Below, in pieces: positions 1 to 64,000 of a stretch of 64,000 nucleotides of DNA. Within the stretch, counting starts at the first letter, position 1. The number at the start of each line of letters is the position of its first letter. The DNA is taken from positions 25,825,666 to 25,889,665 of the forward strand of contig OX485807.1 in the NCBI GenBank assembly GCA_950295325.1, read 5' to 3'. Position numbers and translations under genes: made by a program. A model generated the notes under the pieces. That model had not been told where the DNA came from. It saw only the letters and a list, made by a program, of their open reading frames with translations, and did no database searches. This DNA comes from Polytrichum commune (lineage: Eukaryota; Streptophyta; Polytrichopsida; Polytrichales; Polytrichaceae).

Positions 1-278
1 ATTCTTATCCCCCCATCCCATAGTGCTTACATGTTTAATATCATGCTTACATGTTGCCTGGTCCAAAAGAGGAGGGACCTTGAAGCTACCATGTGAGCGG
101 TAACTCCAACTATGCATAGTATTAATTTTTTTTCCCTAAAAAATATATGTCTGGCCGGCTGCCCGCTGTGAAAATTGCCTTTCGATCGGTAATTTGCTGT
201 GGATACTCCAGGGCAGCTTGCCTAAATGCCGGCATTTTTTTTTCCTAATCGGCCCATTTCCAAAAACCTTGATTTTTC

Positions 279-690
279 CACGGGGAGGTCACTCCATTGT
301 CAAGTTGAAAACCGCGTGCGAACAAAAAAAATCTACTTTTTCTAAGTTGCATCAACAAAATGGGTCAAACTTTTATCAAAAAAATTTGTGAGTACATATA
401 CATGGTATCTATTACATAGTAAAAATTGATAACCAAATTTGATAATTTGTTTTTTCTAGAAAACATACCGTTTCTAACTAGAATGATGCAGAATTGAACT
501 AAAAAAATTGCTAGAAAAAATGGAGATGACTAAAAATTTCAAAAAATATATACAAAAGATATTATCAATTGATATGTATATATTGAAAAAAATATCATAA
601 TTTTTAAAATTATCTATGGCATATAATATAGGGGTAGCAAACTTTGTTCGCACGTGGTTTTCAACTTGACAATGGAGTGACCTCCCTGTG
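279..690. mobile_element. hAT-like MITE, copy 1, with 8-bp target duplication
   Basis: The termini are long inverted repeats. The left end begins CACGGGGAGGTCACTCC and the right end finishes GGAGTGACCTCCCTGTG, with one mismatch in that stretch. The pairing continues inwards through ATTGTCAAGTTGA and the CGTGCGAAC region. The 8-bp direct repeat GATTTTTC flanks the element on both sides (271-278 and 691-698). The interior is AT-rich and non-coding. An 8-bp duplication with a CA...TG-ended TIR fits the hAT superfamily. No transposase is present, so it would depend on one in trans. A second, inverted copy lies at 22870-23295. Confidence 0.9.
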
Positions 691-698
691 GATTTTTC

Positions 699-2550
699 TT
701 CTAGAACCCCTTCCTAAACATTTATATTTCATTTGGAAATTCTCAAAATCAACCAGCTAGCTTGTAACTAACTATTGGCACTCCCTATTCATTGATGTGA
801 AGACATCAGTTGAAGTCAAGGATTGGCACTAAAGACCCCCAAATTAGTCTACTAGGATCCATTGATTGGAATAAATCGATCCTCACCTTATAATGTCTTT
901 CTTTTTAATAGAGTCCTTTTATAAATTAAAGAAAATGGAAAAGTTTATAGTCATCACGAATTTATATATAGATAGATAGAGAGAGAGAGACTTCATCACA
1001 AATTACTAAAACAAAAGCATGCTAATAAACCCTCCGGGTTGTATTGTATACAAGAGGCTCCACATAGCTTGATAAGGTACAACTCTCACCACAACATAAG
1101 TGCAGATCATTAACTAAGACTATATTAGGTAATTTGAGACTTACCATCGTCTTAAATTAACATATGAATGACAACAACATGAAGTCACCCTAAACATAGG
1201 TTAAGGTAAATTGGCAAGAAATATATCATAGTCCAATCCCAAAGTTAATGGTTGGCCAATATAAGCACACCGGGTAGAGCACTTAAATCTAATTCATCAA
1301 TAACATCAAGGGATTGTAGGCTAGCTTTAGCATACATAATAAAACCTTGATCCTTCATCTTACAAAACCATAGTGTAATAAATGCACATTGATTCCAACA
1401 GTAGAATTTCATCCCAAACAAAAAATAAATAACCATTAGCTATTGGATATTATATATGGATAGTCATCCAAACCCAAACATAATAGGATTCCTAAGATCC
1501 CTGATTCTAGCCCAATTGTATTGAACCCACAATGCACATTATACTTACTAATAGTCCACTATAATATAAAATATGCTAATAGGGGGTTAAGTAAGGTCAA
1601 TTATGCAAGGAACATCCTTTGGTATACTAAAACCATAAATACTTTGGTCAAACACTTAGAAGTAGTAGCAAAGTGTTGTTTAAATTGGATTTCTTTTCAT
1701 GGTGCCCTTTATTGTTGTGTTAGGTACTCAAATATAGAATATCAAGATGTAATCTTTAAAACTAATCATTAGAAATAATGCTCAAAAGGTAATGGCTAAA
1801 TATACTTTTGGACGTAGGTTTCATGACCTTAAATATTTTCAAACTGGATTTTTTTTCATATTCCTTGAATTCGTTATAAAATTGAGGGAAAAATTACAAA
1901 AATCGGCAGAAAAAAATAAATTTAGTGTAATTTTATCATGTTTTAAACAAAGTTTAGATAATTAGATGTTCAATATATCTACTTGCACATTACTTGCACT
2001 GCCCTCTACAATATAGAGACTTTTCTTTTAAGAAATTATTGTGAGCATAAATTTCTTGGCTTTGCATATCAATATGTTTTTCAAATGTTTATGATTTTTT
2101 CCTTCACAAAATTCAAAGTTAGCATATAGTTTAGAATAACTTTCACTTAAATCTATGCAGGGTTATGGAGTTGTGTAATTGACCATGCTTGCGCCCAATA
2201 TAATATTAGATAAAGTACAAAAGCGTTGGATATTCTTGGTGGTTGTACACAAGCAAACAACTTTACTTTTACCAAGTTCTCATTGGCTTGATACACTTGT
2301 GAGACAAGCTTGTCTTTTGTAAATGTTGTGTATTTTTGAGGGATGGATAGTGACCCACTATGATTTGTCTGTGGTTTCCATGCTATGACTATGGAACTTG
2401 TGTCTATTTAGCTTGGACCATACTCCAAGTCCACCCTCCAACAAAAAATCATGATTTGTATCCCAACCGGTGTAGAGACGAATCACATATTCATTCTATG
2501 CTATTGGTCGGTAGTGCTCCACTTGAATCTATCAAAAATGAGGACTAGAA
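699..2550. other. AT-rich intergenic stretch, no gene seen
   Basis: I see no reading frame with recognisable protein character on either strand here. A short (GATA)n/(GA)n tract lies near 967-990. The remainder is low-complexity AT-rich sequence. Confidence 0.5.
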
Positions 2551-2551
2551 G

Positions 2552-4890
2552 TTATAAAATATGGTTGAGACATAGCCTCTGCCACCCAAATTGGTCTCTT
2601 GTCTCATTTCCAAGATGCAAAATGAGCATATAACCTCTGTGACAATCCAATGCAACATGAAAATGATGGTGGGGGTGATTACTAGCAGGCCCAACGTAAT
2701 GTTTTTCCTCTTCGAATTCCTCATGAACCTCCACATTTTCCAAAAACCTAGCCTCCAAAGCTAAAACATGCACACGGCTTTGTGGCCAAAAATCATGCCT
2801 ACACATAAGGGGGTTATCTTGGTGAAGGTCCGTCAAAGTAGAACAAATAGATGTCCAATAGCCTTTTAAAATTCCATATTGGTGGTGAAATGATCCACCA
2901 ACATCCGCTACCTGCAAACGTTCCCAATATTGTATGAAACATGATATGTCCTTTATAACGTCTTCCACATTCTTCATGGGTATTCATTTGGAAGGTTTGG
3001 GCTCCCCATCTGGTGACATTGTCTTACCTTCCTCGTCAACACAACAAACAAGAAGCCCCTCCTGTGGGCTTCAATCTTGTGTTGTGCACAATAACTTGTA
3101 TTGCATGGTTGGAATACCAATATCGTGCATGTACAACCAAATTTGTTGGGCCTTTGTGTGTTTAATCAAACAATGAGCTTCACTCTAAAGATATGGTTCT
3201 ATAAATCCTTTGAAGTCAGAGACCTCTTCAATCATATGTGGGATGGCAGACACTCCTCCTCATGCAACTTCATGGTCCACCATCCGAAAAATACATCAAT
3301 ATCATTGTGTGTGTGGCCCACCAATTTTTTTAATACAAACACCTCCTTAAAAATGCCTTCACCACTGCATATAGAGGTATCAACCCAATAATCTCAAACA
3401 ACAATCTTGAAAAGAACCTAGACAATTTCTCTATATCCCACAAAAAAAGCTTTGTAAATGACACAATGGTGTGGATTGAATTGCCATATACAAATCAAGA
3501 GCGTAATGGACAAACTTGACATAACTAGGGCCATGAGCAACCATCCCTTCAAGAACAACTCAAATACTCGTTGTTGAGTAAAGATTCCAAATTGATTACA
3601 CCTATGTTCTTAAGTATTAAAATGAGTAAATAAAGTTGTGGAACCCCACAAAACAATGATTCACTGTCTATGAGACATTGGGGAGAACCATACTACTTGT
3701 AACCGAGATGGGTAGCTTAAAGAGATAGTCACAAGCCTTGATTTGACATGCAAAATATGGTAGGTTGTTTTGGCATGACCCATATTGTCATGGATGACTA
3801 TAAAGACCTCTAACATCCTAGTGATGACAACGCTCCATTTGTTTAATAATCATCACAATGTGCCTCTTGCATGCTCACATGCTTAAAATAATTCAATATT
3901 GCAGTATAAGACTCAGTCCCAATTATATGTGCATTCCAAAGGTACTTTATCATCTCGCATGTGGAACACCAAGCAAACTTGTCACCTCATCTTTTTGTAG
4001 TGTAATCGCTAAAGTTTGCTTTCTTAATCATGCTCTATTTGGACAACAAAATTGGCTCCAAACTAGCATTCTCACCAACCATATTTGCATCCAACAAGAA
4101 TGCTTCCCATTTTGTTCCCATGGGAAGAATTTTTTCAACAACCTTCTCCCATGTCGGAAGTGTACATGTTTTGTGCGGCATCACGTTAGCAAGAGGTACA
4201 ATGATAGTTGCTAGAGTATCATTTGCTTGTCATGTTGCTTCCCTAAGTTTTTTAAAACCTAAATTCCCATGGTTATGGGACCAATGACCTACTTTGGCAT
4301 TAGCCATTGATCTATAAAATTCCGCTTCAGACACCATAAATGATGTGTCATGTTGTACAATACACATCTATGAATTCAAGCGTGATCACCTTTGTGTCCC
4401 ATCTCATTTACAGGTACTCTCCGTTGAACGTCAAGGTATTTGGAAGATTTGAGGCGGGATCTCAAAGCCACATTTCTTCCCAAAGAGCCTTCATCTTCTC
4501 CCATCGAAACAAATAGCAACATCAATGAATACAACAATCATTTGTGGCCACTTCATTAATGGACTCTTTTGTGAATAGCTTTTGACGTCTACACTCATTC
4601 GCAATGCGAGGAATACATGCCAATGAATCATAATTTTGTAGGCCTTTGCATGGCTACATGTTGGCTTGGAGTTCCTCTTGGATTTGCATATGACATTATT
4701 CATGATCACACAAACTAATTCCCTTAAGAATGTTATTTCGGAGTGGCCACCTACGGAGCAAAAAACTTTTAATGGGATGCACATCGCAGTGAACAAGGAA
4801 CTCAAAGATGACAACACCAACATCCCCATTGCCAAGTGGATTTGGATCAACACAATCATGTGGGTTCTGCAATAGGAACTCCGTTGTCAT
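2552..4890 (-). pseudogene. Decayed coding remnant, unrecognised repeat-type gene
   Basis: On the minus strand several frames carry protein-like stretches that do not join into one frame. The longest is at 2977-2552 (about 141 codons, acidic and His-rich in its middle, e.g. FHHQYGILKGYW and NHPHHHFHVALDCH). Further stretches lie near 4510-4380 (WEKMKALWEEMW, then NLPNTLTFNGEYL) and near 4220-4020 (TWEKVVEKILPMGTKWEAF). Stops and frameshifts separate them. The sequence looks like the corpse of one long gene, plausibly from a transposon, but I do not recognise the family. A multi-exon host gene is the alternative. Confidence 0.35.
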
Positions 4891-5132
4891 TAAAGATGAC
4901 CACCTCTAAATTAACCCAATCCAATCTCGAGAACCCTGAACATTAGACATTGGGCTCCATCGGTGCTAAAGGCAAAGGATTTTTTACATGTTCTTCATCT
5001 TCGTCATCATCAATCTCACCCTCCCCACTATGAGCCACTCAAACGGCTCACGGGTTGAATTAAGGCCCACAATCTACAAAAACAAGGAAGTTAGTTATTA
5101 GAAATAATCAATATATAGGTGGCTACTAGGTT

Positions 5133-5282
5133 TTGATACATCCGCCTGTGGACGTGAGTTATGTAAGAGATTGGTATTAGATATGGACCAACCTGGATTC
5201 GAATCCGGTTGGTTACATTAACTGGTGCTATTCTAAATTGAACTAGTGTTAAGATAAGAATAATTTATAGGCGGATACAAAG
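5133..5282. repeat. Short inverted-repeat-bounded element with a tRNA B-box-like core
   Basis: The left end TTGATACATCCGCCTGT (from 5133) is an imperfect inverted copy of the right end ATAGGCGGATACAA (to about 5280). Between them, 5195-5206 reads GGATTCGAATCC, a palindromic match to the RNA polymerase III B-box. No good A-box is visible at the right distance. It may be a small TIR element or a tRNA-derived piece. No target duplication was identified. Confidence 0.3.
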
Positions 5283-5499
5283 AAGAAGTTACTACGCGGG
5301 TGTACGTAGAACCTTCTCAATTATTTTTTATCTTTTAGAAACTTGTTACTATTTACCCACGTGAATAATCAAACCGCTCGCGGTTGGGTTAAAGTTCGTA
5401 GTCTAAGTAAAAATGAAGTTAGTGAATAGAAATTAGATTTAGGTCAATTTATTAGTATGAAGAAATTTAGACGATAAATGAAGAATAACGACAAACAAC

Positions 5500-5760
5500 A
5501 CCAAATGGATGAAGGACAGCGAATGACAACGTCAAATGAATGAAGGATAGCTAATGACAACATCAAATGGATGAAGGACACAAATGATGACGTCAAATAG
5601 ATGATGAATAACATACGAAAATGTCGAACTTAGAACAGAAAAAAATGGAAGATGATGTCAAACGGATGAGATGTCGAGCGGATGAAGGCGTAAACGTAGG
5701 ACAACAACGAACGTATGATGATGTTAAGCGGATGAAGTCGAGCGGATGAAGATCGTTGGA
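5500..5760. repeat. ~31-bp degenerate minisatellite
   Basis: Three diverged tandem units of about 31 bp, built on TGGATGAAGGACAGC and AATGACAACGTCAAA, start near 5506. They grade into a looser GCGGATGAAG-type repeat up to about 5760. No coding function is apparent. Confidence 0.5.
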
Positions 5761-5844
5761 TCAAACAGTTGGGAATCCAACACCATTGGATCTAGGGGTT
5801 TAGATAATGGCAGCTAGAGTGGTGGCGGCCATAAATGCCAACTG

Positions 5845-6655
5845 TTAGATGTAGGTATGACTAGATCTACGGCAGAGAATGCTTGGTGGTTGAAAGGGGT
5901 AGTCCCCTGAAGGGATCGCAAAAAATCCCTTCTTATTCTTTTCTTTACAACAAAAATGCGCAATGTGGCTTGGTTTGGAGCGATGAAAACACAATCTTGT
6001 ACTTTGGCGCAAAAATGAGTTGTCACTTTTGTTTTGTCGTATCACCATGGCGGCATCATCACCTTGGGGGTTTTTCTTCTTGTGTTTCAACATCTCGTGT
6101 ATAAAATGCGTTGTCACATAGTTCATCGTAAGTACCTTGATCGGCATTGTCTCCAAGTTAGTAATAAGATATTTGTACGACGTTGATAAGTTCTCAAACA
6201 AAGTTATAACAATATCTTTGTCTCTCACATGTACCCAAAAATAAATGAGCTGATATGTGAGTGCCTTGACCTTGTTGATGTGGTCCAACAAGTCATCGTC
6301 TTCTTGCACCCTACACGTGAAGAGCTTGCAGCAAATGAAAAATGTTAGACAAACTCTTTATTTTGTGAATATTGCAAAAGGTCTTCCACACCTCCGTAGG
6401 TCCTTTACAACTCTTGATGTACGCAAGTTGGTTGTCCGCCAATTTAAGGTTGATGATAGATATGGCCTTCTTGATGTGCCTTTGGTACTCTTCATTGACG
6501 TTGGGATCCGCATTGGAAGACGAAGCTTCCTCAAATCCGTCTACAATGTCCTAAAGATCCATGTATGGCAACAACATTTCGATTTTGAACTTCCAAAGGT
6601 TAAAGTTTTCTTCCCTGAATTTGTCAATGACTCTAGCAGCCTTGTTCTTGAATGA
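5845..6655 (-). pseudogene. gag: Ty1/copia gag polyprotein remnant
   Basis: Gag is the structural protein that forms the virus-like particle of copia retrotransposons. Reading the minus strand from about 6655 gives the N-terminal part with NFNLWKFKIEMLL and an LADNQLAYIKSCKGP-like helix. A frameshift near 6310 follows. From 6309 a second frame carries the conserved block LLDHINKVKALTYQL and FENLSTSYKYLITNLE. The zinc knuckle is damaged: it starts CFHRSKPSHIAHFC, with Arg where the second Cys of C-x2-C-x4-H-x4-C should be. A TAG lies near the start (around 6560) where a Trp of ..MDLWDIVDG.. type is expected. No protease, integrase or RT follows, so this is an isolated gag fragment. Family assignment is confident; the element is dead. 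Confidence 0.75.
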
Positions 6656-6834
6656 TGTTAACGTACACTTGGATATATTCTCAAAACACTTAAACTAGCC
6701 TTGTTGGCCTACAATCAAACCAATCCAAACTAAATCATAATTTCTTATACTTGAAATATACGTTTGCACTTCACTGTAGTGAAACCGTGTCCATATGCTC
6801 TAAAATGGACCTCTTGGTCTCTAAAATAAGGCCT

Positions 6835-7125
6835 TTCACCTTAAACCATTCAAATCATCCCAATAAGATCTTCTTCACCTCAAATATATCAAGTTAGATG
6901 TTCTACACCTCATGAGAAGTCTTAAGACACTCTAATCATTCAAACAATATCTCCTTCATCTCAAATGTGCCTTACACTCTCAAATACCCCAAGTTATATC
7001 TTGTACATCTCAAGAGAGATCTTAAGACACTCAAATCACTCAAATAAGATTTTTTCCAACTCAAATGTGACTTATACTTTCAAATATCTCAAGTCAAATC
7101 TTTTACACCTCAAGACTCTCAAAAA
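6835..7125. repeat. ~100-bp tandem repeat
   Basis: Diverged units of about 100 bp share CTTAAGACACTC (6921 and 7021) and CTCAAATGTGCCTTACACT-like blocks. Roughly three units are visible. The strand is strongly C/T/A biased, with few G residues. Confidence 0.55.
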
Positions 7126-7149
7126 AACATTTCCTTCAACTCAAAACAC

Positions 7150-7450
7150 CTTCAATGATTTCAAATAAGCCTTGCAACACTCAACCCTCATCATAAACCT
7201 TAAATCACCTAAAGTAGTCAAGTCAAATGCTTTCGAAGTTTAAGCACCTTCAAATTTCTCAATTAAACTCCTCAACACTCAAGCCTCTCAAGTTATATGC
7301 TCTTGGAGTCTAAACACCTTCTAAGCTATCAAATAAACCCTTAAACGTTCAAGACACTCAAATCAAATACTTTTGAAGTTTAAACACCTCTAAACCTTTA
7401 AAATATGCCTCTCAACACTCAAGACATTCAAGTCACATGCTTTTGGATCA
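7150..7450. repeat. 70-bp tandem repeat, four units
   Basis: The block CAAGTCAAATGCTTTTGAAG and close variants recur at 7219, 7289, 7359 and 7429, an exact 70-bp spacing. CTCAACACTCAAG lies between them. It follows directly on the 100-bp array and shares its CTCAA-rich composition, so both may come from one expanded region. Confidence 0.65.
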
Positions 7451-8225
7451 AACATACATTCAAGCAAAAACAAAAGACAAAGAAACACTTACAACAACCA
7501 AATACACCTTTGGACGCCTCTAATGCTCCGACGATCCAAAACGCCAACCCCTCAAGATCCACTCTGCAACCTCAAAGCAATCAAATCTCTAGGCACTTCT
7601 CTTGCATGGTGGGCCTATAATTTGTTGGAAGTCAATAGGATTAGAGATGAGATTGCACAACCATATACACATACACAAAGGCATATAAATAATGCTTTGA
7701 GTCAAATGGTCTCATGCTCTCTTTGCTTTGTTTTTTTTATTGTTTTTTTTTTCTTTGGCTCATACAAACAATATGGGATAACTCTTATTCCTTCAGACTA
7801 GGGTTGTGGCCTTATACTAACCTTATTGTTTCTCATGCCTCTTTCATTACAATTCTATTGACTACAAACAATCTAATGCTCTACCTTCTACATTGGCTTC
7901 CAATCTACTATTGGTACTCCCAATCGACTAGTAGTCAATTGTTGCTACCAACCTCCGATTGCAAATGAACTACTAGAATAAGCAACTGATTTGAGGTTGA
8001 TTGCTCATAGCAACAATCACTTCCTAGTTGACTACTAACTAATCCCTAATTAGCACTAGAGTGAGTAGAGTAGCAATCAATGCTATTTGATAACAATTGA
8101 CTAACAATCAAACCAAGCCATTTTTGTAGTAATTATCTCAATTACTGCATTATGTCATGAGGCATCAAAGCAATGTTGGTTGTGATGTGATGTGATGTGA
8201 TGGCTAGAGGCATGGCCATGTGTGG
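7451..8225. other. No gene seen
   Basis: A homopolymer-rich stretch (T runs near 7725-7755) and ordinary AT-rich DNA. No supported coding or structural feature. Confidence 0.45.
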
Positions 8226-8696
8226 GAGCACGCGAACACCAACATGTCCGGATTGGCGTTTTTAAGTGCCTAATCCGGTTTTGTCCGGATGACCCTAGTA
8301 TTGTCCAGGGAATCTGTGAAGTGTAGGAGGCCTAGAACTCTCCGTACATGCTTATCTTCTATTCCTTAGCCAAATTTCCGGAAACCCCGGTCTCCGGACT
8401 TTTGGTCTTTTGGACACTCTTCGTCTTCTTCCGGAGTGTGCCTTTCCGGATTGTATCTCTAGGTCCTAATTATAATGCTTACTCACCCCTCTACGTCTAC
8501 CCTCTAGAATAAGTGGTTTCTTCCGGTGAAGACGTCCCCTATAAGATTGGAATCCGGAAACTCCCTCACAACCAATCCGGATTGATCAAATCCGTCTTGG
8601 CAGGTCACACAGAGAGATCTGGATTATTTCTTAGGACCACAATGACCAGAGGAATCTGGATTCCAACCGGAAATCTGGCTCGACATGATAAGTGGA

Positions 8697-9155
8697 TGAC
8701 CCATACCACTTTCCAGATTGTCCCGTCCACCGGCGATGAGACCTCTTCAGAAGATCAGATTGGCGCAAGTCCGGATCCCTTCCGGACCTTTGCCCAATCT
8801 TCCCCACGGCTATCTCACCTGGACGTTACCCAGACCTCCGGAACAATGAGGTTCCCTTCCCACTACACTCCGGAGATGGCCTCCAACCCGGAACCCTAAC
8901 TGTTCCGGTCCTTCCCTTCTCTTTCCGACGGATCAGTCCGGTTACCTCTACCTTGGATTCCACTCAATCTGAGATAACTGGGCGATCCGTACCACTTCCC
9001 AGATTGATCCGTCTAAGGGCGGTGGGACCTCTTCAGAAGATCAGATTGGCGTAAGTCCGGATCCCTTCCGGATCTCACCCAATCCTCCCAACGGCTATCC
9101 CACCTAGACGTTACTCCACCATCCGGATCAGTGAGGTTTTCCTCCCACTACACAC
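8697..9155. repeat. Direct duplication of a ~170-bp block
   Basis: The block starting TGGATGACCCATACCACTTT near 8694 recurs from about 8980 as TGGGCGATCCGTACCACTTC. Both continue through GACCTCTTCAGAAGATCAGA, AGTCCGGATCCCTTCCGGA and CACTACACWC. The offset is about 290 bp. It lies in the non-coding flank of the gag-like retroelement. Confidence 0.8.
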
Positions 9156-11339
9156 AGAGAGGATCTACAAGGCAATAACCAGATCGGATCCGGGTCTCCT
9201 CTCCCATGTCCTATCTAGAATTCCTATCCCTCATGCTCTCTCTCCTCCGCTTAACGATCTCCGGATCATTCCTACAAAAATCAATCAAGGAAAGTCAAGG
9301 AGTGAGAAATCAAGGAATTTATTAAAATAGGAATAATCAAAATACAACAATGGAGAAGGAACCCTTCCCCAACTCCTTATTCAGCCTTAAGTAGAGGCCT
9401 AAAATCCCTAACCTGAGGGCGGCGGCCCCCTAAGGAAAACCCTAACTGCACCCGTTCTCCCGGATTTCCCGGATCAAGATCCGGATTTTCCGCTGACAAC
9501 ACCCAAGGGAGAATTTTATTCTTCATCTTCAAAAACTCCTAAGTCCTACCTTCCTACCTCTATTCTGCCTAACTAATCTAGCTGCCATTCTAAGCTAAGA
9601 AGAGCGGTGCTTCTTTGAGCCGCTCCCTCCTTCGAATGGCTGCTGAGTCCATTGACGGCGGATGAGCCCCCTCCCGGCGATGCCTTATGTAGCCGCGTGA
9701 GCATCCTCCTCATGTTCAGAGACGGGGCAATCTCATCCTCCGAGTCCGCTGCTCCTTCGGTCCGCGGTGTTCCGGAAACTGTACTCCCCTTCCGGATGCT
9801 CCGGACCGGAGAAGGATCGCTTCCAGTGCGCTGTTCCGGCTTCTGCCCGCCCGAGATCGAGGCAGTCCGCGGATCCCTGTTGGAGGCCGCCCTTGAGGGT
9901 GGCGGAGGGAATGGGCTAACCATTTGGCAGTCCGGAGGAGACGACGGCGAGGCTTGGGCCATAGGGGCCTTACCCCTACTCGGAGTTGCCTCTCGATCCG
10001 AAGTCTGGTGCCTTATCGGCGTCCTAGCCCTGTCCGGAGTCCGGGACCGATCCGAGGTCCGCGGAACAGGGGACTGGCCTCGTCCGGATCTAACAGACCC
10101 GATACTCTTCCTCCTCACCTGGGGAGAACGGACCCTTTCCGGAGCTCTCCCGGAACTAGCAGGCCGAGAGCTGCCTCCCTGCTGGCTGGGTCCTGCAGAC
10201 GTTGGCGGGTTCTGAACCAGGGCGACTTCACCAACTACCTCGTAGAGGGTTCCGGTTGGTGACCCAGGCGGACCCGGATAGAGTACCCGCCGGGGTGTTC
10301 CGCTTGGCGGAACCACCTTTTGGATTTCCATCAGGAGATCCTTCATCGTCCGTGAGTACTTCACGAGGATGGGGAGGGTCTGCCTGGCGGAAGCGGGTTC
10401 TCCGGACTCCATCATCCGGTCGTAGAGATGCGCCTTGTTGACGATCTCTGCCGGATGCCCCACCAGCTCCCGGATCCGGCTGAAGACCACTGCCTGCTCC
10501 GCGTGGTACTTCCGGATCTCTTCGCTCTTCTGACTCGGCTCTTGAGTCATGGCCGCTACCTGCGTGGTGAGGTGAGTATTCTATGTCTTGGCCTACTTGA
10601 GCTCCTTCCTGTCCGCCCTCTTTACCAACTCCCGGAAAATATTTCCGGGTCCGCAGTCGTCCAGGGCCTGGTTCGCTCCTCGGACGATGTGTTCCAGCCG
10701 GTAATACTGGTTCTGCAGATCCTCCATCCCCTCCTGGACCCGCTTGAAGGGATTTTCCGGAAAGTCCCAAGCGGAGAGATCCACATTCCGCCAAGTGGTC
10801 TCCCGGCTGGGCCCGGGTTCCGGATGATGATGATGATGAGGAGAGAGTGGCCTCGAGAGGGTTGGCGGCGGGCTTCCGGGTGACGAGGGAGGTGCTTCCG
10901 GAATGATGGGGTCGCTGGAAGTCTCCGTCTCGAAGTCTCCAACTTCCGGATGGAGCTTGTAGGTGACCTCGTCTGTCGCAACCCTTGCTAGCCCCCCCTT
11001 GACAATCTTGCCAAATTTCAATTCTAGCAAAGGTTACGAGCGCTAACCATTCGCATTCCGCCATGCTAATGGTTAGCTCCTCCTACCCCGGACCTTATAG
11101 TTCATAGGAGGGAACCAACCCTCCTACTTTGCTTTCAAGACTCACCCCTTAATCGGTAACCCATTCCTAGATGTGGACTTCCATCCATGGAAGTCCAATC
11201 CCATGTTGATCATCGCGTTGCCGGAGCAACACTACAACAACCCGAAGCATACTAGGCAACTATGGCCTCACATTGGGCCAATGCCCATGGAGGCCGTGCC
11301 GTTCGGCCTCGGGTGGGTGAGGCCACACCACCTCACCCA

Positions 11340-11345
11340 TATAAG
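11340..11345 (+). promoter_or_regulatory. Putative TATA box of the solo LTR
   Basis: CCCATATAAGCCTC lies about 366 bp into the LTR, followed some 30 bp later by a C/A-rich start-like region. The position suits an LTR U3/R promoter. Prediction only. Confidence 0.45.
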
Positions 11346-11649
11346 CCTCTAGGACTTTACGCGGGGCCCCTACCCCACCGTCAACCAACCTCTTGTCTCT
11401 CTACCAAGAGTTGGGGCCAAGTGAACATTTTCCTTTAGCTGCTGGGCCTAGAACCCCCCCAGCAGCTTCAGACCATCATAACTTCCTTGTATGATGTCTG
11501 ATCATAACACCCAACCACTCCATCTTCATCTACACTTCACGTAGATGCCGATGGACTCCTCACTTGCCCCATTCAGGCAAGTATTGAGGAAGTTATGCCT
11601 GTTTGAACCTTGGCAGTCCCGGGAATCACTCCCAGGCACTGCTGTACCA

Positions 11650-11673
11650 GGGCGCTGTCCCGGGACAGCGCCC
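11650..11673. other. Perfect 24-bp palindrome inside the solo LTR
   Basis: The 12-bp arm GGGCGCTGTCCC is followed immediately by its exact reverse complement. It is GC-rich with no spacer, and lies in the 3' half of the LTR. It could form a strong hairpin in the transcript or be a protein-binding site. Confidence 0.8.
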
Positions 11674-12840
11674 CACTCAAATGGCCATAACTCCTAGCTC
11701 ACACCTCCGATTGAGGTGTTCTTGAGCATTCTAGAATCACCACGCCATGAGCTATGCATAGCTCATGCCCTTACCGTTGTGCATCCTAGTCTCCGTGGAT
11801 GGGAGGCGTTCCCAACGCCCGGGGCCCTCGCCCACACTAGGATCATTTGGGCCCTCTCACCAACGGCGCCACAAGTCCCGGGTGTCACTCCGGGGTCCCC
11901 CTTGTGCCCATGGTGTTTCGGGCACTCCTCATGGAGAGGTGCGCGACATCGTCCGACGCTATCGTCAGCAGGTCCTCCTCCTCGGCTGTGAAACAGTCGA
12001 AGTGCTGATAGAGGTGCAGAATGAAGGGGGAGAGGAAGGAGGGTTTCCGACCTATATGGGGGAGGGCTCGCCCTACTATTTCTTGAATGATCAGCCCCCA
12101 ATTCATAGGCCGGACTCCGGACATAGCACCAAACAGGGTGTTAGCCATGGTGAGGCTAATCCGCTTCGGCTTGTCCGGATTAAGGATGGGCAGGAGGAAC
12201 TCTAACACCCTCCGCTATCTAAGGTTCCGGCAGTTCCCGGGGTGGAAGCCGTCCTTCGGATCCGCGTCCCCTCTAAATTTTCCGGCGAACAGGCCATCGC
12301 GGCGGCCAGCCCACCCCTCGGCAATTCCTCTCGGGAACCCGTAGAGCCTATTCCAAACATCCGGAGTCCAATTATCCGGATCCCTCCTCTTGGTCCCTAG
12401 CCACTGATTACCTCTCTCAAACTTGAACTCCCGGAGGGTATTTTCCGCCGGAGGTTCCAGGGTTTGGCGAGCAACCCCGCACAGCCCATAACCCGGAGAT
12501 CCTCCGCTAGCTCCTGCAACTCCCTGTCCTCCCTCGAAATTGCAAGGACGAGAGCTTTGAGCGGAATCGGGATGGGTTCCCTCTGATCCTCTTCCCGTGT
12601 TTCCGGCATCTTCCTCCTTTCTCTCAACTTCCGTCTCAATTACGGAAACTCTCTCCTCTCCGGGTACCCTCTCTTCCGCTCAACTGCTACGGAGTCCCGG
12701 CAAGTCAACTGCTGGTGACTGGAAATTACGGAGTCCCAGCAATCCAACTGCTGGCGGCTCGAAAATCAAACACAGCCTCACCACTCTTTCCCTCAATAAT
12801 TTTTCTCCTTGCAAAAAGTGGGGAGGAGAAGGAAGAGACC

Positions 12841-12850
12841 CTTAAATATC
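12841..12850 (-). promoter_or_regulatory. Putative TATA box upstream of the gag-like gene
   Basis: Minus-strand GATATTTAAG lies about 230 bp upstream of the ATG at 12609, with a C/T-rich stretch between. It fits a retroelement promoter; unverified. Confidence 0.35.
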
Positions 12851-13275
12851 CTCCCCCCTCTTCCTCCCCCTGTTACCGTTAGGGTTTAACGGAAAACGGT
12901 TGCCAACCATTTTCCGACGGTTTTCCCCCAACCGTCACAAACCCGTTGTAACCGCCACTTCCGGACCGTTGGTTAATCTTGGCGCGACCGTTACTTGGTC
13001 CGGACCAGCGGTTCGGACCATGATCAAACGGTCCCCCTAATCCAATTTGACGGACCGGTAATAATACTCCTTTTTATCCTTTTTATCGCGCAAGGCGGGT
13101 TTAGAATGCCTTATTTCCTAGTACAATTAATTTATCCTAAGAGACCCTATTATCCTCATACAAGCAGGGTAAAATACGGAAAATGAATCCGTATTTCCGT
13201 ATTTCCGTCGAATTTGGACTCCCACACCATGACCATTTGAGCATTCTTAACTTGGACAACATCAACATACCCCAC

Positions 13276-13500
13276 ATCAGTGACCAGGCAATTTTTTTGG
13301 GCATAATCAGTTGAGATCCTAGTGTTTGCAAGTCCACCTGGTTACATGTTGACATCCTTCGGTTTTCCTTTATTATATTGGGGTAAATTCTATAAATTCC
13401 TCTAAAGTGATTGGTAATTTTCCTACAGTCTTGAACTTCAACTGGTTATTTCTCAAACTCAACTGGTTCATCTGTTATGAACTGCTGGTTCTCACTGATC
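13276..13500. mobile_element. ~220-bp MITE family, copy 1
   Basis: Related to copies at 17789-18012 and 18031-18252 by shared internal blocks: TTTTTGGGCATAATC-like left part, GAGATCCTAGTGTTTGCAA, CATGTTGACATCC, TTCTCAAACTCAACYGGTTC and AACTGCTGGTTCTC. Its ends pair as ATCAGTGA (13276-13283) and TCACTGAT (13492-13499). No coding capacity. Confidence 0.7.
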
Positions 13501-14155
13501 ATAGCCCCACAAACAAATTATGTAGCTCACAATTAATGCACCCAAAAAAATCATGTAATTCGAATGTAGTTTCATCCATTTAAATATTTCTTTTGTCTTT
13601 TGATGTCGTGACTATATATATATGCGAGGTATTAAATAATATTTTTGTAAAAATTCAAATTAAACTTATGCAAAGATGAAGAGGTAATTTTAGCGATTTG
13701 CTACGTTATGGATCACATATGTGTGATATTTCTTTTTTGAATTAATCTCAATGTTGGTATATATGTGGTTTGTATGAGCAAAAGTACTATTGAATTGTGT
13801 TTGGGATGTACAAAATAATACACTCTAATGTGCTCACATCCTATGATCATTGATGAAACATTGTGATTTGAGAAATTAGAGTTTCCAAACAATCTTGATG
13901 GATCTAAGGACTCAAGTTACCCTTAACTTAGCCAAGTCATTGAGGTGTTGTGAATTGAGGACATGTTGGTCATGGGCAGACCACATCCAAGCTTATTTGT
14001 TCACATTGCCCTATCCTAAGGTGCATGATCCATTTGGGCCACTTGAACTAAGTTTTGATGGATGGAGTTTTAGAGGATGAATAATCAATGTTTGCATAAT
14101 GAAGCGGTTGGTTATATTAATTATGTTGCATTGATGTTCATTGAAAAGGGGCTTA
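13501..14155. other. No gene seen
   Basis: AT-rich sequence with a (TA)n tract near 13613-13622. No supported feature. Confidence 0.45.
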
Positions 14156-14174
14156 GGTACTGTTGTTAATACCC

Positions 14175-14225
14175 CTTGCACTATCATTTGGGAAAGAGGA
14201 GATAGGGGTTTGAATCCCCTAGCTT
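14175..14225 (+). repeat. tRNA-derived (SINE-like) head
   Basis: GGGGTTTGAATCCCC around 14205-14219 matches a pol III B-box. About 30 bp upstream, CTATCATTTGGGAAAGAGG has A-box-like spacing and shape. This is a SINE-type promoter pair, but I cannot define its 3' end. A degenerate tRNA pseudogene is the alternative. Confidence 0.4.
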
Positions 14226-14409
14226 CACACGCTCAAGATAGTTGGTCTGAAATATTGTTCAGTTGGATTTCTCATCCCGGGCTTTACGAGAAGGTGAAGG
14301 TGGAAATTCCATCCGCCCTGAAGTTATATAGACTTTGCCTGAGGGGGAGAGAAGTAGAGAGTTGGGGCAGTGTAGGAGCCGTTAAATATGCTAAAATGCA
14401 ATAGACAAT

Positions 14410-16600
14410 GGATGCAATTCACAATAGACTAATTTAGCATGCTCTACCCACGACCACACTGGAGATGTTCAAAATGCCTCAGTGATGTGGTACAATAACT
14501 AAGTTGTGTACTATTGTTATTAGGAGTGTGTAAAATGTAAAATTAGTTAACATAATCATTGGAGCCCCTCATGAAAAAAAATCTCATCTTACATTGTTAG
14601 GAAACATTGTTCTCCTTGTCATATCTAATATGGGGCTTGTCTTTTGCACTCTAAATTCGCTACATGTGGGCCACCCAAATGCCATTTCATTCTTCATGCA
14701 TGAGTATTATATGCTGCACGTGTGTCTATGACAAAGTAGAACAAGTATCACGGGATTCATGTTTCTATGTCAAGGCCCTCCCATGTGATGGTATCTAAAC
14801 TTGCTGATGTAAGGATCATTAGCCTAAAGGTAATTCATCTGCACCCGCAAAAATTATGTTGTTCAGTAACTCAATGCAGGAAAATGGAAAAATAATTTAT
14901 ATAGTCAACTGTGAAAGTATGGGGATGAACCGGGGTCGAGATCCCCTAATGGTCCCTTGTTTGATTGTAACCAAAGAGTCTTGGAGGGATTCGTTTAATT
15001 ATAGCCATTGACATGTTTTATCTTTATATAATTAAGAAATCTTCTCATTTTCTTTGCCACCTATGCGTACATGTATCTCTTTGCTCCTCTCACACTTGTG
15101 TACTCCCCCCCATACGATAAAACTCAAAATTTTCTTAAAGTTTTGTTTCCCTGAAATAGAGCAAAAGGACTTCCTTCCCAATATATTTTTTAAAGTCAGT
15201 CACACAAATGTTGGAAGTGAAAAATATAGAGGTTCTCTAGAAGAACTTAAATTGATTCTCTATCTTGGTACTTTGCAAAACACTCTAATTTGCAAATTGT
15301 AGGCTTTGGTCCCATGTAATGTGTATGTTTGTAACTTTACATATATACTTGCCCAGAGGGAAGTGTTAAAGACTAACAATTGCAAGTATGACATCATGCA
15401 TTTGGGTAGATTGTGCTAAAACTGTTACTTTAAGCATTGAGCATAGATCAAATTTGGAGTTAACTTTTTGAAACTATGCTTGTTAGCAATTGTCAAGGGA
15501 TTCCAATGCACCAACATGTGTCATATCTGATTTTCGTATGCCATAGTTATAAGAATTCAATTTTATTGGTAGATGACCCAAATCCAACATAGGAGCTTGA
15601 TGTTAAGGTGGTTAACATTCTCTTAATCAACAAGGAATTATTGTGCCAAATTTTAGAAAGTGACCAATATTAGGCATGCTTACCTTGTTGGATAAAGTTT
15701 GAGCACGGATACCATGAACCCTTGGCCAATTCTAATATCACTCCACCAATTTACATACATTCGATTGTACTTAAGGTAGACATGCATAATTAAGTTACTT
15801 ATCATTAATAATTGAACACCTATATTTGAGAGGTGTGAGGTCCATGGGGGTGGACTCTTCATTAAAAACTTAAATGACGTGTGTGGGTCACTATGAAATC
15901 AAACTCCCTATAAACAAGAAGTTTACATACAAAAACAAAGGTATACGTATGAACGGCAGGCTAGACAATGGAATCGTGTTTCTATACTAAGCTTTTCAAT
16001 TTATTTTGATAAATGCCTCCGCTACATGTAAAAATATAGATTGTGAATTAAATAAGCATTCTTGACATTAAAAATCCACTTTCATTTTCCAATTAGAAAG
16101 TCATTGAGCATTTCTTCATCCATAGCATGTAACTCAATGCTTGCATCAAACCAAAAAAAGAAAAAGACAAGAGCATAATAACTTAGTCAAACTTTGGAGA
16201 GCAAAACTCAAGGGAGCCCATGAGGGCTCCAAGAGCCTCCGGTTTGTAAAAATCTAGAACCCAAATGCAAACCCTAACAAGAATGGACATGGTAATCATT
16301 GAGGGCTATTACCATATGACAACAATAGAGGAAAACAAAAATTGGATGAAACTAGCACATAAATAGTCGATTTTTTTCTCTAAACTTTAGGGCCCCCTTT
16401 TGTACATCTACCTTTACTTTAGAATTCTTATTAGCAATTTTTAATCGTACACACTAGAGGAAAATACACCTCACGCTCATGTATACTATGTGAGCCAAAG
16501 TCTCAAATAAAAAATCCTTCTTACACTCATGTTAGTTCGTAGGTGGTATGAAGAGTCCACCCTCTAGATATGAGGTTACGTGTGGCTCCAGGAATGAACA
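14410..16600. other. No gene seen
   Basis: AT-rich DNA with short open frames lacking protein-like composition. No repeat or regulatory feature I can support. Confidence 0.4.
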
Positions 16601-16624
16601 CCCAAAAAGCCATGTTTTTTTTTT

Positions 16625-17065
16625 AAACTAATGGACTATGTGCTCAAACTATGATAACCATTCTAAACTCAATAGTCAACAAAGTTTCAAACCTATATGA
16701 CTACTTAATGAGCACAAGAACCTTCACTTTTATAGTAAATAAGATATTCATATGGGCCTTGCAAACTATGAGGAAAGTGGCTACATCCTCGATTTGGATT
16801 TGCTAACCATTTTAACAATACTAAGCAACTAGATGATGAAATAGTTTCCGAAGTTTCGAAAGAGTTGCGATTTAAAAAACTCTGATAAATTACAGTTGCT
16901 TTCCGAAAACTCTATAGTTCATAGCATCCGGAAATCAAAGGAGAATTATGCTCGTCCGATGCTTGGTCCCACGGAACATAGCCAAGGAGTTGAGTAATGT
17001 TATGATCTTGTACTCATCGCATGTTTCATATCCTAGAAGAAGTGCGCTACATTGATTATCCTATT
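16625..17065. repeat. Dispersed repeat, copy A (diverged)
   Basis: Shares an ordered series of blocks with 31620-31850: CTATGTGCTCAAA.TATG, AACCATTCT, AATGAACACAAGAA.TTCACTTT, AAATAAGATATTCATAT, TTTGGATTTGCTAA.CATTTT and later CATGTTTTATATTCTA.AAGAAGTG. The spacing is similar and divergence is high. It is probably an old mobile element fragment of unknown class. Confidence 0.5.
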
Positions 17066-17329
17066 TAGTGTGTGTGAAACTCATTCCCGAAACGTGCACT
17101 ATTTTGCCACATCTAAAAATTAGCGAGGGCTGAGAATTTTATTAAGTGATACCAAATTCATGAATACATGCTCACTTACCATACATTTCAAGAAAATTAG
17201 TGCATGCTCTAAGGTGTTGGTAGAGTGCATACTATGTTTTGGTGAGCTCAAAGAGGTTTCTTTTTCTTTTTCTTTTCAACTGACGTCACTCACTCTTGAG
17301 GCATCTCCTAACTCAATAACTCAATAAAC

Positions 17330-17600
17330 AACCAACGTTGGGCAATCCGACGTGAATATGAGCTTGTTGACCCCACCTTGCTCAAGAATCCTCTTGGTGC
17401 AGGGTGGGGTTTACTGGCTACCTTGTGGTGGGTGGGTGGGCTCTTGACTTCCTACTTACCTAACTAGTTTTTCCCCGTCAAGTAGAGAGAAGATTTCACA
17501 TCGGGAATTGAACCGCCAACCACTCTGTTCGGAAACGGATACCTCTCCACTATCACCCGGTAGTTTAGGGTCATCTCGGACCCTCATCTCCTAACACGAA
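17330..17600 (-). repeat. tRNA-derived SINE-like element
   Basis: On the minus strand TGATAGTGGAGAGGT (17555-17541, A-box-like) is followed by GGTTCAATTCCC (17514-17503, B-box) at normal tRNA spacing. A non-tRNA body runs to about 17330 and ends in a TTGTTTATTGAG-type tail. This arrangement is the SINE signature. A short piece of its 3' region (ACCAAC..TG.GCA.TCCGACGTGAA) recurs near 30236-30262. Confidence 0.5.
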
Positions 17601-17788
17601 GAAGCTAAAGAGAGCTTATATTGAGAGCTCTAGTACTTTGACACTTTGAACTTCTAAAACCCTAATCTCATAGCGTAAAGATAAGTTTAGCATCACCTGC
17701 ACTAATTAGCCCACCCGCACTAAACGGGATAATCAACGTTGTCAGAAAAAAAAGAAACCATCGCAATACCCATCATCTACACTACCAA

Positions 17789-18012
17789 TGATCGGGGAGA
17801 TTTTTGGGCACAATCGGTTGAGATCCTAGTGTTTGCAACTCCAACCGGTTTACATGTTGACATCCTCCAGTTTTCCTTTACTAAAATAGGGTATATTATT
17901 CTATAGATTCCTCTAAATTGATCGGTGATTCTCCTGAAGCCTCCAACTTCAACCGGTGGTTTCTCAAACTCAACCGGTTCATCTGTAACTAACTGCTGGT
18001 TCTCCCCGATCA
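17789..18012. mobile_element. ~220-bp MITE family, copy 2
   Basis: Ends TGATCGGGGAGA and TCTCCCCGATCA form an 11-12-bp terminal inverted repeat. The body matches copies 1 and 3. It is followed after about 20 bp by copy 3 in the same orientation. Non-coding. Confidence 0.8.
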
Positions 18013-18030
18013 CTGATCTACACTACACTA

Positions 18031-18252
18031 GTGCCCGGGAAGTTTTTGGGCATAGTCGGTCAAGATCCTAGTGATTCTAATTCCATCCGGTTACATGTTG
18101 ACATCTTCCATTTTTTCTTTATTCATTTGAGGTATATTCTTCTATAGATTCCTCTAAAATGATCAGTAATTCTCTTGAAGTCTCCAACTTCAATTGGTTA
18201 TTTCTCAAACTCAACCGGTTCATCTGTAACTAACCGCCGGTTCGTCCCGGAC
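18031..18252. mobile_element. ~220-bp MITE family, copy 3
   Basis: The body is collinear with copies 1 and 2. The ends differ from both: GTGCCCGGGAAG at the left and CGTCCCGGAC at the right, which still pair with each other over CCGGGA. No coding capacity. Confidence 0.75.
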
Positions 18253-18280
18253 ATACCACTACAGTACATTACATGATCTA

Positions 18281-19195
18281 TATGTTTCCTTCCAAACTGG
18301 AGCTTTACAAATTGTTAAGTTTGGTTCGTTTCCTTTCATTTCCGTTTACATCATCATGGCTCGGCGGCAACTTCAATGCGTGCACACTTAGTGTAGCCAA
18401 TGGGACTCAAGTGTTAATGTACTCATGAGGTAACCGATTTAGGCGATGGTTTGTATGGAAATGTAGAGTACTGTGTTTGGTGCAGGGAGAATCTAGTGAA
18501 CGAGTAGGGGGTTGGGCAAACTTTCCACTTTGAAATATTGTGAAATTTTTCCTGGAACAAGGCAGCCAAATAATGAAACAACTTGCATTGTTCATGAATC
18601 CTTCTCGTCTATCTTGGAAAATTATCTCATGACTGTCAGACCAGATCTTCAATGCAAATCACCTTATTTTCACGGGTTATGGTATTTCTACCTCACATTC
18701 CGTGATGTATATATGTGTCTCCTTCCAAACCGGAGCTTTATGAATTGTTACGTTGGGTTCGTTTCCTTTCATTTCCGTTTACTGCATCATGGCTCGGCGG
18801 CAACTTCAATGCGTGCACACTTAGTGTAGCCAATGGGACTCAAGTGTTAATGTACTCATGAGGTAACCGATTTAGGCAATGTTCTGTATGGAAATACAGA
18901 GTACCGTGTTCGGTGCAGGGAGAATCTAGTGAACGAATAGGAGGTTGGACAAACTTTCCACTTTGAAATATTGTGAAATTTTTCCTAGTACAAGGCAGCC
19001 AAATAATGAAACAACTTGCATTCTTCACGAATCCTTCTCGTCTATCTTGGAAAATGATCTCATGACTGTCCGACCAGATCTTCAATGCAAATCACCTTAT
19101 TTTCACACGGGTTATGGTATTTCTACCTCACATTCTGTGATGTATATATGTGTCTCCTTCCAAACCGGAGCTTTATGAATTGTTACGTTGGGTTC
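18281..19195. repeat. 433-bp tandem repeat, about 2.2 copies
   Basis: A partial unit (18281-18413) is followed by two nearly identical units beginning TTAATGTACTCATGAGGTAA at 18414 and 18847. The second full unit runs into the CTTTC microsatellite at 19195. Mutually matching open frames on both strands inside the units are a consequence of the duplication. Nothing in them looks like a conserved protein. Confidence 0.9.
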
Positions 19196-19240
19196 TTTCC
19201 TTTCCTTTCCTTTCCTTTCCTTTCCTTTCCTTTCCTTTCT
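19195..19240. repeat. (CTTTC)n microsatellite
   Basis: About nine TTTCC/CTTTC pentamers in tandem, directly at the end of the 433-bp repeat, apparently grown from its TTTCCTTTCATTTCC motif. Confidence 0.95.
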
Positions 19241-19412
19241 ACTGCGAAGTTTTCTAGCCGCGTCCCGGTGTCCCCCAGGATGCAGCATGCAAGTGTGGCT
19301 GGCCACACACTCCAATGTCAAGCTTCAGGCCCCACAGAGCCAACCGGCAATCCCGCCCCCCCATGCACAGGGGCGGGCGGGCGGGCAGGGCAGGCTGCTG
19401 GCGGCCCTGTCA
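19241..19412. other. GC-rich patch in AT-rich surroundings
   Basis: The composition changes abruptly, with GGGCGGGCGGGCGGGC near 19371-19387 and the inverted repeat GTGTGGCTGGCCACAC near 19293-19308. Both edges are sharp. It may be a small insertion or a fragment of a GC-rich element. Confidence 0.4.
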
Positions 19413-19868
19413 TATAACATAACTTAACTTAAGTGTAGCAAGTATATGCTGCCGCTCATGAACGCCCATGGTCTTCAAAGGTCGTAAGGTAGGTGGGGTG
19501 AGGTATACGTGGTATGTGATGCACTCTTTGTTGTGCACTTCCAACTCCGCATGCCAATTCGACCGTTGGATCGAATAAGGTGTTGTCTCATCTGGTTAGC
19601 AGTTGCGAATCACGTATACTATCATTTTGTGTTTCCAGAATCCGAGTTGAAATGCAAAAGTCGTAGGTGGAGGTCACTTTGGGCCTTTTCAGTTGTGTGG
19701 AAAAGCGAGCCCGGAGTGACTGGTATATTATATGTATGTACACCGTCCACACTCATTGTGACATGCGTCTTTTTTTTTGTAATTTGATTTGAATGTTTGT
19801 TCTCAATCACAAGCCTTGTGAAATACCACTCAAATAGAGATGTCCAATTAAGAAGAGTGAACACATAA

Positions 19869-19881
19869 GACCCCCCCCCCC

Positions 19882-19921
<40 letters not shown>

Positions 19922-19930
19922 CACACACCT
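19869..19930. repeat. Compound C/(CA)/(TA) microsatellite
   Basis: A poly-C run passes into (AC)n, then (AT)n, then (AC)n. It is hypermutable and makes local frame calls meaningless. Confidence 0.95.
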
Positions 19931-19939
19931 TCTAGTAAG

Positions 19940-21765
19940 TTGAGTGCCTCCCGATTTAGGTAGTTGGAAGCATAAGTATTTGTGTATGAGTTTGTACTCT
20001 GGAAGGTACCACACGTGCGTCCACGACTAATTACGAATTCCAGTGACTCTAATCTTGAAGAATGCATATTCCAAAGAGTTGCCCCACCCTCACCTTCAAA
20101 TCCTAGTGGCCATTTAATTATTTTTGGCAATGATAAAAGTGTTCATGTACCAAAGGAACTCTTGAGCAAGATATTACATTCGATGTTGGGGTTTTTTTCC
20201 ATTTTTTTCTTTATTCTAAGTTTCATTTGTCTTTTAAAAAAAGAGTTCGTACTCTGGAAGGCACAGATGTCCGCTTCCACATGTGCACCCACAACTTGCC
20301 ATGAATTCCAATGTCTCCAACCTTGACCCAACACCGCTACATATAAACAAATATAGAAACTAAAGGTAGCATTAAAAAAATAGCGAGACATATACGAGTT
20401 ACGTGGAGCATGAGGTTATATGTGTGTATATATATCTATATGGCACTAGCCTTTCTTGATTGGAAGGCGGCAAGCACCTTGATGCGGCCTTGTAGGGCCT
20501 CGATTAGTGTGTTTGTGTATGTGAGTGATTCTTTCAAGTTGGCTCCCGTGGAATAGAAGAGTTGGGGCGATTTAATTCTCTTTATAAGCCCCATCATCCA
20601 CCACCGCTATTTTATGAAGAGGAAAGTATTCCTCTCTTTGATTCGTGAACACATGTCGAGAATTCATTTCTAATTTGAGCATGAGAACTCGAGTTTGAAT
20701 TGAAGCCTCCATCATCGGCTTGTGGCTGTTGGTGGACCCAATAAGATATATAACTTATGCAAAAATGTTGTGCTAGGCCCGGCATCCAAGTCCTCCATCG
20801 CCGCCGCTTGCATTGTATGTACCCAGAAATACGTTCTATTCTTAAGTTGGCATCAAACTTTCTATTTTTTAAGCGCGTTTATAGAGTATTGAACTCCACC
20901 TCCAATTTTGCATAGGTGGGATTTTCAAGATAAATTCAATCATTTAGAAATGAGACATACCTCAAAATTGTCGTTTGTGTCAAACAAGGAAAGAAACGGG
21001 TTGATCTTGGGCCCACTTTGGAAGTTACGTATCCCAATACATTGAACAAAACAATCATTGAGTTGAGAGGATTTTGGAAAGGCTATCATCATGGATATGC
21101 AATATTTATGTACAAATGTTCATCATTCTATTTTCAAGATGGCCTATCAACAAAAGAAAAATTGACATCATTCCATAAAAAGAAATTGACATTTGTGTAT
21201 TTTTGGAAAAACCACTTGTCTAGAAATAATAGAGATGCACACTTGTGGAGACCAAAAAAAATCAAATGACGACAACAACAAAAGCAAGTTACAACACAAC
21301 AACCACGGTGCTTCGAATGTTTGTACTCCATGTTCACCAACTACCACATTTGTCTAGTTTTGCGATCTAGTGTAAATCATATTGACGGTTGGAATTGTCC
21401 AAAATTCATGCATAAGTCCAAATATACTTAAATCCTATTTAAAAATACCGAATACAATCCAAGAAAATAATAAATGATGGACAATAAATAATGTATAAGT
21501 TTGCATGTAAGATACAACTTATGTTTTGCACATCATGTTGCAAGAATTGGGCTAAAATTACATCAACATGTGTCAATGGCAACCAAATACACTATGCTTC
21601 AAAATACCACTAGCAGAAGTTCATATATATATATAGTCATTGTTTTGCATATGATTCCCATTCCAGACATATGTAAACTACATCAATTAGAAAAGTGCAA
21701 TAGACAGACTGTCTATATTAAATTTCTCTATTTGGTAAGATTAGCTTAAAGTTATGCTTTGTGTA
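19940..21765. other. No gene seen
   Basis: AT-rich intergenic DNA. Short open frames here overlap on both strands and lack recognisable protein features. Confidence 0.4.
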
Positions 21766-21767
21766 CT

Positions 21768-22022
21768 AAGGGCCACTTCACACACGAGACTGACAGCCCT
21801 TGACCATGACACTTCAAACACTCTCATTGGTGGAAAAGGCGGAGCCGGTCCAAGTTCACTTCACATTACACTTGAAAGACCAACGGAAGCATGTGAATGC
21901 AAGGTGAATGTAGAGTCTACATGGATTCTTACATGGCATGGAATGGATCATGTTTCATGGTCACTTGGACTGTTTTCAAAAACCACCTCTTGGAGGTAGG
22001 CCTAACACAAAACCAGGAGACC
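21768..22022. repeat. Dispersed repeat B, copy 1
   Basis: Collinear with 58722-58950. Shared blocks include AGGGCYACTTCACACA, GGTCCAAGTT, GATCATGTTTCATGGTCACT, TTGGAGGTA and ACAAAACCAGGAGACC. Both copies end at the same GGAGACC. Class unknown; no coding capacity. Confidence 0.75.
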
Positions 22023-22869
22023 ATGGCACTTCAAACGTTCATAACCGTTGATTTATTCTATTTTATTATGGTTGAGGACCCACATGAATAGAAATTCATT
22101 GAAATAGCATTTGGTTGAGGGCCCAAGCACATATGACTTCACACTACACTTAAGGGTCCGTGACCACCTTACATGATTTTGGAGGTGTGTTGGGACGGCC
22201 TTCGAACACTTTCTTTTGGGCTCTTACACTTTCATGGTCACGGCTCTTGGCTCGTCTGTGAAGCGCCCCTAAGTGAACAAAAAAATTCGCAAAGCCTCAA
22301 GGGGATCTCTGAACCTTTAAGGGTTGATCAACATATGTCCTCAAAAGGTGGTCCATCATACCTCCGTTTAATCAAATCACTTGTCCACTCACTCACTTTA
22401 TATTTTAAGCGCCCCAAAGATGTCAACTGCTCAAGTCACCAAAAATCCTTGGCAATAGGTAGAACAACAAATTATGTCAACTTCAAGGGTTTTCCTCCAA
22501 GCTAAATGCATCCCCTCCTTAAGGGAGAGAGAGAAGGAATTATCGTATATGAGCGTACCTCTCATCTATCCAACATAAAAGCAGTGAAATAATGTGCATT
22601 CTTGAGGTTATTGTTTTTGATTGATTTGACATTAGATGTAATTTTAAAAGCCCCTCATAATCAGTGTACTCGAAATCACTTGAGATGAATTGACAACAAA
22701 CATATAGGGGGATCAAGATTTTATGTTGCATAGATGAGAGGTATGCTCATATATGATACTTCCCTCTTGTCCTCTTTTAGTGCCTTGAAACCTCAATGAC
22801 ATTGTTATGAAATGTGCCCTCTCCTTGGAGTGGTGGCAGTCAATTCCTTGAAATCATCACATTTTCACA

Positions 22870-23295
22870 CACGGGGAGGTCACTTCATTGCCAAGTTGAC
22901 ACCACGTGCGGACAAAGTTTGCTACCCCTATATTACATGCCATATATAATTTTAAAATTTATGATATTTTTTCTACATATACATAACCATTGATAGTATC
23001 TTTTGTATATTTTTTTGAAATTTTTAGTCATCTTTATTCTTTTAGTAATTTTTTTGGTTCAATTCAGTGTCATTCTAGTTAGAAACGGTATATTTTATGA
23101 AAAAACCAAATCATCAAATTTAGTTACCACTTTTAACTATGTCATAGATACTGTGTATATCTTACTCATGAAAAAAAATTGATAAAATTTTGACCCATTT
23201 TGGTGGTGCAACTTACCAAAATAAGATTTTTTTTGGTCGCACGTGGTGTTCAACTTGACAATGGAGTGACCCCCCCCCCCCCCCCCCCCCGCGTG
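22870..23295. mobile_element. hAT-like MITE, copy 2 (inverted), with 8-bp target duplication
   Basis: It starts CACGGGGAGGTCACTTC and ends in ...GGAGTGACC, a long C run and GCGTG. The 8-bp duplicate TTTTCACA occurs at 22862-22869 and 23296-23303. The interior is the reverse complement of the family copy at 279-690. A run of about 20 C residues (23271-23290) has expanded inside the right terminal repeat. Confidence 0.9.
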
Positions 23296-23303
23296 TTTTC
23301 ACA

Positions 23304-26300
23304 TAAAAGACACATTTTGAAATTGCAATTGGGTTTCGGCCCATAATTCCAATTTCGTGCATCCTTACAAACATCAAACTCTCACTTAGTGAGGAGAACC
23401 ATCGGATCATGGCAGTTTGAGGGACAAGATTGAGGGAATTGAAGGGAACACTAAGCGATGTAGATAGTGCGTCACATTGATAAGAGTCCTAACCCTAACC
23501 TTAACCCCCAAATGATTTTTGGAACCTGAATTGAGACTCTCAAACATATGGTATTTTGAAATTGCACAATCATGTGAATTTATAGATTCTAACGTGATGG
23601 TTTACTATATAGTGATAGTTTTTTTTGGTCTTCCAATGTTTATTTTATTTTATTATTGACATTTCAATACAAAATAACTTGAAAAGAATTTGATGAAGAT
23701 TTCATATCATCCAATATAAAGGTTGAGAGAATACACAATGAGTATGAACATGGTAAAAGCTTTAAGGGCTTAATCTCACTGATGTATCTACCTATGTAAC
23801 AAATCCTCGGTAGCCCCCACCCGGCAGGTCGGAATGATTAAAAAGAATGAAAAAATAAATAAAGGGTCCAAATGTTTAAACTACATACATTAAATACTCA
23901 TTCAAGGCTCAAAAAATAGGTGTGTCTCATACTAGTATCAAGTTAGTCTATCCTACCTTGGAACCTTCACTAGGACCAAGTAGAGGACCTTATCATTGGA
24001 TATTGATAGGCAATAGGGACCACATTCTATTGTATCCATGATGTGTTCTAGATACGACATGAAGGTCAAGTGGACCTACCATCATGCAAGATTATCACAC
24101 CAAACCTCACTACTAGTGTGGCTCGCGATAATTGCGACTTCATAAGTCTTTGATACATTCTTGAATAACATACGAACAAGCACAATCATGCTCTTTGAGT
24201 AAAAAATAGAATCCATCAATTGAATCTAAAAATTAAAATCAAATACTAACATAACGTCAAAACTAGAAATGCATTCATACTAAAAATATTTTAGTGCTAA
24301 AGTATTCACTTTCTCTCACCACACTCATTGCTAATGACTTACTTAGAAGTGACACTTCAGGTTAGATATCAACATATCATGAGCAGTATCAAATGAGTGT
24401 ACAAAAGGGTATCCAATGAAGATTCTCCCTTACATGCATATGGGAGACAGTTAAAAGATATACATGTATGAGAATTTGATGATCTTAATAATATTGTTTC
24501 ATCTAGTTTCATAGAATTTCATAAGGTAGTTTTATGAGGAGAGGTAAGTATACGAACAAATCAAGAAATAAATTCTTAGTAAAAAATACGTCTTTTACTA
24601 GACCATTGCAATTGAGCCCCAAATAGAGTTCATGGTTTTAGAACAATGTCTTTTGATCCAAAAAACATAGTTCAAAGTAGTGTCTTATGATGAATATTCA
24701 AAGGCCGATGATATATGAGGACATTATCTTGTCTTAAAATTAATAGTATAATTATGTATCAAGCGCTTCCTAGTATATATATTGCTATTAATTCACCTCT
24801 TATGCATTGACATCGGCACATTATGTGCCAATGTTGTAGAATGCCTTGATAAGCGGAAGGAATCTCAATTCCTTAATATTATGTTTTTTAATTTTCACAC
24901 GACCTGGTGGGCATGCCAATCTTTTGAGGATCCTCAATTGTGCACTCTAGACGGGTTTTGGACCCAACTGGTGAAAGTGCACACAAAAGCATAATGCATG
25001 TCAAATGAGAGCATATGAGAACACTTAACCCCTCAACAATGAACAAGAAATATGCAGTCTACGTGCAGATACTGTAAGTAATATGTATAGATAGATCTCT
25101 AGTAGCTGACTTCACAAATATACAATGACATTGCCAAGATTCGAACATTTAGAGGCAAAGATCTTAGAATAAATCGAAGGAAGCTTGGGTCCACAATATG
25201 AAATCCTAAGCAACATAGTATTTAGTACGTGTATACACGGTATATATATTAACCTGCGTACATAGCTTAGCATGGGTTGCAACTTGTCATGAAACGTGCA
25301 AAAAAGGACACCCTAAAGGGTGCCATGTCATCATACGAAAGTGCACCATGTTCTCGAAGAATGAGCTTAATGTACAAGGACCTCAAAGTGAGTCTATTAA
25401 TTGCGAGAGCAATGAAGGGCCCGTAATTAAGTAGTTACCTACTGCACACGTGACACCGGTATTGATTGATAAGCTCTTTTTCTCAGATGTGGTGACACAA
25501 CCCATGTATTAAAAGGCTTGATTGGGTTGCTTCTAAGGTATGTGGGTGTGATTCAATTACTTTTCTTCATTAGATGTAATCTATATTTGATTGGTGTGTG
25601 GTTCAGTGAGGATCACAAAACAAACATCATAAAGAGATATTTTCAAAAGAAATTGAACTACATCTTCAAAAATTTATTAGATACGTTTTCAAATTTGATT
25701 AATTACTCCAAACTGAACAATGAATCGTGATCACAATTGGGAGGACCTATCATGTGTTCACTTGAGAAATCAACAAACATATATTACTTCCAATTATCAT
25801 AACTAAACAAGGAGAGGTCCGATTTTCAATCCGAATTTTCCCAACACTTCATTGTAAATTTGTTAGTGCAGCACAAGCTCTGTTATGTAATCTGATTGGT
25901 AGAAGTTGGAGTGCATGATGAATAACACCACAAATCCTGCTTTCACCGATCCTACTTAGCAAAACACTTAGAGAGGAGTAGTAGGTGTAGTATATACTGA
26001 TGGCATGATGGGCTCGCGTGTAAGCATTTTATTTTTCCTGGCCTCCTGGCATTGTTGTTTGCCACTTTGGGAATGATTCGAACCATGCAGATAATTTTAG
26101 CAAGCCCATCCCTCCATGCAGTAAACTTAAGTGAAAGCCAGGAGGCCAGCCTCAGGGCACTCGAAGCTCCTGGCAATCCGGGTACACACCTAACTTCTAA
26201 GTTCTTACATGTCCACTCGAGTGGTTTCTCAGCCTGCAAACCTCATCAAAATGTCTAGAAACTGATCATGAAAACTTCCACAGCAGGCTATCAGCTTGAC

Positions 26301-29300
26301 TCTAAGCTCCACTACTTAAGCCCAGTTTGACTATGAGTTGGTTCAGCGAGTCTTGTTGGCGGCACGTGACTCAGGCATTCTTGAAGCCACAGTATACTAT
26401 CATTCCATCCATCTCTATCTCCTTGACCTATTTGGAACTGTCAGTTGACGTTGATGTGAAGTGGTGGATTAAAATTGATTAAGACATAGGTACACTTTCG
26501 CAATAAAGTTAAAATACAGAAGTACACAGACTGAGAGTCTTATCATGAAGTATAAGATTTTACTAAAGAGTATTTGCTCGACTAGCTGTACCAATAATTA
26601 TGATGTTTTGTGTTAAAATAATATAGTACTTTATGCAGACTTCGCAAACTACATCAACAGCTGACAGGTAGATAATGAAAAGTTGCAGATAATTAACAAC
26701 TGATAATTTGCTTGCTCAATCATATGATGGGGAACTAGGGGTGGCTTTGGAACGAGTCTCCAAATCTACCTAGCTGCAGTGTCTCGCCTCTTAATGGACT
26801 GAAGTGATATATCATGTGGTTACAAATAAATATTAAGTGCATTTGAACTTGCCTGGTTATTATGTTTTGCCTATTGAACTTTTGGATTGAAACGCTCGAA
26901 CAAGCTGTACGTAGTCTCCTGTAATCAAGTTCTGTCTTCCTGGTGAAGCATGATCAAGATTTCAAGATTGTTGTCATCCAGTTCCAAGTCTAAACTGAAT
27001 CTAAACCTTTAAGATTTAATCCTAGCTGCACATCACCTGAGACTGATGAATGTGGGTTATTCAATCTCAATATAGAGCTCAACGCCTACTAAATCTGCTT
27101 TATGAGCTTTCCCAACAAGTACTTTTACAATATGATATTGTTGACTAGTTTCACCAGTTCAAAGGCTTCCAAGTCTCGGCTTCCTGAGTGGAAAGTTAAA
27201 TATTTGGGTTGTTTCACAATGAGAATGAACAATGTGGGTGACCCTTTTGTCAGATAAGTTAAATCGAGCAATTCGGGTCACTGGGCTTCTAAATTCACAT
27301 TTTTGCAATGCCGTAATTCAAGTACATGGAATATTTTAGCTCCTAGACTTCTGGGACGGCAGTAATAAATACCTTTTCACATCATCTCCTCCAGCTCTTG
27401 AAGTTCCTGCCACATTGCTTGCTTTTGCTTCTCCCTAGTAAACCAATAACCTTAAGTAGTATTATAATATACAGAGCTGGGAAACTGGACTTGAAAGCAG
27501 ATTTACTTGTCTTCAATAAAACAGGTCAGACCTGACACAAGGTGATCTCGTGTCTGGGGGCCAGAAACTCGATGATGAAGGTACAGGTAAACACTGAATA
27601 GTACAGAAGTGCTTTGGGAAAGTCGCGGATTCAAAGGGTTGGGAGGCGCCACAATGTCAAAACTTTTGTAAGCTAACTGTCCTCCTTGACTGGCGTGAGC
27701 TTGATTGAGGACCTCTTGAATTCACGTGTCCAATTGAGCTTGTTGTGGAGTCCAACGGTCCACGTTCAGCAGCCATTAACTATACCAGCTTAACTTAATT
27801 AACACCAACAAAAGTAGTAACCAATACATTTGTGTGGTTGAAAATAACAATAAGAGTACCTGCAGGTACAATTAAGTAGCTGTAGATCAGCAGAAGCTAG
27901 ACTGTGCAGATTGATAATGACTGTGTGATCAGCTTCGTCCAGTTTAGCAAGCCGGGGAGTTTAAAGTTGTGTTGTTGAGATAATTAGGACTTCTTCTTAA
28001 ACCAAATATATATAAATTGGTGTGTAATACCCATATAAGCGCAGGCTTGATGCAGGTGGGTGCAGACATAATATGGCTATAGGAGTCAAGATTTCCAGTT
28101 GACTCTGCACACATGCTAATTGTGACCATTGTCTTGGAAGGCCGAATGCACTCATGGGCAGTGGCCGGCACAAGATAAGTGTCCAGGTCTCGTATTGTGT
28201 GCATGAGACACTCTTATAACTTCTGAATATTGGACATGAAGAATTCCGTCCTGATCAGCCTGTCATTTAAATCCTGTTGCATTTTTGTTGATGAATGAAA
28301 TAAAACGCATTTAATTATGTCTCAAACACTTGAGAGAAAGACAGATGCGCACCCTGAAGGGGGCCTAAAGATTGTGCAGGCAACAGAGCATCTGTCATAA
28401 CAAGTAAAACATCTACAAAAGAAGCTGGTGATCAGCAAGAGAATTTTTGTTTTGATTTTATTGTCATTCACTCAGTTGTCTTTCAAGGCATTATATTAAA
28501 GGCAGCCACAAATTATGGATCGGTCATTGTTTGTAGAAGCTCAATTTGATGCCAGGTGGGGCACTCTTTGAAAAGCACCCTAAGACAAGACTCAAGGGAG
28601 GTAGGTTGGATACTCACTCCCTTGAATGACTTGAAGATGGACACTAGTTCATATTCAGATTATAATGTTTTCGGTGGATTTCCTCAACAAAGCATCAAGA
28701 GCAATTTCTTATAGGTTATTCCCAGTATGTACAGTAACCAGTTCTTTCTGACTGCACCATATACAGGCTATAGATCACCTCTCAATCTATGGCCTCAGCT
28801 CATAGGTTCCAGTTTGTGCCTCGATTTAAGTTTTGGATCTGACCGGTGTTTAGCATCTTTAAACATTCGTACGATGCATGGGATAGCCTTTTAAAACGGC
28901 GCATAAATCTGGTATGACAGAGTGACACACTTAAATGGTTTCTAAAAAGTATTCATGTCAACTACTTGGTCAAAAAGCTGCAGCACAAGAGTAAGAAGAT
29001 CATCACCACCGCCCAGGACACAAATTCAACTTCTTTTGGAGTAAGCGCCCGACCCCTCCCCCCGCCCACCTCCCTTATAATTGCCATTTCCACTCTGCAA
29101 GATCCAAAACACGATGCCCCACAAATTGGCTATTAAAGTGCACCCATCAAGTCCAAGGTGATCCATAAGTTTTAAGCCTACATTCTGACTAATTGGAGCT
29201 GGAAAGCGTCTCCTCCTGCCCTCGCAAATGCTTTAATTTTTGCATGGCCAAGCCAACCTTCTAGCAGCTTCTTCCACTCACTTAATTTTTTCACATGCAT

Positions 29301-31600
29301 CTGTGAACTAGCGCATTTGTCACGCGACTTCCAGGACTGGTTGCTCCAGTACCCAAAACACCATCTAAATTGCTGAGCTCATTCCATAAAAGAGTCTTTC
29401 TGGACCACGTGACGTGTGCAGCATCGATTGATACCACCCTCTACAGTGGCTTCAGACAGCCTCCAATTTTGCTGAATGTCTCGAAGGTTACAAATACGGA
29501 TCAGCCAATGTGAGCCATAATTTAATTCTGAGAGTAGATATAATTAATTACACATCAGACTTGCCTTAGACTCCTACTTACCACAAGCTTCTTGATTGCT
29601 CCAGCTGGATATGTCCTTCAATTTCTTGTCCATACATCTGCACAGATGTACATGCAATTGTCGGAGCCTCCTTACCTTCTGATCAGAGGAAGACTCGGAA
29701 TTTCAGGGTTAACACACGTTTTATTCCCAAAGAGTCATGGGAAACTGAAGTATTTGCTCAATTTCAGGCTTTGGGAGATCCAACCTCCGAACATTCCATT
29801 CAGCTTCTGAAATCTCCAGGAGGAGAGTAGAGTTCTCAAATTCAGGTTTGATCGATTCTGAAGTCCACATTATTAGAATAAGAACATGATGTCACTTTGA
29901 AAGACTCATGTTCCCCTAGGGTGCTATGTGGTTCAAATACTTTAAGTGCTAAAAGCTATTATCCATTGTCCATGTTGGATTGAGCATTGTCTTGACCAAT
30001 GTGGTATAGGACACGTTTCAATTTTCTTCAAAATACCATTGGTTTGTGTCGCACCATACAGCAGCACCCTACAATATGTATCCTCTTTTCAGAAATCATC
30101 AAATGCCGATTGGAGGCAAACAAGCTAGTGATCTGTGTCTTGCTAAAAGAATTTTATCTACATTGATGGAGAAGCTGGTCATGATTTGTACACAAATTAT
30201 GTGACTCCACTCCTCAAAACAAAACAATACAAAAACCAACACTGAGCAGTCCGACGTGAACTCCACTCAAAATAAATTGCTGTCTTTCAGAGGAAACAAT
30301 AACTTGACCTTCTTTGAGTACTGAAATTTTATAGACCATCTAATTAAACTGCATCCACCAGACTGATTCAAGAAAAAGATTAAAGCACCTAGTTTTCTAT
30401 CTGCCAGCTGCGCCTGCATGCGGTGGCCGCATTTTTTGTTTATGATTCTACCACACACAAACATGGTGTTGAGGGTGGCGTTGGACATAAGTGGTTGTGG
30501 TGGATAAGCTTTGTACGAGTGTCACATTTACCTGACATTTTGGTGAAATTGTCAAAGACAGGAGGTCCAAGGGTGGGCTGTGCTTTTCCAAAATGTGCCT
30601 CCCAAGCTTGAGGGACTCAACCATTGTCTCCACGAAGGTTTCCTACTTCGACAACATGGTGTTGCTCAATGTTTTCTGGTCTGCAACCAAATTCAATTTG
30701 TCTAGATACTGGTCGCCTCATTTGACGAGTACTCCTTGTACATAGATCTACATAGATCTACCAGCCTTTGATGAAGTGCTAATCAATCAAATAATCTTAT
30801 TCCATTGTTAAATTAGCATTTTGTCTGTATTTAAGTGTAATGAGAGATGAGGTAAGATAAGTTAGATAAACGACATACACCTGTGCGCTCACCAAAATTC
30901 CAACTGCAATCAGGCCAGGCCTTCAGACGTTGATGATATAAGTTAGGCGAGACCAACATTGGGAATAGAGCACCGAACATTCTCAACTTCTCCACTAAAT
31001 GTCAGAGAATTTTATATGCATAATATATATCAGATATAATGCATCAGATCAAGCAGCTTCAATCATGAACAGTAGTGTGAAATGAGCCGCAATATGTTAA
31101 CATTGGGAGGCATGTCCCTTTTTAGTCAATCAAGTGCATAAGGTGGACCAATTTTCATGACCAAATAATTCAACGCAACAGACAAGCATACATATAATGG
31201 ATGTAGTGATCACAGATTAGTACATATTTTGCAAGGTTTTGAATATAAATTTTGCTGAATGTCATTCCCATATATTATTGACAAGATTTGGAATGTCATT
31301 TTCCTGAGGGGAGATTGGGCTGCATCTGTTGCTATGATCTCTTAGGAAGAATTAGCTACTCTACAATGGAAATCGTCCTTGGAATTGGATTGCGAGCATC
31401 TTCAGAGTTATCAATGAACAAAATGAATCAGTAAATTCATCCCATTGTGTGGCAACATCCAGTTTTGTAAATTTTGGGGATGTATATTTCATAAACCAAT
31501 TTGATGCAAGGTAGGCGTGCCTAAATCAAACACAACAATGATCTGAACCTCTGTATTCGAGTGGTATGTGATCAGGTGTGGATCTGAGAACTGACACCAA
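23304..31600. other. Long gene-poor stretch
   Basis: I read this on both strands and find no frame with convincing protein character. From about 25.9 to 30.7 kb the sequence is less repetitive and slightly richer in GC, so it may be low-copy DNA or introns of a gene whose exons I cannot recognise. The only structure noted is a 12-bp inverted repeat (26039-26050 and 26137-26148, TGGCCTCCTGGC) with an 86-bp loop. Confidence 0.35.
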
Positions 31601-31619
31601 AGAGACATGCGTCTAAAAG

Positions 31620-31850
31620 AGATTGGGCTATGTGCTCAAAATATGCTAACCATTCTTGGTTTGATAGTCAATATGATTGGTAACATGATATGACCATTTA
31701 ATGAACACAAGAATATTCACTTTGACAATGAATAAAATATTCATATTAGGTCCGAAATCTATGAGGCGAATGACCATGGGCACAATTTGGATTTGCTAAT
31801 CATTTTGCATTAATTGCGTGTTTTATATTCTACAAGAAGTGAGTGCAGAG
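31620..31850. repeat. Dispersed repeat, copy B
   Basis: Second copy of the diverged repeat at 16625-17065, in the same orientation and sharing the same ordered blocks. Confidence 0.5.
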
Positions 31851-31936
31851 ATAAAAGTTACAATCTAAGGCACATCTACCTCACTTGAAAGTGGGACAAC
31901 TCACTTTAATGTAACAATTTGCTATAGCCTTGCTTA

Positions 31937-32359
31937 GGGGTGGTTTACACCATGGACCATGAAGTTGTCCCAAGGCGCTGTAAAATTTGTGATTGGTTGT
32001 TGAACTCGTCATGCAACCACTTTGGTTTACACCAAGGAAAAACTGTCAGAGTGACCATGGAGTTCAAGGTCCCCAAAGGACATATTTCAAGGCCTACATT
32101 ATCCACTAACATGGGGAAGAGAAGACGAAGACAAGAGAAGACAAGAGAATGGTCAAACTGGAAAAAAATTCAGCATTGCCCTTTTTGGGCATATATTAAA
32201 AAAATCAGCAAATTCACTTTTTGGTGCATGGTCAATCCTCTTGGTCCACATTCAGTTTACACCTAGTGAGGGGCCCAAAGGCTTTTTTAATTGATTTTTT
32301 AAAAGAAATCGGGCATCTTCCATGGTCCGACTTCATGGTCCATGGTGTAAACCGGCCCG
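31937..32359. mobile_element. TIR element (~423 bp), possible PIF/Harbinger- or Tc1/mariner-type MITE
   Basis: GGGGTGGTTTACACCATGGA at 31937 is mirrored by the right end, TCCATGGTGTAAACC then GGCCCG. The inverted match is about 28 bp with one indel or mismatch near the tip. Both sides are bordered by TA (31935-31936 and 32360-32361). The G-rich tip and TA/TTA flank suit PIF/Harbinger or Tc1/mariner relatives. The open frame inside on the plus strand includes the TIR and is probably not a gene. Confidence 0.7.
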
Positions 32360-33117
32360 TAGTGAAGTTGAAAAACACCATACAGCTTTCGTATTAGTCT
32401 TTAAAGAGCATTGGAATGTAATTTGCACATGAGATTCTATAGTATCCGCACCCAGGTGTGGTAATGACATGTGGCAAATTTCTTTAGAATATGAACTATA
32501 TTAATATGCTGACTATTGTAGCAATATGAGGTATATGAAACTTGCATATGCATTGAGAGAGGTCAGTTTCTGCTCCTAAAATTTATTACCTTCAGTAGAA
32601 TCATGCTAACTTGGAGTCTTGAGTACTCATCTAATTCTTTGTAAACTAAAAAGTCCATGAAAAACCCTAACCCATGAAAAAGATGATGTGGCACAATAAA
32701 AACACATTTTGATTTTATTACAAAGTGCTGAACGTGCCATGATACTACAATATATATGGACTTTTTCCAATGCATGTATCCCAAGGCAACCTAGTGTTGG
32801 GGGTTTTTTTTTCTTCTAAATTAATGAAAATCTATTGATTTTGTATCTAATGTGTTATTACATCACGTTCTTGAAATCAATAATATCATGTGGTAAAATT
32901 GTTCATGTTTAAGTGTAAGTAAGAAATTAAACCCATTTGTATTAATAATATGAATGTTTTAAGATTTCCCCTTCAATTTGGTCTAAGGTTTGGATTGCCC
33001 ACCCTAAACCATCACAAATATGAGTTATTAATAGGGTTCTTGGTCTAAACATCCGCTTCAAAGTGTTCGCATCTTACAACTTTCTCCAATATGTGTTCCA
33101 TTTATCCTTGTTCTTAT

Positions 33118-34200
33118 TTATGTGAATGCCTCAAAATGCCCAAAAAGTCTCAATTTAACGAATATAGTGTTACTATATCCATTGTGCGTGATGGCATTCC
33201 AATCGCATGTCTCCAATATGTGTTCAGGCCGCATCTTCTCTCCAATTTTTTGCATGTACTGATTTGCAAGTCGCACACCCTGCTTACTCAACTTTGGTTC
33301 ATTCAAAATTGTTTCCACCTCTTTTTGTGACAATATGCTCGCAAAAACTCTACCGCTCTGAACTTGCGATGCCTCATCTCCATGTAACCACCCAGATTGT
33401 CCTTCCACAATATTCCTCTCCTATATAATTCTAACAGTCTCCGGTCCTACAAGCGTGCGAGTGAGTCGCTTCAAAGCCTTGGCGTGACCTCCAGTTTGTG
33501 ACAAGGTTGAAAGATCTCTCCGCTTTCTAACTTGACTTCGATATCCAAGAGGGGTTTTCTGCAATCTAGAGGGTTTTTTGTCAACCATTTTCTTCAGTGA
33601 GGCTTTGGTTCTCGCAAGCTCTCCCCAAATTGACTGCAATGCTCCTGAATGAGCTTGTACAAGACTATCAACATGAGTTTTGTGACTCAACTGCTCTTGA
33701 CTCAATAGGCTTTGCAAGTTGTGCAGTTGATCATTGCTCATACTCCTAAAATCTTCCAGGCATGCAATTTGTTTCTCTAATCGCGGAATCTCATGCAACT
33801 GCATCTCTTGACTATCAACTTGACATCGTAAATTTGAAACACAGTCTTTTAGATGCAAAATTTCGATGACATATTGTTGGATTTGAAGACTATTATTGCA
33901 ATTAGCTTCAAGACTCTTCACATAGCCAAGCAAACCATCTTCACCCTCTCCCAAGAACTCTAACAAGTCTTTCAAACAATTCAGTCTAGGATGCTTTCAT
34001 GTTGCTGGATTTCGTGGATACAAGGATCCATCAAGCCATAAGTCTAGATTCTTATGACCAGCCTCTCTCCTATGTGGAAAAGTTGATTTCGATGTTTGTT
34101 CATGTAGGAATTTTCCTCTCTGAATGACAGGAGCATACTTGAAATCAAGAGTAGCTTGAGCTTTATAAGAAGGCAAGTTTGTCACCTCTTTGAATGCCAT
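33118..34200 (-). pseudogene. Coiled-coil protein, single frame with two internal stops
   Basis: From ATG at 34200 (MAFKEVTNLPSYKAQ) one frame runs to the stop at 33118, about 360 codons. It is interrupted only by TGA near 33997 and TAG at 33421-33423. The N-terminal 65 residues are globular. The middle is Leu/Gln/Glu-rich with heptad-like spacing (HLKDCVSNLRCQVDSQEMQL, then EKQIACLEDFRSMSNDQLHN), a predicted coiled coil. A basic segment follows (RSQVRKRRDL). The last part (KLSKQGVRLANQYMQKIGEK, ETCDWNAITHNGYSNTIFVK) looks folded. There are no frameshifts in 1.1 kb. I do not recognise the family; a retroelement gag-like or captured plant gene is possible. No visible introns, which favours a transposon or retrocopy. 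Confidence 0.5.
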
Positions 34201-34219
34201 GACATAGAACAACCGCAAC

Positions 34220-35960
34220 GCAATTTCAAATCAAGCACATGCACAAATGCAAACTCAAGAACTCAAAAACTTCACAAATTTCAAGCCAAGAATGATCAAG
34301 GGCAGATTCAAAATTCAAATGCAAAACTGGCACAATCAAGACTATACAAAATGGCGCCGAAGAACTCCATCGTGAACTCCACATTGGATTCCACGTGGAC
34401 TCCATAACTAATCATGATCACCCTGCCCAGAGCTAAAAAAATACATGCACCATAGATTATCTTTTAGCCTCATGTTGCCCACTGCCCCAAAGACAGGTAA
34501 TGATTGTTGTGGTAAGCTTTGGTTGTTCTAACTAGTAACTTCAAAATAATGAAGCGAGGCAGCCTCTTGAGGGGTCCGGTTTTCTTGTAAGGCTAGTGTA
34601 TGTACGAAGGAGGAGAATAGGCATAAAATAAGTCCAAAATTCCAAAGTGTAAGTCGTACATGATAAAAACAAGGTTCATGAGTAGTTGTCAATTTATATG
34701 TAAGCTTTCTAAAAAGTGAGTTCAATGCCCAATCTTGAGAAGTATGTGCGCAAATTTGAATGCAAGTTATGTCTGGATTATTGGATAGAGTAAAATCCCA
34801 TATCAAAATGTCTGGAGACATTGAGAAATTGGATTGACCTGACAATAAGTTTAAAAGGCCATGGTTTGTTTATAAGTACACACTGTAAATCTCATGAAAT
34901 TCTAGGAGGAAATTTTAATTGAAAGAAATATTGTCGTTGTAATATCCTAGGATACAGGAATGTCCTAATAGAAAATCTAGGAAGATGATAAGATTGAAAG
35001 CTTGTGAGGACTATAGTTTCATTAGTGTAAATTATACCTAGTTAGATTTCTGTCTTTTGGCAAACGACAAAAGGTCAACAGTCAAGGCCATTGACTGCAA
35101 ACGGTGCAAGCAAAATATGAAAAGGCAAGTAATTCGGAAGCCAAGTGTTGTGGTAAGTATATGTTGTTGATTAATTATGCTACAACAAATTCACAAGTTG
35201 AAGTAATAGCTTCAAATAATGTACAAATTGACACTTGGAAAAAATAATTAAAATTATTGAGACAAACCAAATAAAAATTTCGGTGTAATTGTTTGAGAGA
35301 ATGTGAATGTAAAATTGAACTCTCAAGAAAAAAAGATTAATTCAAGAAATTATATCTTGTTTGTTTAACCTTGTTGTGATTTGACTTGTTACTACAATTC
35401 ATGAATAATAGGGTTATTTTGGCCAAGTCCAAGTAAAATCTAATTATTTGAATAAAAAAATCATATTTAATCAAATGAGAATGAAAAGTTAACTAAATTT
35501 TAATTTTAAGTTACACTAAATTATATTAATTAATACAAGACTATTGACCAACATCAAAGTGCCCTTGGCTTTGATAAAGAGTCGGCTCTATTAGGCCATT
35601 CCCATTAGCCTTTCATTCAACCACCGTGTTTACAAACACAAGATCAGTATAATAATTCTATCTACTAATAATGTTCATCTAATGAAAACTCCAAGTAATT
35701 AATATATGATTAAGACAATAATACCAAACATCCCATTAGTACCGCCATTGTTAGAATACCTAAAAATACTAATTATATAACTTTCTTTATATTAATCACT
35801 CTAAAATCTACCATATTTTCAAGTATGTGGATTTTTTTAGTCTATAGTGACAATTCAAGGGCCTCGGGGGGCAGTGTGTTAAAAAATTAAGGATATAGGT
35901 GCGAACAACCACTATTTTATAGGGGGGTATTACTTTCAAATTTTTTTCACATGCTATCTA
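34220..35960. other. AT-rich, no gene seen
   Basis: Very AT-rich from about 35150. No supported feature until the LTR that begins at 35961. Confidence 0.45.
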
Positions 35961-36326
35961 TGAGCCCAAAATGGTGCCCACATGTGTTATTAACCCTTTG
36001 AAACCATTAGGAGTTACATTTTGATATTTTATGATTATTCTCAAAAATATAAAAAGAGTGAGGCTTGGTGTGAAGTTATGTTTAGGCCTTAGGCTTATGT
36101 GGTGTAGTTAATTAGAAGCTTAGCGGCATGAAGGAAGTTCTTTGGTTAGGTGAGTGTAGCATGTGGTAGACCAAGGGGAGCTCCTTGAGTTTAAATATTT
36201 GAATTGGGATCCATCTTGTTGGTTTAGGAGTTGAAGGCTTAGCGGATAGGATAAGAGCCTACGAAGTAGGAGAGGATCGAGGGGCTTATCTTGAGCTTTG
36301 AGGGGTGCTCACCCCTTCTCTTCCCC

Positions 36327-36333
36327 TATATAT
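36327..36333 (+). promoter_or_regulatory. Putative LTR TATA box
   Basis: CCCCTATATATTCC lies 366 bp into the LTR, followed by a C/T-rich tract. Its context and position are typical of a plant LTR promoter. Confidence 0.5.
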
Positions 36334-37567
36334 TCCTTTCTCTCACCTTCTTCACTCATTTGTGTTCCTATTCACTCTCTCTTCTTTCGCGCTCTTCCAT
36401 CTTCCACGTGTGGGTGCACACGTGTGTGTGGGCACATGAGCTTGTTGTATTGAGAGGGGAGTGTGGGTAAAGGAGAGAGGTTCATACAAGGCCTCCTTCC
36501 CCTCTCCTTCTCTCTCCCTCCCTCTTGTTGTTCCTCTCATAGAATTGAGTGTTAGAGTTAGAGTTGTGTGAGAATTAGTAGAAGGTTACTGGAATTAGTA
36601 GAATTCATAGAGACTTGTAGGGGACTTAGTAAGGTTAAGTGTAGTAGTTGGTCGGATTAGTTGATAGGCAGCTGGATTATATTTAAGCTGCAGGCTAGGC
36701 AGCTGATTTGATATTTAAGCTGTGGGCTAAGGCATAATTGATAGTTGGATTAGGCTACTGGAGTTAGGCTAATTGGGATTAGGCTAGTTGGATTAGGAGC
36801 CGTATTAAGGAATGAACTTGGAAAGGGTTGTGAGGGACTTGTGGAAGACGAAGCAATAATAAGTGATATAAGTGTTTTTTAACACTTGTGTTAGAGACTT
36901 ATGTGCCTCATGGAGCCGACAAGCCATGGCCTCAACGAGATCACGAGCACGAATGAGAAAACATTGGCCAAGACCAAGGTTTCAAGAGAAAAATCCTCAA
37001 GGGCATGTATAGCCAAGGCTGTGGGGTGGACCCTTGAGAAGGCCAATGCTCTACCTATTCAAGAGACTAGCATTAATAAAGCATCATGATTTCAAGTGAG
37101 TTGGGAGCTTGTTGAGATGGAAGTACATTCCATGTTACCACGAGCTTTGGTATGGCACATGTGATTCTCAAAACCATCATCCGGACTAGGACGCTTATGG
37201 GTGGTGGGTTTGGCCTCACATAAATGGTGCATCCGCCGGGAGTGAAGCGGGAAGTAGACACAAGACTTGGAGGCAATTAAGAAGACTTGGAGGCACAAAC
37301 TTCAGAGAGGGGAATGAGCATTTGAGACGTGGTAAGTGTTACTCTTAAGCTTTTATTTTTTGAATTATTTAGATTAGTTGCATTTCGATTATTTCCTTGG
37401 GATGGATTGCATTGTGATTTATGCAATTTCATTTTGAGGAATGAGCGCGACAAAGGTATGTCCGCATCATTTTTGAGGATTTGCTAAGGACATAAAAGGA
37501 ACTTACGATCGATTAGTTCACTAAGACTTTAGAGGGATAATTAATTTTAGGAAAATTAGACTTTGAC

Positions 37568-37585
37568 ACTCACCCCGGGGTGAGT
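37568..37585. other. Perfect 18-bp palindrome in the gypsy leader
   Basis: ACTCACCCCGGGGTGAGT, zero spacer, in the untranslated leader before gag. It could form a stem in the genomic RNA. Confidence 0.75.
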
Positions 37586-38124
37586 CTCCAAGTTTTGGGA
37601 CTTGAAAGATGATGCTATGCATTAGAATTGTTAGTTAGAAATTGTGATTGGGATGTCACATTGAGTCACGGTCAAGGGAAGTGCTAACTTACAGGGGGAA
37701 GCGATTGCTTAAGGTACGACGACTTCTTCAAAGTGAAATTGTTAATTAATTAATTAATGATTTTAGTACTCGTCTTTATCGTTATCCGTTGTAGAGGGTA
37801 ATTCCCTAGTCATAGCATTGTGTTGAAGACAAGAGGATGATGCCTCGGTCTTTAATATGGTGCATGACGAAGGTCAGCCCCTCACTCTCGGTATTGTGGT
37901 GAGTGTCAATTTGAGGAATGACATGGAGGTGATTCTCCGACTTGACTAAGAATTGACATGAATATGCCTATTCCTATTTGGGATTTTTCACTTAAGTGGG
38001 CTTGCAGGTTTTTTTTCCTCACCTCCATAATTTTTAAGTTACACCAAGGAAAATGATAACATTAAAGAAGGAAGTCGGTGAGGAGTGTGTTTGGTTAAGT
38101 AAGGGTTGATCGATTCTTTATGGA

Positions 38125-41100
38125 ATGCAAGGTAAAACTCGATCCCAAAAACCAAGCTTGACTCTAGGATTAGAAAAATCGACGCGTAAGAGGAGATCAT
38201 CTAGGATTAGCGAAGGGTTAGAAGAAGTTGATGTTAGAATAGAAAGTTGTTTGAATGTCGAGCCTTGTATTAGATCATTGTTAGATACATTAGAATCGGA
38301 GGCTCAACTTGAGAAAGATGCAACTCCTTCCAAGTTGAATGGTGAGACTTCATCGGAAAATTGTATACTTAGGAAAAAAATTCTGATAAACGTTGATAGG
38401 GGGTTACAAGGGAGCGCACCGGTTACCATGGATCCAGATCGAGGGATGGATCCACCACCTATACCTCCTATGCCACCCATTGATCCATTGGTTAGGCCGA
38501 GAGGCTTACCAATCGTGGTTCCACAAAACTTACAATCGGTGGACATGCCTTCCCACCTCCCTAAGTTTTATGGAACTAAGGATGAGGATCCTTCTAGGCA
38601 TATGGAGAGATACATGGAGAGGTTAGCTAGTTCACTCGTGACTAATCCGGGGTATTGGCTAGTATGGTTCCCCACCACTTTAGAGGGTGAGGCTTATGAG
38701 TGGTATAGGGATCATGCCGAGGGACATTTTAGAGGATGGGACCAATTACAAAGGGAGTTTTTGAACGAGTTCCGTCCGGAGGTTGGTCAAAACACAGCTT
38801 TGAGGGCATTAGCTTCATTGAAGCAAGGTAGGGAAGAGGAGATTTCGGCTTACATTAGGAGATTTGATTTAGTGTGTACACGATTTGTGGGCACCATGCT
38901 TAACGATGACACGCTAAAGTAATTCTTCATTCAAGGGTTCTTTAAGTCGGGAACAATTAGGGGTGTTATTGAGAGAAATTCTCACACATTGGCGGATGCC
39001 AAGCGGGCGGCTAGAGAGATAGAGAGTTTGGATAAAAATCACGAGAGGTTGTGGAGAATGGAAGATGAATTGATACCTCAATTCATTCCCATTCGACCTA
39101 GGGTGGTCACGGGAGAACCGGTCAAGTATGAGAGTCAAATTCCTTATGCTATGGTCGAGACGGGTCCACATCCTTTAGCGGTTAGAGAACCGGCACCACT
39201 TCTAGCATTACCGGCCCCTAGAGCGGATCCTCACCTTGAGGAAGTGGAGAGAAGGTTGGGTGTTAGTCAATTGGGATTTCAAGAGGCGATGATCAAGCAA
39301 ATGTAAAGCCTGACGGATCAAATGTCGTTAATGATTAAGAATCAACAACCGGGACCTCCTCCCCCAATTGAGTCGGGTAGACATTCATCGGGTTTATGGT
39401 GTGTGCAATGTGGCCAACCGGGCCACACTCGTCAATTTTGTAAAAGTGGACAAAACTATGATCAACGAAAAAACGGTGGTCCACCTCCACAAAATCAACG
39501 AGGCCAAACACAACCTCAATATGGTCAAGGAAACAATAGGGGTCCTCCTCCTAGGGGTCAAGGTGGTCAAAACAATGAGAAGAAGGAGTTCCATTTATTT
39601 TGTGGAAGGTGGCATGTCCAAGGTCAATGTTGGTGCGAAGGGCAAGGTTATGGTTGTAGTAATTGTGACGGAAGTCGTCCTTCGGACGAATATCGTCAAC
39701 CGGACAAGGTTATTAGTGTACCTTATCCGGTGGCCAATCCACAAAAACAAGCGCGAGACAACATGAGGGGAGCTAGACCACAAGGTGGACCACCGAATGA
39801 TCTTAGGCCACCGAATTTGTACTATGACCATGGTAATGAAAGACAAACGTTTCATCCACCGGCGGGATTACAAACGTCGAACGGGTACATTCCGATTCAA
39901 GGTAGACAAGGAGGTCCACAAAACTTTGACAATAGGCGCCAAGCCCCTCCTACGGATCCGGGTCCGTCTAATTCTTAAGACGTTAGATTTATGGATGGTG
40001 TGATGGATGCTCATTATGATGACACGCTTCCTCTCCCGATGGGGATTGGAGAGGAACAAGGTCAATGGCCTCCACACACCAATACCATCACCTATGAGTT
40101 GAGGAATCTAGATGATGAGGTCATTCATGAGGCACCGGCTTTGGCGGTCACAACCAGGGCTATGAGGGAGAAAAATCCATTAGAGGTAGGAGTGGAGGGT
40201 CAAGAGGAATATTCTTCAGACGAAGGCATTAACATTTCCGAATTGAACAAGGTGGCTAGAGTGGCTAGGAGGGTCACTAAAGAGTTGATAAAAAAGAATG
40301 TGATTCTCTATGATAGGGAGAGACCTAATGTCGTTCATGATTTAGAGGGTAGTGATATGGGAGAATGTGAAGGACCGGAAATTCTTTTGAGTGAATTTGA
40401 TGGTGTCGGCAATGCCAAAGTGGAGAAGTCAAGTGTGTATGATTTATGGGCCGACCTTAGTTCGCTCAAGGCGGACATAACCTTTGGACAACTATTGGAG
40501 ATTTCACCTGTCGCACAGAAGACTCTCAAGGACGGCATGCCGGTGAATAGAAGAACTAGGAAGGTGAAAACTAGAATTGCCGCTAGAATTCAATCACAAG
40601 GAGGTCGCGATGTGAAGGCTATAGAAATAGAGGTCATCATATTGGACAAGATGGTTCCCAATGTGCTAGTGGATGGAGGTAGTAGTTTGAACATCTTGCC
40701 GGAATACACTATGAGAAAATTGGGTCTTGGTCTTACGGGTCCTTCACCTTTGATTATAAACATGGCAAATCAAAGCTCAACCACACCTTTGGAAATGATT
40801 AAGGATTGTAGGATGACCACCGGGGGAGAGGAGTATTTAGTCACTTTTCATGTGATTAAGATGCATTCCAACAAGGACATTTTCCCCATCTTGTTGAGAA
40901 TGGCGGACGCCATAGTAGATTGGGGAGGGGCGAAGCCATCCATTACTTATGGTCCTAAGGATAATCGAGTCATAGTGTCAATTGGGTCATTAGGAGGGTG
41001 GATGAAGAAGGAATTGTACCTACCATTGGAGGAGGAAGGTGTTGACAAAGCCAAGGATGAGAGAGGGGAGGCTCTAGTGGGAGTTGTTCATCTCAAACCC

Positions 41101-41193
41101 CGTACTACATCTCATCGCAAAACCCCTAAATCTAATGAGTATTCAATACCACCACCTAGCATGGTGTGGTTTGCCTACTTACTTATTAACTAA
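38125..41193 (+). pseudogene. gag-pro: Gypsy-type gag-protease polyprotein with three in-frame stops
   Basis: One frame runs 3.07 kb with no frameshift, broken by TAA at 38920-38922, 39304-39306 and 39976-39978. Order: basic N-terminus; a Pro-rich linker; retrotransposon gag core (HLPKFYGTKDEDPSRHMERY, EAYEWYRDHAEG, ALASLKQGREEEISAYIRRF); a zinc knuckle CVQCGQPGHTRQFC (C-x2-C-x4-H-x4-C, near 39403); a long Gly/Gln/Pro-rich region; and an aspartic protease with VLVDGGSSLNILP as the active-site loop (near 40666). The protease C-terminal motif, normally LLGRPWL-like, reads FPILLRMADAI. About five residues appear deleted, so the enzyme is probably dead even without the stops. The third stop might be a natural gag/pol boundary. 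Family call is firm; activity is not expected. Confidence 0.8.
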
Positions 41194-41274
41194 TCCTTTA
41201 GGCCAACTTAGACCAATCCCAACCACTAATGTAAGTTGGGTCTAAGCTACCCCCTTTGTTGCCGCCTAAATTCA

Positions 41275-41840
41275 CTAGCAACCGAGTCCAGCCAAATCCC
41301 AGCTACCCAGCCTTGTGTATACCATTGCTCGCAGTTGGTCGAGCTATCCCTTACTGCTGCCTAGATTTACTTAGCAGCTGACTGCAATTGACTCCAGCGG
41401 CCCAGCCTTGTGTATACTAGTGTTTGCAGCTGGTAGAGTTGCCTCCTTGCTACTGCCTAAATTTACTTAGCAGCTGAGTGCAGCTGACTCCAGAGCCCAA
41501 CCTTGTGTATACCATTGCTCGCAGCTGGTCGAGCTATCCTTTACTGCTGCCTAGATTTACTTAGCAGCTGACTACAGCTAACTCCAGCGGCCCGCCTTGT
41601 GTATATCAGTGTTTGTAGCTGGTTGAGCTACCCCTTACTGCTGCCTAAATTTACTTAGCAGCTGACTCCAGCGGCCCAGCCTTGTGTATACCAGTGTTTG
41701 TAGCTGGTCGAGCTACCGCTTCCTGCTGCCTAAATTTACTTAGCAGGTGACTCCAGCGGCCCAGCCTTGTGTATACTAGTATTTGCAGCTGGTCGAGTTG
41801 CCACCTTGCTGCCGCCTAACCCACTTAGCAGCTGCATCCG
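41275..41840. repeat. Tandem array, six units of 83-97 bp
   Basis: The block GCCTTGTGTATACYAGTG recurs six times (near 41311, 41405, 41502, 41597, 41679, 41764), alternating with TGCCTAAATTTACTTAGCAG and GACTCCAGCGGCCCAG. Later units are shorter. It starts about 80 bp after the gypsy protease frame, where RT would be expected. Confidence 0.85.
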
Positions 41841-44305
41841 AGAGGGAGAGGGAAGAGAGGAATAGAGGAGGAGAGGAGGAGAGAGCTGACTAATCTTGTC
41901 CGGATTAGGGTTATGTCACAATTGGTTATGTCAAACCTATTGTGTGGTCTTGTTACGTAAAGTAACTGACAACATACATCCCTGTCAATGTAGGGTCCTG
42001 ATAATTCTCCGGGTGTAGTATGTTTTGTGTATTTTCTTAAAAAAAGACAATCCCATGGTAACAATTTATGAACTTATAGTAAGTCCTGTTACCCCATGAT
42101 ATCAAGCAAGAATATCATTAATTATTCAATCTGGATCATCATATTCCTTTGTGGAAGGAACCAGTCTTCACAAATGAATAGTTCTATCTTAGCTATAGGA
42201 CAATTTCAGCCACTATGCTTCTGTTCTTATAACAGGTATCCATTCCTTTAGTAATACCTTTCCCCCAACGTAGGTTGATCAATTCCCTCTTATCGCATTA
42301 CTAAATGTCCTGCTTCAGTAATGCAGAAGGGGACAGTATCCTTCCACCCACTATTCGTAGACATTCTTCTTTCTGTTTGCATGTTTCTGAGTAAAGAAAG
42401 CAATCTCACAGACACCTGGGGCTTGCCCAGAAGATCACATATCATTTTCTTATAGTCATTCTTATACGGAAACTATCGGTCGGAACTATCCTCAGTCATT
42501 CGACCTCACCTCCGTAGTATATCCTTTTAAGTCCACCCCAATCTCTAGTATGTGTTATAGTTCAAAAGACTACTTCAGATTAACTGAATAATCCCATAAT
42601 TGTGTAGCCATTTAATTGAAACCACCTGTTGTTCATGCTTTATACCCGAATCTTGATCGTATTAGTTTCTTATAGATGGACAGACAACCTCTTCAGTACG
42701 TGGGTTAATCTGTAATCCATCATACCCTCTCTCATTATCCTATCAGATCTAAGAGCATTACTGGGTATGATTATAATTCTGCATTTTATTGCAACCTTAT
42801 TCACTAACCCATATATACACAGATTAGTAATATATGAAGGACAAAATCCGTGCAAAATCCGTGCACAAACAATGCGGTACTTCCTATGTTGTCATTCTGG
42901 TCCTTATGATCTATCTTTATTAATAACTTCGAAGTTAAAGAAATTCAGATTTATCTGTACGATCATTTGTATCAGGATAGTGAATTGAGAACCCAGCAAT
43001 CCTTGCAGTCATATGACCAGATATCAGGAAGCTTAAGAATTCCTGGTACCCTCCAAACATGCTGTATACTTAGTGTGCTTATCCCTCATCCAGAAATTTA
43101 GAGATCACAAGTGTGTTTCAGTGTCCATTCTCCTGAGAAACTTCTCAGACGTATATCTCTCCAGTATCAACATAGGTCATCAGTAAATCCATATCTACCA
43201 GACCATTTTCGTGACTACCATATTAGTATGTGTAGCACATTGTATGTTCACACAGTGGTTGTCCTGAACAACTACACGGATACTTATATTTCAGTGAAGC
43301 AAGAAGACCGAGAATTAACATTCCCGGTACTGTATTTATTCTCAGTCTCAATCCGGCTTGGTTAGCATCAGTGTAAGCCAGAAAAGTGTTGCTCAGTCTT
43401 ATTAGTATTGGAGCACAGAAATATCCAGCAAGAGCCTGAGACTACGCTATGATTCTATAATTGTTCATAGAATAGTCAGTGCTTCCAACCGTCTTATATT
43501 GACAGCCATAGTACTTATTTATCAGTTCATAGAGTAGTTTTTCAAACAAGAATTATCAAGAATGATAATATTCATCACCAATTTTCTGGGTATCAAAGAG
43601 AAAAATCAAGAAAGATTGTGATGAGTTGGACAATTTCTTCAAAAGGCGCGTTGCACTTGTAGAAGAGGTCCTCACCTGTGCCCATGCTCCCCAATTACCA
43701 CGAGATAAGTTAGTAGAGCGTACAACAGGTGTAGGCGGACCATCTTACTTGTTATTGATGTCAACAAGGCAATGCATCTTTCATGGAAATAAGTATCATA
43801 CTCTATATATAGGATTGCATGTAATGAAATAACATTATGTAATCAAGAAATGCAAGTTCCAAGAAACTGATAATCCAATGCTATCAGATTTTTCATCAAG
43901 CATGACATAAGTAGAACCATCAGATTCTACACCTTAAAGTCGTCAGGCGAAGAGTTTTTGCTCATCTTCGAAAAAAAAATTTTACCCTGTGTTGTAGTTT
44001 CTGTTACCAGCTCCTCAGAGCAGAGACCACAAGTGGCTCAGATATTGTGAAGCTCTCGGTAAACCAGGGTAGCTACAGACACACGCTGTGATACTTCTAT
44101 TTGTGCAGACTGTCCTTAGCAAATACACACACTCTCCTCCCTTACAGTCGTCGGCAAACTTCCTCAGTCCGCACTGTAGAGAACACCTTATCGGAGTACA
44201 AGCTAAGTCCCTCTGGAAGTACATCCAGGGACTCCAACACTGTACTCTTTCCTTCATGGGCAGCCCGTAGTATATTTAGAAGGGAGCCTGTAAGTCAGGA
44301 AGAAG

Positions 44306-44307
<2 letters not shown>
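41841..44307. other. Unresolved, possibly decayed copia-like sequence
   Basis: No intact gene. On the minus strand, near 43370-43340, TFLAYTDANQAG faintly resembles the copia RNase H region, and minus-strand CTATATATAGAG near 43800 could be a TATA box. The surrounding frames are full of stops. I treat this as an old retroelement carcass at low confidence. Confidence 0.25.

Positions 44308-44308
<1 letters not shown>

Positions 44309-44343
<35 letters not shown>
44309..44343. repeat. (GA)n microsatellite
   Basis: About 17 GA dinucleotides, at the point where homology to the LTR at 35961 ends. Confidence 0.95.
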
Positions 44344-44345
<2 letters not shown>

Positions 44346-44349
<4 letters not shown>

Positions 44350-44690
44350 GGCACCCAAAACCACAAACTCCTTAACCCTCTCCTACTTAGTAGGACCTTA
44401 TCCTATCCACTAAACCTTCAACCCCTAAACCAACAAGAACATGTTCTAAATCAAACATTTAAACCCAAGGCCCTCCTCCTTGCTTCATCAAACACTACTC
44501 ACTTAACCAAAACACTCCCTAATGCCACTAAGATTCTAATTAACCACACAAAATAGGCTTAAGGCCTAAAACATAAATCCACACCAAGCCTCATTCTTTT
44601 TATACTTTTGATTGTTTCAATAACAACTTCAAATGGAATTCTAAGTAAATTCTAAGCATTAAACAAATATGAGCAACCATTTTGGGCTCA
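44346..44690 (-). mobile_element. Inverted fragment of the gypsy LTR
   Basis: Reverse-complemented, this matches 35961-36310 through ordered blocks: TGAGCCCAAAATGG, TATAAAAAG.RTGAGGCTTG, AGGCCTTA.GCYTA, GTTAATTAGAA.CTTAG, TTGGTTTAGG.GTTGAAGG and GGATAGGATAAG. It starts at the same TGAGCCC and stops at the GA microsatellite. It is a second, truncated LTR in opposite orientation, abutting the spliced gene fragment. Confidence 0.8.
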
Positions 44691-45588
44691 TACCACCACA
44701 CATGTGGATGCCCATTTCAAGGCCAAGTGGCTTAGGTGGTGGAACCCCTCCGCCGAGGTCAAAGAACCCAACAAATTTCCTTCGGCTCCCCCTCTTAGAG
44801 AGAAAGTCTTCGAAAACTGGCTTAACAAAGCTTCTTTCTGGGCTTAGGTGCATCTCTATCTTTTTCCTCCTTTCTTTTCATTCCTTCCTCTACTTGTCAT
44901 TTCTAATCATTCTTTTTTCTGTTCATAGTTGGAGAAGGGCGTCGAGGCTGAAATTGCTTCATTTGAAAATGAGAGTTCCGTCGAAATCAATTGGGGTTCT
45001 ACTGAGGATATTTTGCAACCCGCCAATTATGTTGAGCATTGGAGGCTCATTTTGTGGAACAAGGCTTTCCGGGTGTATTTTGACGACAAAGGCGATTTAA
45101 AATTTGTTAAAGGCATTGATCTCATAGAGTTTGACGAAGGCCCCATCGCAATCAAATGTGTCGCATACCGGTAATCGTTTGAGTTTTCATTTGGTATACA
45201 TTTTTTTCATTTCCTATCTCCACAAATTTCTTCTCTCATGTTCTTCATTTTCCAGGTACATTCACCGGGAGCTCGTTGTGAAGAATGTTTTGCCTCCTTC
45301 GTGTTTGCCCACTTCCCTTCTAGATTGGGTCAATGTCCACTCCAATCTTTGTGTGTATGTGGCCATGCAACTTGCCAAATTCCCCCACGTGCACTTGGTA
45401 GCCGGTGGTTGGTACTTCGATTGCTCCCGTGGATTCATGCCCGATGTGGAAGAATCCCTTTACAACAACCTTGTTACGTCTGCCCCTGAGGTGGTTGAAC
45501 TAGAGGAAGAGCCAGAAGAAGATAATCCTGCTCCTCAATCCATTGAGAAGGATGTTGCGCCCGTCAAAGCTAAGGCCAAGGGTAGGAA
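44671..45588 (+). pseudogene. Unrecognised three-exon gene fragment truncated by a CACTA insertion
   Basis: Exon 1 (about 44671-44847) encodes a Trp-rich stretch (HFKAKWLRWWNPSAEVKEPN, REKVFENWLNKASFW). It ends with TAG exactly at the GT donor (44848); CAG|GT would be the normal context. Exon 2 (44929-45170) begins after TTCATAG and carries NYVEHWRLILWNKAFRVYFD and FDEGPIAIKCVAYR. Exon 3 starts after TTCCAG at 45256, phase-compatible with exon 2. It carries LLDWVNVHSNLCVYVAMQLA and an acidic tail with EELEEEPEEDNPAPQ-like composition. The frame runs into the CACTA terminus at 45589. The splice signals and continuous phase argue for a genuine gene. Function unknown. The lost 3' part is not visible in the window. 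Confidence 0.5.
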
Positions 45589-45609
45589 CACTACTAGGAA
45601 AACATGCGA

Positions 45610-46465
45610 AATATGACTGGGTTTTGTGACTAAAAACGGGCATAAATGACCTTATGACTACTACCCATTTTAGTCATCAACCCAGTCATAACGGACAAGT
45701 CAGATTTTGAAATATGACTACAGTCATATTTGCGGACATACGTTCCCAATGGCGCGTTCCCGAAATATTTTTGGGTTCTCGATTCTGGGCAGCCCGTCAA
45801 ATGTGACTATTTATAGTCACAAATATGTGACTCGTATTAGTCATAATTATTTGACTGAATTTAGTCAGCTTCTTCAACTCAATGACTAAAATGTCATGAA
45901 ACGTGGTTCTCATAACATGACTGCCAGTGGTTGCAGAATATGATCGTGATGACTACAATTAGTCATTGATGTAGTTTTGAAATTCTTAAGGCTCGTCATC
46001 CATTCACATGTGTTGGTAAACATTCGAGATGTCGTGACTATATCCAGTAGTGCCGGATGATTACAACTAGTCACATTTAAAAATAAAATACTGGTTTCTG
46101 ACTGATTTTCGATTGTTTTCAGTCCAGAAAAAATGACTACTCATAGTCATCCACTTAAAAAATTTGGGTATGCTTCCTGATCACTGGTCATCATTTCCAG
46201 TTACGTAACTACTTCGTATGTGAAATGGTAGTCAGAACTTTAGATACATTCAGGATCACGCACAACGATATGACGATATAGATGCGACATATGAGAACAA
46301 TGTTGACAAAAATTGCAAAAAATCAACATTTGTTTATATAGTCATTGCTTTCAAACATGTGACTAGAGCTAATGACTACATGTAGTCAGCTTGGGTCACA
46401 TAACATACTCATCAGACCCAAAAAACTCACTGAACACTAAATGACTACATATAGTCCGCTAAATT
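45610..46465. repeat. CACTA subterminal repeats, left block
   Basis: More than twenty TGACT/AGTCA motifs in both orientations. They are often paired as short hairpins, e.g. TGACTATTTATAGTCA (45803-45818) and ATGACTACATGTAGTCA (46373-46389). In En/Spm, TnpA binds such subterminal motifs; binding by this element's own protein is inference. Confidence 0.85.
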
Positions 46466-46542
46466 CAATCGATCACTACAATCACAGTGAAGCTCTAATA
46501 TCCACATTGTTCTAACCAAATTGAATCGTGCCCTATTTTAGC

Positions 46543-49500
46543 CTAATTAAGTTCACATGGATGTTTTAGGAATTGGGTGGGCCACAATATAAAGTTGCCT
46601 ACTGCTTGTCCCATTTTCATGATCGGTGGGTCGTCCAAATCTACGCTGCAATAGAGAAGGTACTCGTCGAGTTTGCTCTTTTGCACTTCCACTGAGATAC
46701 ACCCTTCTGGAATTATGACCCCATGCAACTTGGACCCTTCCAGGTTAACCACTTTTCCAATACCAACCACCTCTTCTTTTTTCCCATCTGCAACACCCAT
46801 GATCTTAACAACGTCGCCCTTGCAAAATTTTGAGGTCGATGAGCCTTCATCCTTTTGTCCGCTTATCTGCAATAACACAAACACTTGTAAATAAAGGAAT
46901 GAGGACTGCCATTAAGACTATTCATGCACTTTAAGAAAATACCAAATGTGCAGTGCGTTGGGTCCCCTTACCTTAGATGTGTTTTTCTCCTGGTGAGCCC
47001 CCATTTTGTCTTCTTTCCTATCTGGGGCCGAGACAACATGACTGCTTGATTGCTTCTGTTTTGCAGCTTGTCCCCGTGTCTTCCTCTGCTAAACAACTGG
47101 GGATCCCTTCGAAGACCGGCTTTGCTCCCCCTCGTCCAAGGACCCCTTCTCCTTTCTCCTCCGCTCGCTGGTGGTACCCTTCTCAGTCCGGGGTATTTTC
47201 TGCTCACCCCCCATGATTTCCAGCTTTTGACTCTTAGTGATCCTCTTTTTCTTCTCACCAGGTGGACGAGGCTTCGGGAGGGACGTCAAAGCAACGTCAT
47301 CCACATCTTCCTTCCCTTTGCTGACTTCTTCCATCTGCATGCCCTCTCTTCCATCAGAGATTTCTTTGGAATCCTTAGATCAACCATAGTCAATCATGCA
47401 GTGACAGTCAATGTTAAAGGGAATTTTCTGACTAAAGCTAGTCACAAATAGTCTAGAACGTGACTAATGTTAGTCATAGTCTCCATAAACTTCACTAGCA
47501 CTAGTCATAAGCAACTCGGAACTTTGAGGTTCATAGGCAACGAGCACAAAAACACCTAAACTTAAACTGTGATTAACCATTGATTATGTGTCTCAGACCT
47601 CTGCAACATATCTTTTCACTGCAGACAACGTCGTTAATTTTCAGCTCATTCTTCATTTTCTCCCCTCCACTGTCATTTCCACGTTCAGGGACAATATTAT
47701 CTTTGTCCACGTTCTCTACTGAGGTGCTTGCAGCTCCACCTTCCACCTGTACATTTGGAGGAGGTACTGCTTCTGCCTGTGGAATCTTCAAGGCAACTAA
47801 TATCAACTTCAGGCTCTCCTCTAACCCATCCATGCGTCTATGTATGTCTCTATCCGGCACCATTTTCGAGTGCATGCTGGACGGCGAGCTGCGATCAAAT
47901 CTGCTTCTTCCTGTTGACATGGAGGAGACATGGTTGCCACCTCCCTTCCTAGTTACAACCTCTTTTTCCTTTCGCATGGACAAGTCAAATTCTTGCCGTG
48001 TTAGAGTCCTCTCCAATTCAATGGTCTGCACCAACATAGTCTTCCCTTGCAAAGTGGATCATTGAATCCTATCATGAAAGATTAAGGTAACATTGACTGC
48101 CTCAAACAAAGGTTGATGGTCCAAAACTTACCAGATTGTGTGCAAGCCCATCTGAGTCCCGAGTTGAGATCGATGGCCTCTTCAACTGTGTCCGGTTCTC
48201 TCTTAGCTTCTCCGCCTCCTTTACCTTCCTCTCCTTCACAATCAGCTTTGAGAGGCTCACCCAATGGTCTTGACGAATGTGCTTAGGTTTTGTCCTCCCA
48301 GCTAATAATGCCTTCTTCAGCTGATATCTCTTAGTCTTCAACTGGTTTTTCAACAATGAGTGGAATACTTCCTCGGTGACTCGCCCAAGTCCCCCCTCGT
48401 AATCAAAGGTGTTGTCAACACGTTGCTTGATGGAGAGCAACATTGTTGTGCTGTGCATGTGGTAGTTGTCGACGCTGAAGTCCACATCTTGTGCGTGGCC
48501 CCGCAGGCACGTCATCCACAACGGCCTGTTTTGTCCGCAGGAATGGCCCTTCATGTCAACCTCCACTGTGTATCTCTTCTTGCCACGGTGTTCTCTTTCC
48601 CGAACTCCCAATTGCTGCTGCAACTCCACCTTTCGTCTACGACTGCGTAGCTCAGAGTCCTCCTTCTGCATCACCGTGTCTTGCTTGAGCCTTTCACTTC
48701 CATGTCCCTGCCCATGTTGCGCACTGCCTCCAGAGTATTGTGCATGCGCGTGTTGTCCACCTTGTCGTCGACGTTGTGAACTCAACAACTCCAACTTCTG
48801 CAACTCCAATTTCTTGATCTCCATGTCAAGTGACATGGCTGCATCCACGTGGGCATCACCTTCTGAATCGGGAGCGCGATCATCAATATTTGATGATGGA
48901 ATTGCCACATCGTCGACTGGAGGTTCCTCTTCGTAGAAATCATGTTCTATTGAATCGCCTGGCCATGATGCCTGCGACATCTTCACGGCAAGTGCACTCG
49001 TGGGGCGTGGTGCACATTGGGTGACGCGCTTTGGAACCCTGAACTCAGGGGTGGATTGGGAAGGACGTTTTCTTACAATCCACTAAACTGGTTCTGACGT
49101 CTTCAGCTCCTGGACATGACATAAACATTGAATTTTGGGGAGTAGTTAGATTTTGGGGAGATGCTGATTACAACTAGTCATAGTTGTGGCAGTTGTGACT
49201 ATAGGTAGTCAAATGTTTGGTATACATGACTACAACTAGTCATACTGCAGGCATATGTGACCATATGTAGTCAGATTTTTGGTATATATGACTACAACTA
49301 GTCATACTGCAGGCAGATGTGACTACATAGATTAGGGTTTGGTATTGCATGAAACTACAACTCACATTGCCTACAGAAACAATGTATCCCAAGATGTGCC
49401 TTGATCAGTGTTACCTTTCCCTTATCTCGTAGAGGCAGTGTAGCTGGCTCTTCCCCCTCCTCTGACTCCGTATCCTCGTCGTCTTCAGAAGGCTCCGAAT

Positions 49501-50263
49501 CAGCAACACCCTTTTCCTCGCAGACTGGCCTATTTATCCTCGCAGATCTCCTCGTACTTGAAGGTGGGTTGGAAGGCTTTGTACACCGCACATATTGCCG
49601 AGTGGACCTCCGCTTATGTGGAATTGGAGCCTCCCTGGAATCCGCATACATGTTAGACATCACATTTGCCATGCGATTCAAGACATGACTCGAAATTTGT
49701 GGCAATCTAGCAACTCCTTGGAATACTGCTTCCACACGTTCGTCCGGCAAGTTCGCCATCAACATCATTATCTCCGGTACAGAGGGTGAATCATGATTAG
49801 GCATTTGTCCCATTAACAACCTATGCTGCAGCTAGAGGAGGAGTTGATAAACAAAATTAGGGTTTAGTGAGCACTCAGAAGAGCTGGAGCTGCGCCGCTT
49901 TTTCCCTCTCTCAGGTGCCTTTGGAGGCTTCGAGCGCTTTGCACCCGCCACCCCTGCAACCAAGTTGGTGATGCCCAACTCTCAAAATCGAGCGAGATTG
50001 CGCTCGATGTTTGCTTTTCGCTGTGCCTCGTAGGCGTTTGGCACTCCGCGCTTAGGGGCAGCTGCCCTCGACCTCACTGCCTGCGCCTCCGCCGCGGAGT
50101 TCTCGCTGCTGGAGCCGATTTTGTTGTCGCCGCCGCTGTTGCTGCTCGCCCACTCCTCGCTCGACAGCTCCGCCTCGGACGTCTCCTGCGCTGGGGACGT
50201 CGCCGACTCCTTACTCTTCGAGCTGCTGCTCCTGCTCTCCGTCGACCACTTGGACTTCGCCAT
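46543..50263 (-). pseudogene. En/Spm TnpA-like protein gene, six exons, two in-frame stops
   Basis: TnpA-class proteins bind CACTA subterminal repeats and assist the transposase. The ATG at 50263 sits in GCCGCCATGG. Exons (approximate): 50263-49875, Ser-rich then ANIERNLARF followed by TGA (49982-49984) and ELGITNL; 49825-49415, ending in an Asp/Glu-rich segment; 49082-48132, with a coiled coil (EIKKLELQKLELLSSQRRRQ) and a C-terminal Transposase_24-like region (DNTFDYEGGLGRVTEEVF, HIRQDHWVSLSKLIVKE); 48025-about 47600; 47334-46972, Lys-rich with TAG at 47089-47091; 46866-46543. The last exon resembles the DUF8039-type domain of plant transposases (GKVVNLEGSKLHGVIIPEG, GQAVGNFILWP). Exon 3 ends at GTAAGT; several junctions keep phase 0. 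Two junctions are uncertain. Full-length but broken. Confidence 0.7.
49145..49330. repeat. TGACTA/TAGTCA repeats within an intron
   Basis: Near-identical ATGACTACAACTAGTCATA units recur two to three times in the intron between the second and third exons of the TnpA-like gene. A smaller cluster lies at 47388-47500 in another intron. The motif is therefore not confined to the element's ends. Confidence 0.8.
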
Positions 50264-50494
50264 GGCGGCCGCACAATCCCTTGCTACGAAGACGACGTGA
50301 AGGTACCGCTTCGGCCGTGGACGTCGCCATTTCTCTGCCTCCCTACAACTATATGGTAAGACCTACACAATGGCACCAAGAGAAATGGTTTAGTCTTGGC
50401 TGCGGGGATGTAGAAGCGAGTGACAACGCAATAAGACCGAATTAGGGTTTCATCGTTAATTGGGGGGGGTGCTCATTGATTACTGAATTTTGTA

Positions 50495-50640
50495 GTCATA
50501 CTAGTCGTCACAGACACATGGCTGTCTATTTAGGGTCAAACTTGTGACTTGTGTGACTGCATGACTAAAGGTAGTCATATTTAGGACTACATGACTAAAT
50601 CTAGTCAGATGTAGGGACAAAGTGACTACAGGTAGTCATA
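50495..50640. repeat. CACTA subterminal repeats, right block
   Basis: Motifs such as GCATGACTAAAGGTAGTCAT and CATGACTAAATCTAGTCAGA recur every 30-40 bp up to the position where the second CACTA end begins. Confidence 0.85.
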
Positions 50641-50641
50641 T

Positions 50642-51200
50642 CACTACTAGAAAATGATGTCCAAATCAACAAGTAACCAACTATTTTTTGTTGAACTGTG
50701 TACGTCAATGACCATTTCAACAAAATTCTAATATTTTGTTAATTTGAACAAAATGAGTGTTCTTATTTCTGTTAGATTACGTACTGTACCTTTTCTTCGA
50801 CAAATTAATGGGTTTTAAGATTTGGATATGCTGATGTGGCGATATTCAAAGGAAATAATTATTTAATTTAATTTTTTATATTTACAGAAAGGTATAAAGT
50901 TCTAACCCTGCACCACATGCGCTGATGTTTTTCATTCATTCATTTTTTATTTTTTCCTAAGGTTTAATACCATTTGTATGGGAAGGATCATCAAAATATG
51001 AGAATGTGAGCTTTTGAAAAATTACATAAATAGCGGTTTTTGCAAAAACCATACTCAGAAGTAAAACATACTCAAACAAGAGTAGCGGTTTTTAGTAATT
51101 AAAAAGGTATTAATCTTCAAGTAGGATGTAAAAATAATATATGTGTAAAAATATATTCAATCAACTGAAATAATATAATTTCAACAAGTCAAAAGTCTTT
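50642..51200 (+). mobile_element. Second CACTA end, different family
   Basis: CACTACTAGAAAATGATGTC starts at 50642. TTGTTGAA/TTCAACAA-type subterminal motifs follow (near 50688, 50725, 50745, 51180), unlike the TGACTA motifs to the left. This is the 5' terminus of another CACTA element, abutting or nested in the first. I find no matching right terminus in the window, so its extent is unknown. Confidence 0.6.
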
Positions 51201-51542
51201 ATATACTATCTTCAAGCTCATAAAGGTAACAAAATAAAAATAAAAAAATAAAAAAATATACTATACAATTAACACTTGAAATTATCTTAAATTTATGTGA
51301 ACACTACGTTTAAAAATAAAGATAAGTGAAGATTGATTCTCAAAGGAAAACAAATATCATAATTTGAAATTTAAATTTAGATTGTACTATCGTTTATTTC
51401 ATAAACTTTTAAATATCTATATTCAAAAAGAAATTTCACCAATGTCTTTTGAATCTTGATTACAAACAAAATATTCAATTTTTTTAATAAATAGTGTTAT
51501 GATCCAAGTCTAGTACTTTTCTACTAGTACCTAAAATCCTAA

Positions 51543-52137
51543 TTATTTTAATGCTTTAAAACCTAATTTTAAAACAATGGGCTTTACTAAGACGGCAACT
51601 CCATATTGCTTATACCCCGTATTTTCAGTTGTACCATGATTTATTTTTGAAGCATCAAAACATATTAAAGTCCCACGCGTTGGACGAAAAAATAATCCAT
51701 AGTCCTTCATACGGAATTGTGCCCGTTCAATTTGAGAGTGGTGTGGAATCTCTGCAAAATATGTTGAATTCAATTATAACATCAAAAACTATTGAATCCA
51801 ACAATTTTTTTAAAACTTCTAGTATAACATACGATGACATAATTTTATATTAGTTTTAAAATAAATTTTGTGATTGAAAATTACCTTCATGGACCCAAAA
51901 TATAAATCCGGAACCTTCATCTTTGTCATCTATATGGTCAGGAGACCAATAGTTTTCTGTCACGCTCATCGTTGTGAATGGAGTATATCCAATACAACCC
52001 CATAGTGTCCCCAACTCTTTCGGAACTAAATTTTCCAAATCTTTAATTCAAGATGACATTTGAATATTCAACACGTCGAATATTCTAGTCGCTGTTCGTG
52101 CACTTAGTGTGTTTAAATCTGCAGCTGAAATTTTCAT
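51543..52137 (-). pseudogene. TET/JBP-like 2-oxoglutarate/Fe(II) oxygenase domain, two exons, one stop
   Basis: Exon A (52137-51885) starts ATG AAA ATT. It is open except for TGA at 52048-52050, then carries GCIGYTPFTTMSVTENYWSP, then DHIDDKDEGSGFIFWVHE. A 133-bp intron with GT (GTAATTTT) and TTTTGCAG joins in phase to exon B (51751-51543): FRMKDYGLFFRPTRGTLICF, DASKINHGTTENTGYKQYGV. Landmarks fit a double-stranded beta-helix dioxygenase. HxD (HID) and the distal His (INHGT) are the iron ligands, with Lys/Arg candidates after the distal His for the 2-oxoglutarate carboxylate. TET/JBP relatives oxidise 5-methylcytosine or thymine; here the substrate is unknown. It covers about 153 codons, only the catalytic core. 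An upstream minus-strand frame (52325-52150) may be another exon. It lies about 0.9 kb from a CACTA terminus, as some fungal and algal homologues lie in transposons. The family call is by motif only. Confidence 0.5.
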
Positions 52138-52339
52138 ATTTTTTTCCCTACCTTTTCTATTAGTCGGGGCGGGGCCCTATTGATGTTGATTTTATGAAAC
52201 AAATTGTTTGACCAAAAGGCAAAGTAGTTGAGTTTACCTCCGCCCTTCGAGGTGGTTCTTAATTGCAAGCTTGCTTGCAATGAGGGGTGAAGATGAGACA
52301 CCTTTTGACTTGCCTTTTGTCCCATAAAATCAACTACCT

Positions 52340-53920
52340 CTAAAAAACGGGTTCAACTCCCAAGTGTGTCAAAAAGATATATAAACTTAATTGAAAATTA
52401 TTTAACAATAAATATGAAAATAATAAAAAAATTTAACATTAATTTTTAAAAAATTCAACATAAGGTCATGCCAAAATTTAGAATTTTAACTTAGTAATTT
52501 TCCAATCCACAACTCAATCAACGTTGTTCTAAGTTATTTTCATCATACAGTTAAGGTTTTTTGAAATATACTATAGACATTCAAGCTAAAGAGAAGCACA
52601 TTAAGTTTGTTTATGTTATTTTATATATAATCAAAGTTTTTTAATGTATTAAAACTATTTTATGCATATAATTTTGTGTTGTGACAATTGAAGTTGTTTA
52701 TATTATTTGAGGATACTAAAATAATTTCTAATAATGTAGATGGCGTCCCAAACCCCTCCGAGGACTGGTACTTTATAAAGCTTATATAATATTAAATATA
52801 CTTAAAATATTGAATTAAAACATACAATAATAGCTTTAAATAGCCAAATTGGATTTAATATATTTAATCACAAATTGTAACAAATTAGCTTAAATATCTA
52901 AAAAATATGAAATATCTTAAACATATCTTAAATATGAAGATATTTACTAATGCTTCCAAAATTAAAACATGTTCAACTATATTTTATACATCTAAATTAA
53001 ATTAAGTCAATTTATTTATGCCTAAAATATATTCAAATATCTTAAACATCTTAAATGTAACAATTTAATGATAATTTCATGTTATTTTAAATTATATATT
53101 GCAAAATACTTCAAATCTACCTATATAATGTATTAAATCATTATTAAATTGACAACATATGAAAACACATATACTAACATCCTCTTACTTGAATCTACAC
53201 GTACGTCCGCATTGCCAAAAAAACTTAGTACAACAAGAACATTTGATATATGGTGTGAACTTCACTAACCGATCCGCTTAAAGTTTATTCCAAATCTATG
53301 GTTTAAAATCAATTTACAAATTTAATGGCTTAAACTCGTCCTTTATATTATAGTTTTAGAATGGATTAGAACGTGGTGGCTTAACATTATTGGTTTATAG
53401 ATCTCATCTTGTTTCAAAGAAGACAACTTAACTTAAACCTACCCGCTTCGTAGACAAAAGTCTTTTGGACTATCTTGTAGAAGATTTGTCTCATCTTCAC
53501 GTTTTGTTTTATATGCAGCGGCCCGTATTGGTCGCCGCCGGAATTCTCTTTTATTTTAGATTACATTTTTGTTCCCAAGATTATTCCAAATCGTTCCCAA
53601 TAGAGGTTCCGGAAGACTTTTTTAAAAAGTACAATTCCTTTGTTAACTTGCACGGGTTATTTTTTGTTGTTTAGATGCTTTCTCATTTTGTTCTGATCTT
53701 GACCTACTCTAGGTGAATACCTTATTTTTGCCTTCTAGTGTTGGTTTTGTCTTTGAAACTTTATAATAAATGTTAACTAGTAAAAGTATCTACCCAAATC
53801 ATTCAAAAATAGGCTATGTAAAATTTTATATGTAGTGTTACATTAGCTCTCAAAAGAGCATCAAACCGGCGCGTTTGCTCTTTCAATGAGGTCAAATTGA
53901 GGCCGCTAAATAATGTTATG
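52340..53920. other. Very AT-rich spacer
   Basis: Extremely AT-rich with no supported gene until about 53510. There TATATGCAG precedes a short open stretch (RPVLVAAGILFYFRLHF, then FPIEVPEDFFKKYNS) on the plus strand to 53674, possibly a last-exon remnant of an unknown gene. Confidence 0.4.
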
Positions 53921-53921
53921 G

Positions 53922-54530
53922 AATGTATTAAGTGTCATTGATTTGTCTCAAAAATATGTGTTGGAATTTTTTATAAATCTGATGTGTATGGGGGGGGTCT
54001 CGGAACCGAGAGGGGGGGTTTTGTACTTTGGATGTACTTGAGAGAACCAAATGTATTAAGTGTCATTGATTTGTCTCAAAAATATGTGTTGGAATTTTTT
54101 ATAAATCTGGTATGTGGGGGGGTATCGGAACCGAGAGGTGGGGGGGTTTCTAGTTTGGATGTACTTGAGAGAACCGAATGTATTAAGTGTCATTGATTTG
54201 TCTCAAAAATATGTGTTGGAATTTTTTATAAATCTGGTATGTGGGGGGGTCTCGGAACCGAGAGGGGGGGTTTCTAGTTTGGATGTACTTGAAAGAACCG
54301 AATATATTAAGTGTCATTGATTTGTCTCAAAAATATGTGTTGGAATTTTTTATAAATCTGCTATGTGGGGGGGGTCTCGTAACCGAGAAGGAGGGGAGTT
54401 TCTAGTTTGTTTGTGTTTGCTATCACCTAAGGCATTGAGTGACTTTGATTTAAGCTTCAAAAAATGTTTTTGGAAATTTGTTGAAATTTGGTATGTGGGG
54501 GGGGTCTTGGAATCGAGGGGGGGTTAGTTT
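53922..54530. repeat. Tandem array, 124-128-bp units with a short palindrome
   Basis: Units start with AATGTATTAAGTGTCATTGA at 53922, 54050 and 54177, and as AATATATTAAG at 54301. A degenerate fifth follows. Each contains a G-run, then TCTCGGAACCGAGA (a 6-bp-arm hairpin), then another G-run and TTTGGATGTACTTGAGAGAA. G-run length varies between units. Confidence 0.9.
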
Positions 54531-54904
54531 AGTTGAACTTTGGGGAAGGTTTGGTAGTTAGTGACCTTGCTTTCTCACTACCTAGGCTACGTAGTTTGTG
54601 GTCATGGCACCAGATTTTGCATGTGCCATCATTGTCATACTTTTTAAGATTGCATCCCCCACTCAAGTTAAGATTCACCCCATTGATGTAGGGCAATTCA
54701 ATCCAATATTAACTCCATGATGTTTGCCTCCACGTGCACCCTTTTCACATTCGACGACTTTCTATCCCAAATGCTATATAACAAATGCAAATCTTGGTTA
54801 GGCCTCTCTTGGCCACATTTGACAAAGGTTGCATTCTTGAGTTGAGGTGTGTCTCTCATGTTTCGGCCCCTCTCACCACATTTTGGTGTTTTGTTTGTTT
54901 GATC

Positions 54905-55335
54905 ATGTGTGTAATCTAAGGGTGTAATTCTTATAGGTTTGAGGATTCGACCCTTCACACCAGATTCTCATCTTCCTTTGTGATTGACAATGTATGTAAT
55001 CTAAGGGTGTAATTCTTATAGGCTTGAGGATTCAGCCCCTCACACCAGATTCTCCTCTTGTTGTGTTTGACAATGTGTGTAATCTAAGGGTGTAATTCTT
55101 ATAGGCTTGAGGATTCAGCCCCTCACACCAGATTCTCCTCTTGTTGTGTTTGACAATGTGTATAATCTAAGGGTCTAATTCTAATGGGCTTGAGGATTCG
55201 GCCCTCACACCAGATTCTCCTCTTGTTTTGTGTTTGACAATGTGTGTAATCTAAGGGTCTAATTCTAATGGGCTTGAGGTTTCGGCCCCCACACTAGATT
55301 CTCATTTTGTTTTGTGTTTGACAATGTGTGTAATG
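54905..55335. repeat. 83-85-bp tandem array upstream of ORF A
   Basis: GTAATCTAAG recurs at 54911, 54996, 55079, 55162 (variant) and 55246, with a truncated unit at 55330. Units also share GGCTTGAGGATTC.GCCC and CACACCAGATTCTC. The array ends about 25 bp before the ATG of the adjacent ORF. Confidence 0.9.
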
Positions 55336-55360
55336 GGGAAGATCGCGCTAATCTGACTTG

Positions 55361-55861
55361 ATGGCGCCTCTTGCATTGTATTTGGACGAAGATGTACAGT
55401 TGAGGGTTTTGGTCCCAAACTTGTTGGTGGGTGCCGTAAATGTGGATATGGGTGCAGAGACGTCATTGGACACCCAACTCCGTTTCTTGCTTATCCATAG
55501 TTTGAGGCTATTTTGTAAAGCATGGAAAATGATTGTGGATAAAAGTGCGGAGTATAATGCTCTTCGTTTGGCTCAATATGAATACGCGATGGGTCCCAAT
55601 GATTTCCCAAGGGTTTGTTTGCCATGCGAACATAACCTCGTCACTCAATTTCAACAAAACTTGATGTGGTTCTCACATAGCCGCCACGTTAGCACATGGA
55701 TTTCGCGGAGGATTCTTATGTCCGACTTGGAGGATTTGTCATTGCGTTCATTGGCTAAGCTAAGGGATGAATTGGAGAGCTGCTGGTGTGCGGTGGAGAT
55801 GTATGGCATGATCTTTGAATCATTTTATCCATATTGGACATGCCCGGCCGATAGGGTGTAG
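55361..55861 (+). CDS. Unrecognised 166-aa protein, paralogue A
   Basis: The frame runs ATG (55361) to TAG. The start was chosen because the paralogue at 57954-58454 has its ATG at the aligned position. The two proteins are the same length with no gaps and about 37 differences by eye, roughly 78% identity. Conserved landmarks are LVPNLLVGA, VDMGAET.LDTQLR, LLIHSLRL.CK.WKM.VDK, NLMWFSHSRHVS, ISRRILMSDL, LAKLRDELE and PYWTCPADRV at the C-terminus. The CKAWK..VDKSAEYNALRLA helix vaguely recalls the region after plant F-boxes, but no F-box is demonstrable. No signal peptide or membrane segment. It is preceded by an 84-bp array. Homology continues about 130 bp past the stop. Function unknown. Confidence 0.5.
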   Translation: MAPLALYLDEDVQLRVLVPNLLVGAVNVDMGAETSLDTQLRFLLIHSLRLFCKAWKMIVDKSAEYNALRLAQYEYAMGPNDFPRVCLPCEHNLVTQFQQNLMWFSHSRHVSTWISRRILMSDLEDLSLRSLAKLRDELESCWCAVEMYGMIFESFYPYWTCPADRV

Positions 55862-56745
55862 ATGGAAATAAAGTATATTAATCTGTATATAGCTACTTGA
55901 ACTTAATACACATTTTTGTAAGTCTTGAGGTTGGCACCTAACTTCACATACATTTTGTCGGCCAATAAAATATTTTGTGTATGGTATTTTGATTTCAATT
56001 GGTGACGTCAGCCTTAATTTAATATGAAACATTTGAAACCTAGACTATAAGATGTTTGAGGACAAATGCAATCTTCCACGCCTATAGGATCCGTTGGTTT
56101 CTCGAACAATTATGGGTTATTATGTCCACAGGAATGGGGTGCCTTTCCAACAAATTGAATTCAAACTATCTCTAATTCCACGGAAATAGGCGTTGCTTCT
56201 CCTAAAATTACCCAACAAAATCTAAATTTTTCGCTCTCCAATTTCCGCTCTCCGCTCTACGCTCACACTACTAAGTTTCCCACCAGGGCGAGGATAGTGA
56301 TACACATGGTAGTCCAAGTTGTTGACTACGCCTCGTGCGTTTGGAACCTCCATCTCCTATGTATTCTTTATGTTTAAGTTTTTATAATTTCATTTGTTGA
56401 TTTTCCATGTGCCTTTTGCAAACCACATTCAACTCCTCCTTCATCTTATGTTGTAGTTTGATTTCAATTGCTCTTGAAGGTTGACAGCTTGTATTTGTAC
56501 ATATGTTCAACTAGTTGGTTGATAGGTTCAACTAGCTTGTTTTTTGGTTGGAATTTGACCCTCTCGGTTCCGAGAGACTGAGGGTCTTAGTGTAGGAATC
56601 AAGAACGAGATTTAAAATAGGTTCGGGTGGATGGGGTTGTATCTTTTTTGGTTGGGTTCATATTTCTTATGTTAAGGTGTTGGGCAATGTAGGGACCCTC
56701 TCGTAGGGACAACTTTGAATCATAAGATGAATGTTTGTGTTTTTT
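55862..56745. other. 3' flank of paralogue A and spacer
   Basis: The first ~130 bp (ACACATTTTTGTAAGTCTTG, TTGGCACCTAA, CGGCCAAT.AAATATTTTGTG) is conserved with the 3' flank of paralogue B, consistent with a shared UTR. CTCTCGGTTCCGAGAG at 56561-56576 is a hairpin related to that in the 53.9-kb array. No other gene seen. Confidence 0.6.
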
Positions 56746-56751
56746 TGGATG

Positions 56752-57905
56752 CTCTCACTTCGGAAGTGAGACTAGATGTGTAGGCCAGATTCTCAACTTT
56801 GATTCATGTCATGAATGTTTGTGTGTTTTTGGATGCTCTCACTTCGGAAGTGGGTCTAGATGGGTAGGCCAGATTCTCAACTTTCATTCATGTGATGAAT
56901 GTTTGTGGTTTATTGGATGCTCTCACTTCGGAAGTGAGACTAGATGTGTAGGCCAGATTCTCAACTTTGATTCGTAGGTTGAATTTTTGTGTTTTTTTGT
57001 TGGCTCTCACTTCGGAAGTGAGACTAGATGTGTAGGCCAGATTCTGAAGTTTGATTCATATGTTAAATTTTTGTGTTTTTTTGTTGGTTCTCACTTCGGA
57101 AGTGAGACTAGATGTGTAGGCTAGATTATCAAGTTTGATTCATATGTTGAATTTTTGTGTTTTTTTGTTGGCTCTCACTTCGGAAGTGGGTCTAGATGGG
57201 TAGGCCAGATTCTCAACTTTCATTCATGTGATGAATGTTTGTGGTTTATTGGATGCTCTCACTTCGGAAGTGAGACTAGATGTGTAGGCCAGATTCTCAA
57301 CTTTGATTCGTAGGTTGAATTTTTGTGTTTTTTTGTTGGCTCTCACTTCGGAAGTGAGACTAGATGTGTAGGCCAAATTCTGAAGTTTGATTCATATGTT
57401 AATTTTTTGTGTTTTTTTGTTGGCTCTCACTTCGGAAGTGAGACTAGATGTGTAGGCTAGATTATCAAGTTTGATTCATATGTTGAATTTTTGTGTTTTT
57501 TTGTTGGCTCTCACTTCGGAAGTGAGACTAGATGTGTAGGCTACATTCTCAACTTTGATTCGTGTGATGAATGTTTGTGTGTTTTTGGATGCTCTCACTT
57601 CGGAAGTGGGTCTAGATGGGTAGGCCAGAGTCTCAACTTTCATTCATATGATGAGTGTTTGTGGTTTTTTGGATGCTCTCACTTCCAAGAGACTATGTGC
57701 GTAGGCCAGAGTCTCAACTTTCATTCATATGATGAATGTTTGTGGTTTTTTGGATGCTCTCACTTCCAAGAGACTATATGCATAGGCCAGAGTCTCAACT
57801 TTCATTCATATGATGAATCTTTGTGGTTTATTGGATGCTCTCACTTCCAAGAGACTATATGCGTAGGCTAGATTCTCAACTTTCATTCATATGATGAATG
57901 TTTGT
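56752..57905. repeat. 84-bp tandem array with hairpins, 4-unit higher-order structure
   Basis: CTCTCAC (one TTCTCAC variant) recurs at exactly 84-bp steps: 56752, 56836, 56920, 57004, 57088, 57172, 57256, 57340, 57424, 57508, 57592, 57676. It continues at 81-bp steps (57757, 57838). Most units carry TCTCACTTCGGAAGTGAGA, a 9-bp-arm hairpin. Some have GTGGGTC instead, and the last three units have lost the hairpin through a 3-bp shortening. Variants cycle in a four-unit pattern, so 56836-57171 and 57172-57507 are near-identical 336-bp repeats. The array ends about 50 bp before the ATG of paralogue B. Confidence 0.95.
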
Positions 57906-57953
57906 GGTTTGGATGACGTATCAGGGTGGGGAAAATCGTGCCAATCCCACGTA

Positions 57954-58454
57954 ATGGAGCCACTTGTATTGTATTTGGACAAAGATGTACAATTGACGGT
58001 CTTGGTTCCAAACTTGTTGGTGGGTGCCGCAAAGGTGGATATGGGTGCAGAGACGACATTGGACACCCAACTCCGTTTGTTGCTAATCCATAGTTTGAGG
58101 CTATCTTGCAAAACATGGAAAATGACTGTGGATAAAAATGCGGAGTTCAATGCTCTTCATTTGGCTCAATATGCATACGCGATGGGTCTCAATGCTGTCA
58201 TAAGGGTTTGTTTGTCACGTGAACATAACCTCATCACTCAATTTCAACTAAACTTGATGTGGTTCTCACATAGCCGCCACGTCAGCTCACGGATTTCGCG
58301 GAGGATTCTTATGTCGGACTTGGGGGATTTAAAATTGCGGAAATTGGCTAAGCTAAGGGATGAATTGGAGATGTCATTCTGTGCAGTGGAGTTCTATGGC
58401 ATGAGCTTTCATCAAGGTGCACCGTATTGGACATGCCCGGCCGATAGGGTGTAG
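57954..58454 (+). CDS. Unrecognised 166-aa protein, paralogue B
   Basis: It aligns end to end without gaps to the protein at 55361-55861 and ends with the same PYWTCPADRV. An in-frame ATG further upstream (57891) lies in the tandem array and is not shared by the paralogue, so I start at 57954. Divergence is concentrated near residues 79-89 and 140-155; the NLMWFSHSRHVS, ISRRILMSDL and LVPNLLVGA blocks are kept. The frame is intact, unlike nearly all other coding material in the window. It has the same array-then-ORF-then-conserved-3'-flank layout as A, so the whole module was duplicated. No known family recognised. Confidence 0.5.
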   Translation: MEPLVLYLDKDVQLTVLVPNLLVGAAKVDMGAETTLDTQLRLLLIHSLRLSCKTWKMTVDKNAEFNALHLAQYAYAMGLNAVIRVCLSREHNLITQFQLNLMWFSHSRHVSSRISRRILMSDLGDLKLRKLAKLRDELEMSFCAVEFYGMSFHQGAPYWTCPADRV

Positions 58455-58721
58455 ATACGTGGAAGAGCCAAATGGATTTTTTTGCGCACACCTTTTTTAT
58501 TATTATTCTGGAGTAAACTGTTTATAGCAAATTGAACTGGATACACATTTTTGTAAGTCTTGATTTTGGCACCTAATTTCACCTACATTATCTCGGCCAA
58601 TCAAATATTTTGTGTATGGGAATTCTGGACATCTAAGAGTTCTTGGAAAGAGTACCGTAGCTACTTGGGGCAATGTATCACTTTCTGGAAATCATTTAAG
58701 TGCACTTAAGTACATTTAAGG
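58455..58721. other. 3' flank of paralogue B
   Basis: Carries the same conserved blocks as the flank of paralogue A (ACACATTTTTGTAAGTCTTG at about 58541, CGGCCAAT.AAATATTTTGTG), after a ~60-bp insertion containing a T run. No coding sequence. Confidence 0.6.
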
Positions 58722-58950
58722 GCTACTTCACACATGAGCCAAGAGCCGTGACCTCCCAAAGGTGGATTTCAAAAATAGTCCAAGTTTGCATCCCATTACG
58801 CTTGATGGACCGACAGAGTAAGTGACTGCAAGATGGATGTAAAGTCTAAATGAATTTCTACATGATATTAGATGATCATGTTTCATGGTCACTTGGACTC
58901 TTTTAAAAAACCATTTGTTGGAGGTAAGTTTATTACAAAACCAGGAGACC
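58722..58950. repeat. Dispersed repeat B, copy 2
   Basis: Same orientation as the copy at 21768-22022, with collinear blocks and the same end at CCAGGAGACC. Non-coding. Confidence 0.75.
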
Positions 58951-59204
58951 TACTAATATATATAATGGCCAGATAGATAGAAACTCCGGTCCCTTTTAGG
59001 GGCCGGCGTGAATAGAGTGTCCGTTCGTAATGCCAACAACCCGATGCCCACAGGACATGGGGAAGCTGGGACAAAACTACTCTCCTCTTTCGAGGATGGA
59101 CACTATAGTAACCAAGAAACAAATAACGTGGGCCGATCATGGCCCACGGCGGTGCATGCCTTTTAGGTATAATTAGTGTTTTTGTTATGAGAGTGAACGC
59201 CAAG

Positions 59205-59340
59205 TCATGATTCCTCGGTTGGTTGTGGGAGGATGTTTGAGTTAAGACGTTCCGGGTTCGATTTCAGTCGAGTCTGTATGATCGTCTAAAATGTAACGCG
59301 TGACTTGGTGCTGCAAGTGAATAAAAGGCAGGAAATTTGT
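59205..59340 (+). repeat. tRNA-derived SINE-like fragment
   Basis: TTGGTTGTGGGAGG (59219-59232, A-box-like) and GGTTCGATTTC (59255-59265, B-box) are spaced as in a tRNA. A short body ends in AATAAAAGGCAGG. It lies just past the 3' end of the LINE-like element, in opposite orientation. Confidence 0.4.
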
Positions 59341-59413
59341 ACCAACCAACCGGCACCAATCCCTCATTCTGAGCTGTAAATAGATACTAAATATTATATA
59401 AGTTCTTTGGGTT

Positions 59414-62400
59414 TTATGGAGGGTCTAAGTTTTGGGGGAGCGGTTGGTGGTTTTCAATTCTCCTCTTATGGAGGAGGATGGACATGGCATATTGTATTGC
59501 AATGGTATTAATGTTTTTAAAGGTATTTTTGATGGTAACCAGGGGTATTTTGAGATTTTCTTCTAGTATTTTCATAGATGGGATGTGGGCCGTAGCTCGG
59601 GCCCCAACTGTGATGACAATAAGTGGTTCGATTTTCCATCCTTTGGAAGCGATACTATCAATCAAAGGTTTGTATTTGTTGTTTTTTGCTTCTATTGTTT
59701 CTGGGAAAAATCTGTCGTTACAATATGTGAATTCAATAAATTGTATGGTGAGGTTAGGGTCAATGTCAATGGGAGGGTCATTTTGATATGGTAATCCTTT
59801 AACGCAAAGTATATCAGGTCGAAATCTTGCGTTGCAATGACATCTTTGTGTGTTACATGTGCAGGGGAGTAGCCAATTGGGGACTGTATTTTCTTGGGGG
59901 TTATTATTGAAGGTACCGGCATTCATGAGAGTAAAACATTGGGATTTTTCGGACGAGATTAGAAGCTTCCTAATTTCTCCGACTGCTTTGTTATGTCTTT
60001 TAATTCGTAATGAGTGTATATGTTGTTGGTTGCATTTCAGTAGAACATGTAGCCAAGTGTCTGGATCGTTTGAATTGCATATAGGGCATGTGATAGAGGG
60101 GTACCTCTGGTGACCGAAGAACATTTGTTTTCTAGCATTACCCATGTATGTTCCTGTGCGGAATTTAATAAGGCAAGATTTTTGTTTGTCTGTGATTAAG
60201 GGATTTGTCCAGAATTCGTTAGACAGTTCTTTGTCAATGTCTATATTTTCTGTCCATTTACACGTGTTGGGGGTTTGTGTGGCCATGATTGCTATATTGG
60301 TTTCCCTATCATATTTTTTAATTTGTTTTTCTAAGAATCTTACTGGGCCTTTGTCTGGGACGTCTGCCATCGAGGCCCAGACGTCCTTTTGGTAATAGTA
60401 CGGGATGGCGTGGGCATGTTCGTATGGGTGGATGGCAATTCTGTGTTCTAATTCTAACCCGTCTTTTGCTAGTTTATCCGCTTTTTCATTACCGTCAATG
60501 TTGACGTGTGCTCTGACTTTGTATAGTGTGATTGGCTGTGTACGGTCTTGGAGGATTTTTACCATGGAGTTGAGTGTGGTTTGGTCGGGGTGACTATTAT
60601 GGAGAGTGGGGTGTTTAATTTGTGTGTTGAGTAGGTATAATACATTTAGACTGTCTGTGAATATGAATGCGGGTTCATTAGGGAATTTTGTATTGATGAT
60701 TCTTAGTGTTTTGTGTATAGCCATCATTTCTGCACGTAGTATGTTTTGATGCCCATGGAGTCTTTTGGCGATATTTAAGCCTTTGGGGCTATAGATACCG
60801 TATCCAGCTCTTTCTCTTCTCCATACCCTAGGGGCAATTTCTTTGGGTTTTATAAAGGAACCATCCGTGTAGTAGCTGAACTGGGGGTGAAATTTTAGCG
60901 GTAGATTAGTGTGGTAGTTTGGAAGTTGTGGGGTAGGGGTATTATTGTATGGGATTGTATTTGGGTAGTTTGATTTGGCCCATTTTTTACTAGGGTTAAC
61001 GGTGATGTTTGGAGGGGTGGGTGGTGCAGTTTGTGTGTGACTTTGTAGTATCTGGAGGTTATTTGCTGTGTCGTTTATTAATTTCATTTGTTCGTAGGTG
61101 CCAATGTTATTGTTTTGGTGATGGATACAAAATATTTGCATGGTAGATGGTTCTTTTCTTGTGATATTGAGCTCAGGGGGTATTGTGGGTTCCTCATACG
61201 TGATCGTATCAGCGGCGAAATGGGCAATGACGTGTATGTCTGGGAATGGGCCTGTGTGTGGGTTGGAGTTTTGGTACCAATTAATATCCGGAGATATAAG
61301 TATAGTGATTGTATATGGATCATTTTGGGCCGCTATGCGCGCCCAGTGAATAGCTTGTTGTAGGTCTGTTGTATTATGAGGGTATGCGTAACCGATTCCT
61401 TGCCATTTATGGTCAAACACTTTACCTAGGGATCCTAATATTATGTCTCGCGAGAATGGTGAGTAGAATTGGGTGAATTGTGTGGGGCATGTAACTGGGG
61501 ATGAAAAATATGAGTGGTTAATATTGAATGTTGTAATCAGGAGATCTAATATTTGGGTTGGTATTGTATATTGGGCTCGTTTGAGTGGGTCATTTTTTGG
61601 GATACGGTATTTGTACCTTTGGTATAACCAAACAATTTCAGTTTCGAACGATTGGGTAGATGGTTCTAGACCGTGTGTGTTGTTTTTTGCCAATTGGTAT
61701 TGTTTCCATAGCCATGTTAGTCTAGCTTTCGGGATGGTAATGAGGTGTCGGCCATTGTCTTCGTATATGTGAGCGACATCGAATTGTGTTTGGATGGTAT
61801 CAAAGTTTGTTTCGATGTCGTTTTCTGGGTTGCATTCATTAATAGAGATATATGCTAGTGGAATTATTGTGGTTGGTGTGACGTATCTTGTGTCTCTATG
61901 TTGTTCTGTGGAGAAGTAGGCATTAATTATGTTTGAAAAATGTTTGTGTTGTCTTTCTTTGTAGTAATGGATAAGTAGGTCTGTGTTGTGATTACATGTG
62001 TTGGCTTCACAGTAGGGGTATAGGTCCCTTTGAGTTCGCCATTTGTTATATGTGTTGTTATTTGTTGTAGTCCATTGACATAAGTACGACGTGACTGTTC
62101 TTTTTATTCCGTTATGGTCATTGGATTGTTTTTGTTTATGATCGATTATTTTGTATATGGGGAATTGTCGGGGGTCTTTAAGCATGTTATTGGGAGGAGG
62201 GGGGTGTACGGGGGCGGTTGGTGGGTGTGGTAGGATATTGTGGTGTCTTATTATATATTTATTTTTTAGGGATCTTGGTGGATGGTGTTGTTGGCATGGT
62301 AGGGGGAATTGATTACAAGGGGGGTGGCAAAATAATTGATTAGCTATGTTAAGTGCGCTTTTTATAAGTTTAGAAGGAGTGGAGTGGTAGATTTTGAATT

Positions 62401-64000
62401 CGTCCGGGTTCATTAGAGTGGTACCATTAGGCATGGTAATTTGGTCTAGTGTGATTATATTATGTACAAGTAGTTTGTGTAGTAATTTAAGTGAGGTGTT
62501 GGAATTTAGGCCATGAAGCATTTGTGTTTCCTGCATCCATGCAGTTTCAAGTGGGGATGGGGTTAGTAGGAAATTGTTTATTGTATTTTTTAGGTGGACT
62601 CCGGCTTTATGTTTGAGCAAGAATAATGTTCTAGTGATGGGTGATCTAACACAGTGGTGGTATTTAATGTGGGTGATTTCCTTAGAGCCCCCATATTTGG
62701 CGAGTATGAATTGAAGTAGACCAACATATATTTTTCCAATTCTACCTTTATCATTGAGGGCGTTTTGTAGTTGTTCTCCAATGCATCTTAAATAGGCATT
62801 TTGTAGTGAGAATGCTTCGATTCCGAATAGATTGTGTGGGAGTTGTGTAGCAATGTTAGATGTGCATTTGGATATTCTGCATATCGTTTTGTAAAGTGCT
62901 ATGATTTTTTTATCGAGTTTTTTTGATAGCTGGTATGGAGTATGGCACTGCGTAGAAGCTGTATGCTATTCCAGCACGTATGACTGTATCTGTCATGTTT
63001 ATTTTTTGTTTCATAGTAGCTGGGCATGTTACAAGGGCTTGACACTGTTTTATTACTTTAGCTGTAGTGGTATGTATTTGTGTTTTCCATTTGAGTGATG
63101 GTGCAAGATTTATTCCTAGATACATGTATGGTTCATGTTGGTTTAAGACTGGTATAGGTTGGTTTCTGTAGTTGATATTGGTAGATTGGATTAGGGCTTT
63201 AAAGGTTGTGGGGTGAAGTTTGGATTTGTTTAGGCATCCAGTTATTGCGCACTTGGGTATTCCAAGATCCATTCCTGGCCATTCGCAGAATTTGTCTAGT
63301 TTGTTGAGTTGTGTTTGTAGTGTCTTTAGTTTATTGGCGACTGCTGCTAGGTCATCTGCATATGCTGTTGATGAGATTTTAATTTTAGATGTACCAAAAA
63401 TGTATCCATTATTCCCTTGTTGTAGCCATCTGAGGAGGGGTTCTAGGAATATGATAAATAGATATGGGCTAAGGGTATCATCTTGTATTGTATCTCTTTG
63501 AATGGGGATTGGTAAGGTTTTACCGAAGTGTTCACCAGTGAATATTGTTGAGGATTGTAAATATATGTTTCCTATGAAATTTATGGAGTCAGTGGGATAT
63601 CCCAGATCTTTCATTATGGCTAAAAGTCTGGCGTGATCAATGGAGCCGAAGGCGTTTTTGAAGTCAATATAAAAGATATATATATATCTTGGTTCGTGAG
63701 TCTTGCGTCTTCAAGCGCTGCGATTAATAATTGGATTTGTCTAGAAATGCTTCTCTCTGCTCTAAACCCTTCTTGACTATCGTGTAATATTTGGTATTTT
63801 TCTCCATACGCTGATAGGATAGAAGTTAATGTATTCGTGTAGAATTTATATATGGTGTTAGCTAGTGCAATAGGTCTATGATTTGTTAGTTGTGATGGGT
63901 TACCTTTTTTGTATAGTAAAACTGTTAGACTGGTTTTCCATGATGCAGGGATTTGTTTTTGTTTATAACAATGTTTAAAAAATAAGAAGAATAATTTATG
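59414..64000 (-). pseudogene. LINE-like retrotransposon ORF: RT, RNase H, CCHC finger, restriction-like endonuclease
   Basis: One polyprotein enters from beyond 64000 and ends at 59414. RT: WKTSLTVLLYKKGNPSQLTN near 63950, HDSQEGFRAERSI, motif A FYIDFKNAFGSIDH near 63670, motif C YADD at 63362-63351. Motif B is damaged: QDDTLSP at 63485-63465, where QGDTLSP-like sequence is usual. RNase H spans about 60880-60450 with all acidic residues (YTDGS, RAEMM, FTDS, NEKADKLAKDG). A finger CPICN...H...C lies near 60090-60034. The C-terminus matches restriction-like endonucleases of R2-type LINEs: RPDILCVKG near 59820, then FIEFTYCND and KNNKYKPLI. Frameshifts sit in an A7 tract (62918-62924) and a TA repeat (about 63670-63690); otherwise the frame is open for more than 1,400 codons. 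Protein is Asn/Ile/Thr-rich, unlike neighbouring elements. The 5' half is outside the window. Confidence 0.8.
62918..62924 (-). other. Frameshift in a homopolymer of the LINE ORF
   Basis: The RT frame (63614 downwards) hits a stop at 62910, immediately after a seven-A run on the minus strand. Dropping one A continues smoothly into the frame that reads on to 59414 (KKLDKKIIALYKTI). Either a one-base insertion or a homopolymer sequencing error. Confidence 0.85.

Follow-up and report, generated by a model that had tools for sequence, protein, structure and literature searches.

A probable non-LTR retrotransposon with a PCIF1/CAPAM-type methyltransferase-like domain between its reverse transcriptase and RNase H and with an R2-like C-terminal region

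R2 elements nick their target with a restriction-like endonuclease (RLE) and are copied by target-primed reverse transcription, a mode of insertion that is well established. We know of no methyltransferase-like domain in R2, and how LINEs select full-length RNA and complete the 5' junction is, to our knowledge, an open question. In the excerpts of one source, Dualen appears among the LINE clades with an RNase H and R2 is absent from that list (PMC4640811). The same excerpts describe an RNase H upstream of the reverse transcriptase (RT) as unique to oomycete Utopia elements, whose RNase H is of the arginine type and for which a separate gain of RNase H was proposed. Passages of other papers state that Dualen encodes both an APE and a PD-(D/E)XK endonuclease (PMC3636483), list it only for green algae in one survey (Table 3 of PMC4438587) and place it in Chlamydomonas and relatives (PMC8226300) and in cryptophytes (PMC12747079). 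According to a further excerpt, archaeal-like RNase H carries an arginine in place of the histidine of the fungal/metazoan type, and LINEs with a non-archaeal-like RNase H have a finger downstream of it (PMC5348765). Among the literature matches listed, which comprised titles, abstract openings and passages, we found no report of Dualen in land plants.

We analysed a window of 64,000 nucleotides (the whole stretch of DNA under study), which contains a LINE on the minus strand, running from 64000 to 59417 with its stop codon at 59416-59414. The window edge truncates the element inside the RT, and the 5' end with its junction to the target lies outside. Three consecutive open frames were found on this strand, at 64000-63623 (P0003), 63710-62913 (P0002) and 62965-59417 (P0001, 1183 aa), the last of which holds a linker, a PCIF1/CAPAM-type methyltransferase-like domain, an RNase H, a CCHC finger and the RLE region. 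No stop codon occurs in the 1183-codon frame, compared with ~62 expected from base composition, and the remaining two frames of the minus strand have 54 and 93 stops. The copy has two frame breaks, one within the RT and one after it. Simple runs lie in both frame overlaps, namely (TA)5 in the first and a seven-A run in the second, with another seven-A run at its edge, and the breaks may be mutations or sequencing errors. We consider it quite probable that this LINE is a single damaged copy of a non-LTR retrotransposon, encoding RT, the PCIF1/CAPAM-type methyltransferase-like domain, RNase H, a CCHC finger and an R2-like RLE, probably followed by a structured 3' untranslated region (UTR). The order of the parts, the active-site residues of RT and RNase H, the R2-like finger, RHN, PD and K..KY signs and the degenerate methyltransferase motif are read from sequence. 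A sequence-only reading of the same DNA had named RT, RNase H, finger and RLE, and all four are present; it left the strand unstated and noticed neither the PCIF1-like domain nor either of the frame breaks.

Comparison of the window with itself revealed no second place for P0001 or P0002 at E 1. No relatives were detected in scans of viral contigs and genome contigs or in phages by tblastn, and a single copy was seen. The last of the viral-contig scans started from the RT palm of the element aligned with three R2 chains. NCBIfam gave only sub-cut-off matches.

Residues 428-524 of the 1183-aa frame, which lie between RT and RNase H, matched PF12237 (PCIF1_WW). The match was obtained with the whole frame (E 1.1e-9) and with isolated pieces of it (E 1.5e-10 and 9.5e-11), and the scores of 38.6, 41.4 and 42 bits all exceed the family cut-off of 31.1. 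When the two halves of the match were tested singly, each fell below the cut-off (E 0.02 and 0.017) and their order was correct. Neither of two controls, the reversed and the shuffled stretch, matched PF12237 (0/2). Despite its name, this family is described in one passage as a CAPAM-like methyltransferase and not a WW domain (PMC7641849). We place the methyltransferase-like domain at 61016-61714 on the minus strand, of which 61394-61684 is the Pfam part and the remainder comes from an end-to-end alignment. A profile was also built from two chains, 6irv and 6irx, which we take to be human and zebrafish PCIF1. It scored 12.9 bits with residues 406-660 and 9.8 bits with the whole protein as target, with a local match from residue 464 to ~537, and the best of 2634 shuffles that scored (of 5000 made) reached 8.7 bits. 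A single hhalign comparison of this part gave E 0.00093 and a probability of 22.5%. Used alone, the 135-aa methyltransferase core of PCIF1 matched at chance level (3.8 bits; 13/1418 scored shuffles were equal or better).

The PF12237 match reaches profile position 105 of 176 and ends immediately ahead of the catalytic motif, which in PCIF1 is NPPF. In hmmsearch, hhalign and MAFFT alike, AYPHN (residues 527-531; 61373-61387) lies opposite ANPPF, so that by alignment the element has YPHN in place of NPPF. The part of the domain beyond the motif, to about residue 650, was aligned by MAFFT only, which is end-to-end by design. The stretch thus shares with PCIF1/CAPAM the PF12237 match, a helical part and a beginning of the core that can be aligned, and the position of GS.G and ANPPF; it differs in its motif and in being embedded in a retrotransposon protein. 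Among the literature matches listed (titles, abstract openings and passages), none reported a retroelement with a PCIF1-like domain; an earlier mention may exist elsewhere. The replacement of NPPF by YPHN suggests that the domain is probably a dead enzyme, which lost catalysis and was probably kept for binding RNA or its cap, and we would expect no methylation by the domain of this copy.

The RT is divided between two frames. Its N-terminal part, in the first frame (63623-64000, minus strand), runs off the window and matched positions 3-68 of the PF00078 profile (E 3.5e-4; 20.8 bits, under the Pfam cut-off of 29.6). The palm and following part, in the second frame (62913-63710, minus strand), matched positions 64-204 (E 9e-17, above the cut-off). 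Since P0003 and P0002 match consecutive parts of one profile, we treat them as a single RT domain interrupted by a frame break. The YADD that the sequence-only reading had pointed out was recovered at 63362-63351 on the minus strand, and the motif-A aspartate also lies in P0002. Among PDB sequences, the palm was most similar to R2 chain 9nl2 (E 8e-16, 61 bits), followed by 9nl3, 9dou, 8gh6 and 8ibw, and L1 ORF2p (8c8j) scored below the R2 chains (E 1.6e-6, 31 bits). This ranking of R2 over L1 is a comparison with PDB R2 and L1 chains only. Motif A reads AFGS, in contrast to AFD in three R2 chains, and the motif after it reads QDDTLSP, in contrast to QGDP. These deviations from R2 suggest that the copy, or its lineage, may be impaired.

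Downstream of the RT and of the PCIF1-like domain, residues 697-837 of P0001 (60455-60877, minus strand) matched RNase H (PF00075, E 4.6e-13, above the Pfam cut-off), and RNase H1 (8swb) was found in the PDB with E 3.3e-4. The D-E-D-H-D residues, assigned by eye, are D701, E746, D771, H820 and D830, in agreement with the full acidic set that had been read from the letters alone; the domain is of the histidine type (H820) and not of the archaeal-like arginine type. A CCHC finger, C960-x2-C963-x9-H973-x4-C978, was read from the translation downstream of the RNase H (60032-60088, minus strand), where the sequence-only reading had also seen one, and its end, HVLLKC, aligns with HIIGNC and HILQQC of R2. 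The combination of a histidine RNase H with a downstream finger agrees with the pattern described for LINEs with a non-archaeal-like RNase H. A second cysteine group, CTCNTQRCHC, is located at residues 1035-1044.

The C-terminal region had no match to a Pfam model, and phmmer against the PDB gave no useful match. For this region without a Pfam model we built a profile from three R2 chains (8gh6, 9nl3 and 9nl2). It scored 14.6 bits with residues 946-1183 and 9.4 bits with the whole protein as target, and 1229 of 2000 shuffles produced a score, the best of which was 5.0 bits. The match consists of two pieces, one from the finger to RHN (9.8 bits) and one from K..KY onward (2.4 bits). A single hhalign comparison with R2 gave E 0.0024 and a probability of 12%. 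Besides the end of the finger, the signs aligned between the element and R2 are the following: RIKRHN with RIKRHN, RPDI with KPDI, AKNNKY with EKRNKY, and VGARA with LGARG. The first of these, RIKRHN, is common to R2 in hmmsearch and in MAFFT with R2 chains and lies at 59990-60007 on the minus strand; the RLE region proper, with CHC-x4-RPD, FIEFTY, AKNNKY and VGARA, spans 59486-59842 on the same strand, with approximate outer limits drawn from the motifs, the R2 profile and MAFFT. Within it, RPD occupies residues 1049-1051, FIEFTY residues 1076-1081 and KNNKYK residues 1094-1099.

The complete pattern H-x4-C, RxRHN, PD, E.T and K..KY occurred in 0 of 200,000 shuffled versions of residues 946-1183, and a shorter pattern, PD..E.T..K..KY, in 2 of 100,000; both were composed after the sequence had been seen. 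In hhalign and MAFFT, the second aspartate of R2 is paired with DID (residues 1067-1069), and FIEFTY falls in an insertion with E1078 unaligned, so that E1078 as active-site acid is a motif assignment made by eye. The aspartate aligned with RPD varies between deposited R2 constructs, since 8ibw has KPA and 8gh6 has KPD. Two single-sequence AlphaFold models were unusable (mean pLDDT 34 and 35), and we gave no weight to Foldseek, which found no match at E 0.001 among the best 50 of 278 and the best 50 of 546. On these sequence signs we take the C-terminal region as an R2-like RLE. The R2-type RLE of the sequence-only reading was thus upheld by the profile score and the rarity of the patterns, except that its FIEFTY lies outside the alignment to the R2 acid.

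How this architecture relates to the described clades was assessed from its parts. Membership in the R2 clade was rejected because of the RNase H, for which R2 is not among the listed clades; what the element shares with R2 is the RT palm, the H-x4-C end of the finger, RxRHN, K/RPD and K..KY. Utopia elements of oomycetes likewise combine an RLE with an RNase H, but theirs, in the excerpts cited above, lies upstream of the RT and has the arginine, whereas that of the element lies downstream and has H820, and a Utopia identity was therefore also rejected. The architecture most resembles Dualen/RandI as described, which unites an RT with both an RNase H and an RLE, a rare combination; both the RLE (motifs and R2 profile) and the RNase H (PF00075 and D-E-D-H-D) were found here, and an APE would lie beyond the window edge. 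One difference by description is that the passages name no PCIF1-like domain as a part of Dualen. We regard the chances as evenly balanced that this is a true Dualen/RandI element with an APE beyond the right edge, and with a PCIF1-like domain that either occurs throughout Dualen without having been reported or is confined to this branch. The two endonucleases and the RNase H described for Dualen, here downstream and with histidine, favour this assignment, as does an RT palm that scores R2 chains over L1 chains; on the other side, no APE is visible within the window and the published hosts of Dualen, in the passages cited, are green algae and cryptophytes. Somewhat unlikely in our view is a separate RLE clade without APE that acquired its RNase H and PCIF1-like domain independently, in parallel to the RNase H gain of Utopia. 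That precedent and the R2-like character of both RT and RLE speak for such a clade, which could not be Utopia itself given the location and residue type of the RNase H. The sequence-only reading had proposed a Dualen-like or new clade in a land plant, with a target specificity that the RLE would set; the R2-like RLE with a downstream histidine-type RNase H and an architecture nearest to Dualen/RandI sustain that proposal in part, and it had missed the PCIF1-like domain. In a land-plant host, the element would carry the range of the Dualen-like architecture from algae into plants.

Two other origins were judged very improbable. An ordinary L1 or I-clade LINE with a chance RLE-like C-terminus would account for the missing Pfam match, the low hhalign probability and the partial R2 profile match of that region, but it is opposed by the absence of the full motif from the shuffles, by RIKRHN and H-x4-C in common with R2, and by an RT palm that resembles R2 more than L1. 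The two breaks in frame, within the RT and behind it, might raise the suspicion that pieces of different elements were nested or misassembled; against this, the PCIF1-like domain, RNase H, finger and RLE share a single unbroken frame of 1183 aa, and both RT frames belong to successive stretches of one Pfam profile. The status of the PCIF1-like domain also allows two readings. It could be catalytic in the family, methylating the cap-adjacent adenosine of the element RNA, with YPHN as decay of this one copy. The resemblance to PCIF1 fits that possibility, and so do the unusual RT motifs of the copy and its two breaks in frame; yet at least four base changes would be needed in the four motif codons, while the 1183-codon frame is stop-free, which points to a change that arose earlier in the lineage. 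We consider catalysis in the family unlikely. Our own proposal, made tentatively and at less than an even chance, is that a host PCIF1/CAPAM cap methyltransferase was captured by a lineage of RLE-type LINEs, lost its activity and was retained between RT and RNase H as a fixed module that reads the cap. Such a module would check or hold the capped 5' end of the element's own RNA during target-primed reverse transcription.

By analogy with R2, the RLE would probably nick the target DNA and the RT would prime the first strand at the nick from element RNA held through its folded 3' end. The RNase H would then clear the RNA template and allow second-strand synthesis. The methyltransferase-like domain may bind the element RNA at its capped 5' end, a role that we propose; its relatives act on mRNA at the capped 5' end. 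Such a hold could keep full-length RNA with its own protein, or deliver the 5' end for second-strand synthesis, and would favour full-length copies. A relative of a cap methyltransferase inside a LINE protein would be a direct and testable answer to the question of full-length RNA choice and of the 5' junction, and RNA-cap enzymes would join the domains captured by retrotransposons.

The 463 nt past the stop codon (58951-59413, minus strand) are probably the 3' UTR, with an exact end drawn from a repeat edge, as their far edge is the start of a repeat shared with 21848-22022. On the LINE-sense strand their predicted fold had a z-score of -4.38 (0/100 shuffles as good), compared with -1.57 on the opposite strand (6/100 as good), which points to a structured UTR. 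Rfam and ARAGORN found no match.

Plant LTR elements usually use a methionine-tRNA primer site, and none was found in the window. The window also holds gag fragments of copia (PF14223, E 4.2e-9) and Ty3 type (PF03732, E 4.6e-11), which are consistent with a plant host.

On the plus strand, opposite to the LINE (the damaged non-LTR retrotransposon on the minus strand), a sequence resembling a tRNA-type B box (GGGTTCGATTTC) was read by eye in 59190-59310, together with a possible A box. This stretch is perhaps a SINE; neither ARAGORN nor Rfam found a tRNA there.

The segments 55334-55984 and 57927-58619 constitute a direct duplication, which aligned in two pieces with identities of 87.0% and 87.7%. 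Each copy carries an open frame of 169-195 aa, and a Pfam search with these frames yielded no match above the cut-off. Tandem arrays are located at 53921-54523 (127-base unit), 54887-55334 (83-base unit) and 56710-57910 (84-base unit, 14.4 copies). A tandem duplication of a 433-base unit (2.2 copies, 94% matches) occupies 18279-19239 and is followed by (CTTTC)9.

On the plus strand, the region 38110-41190 holds a Ty3-type gag (Pfam PF03732, E 4.6e-11), followed by a frame in which a CCHC-like finger was read by eye and, last, by a frame whose match to an aspartic protease lies below threshold (PF13650, E 0.022). A copia-type gag fragment was detected on the minus strand at 5848-6357 (Pfam PF14223, E 4.2e-9).
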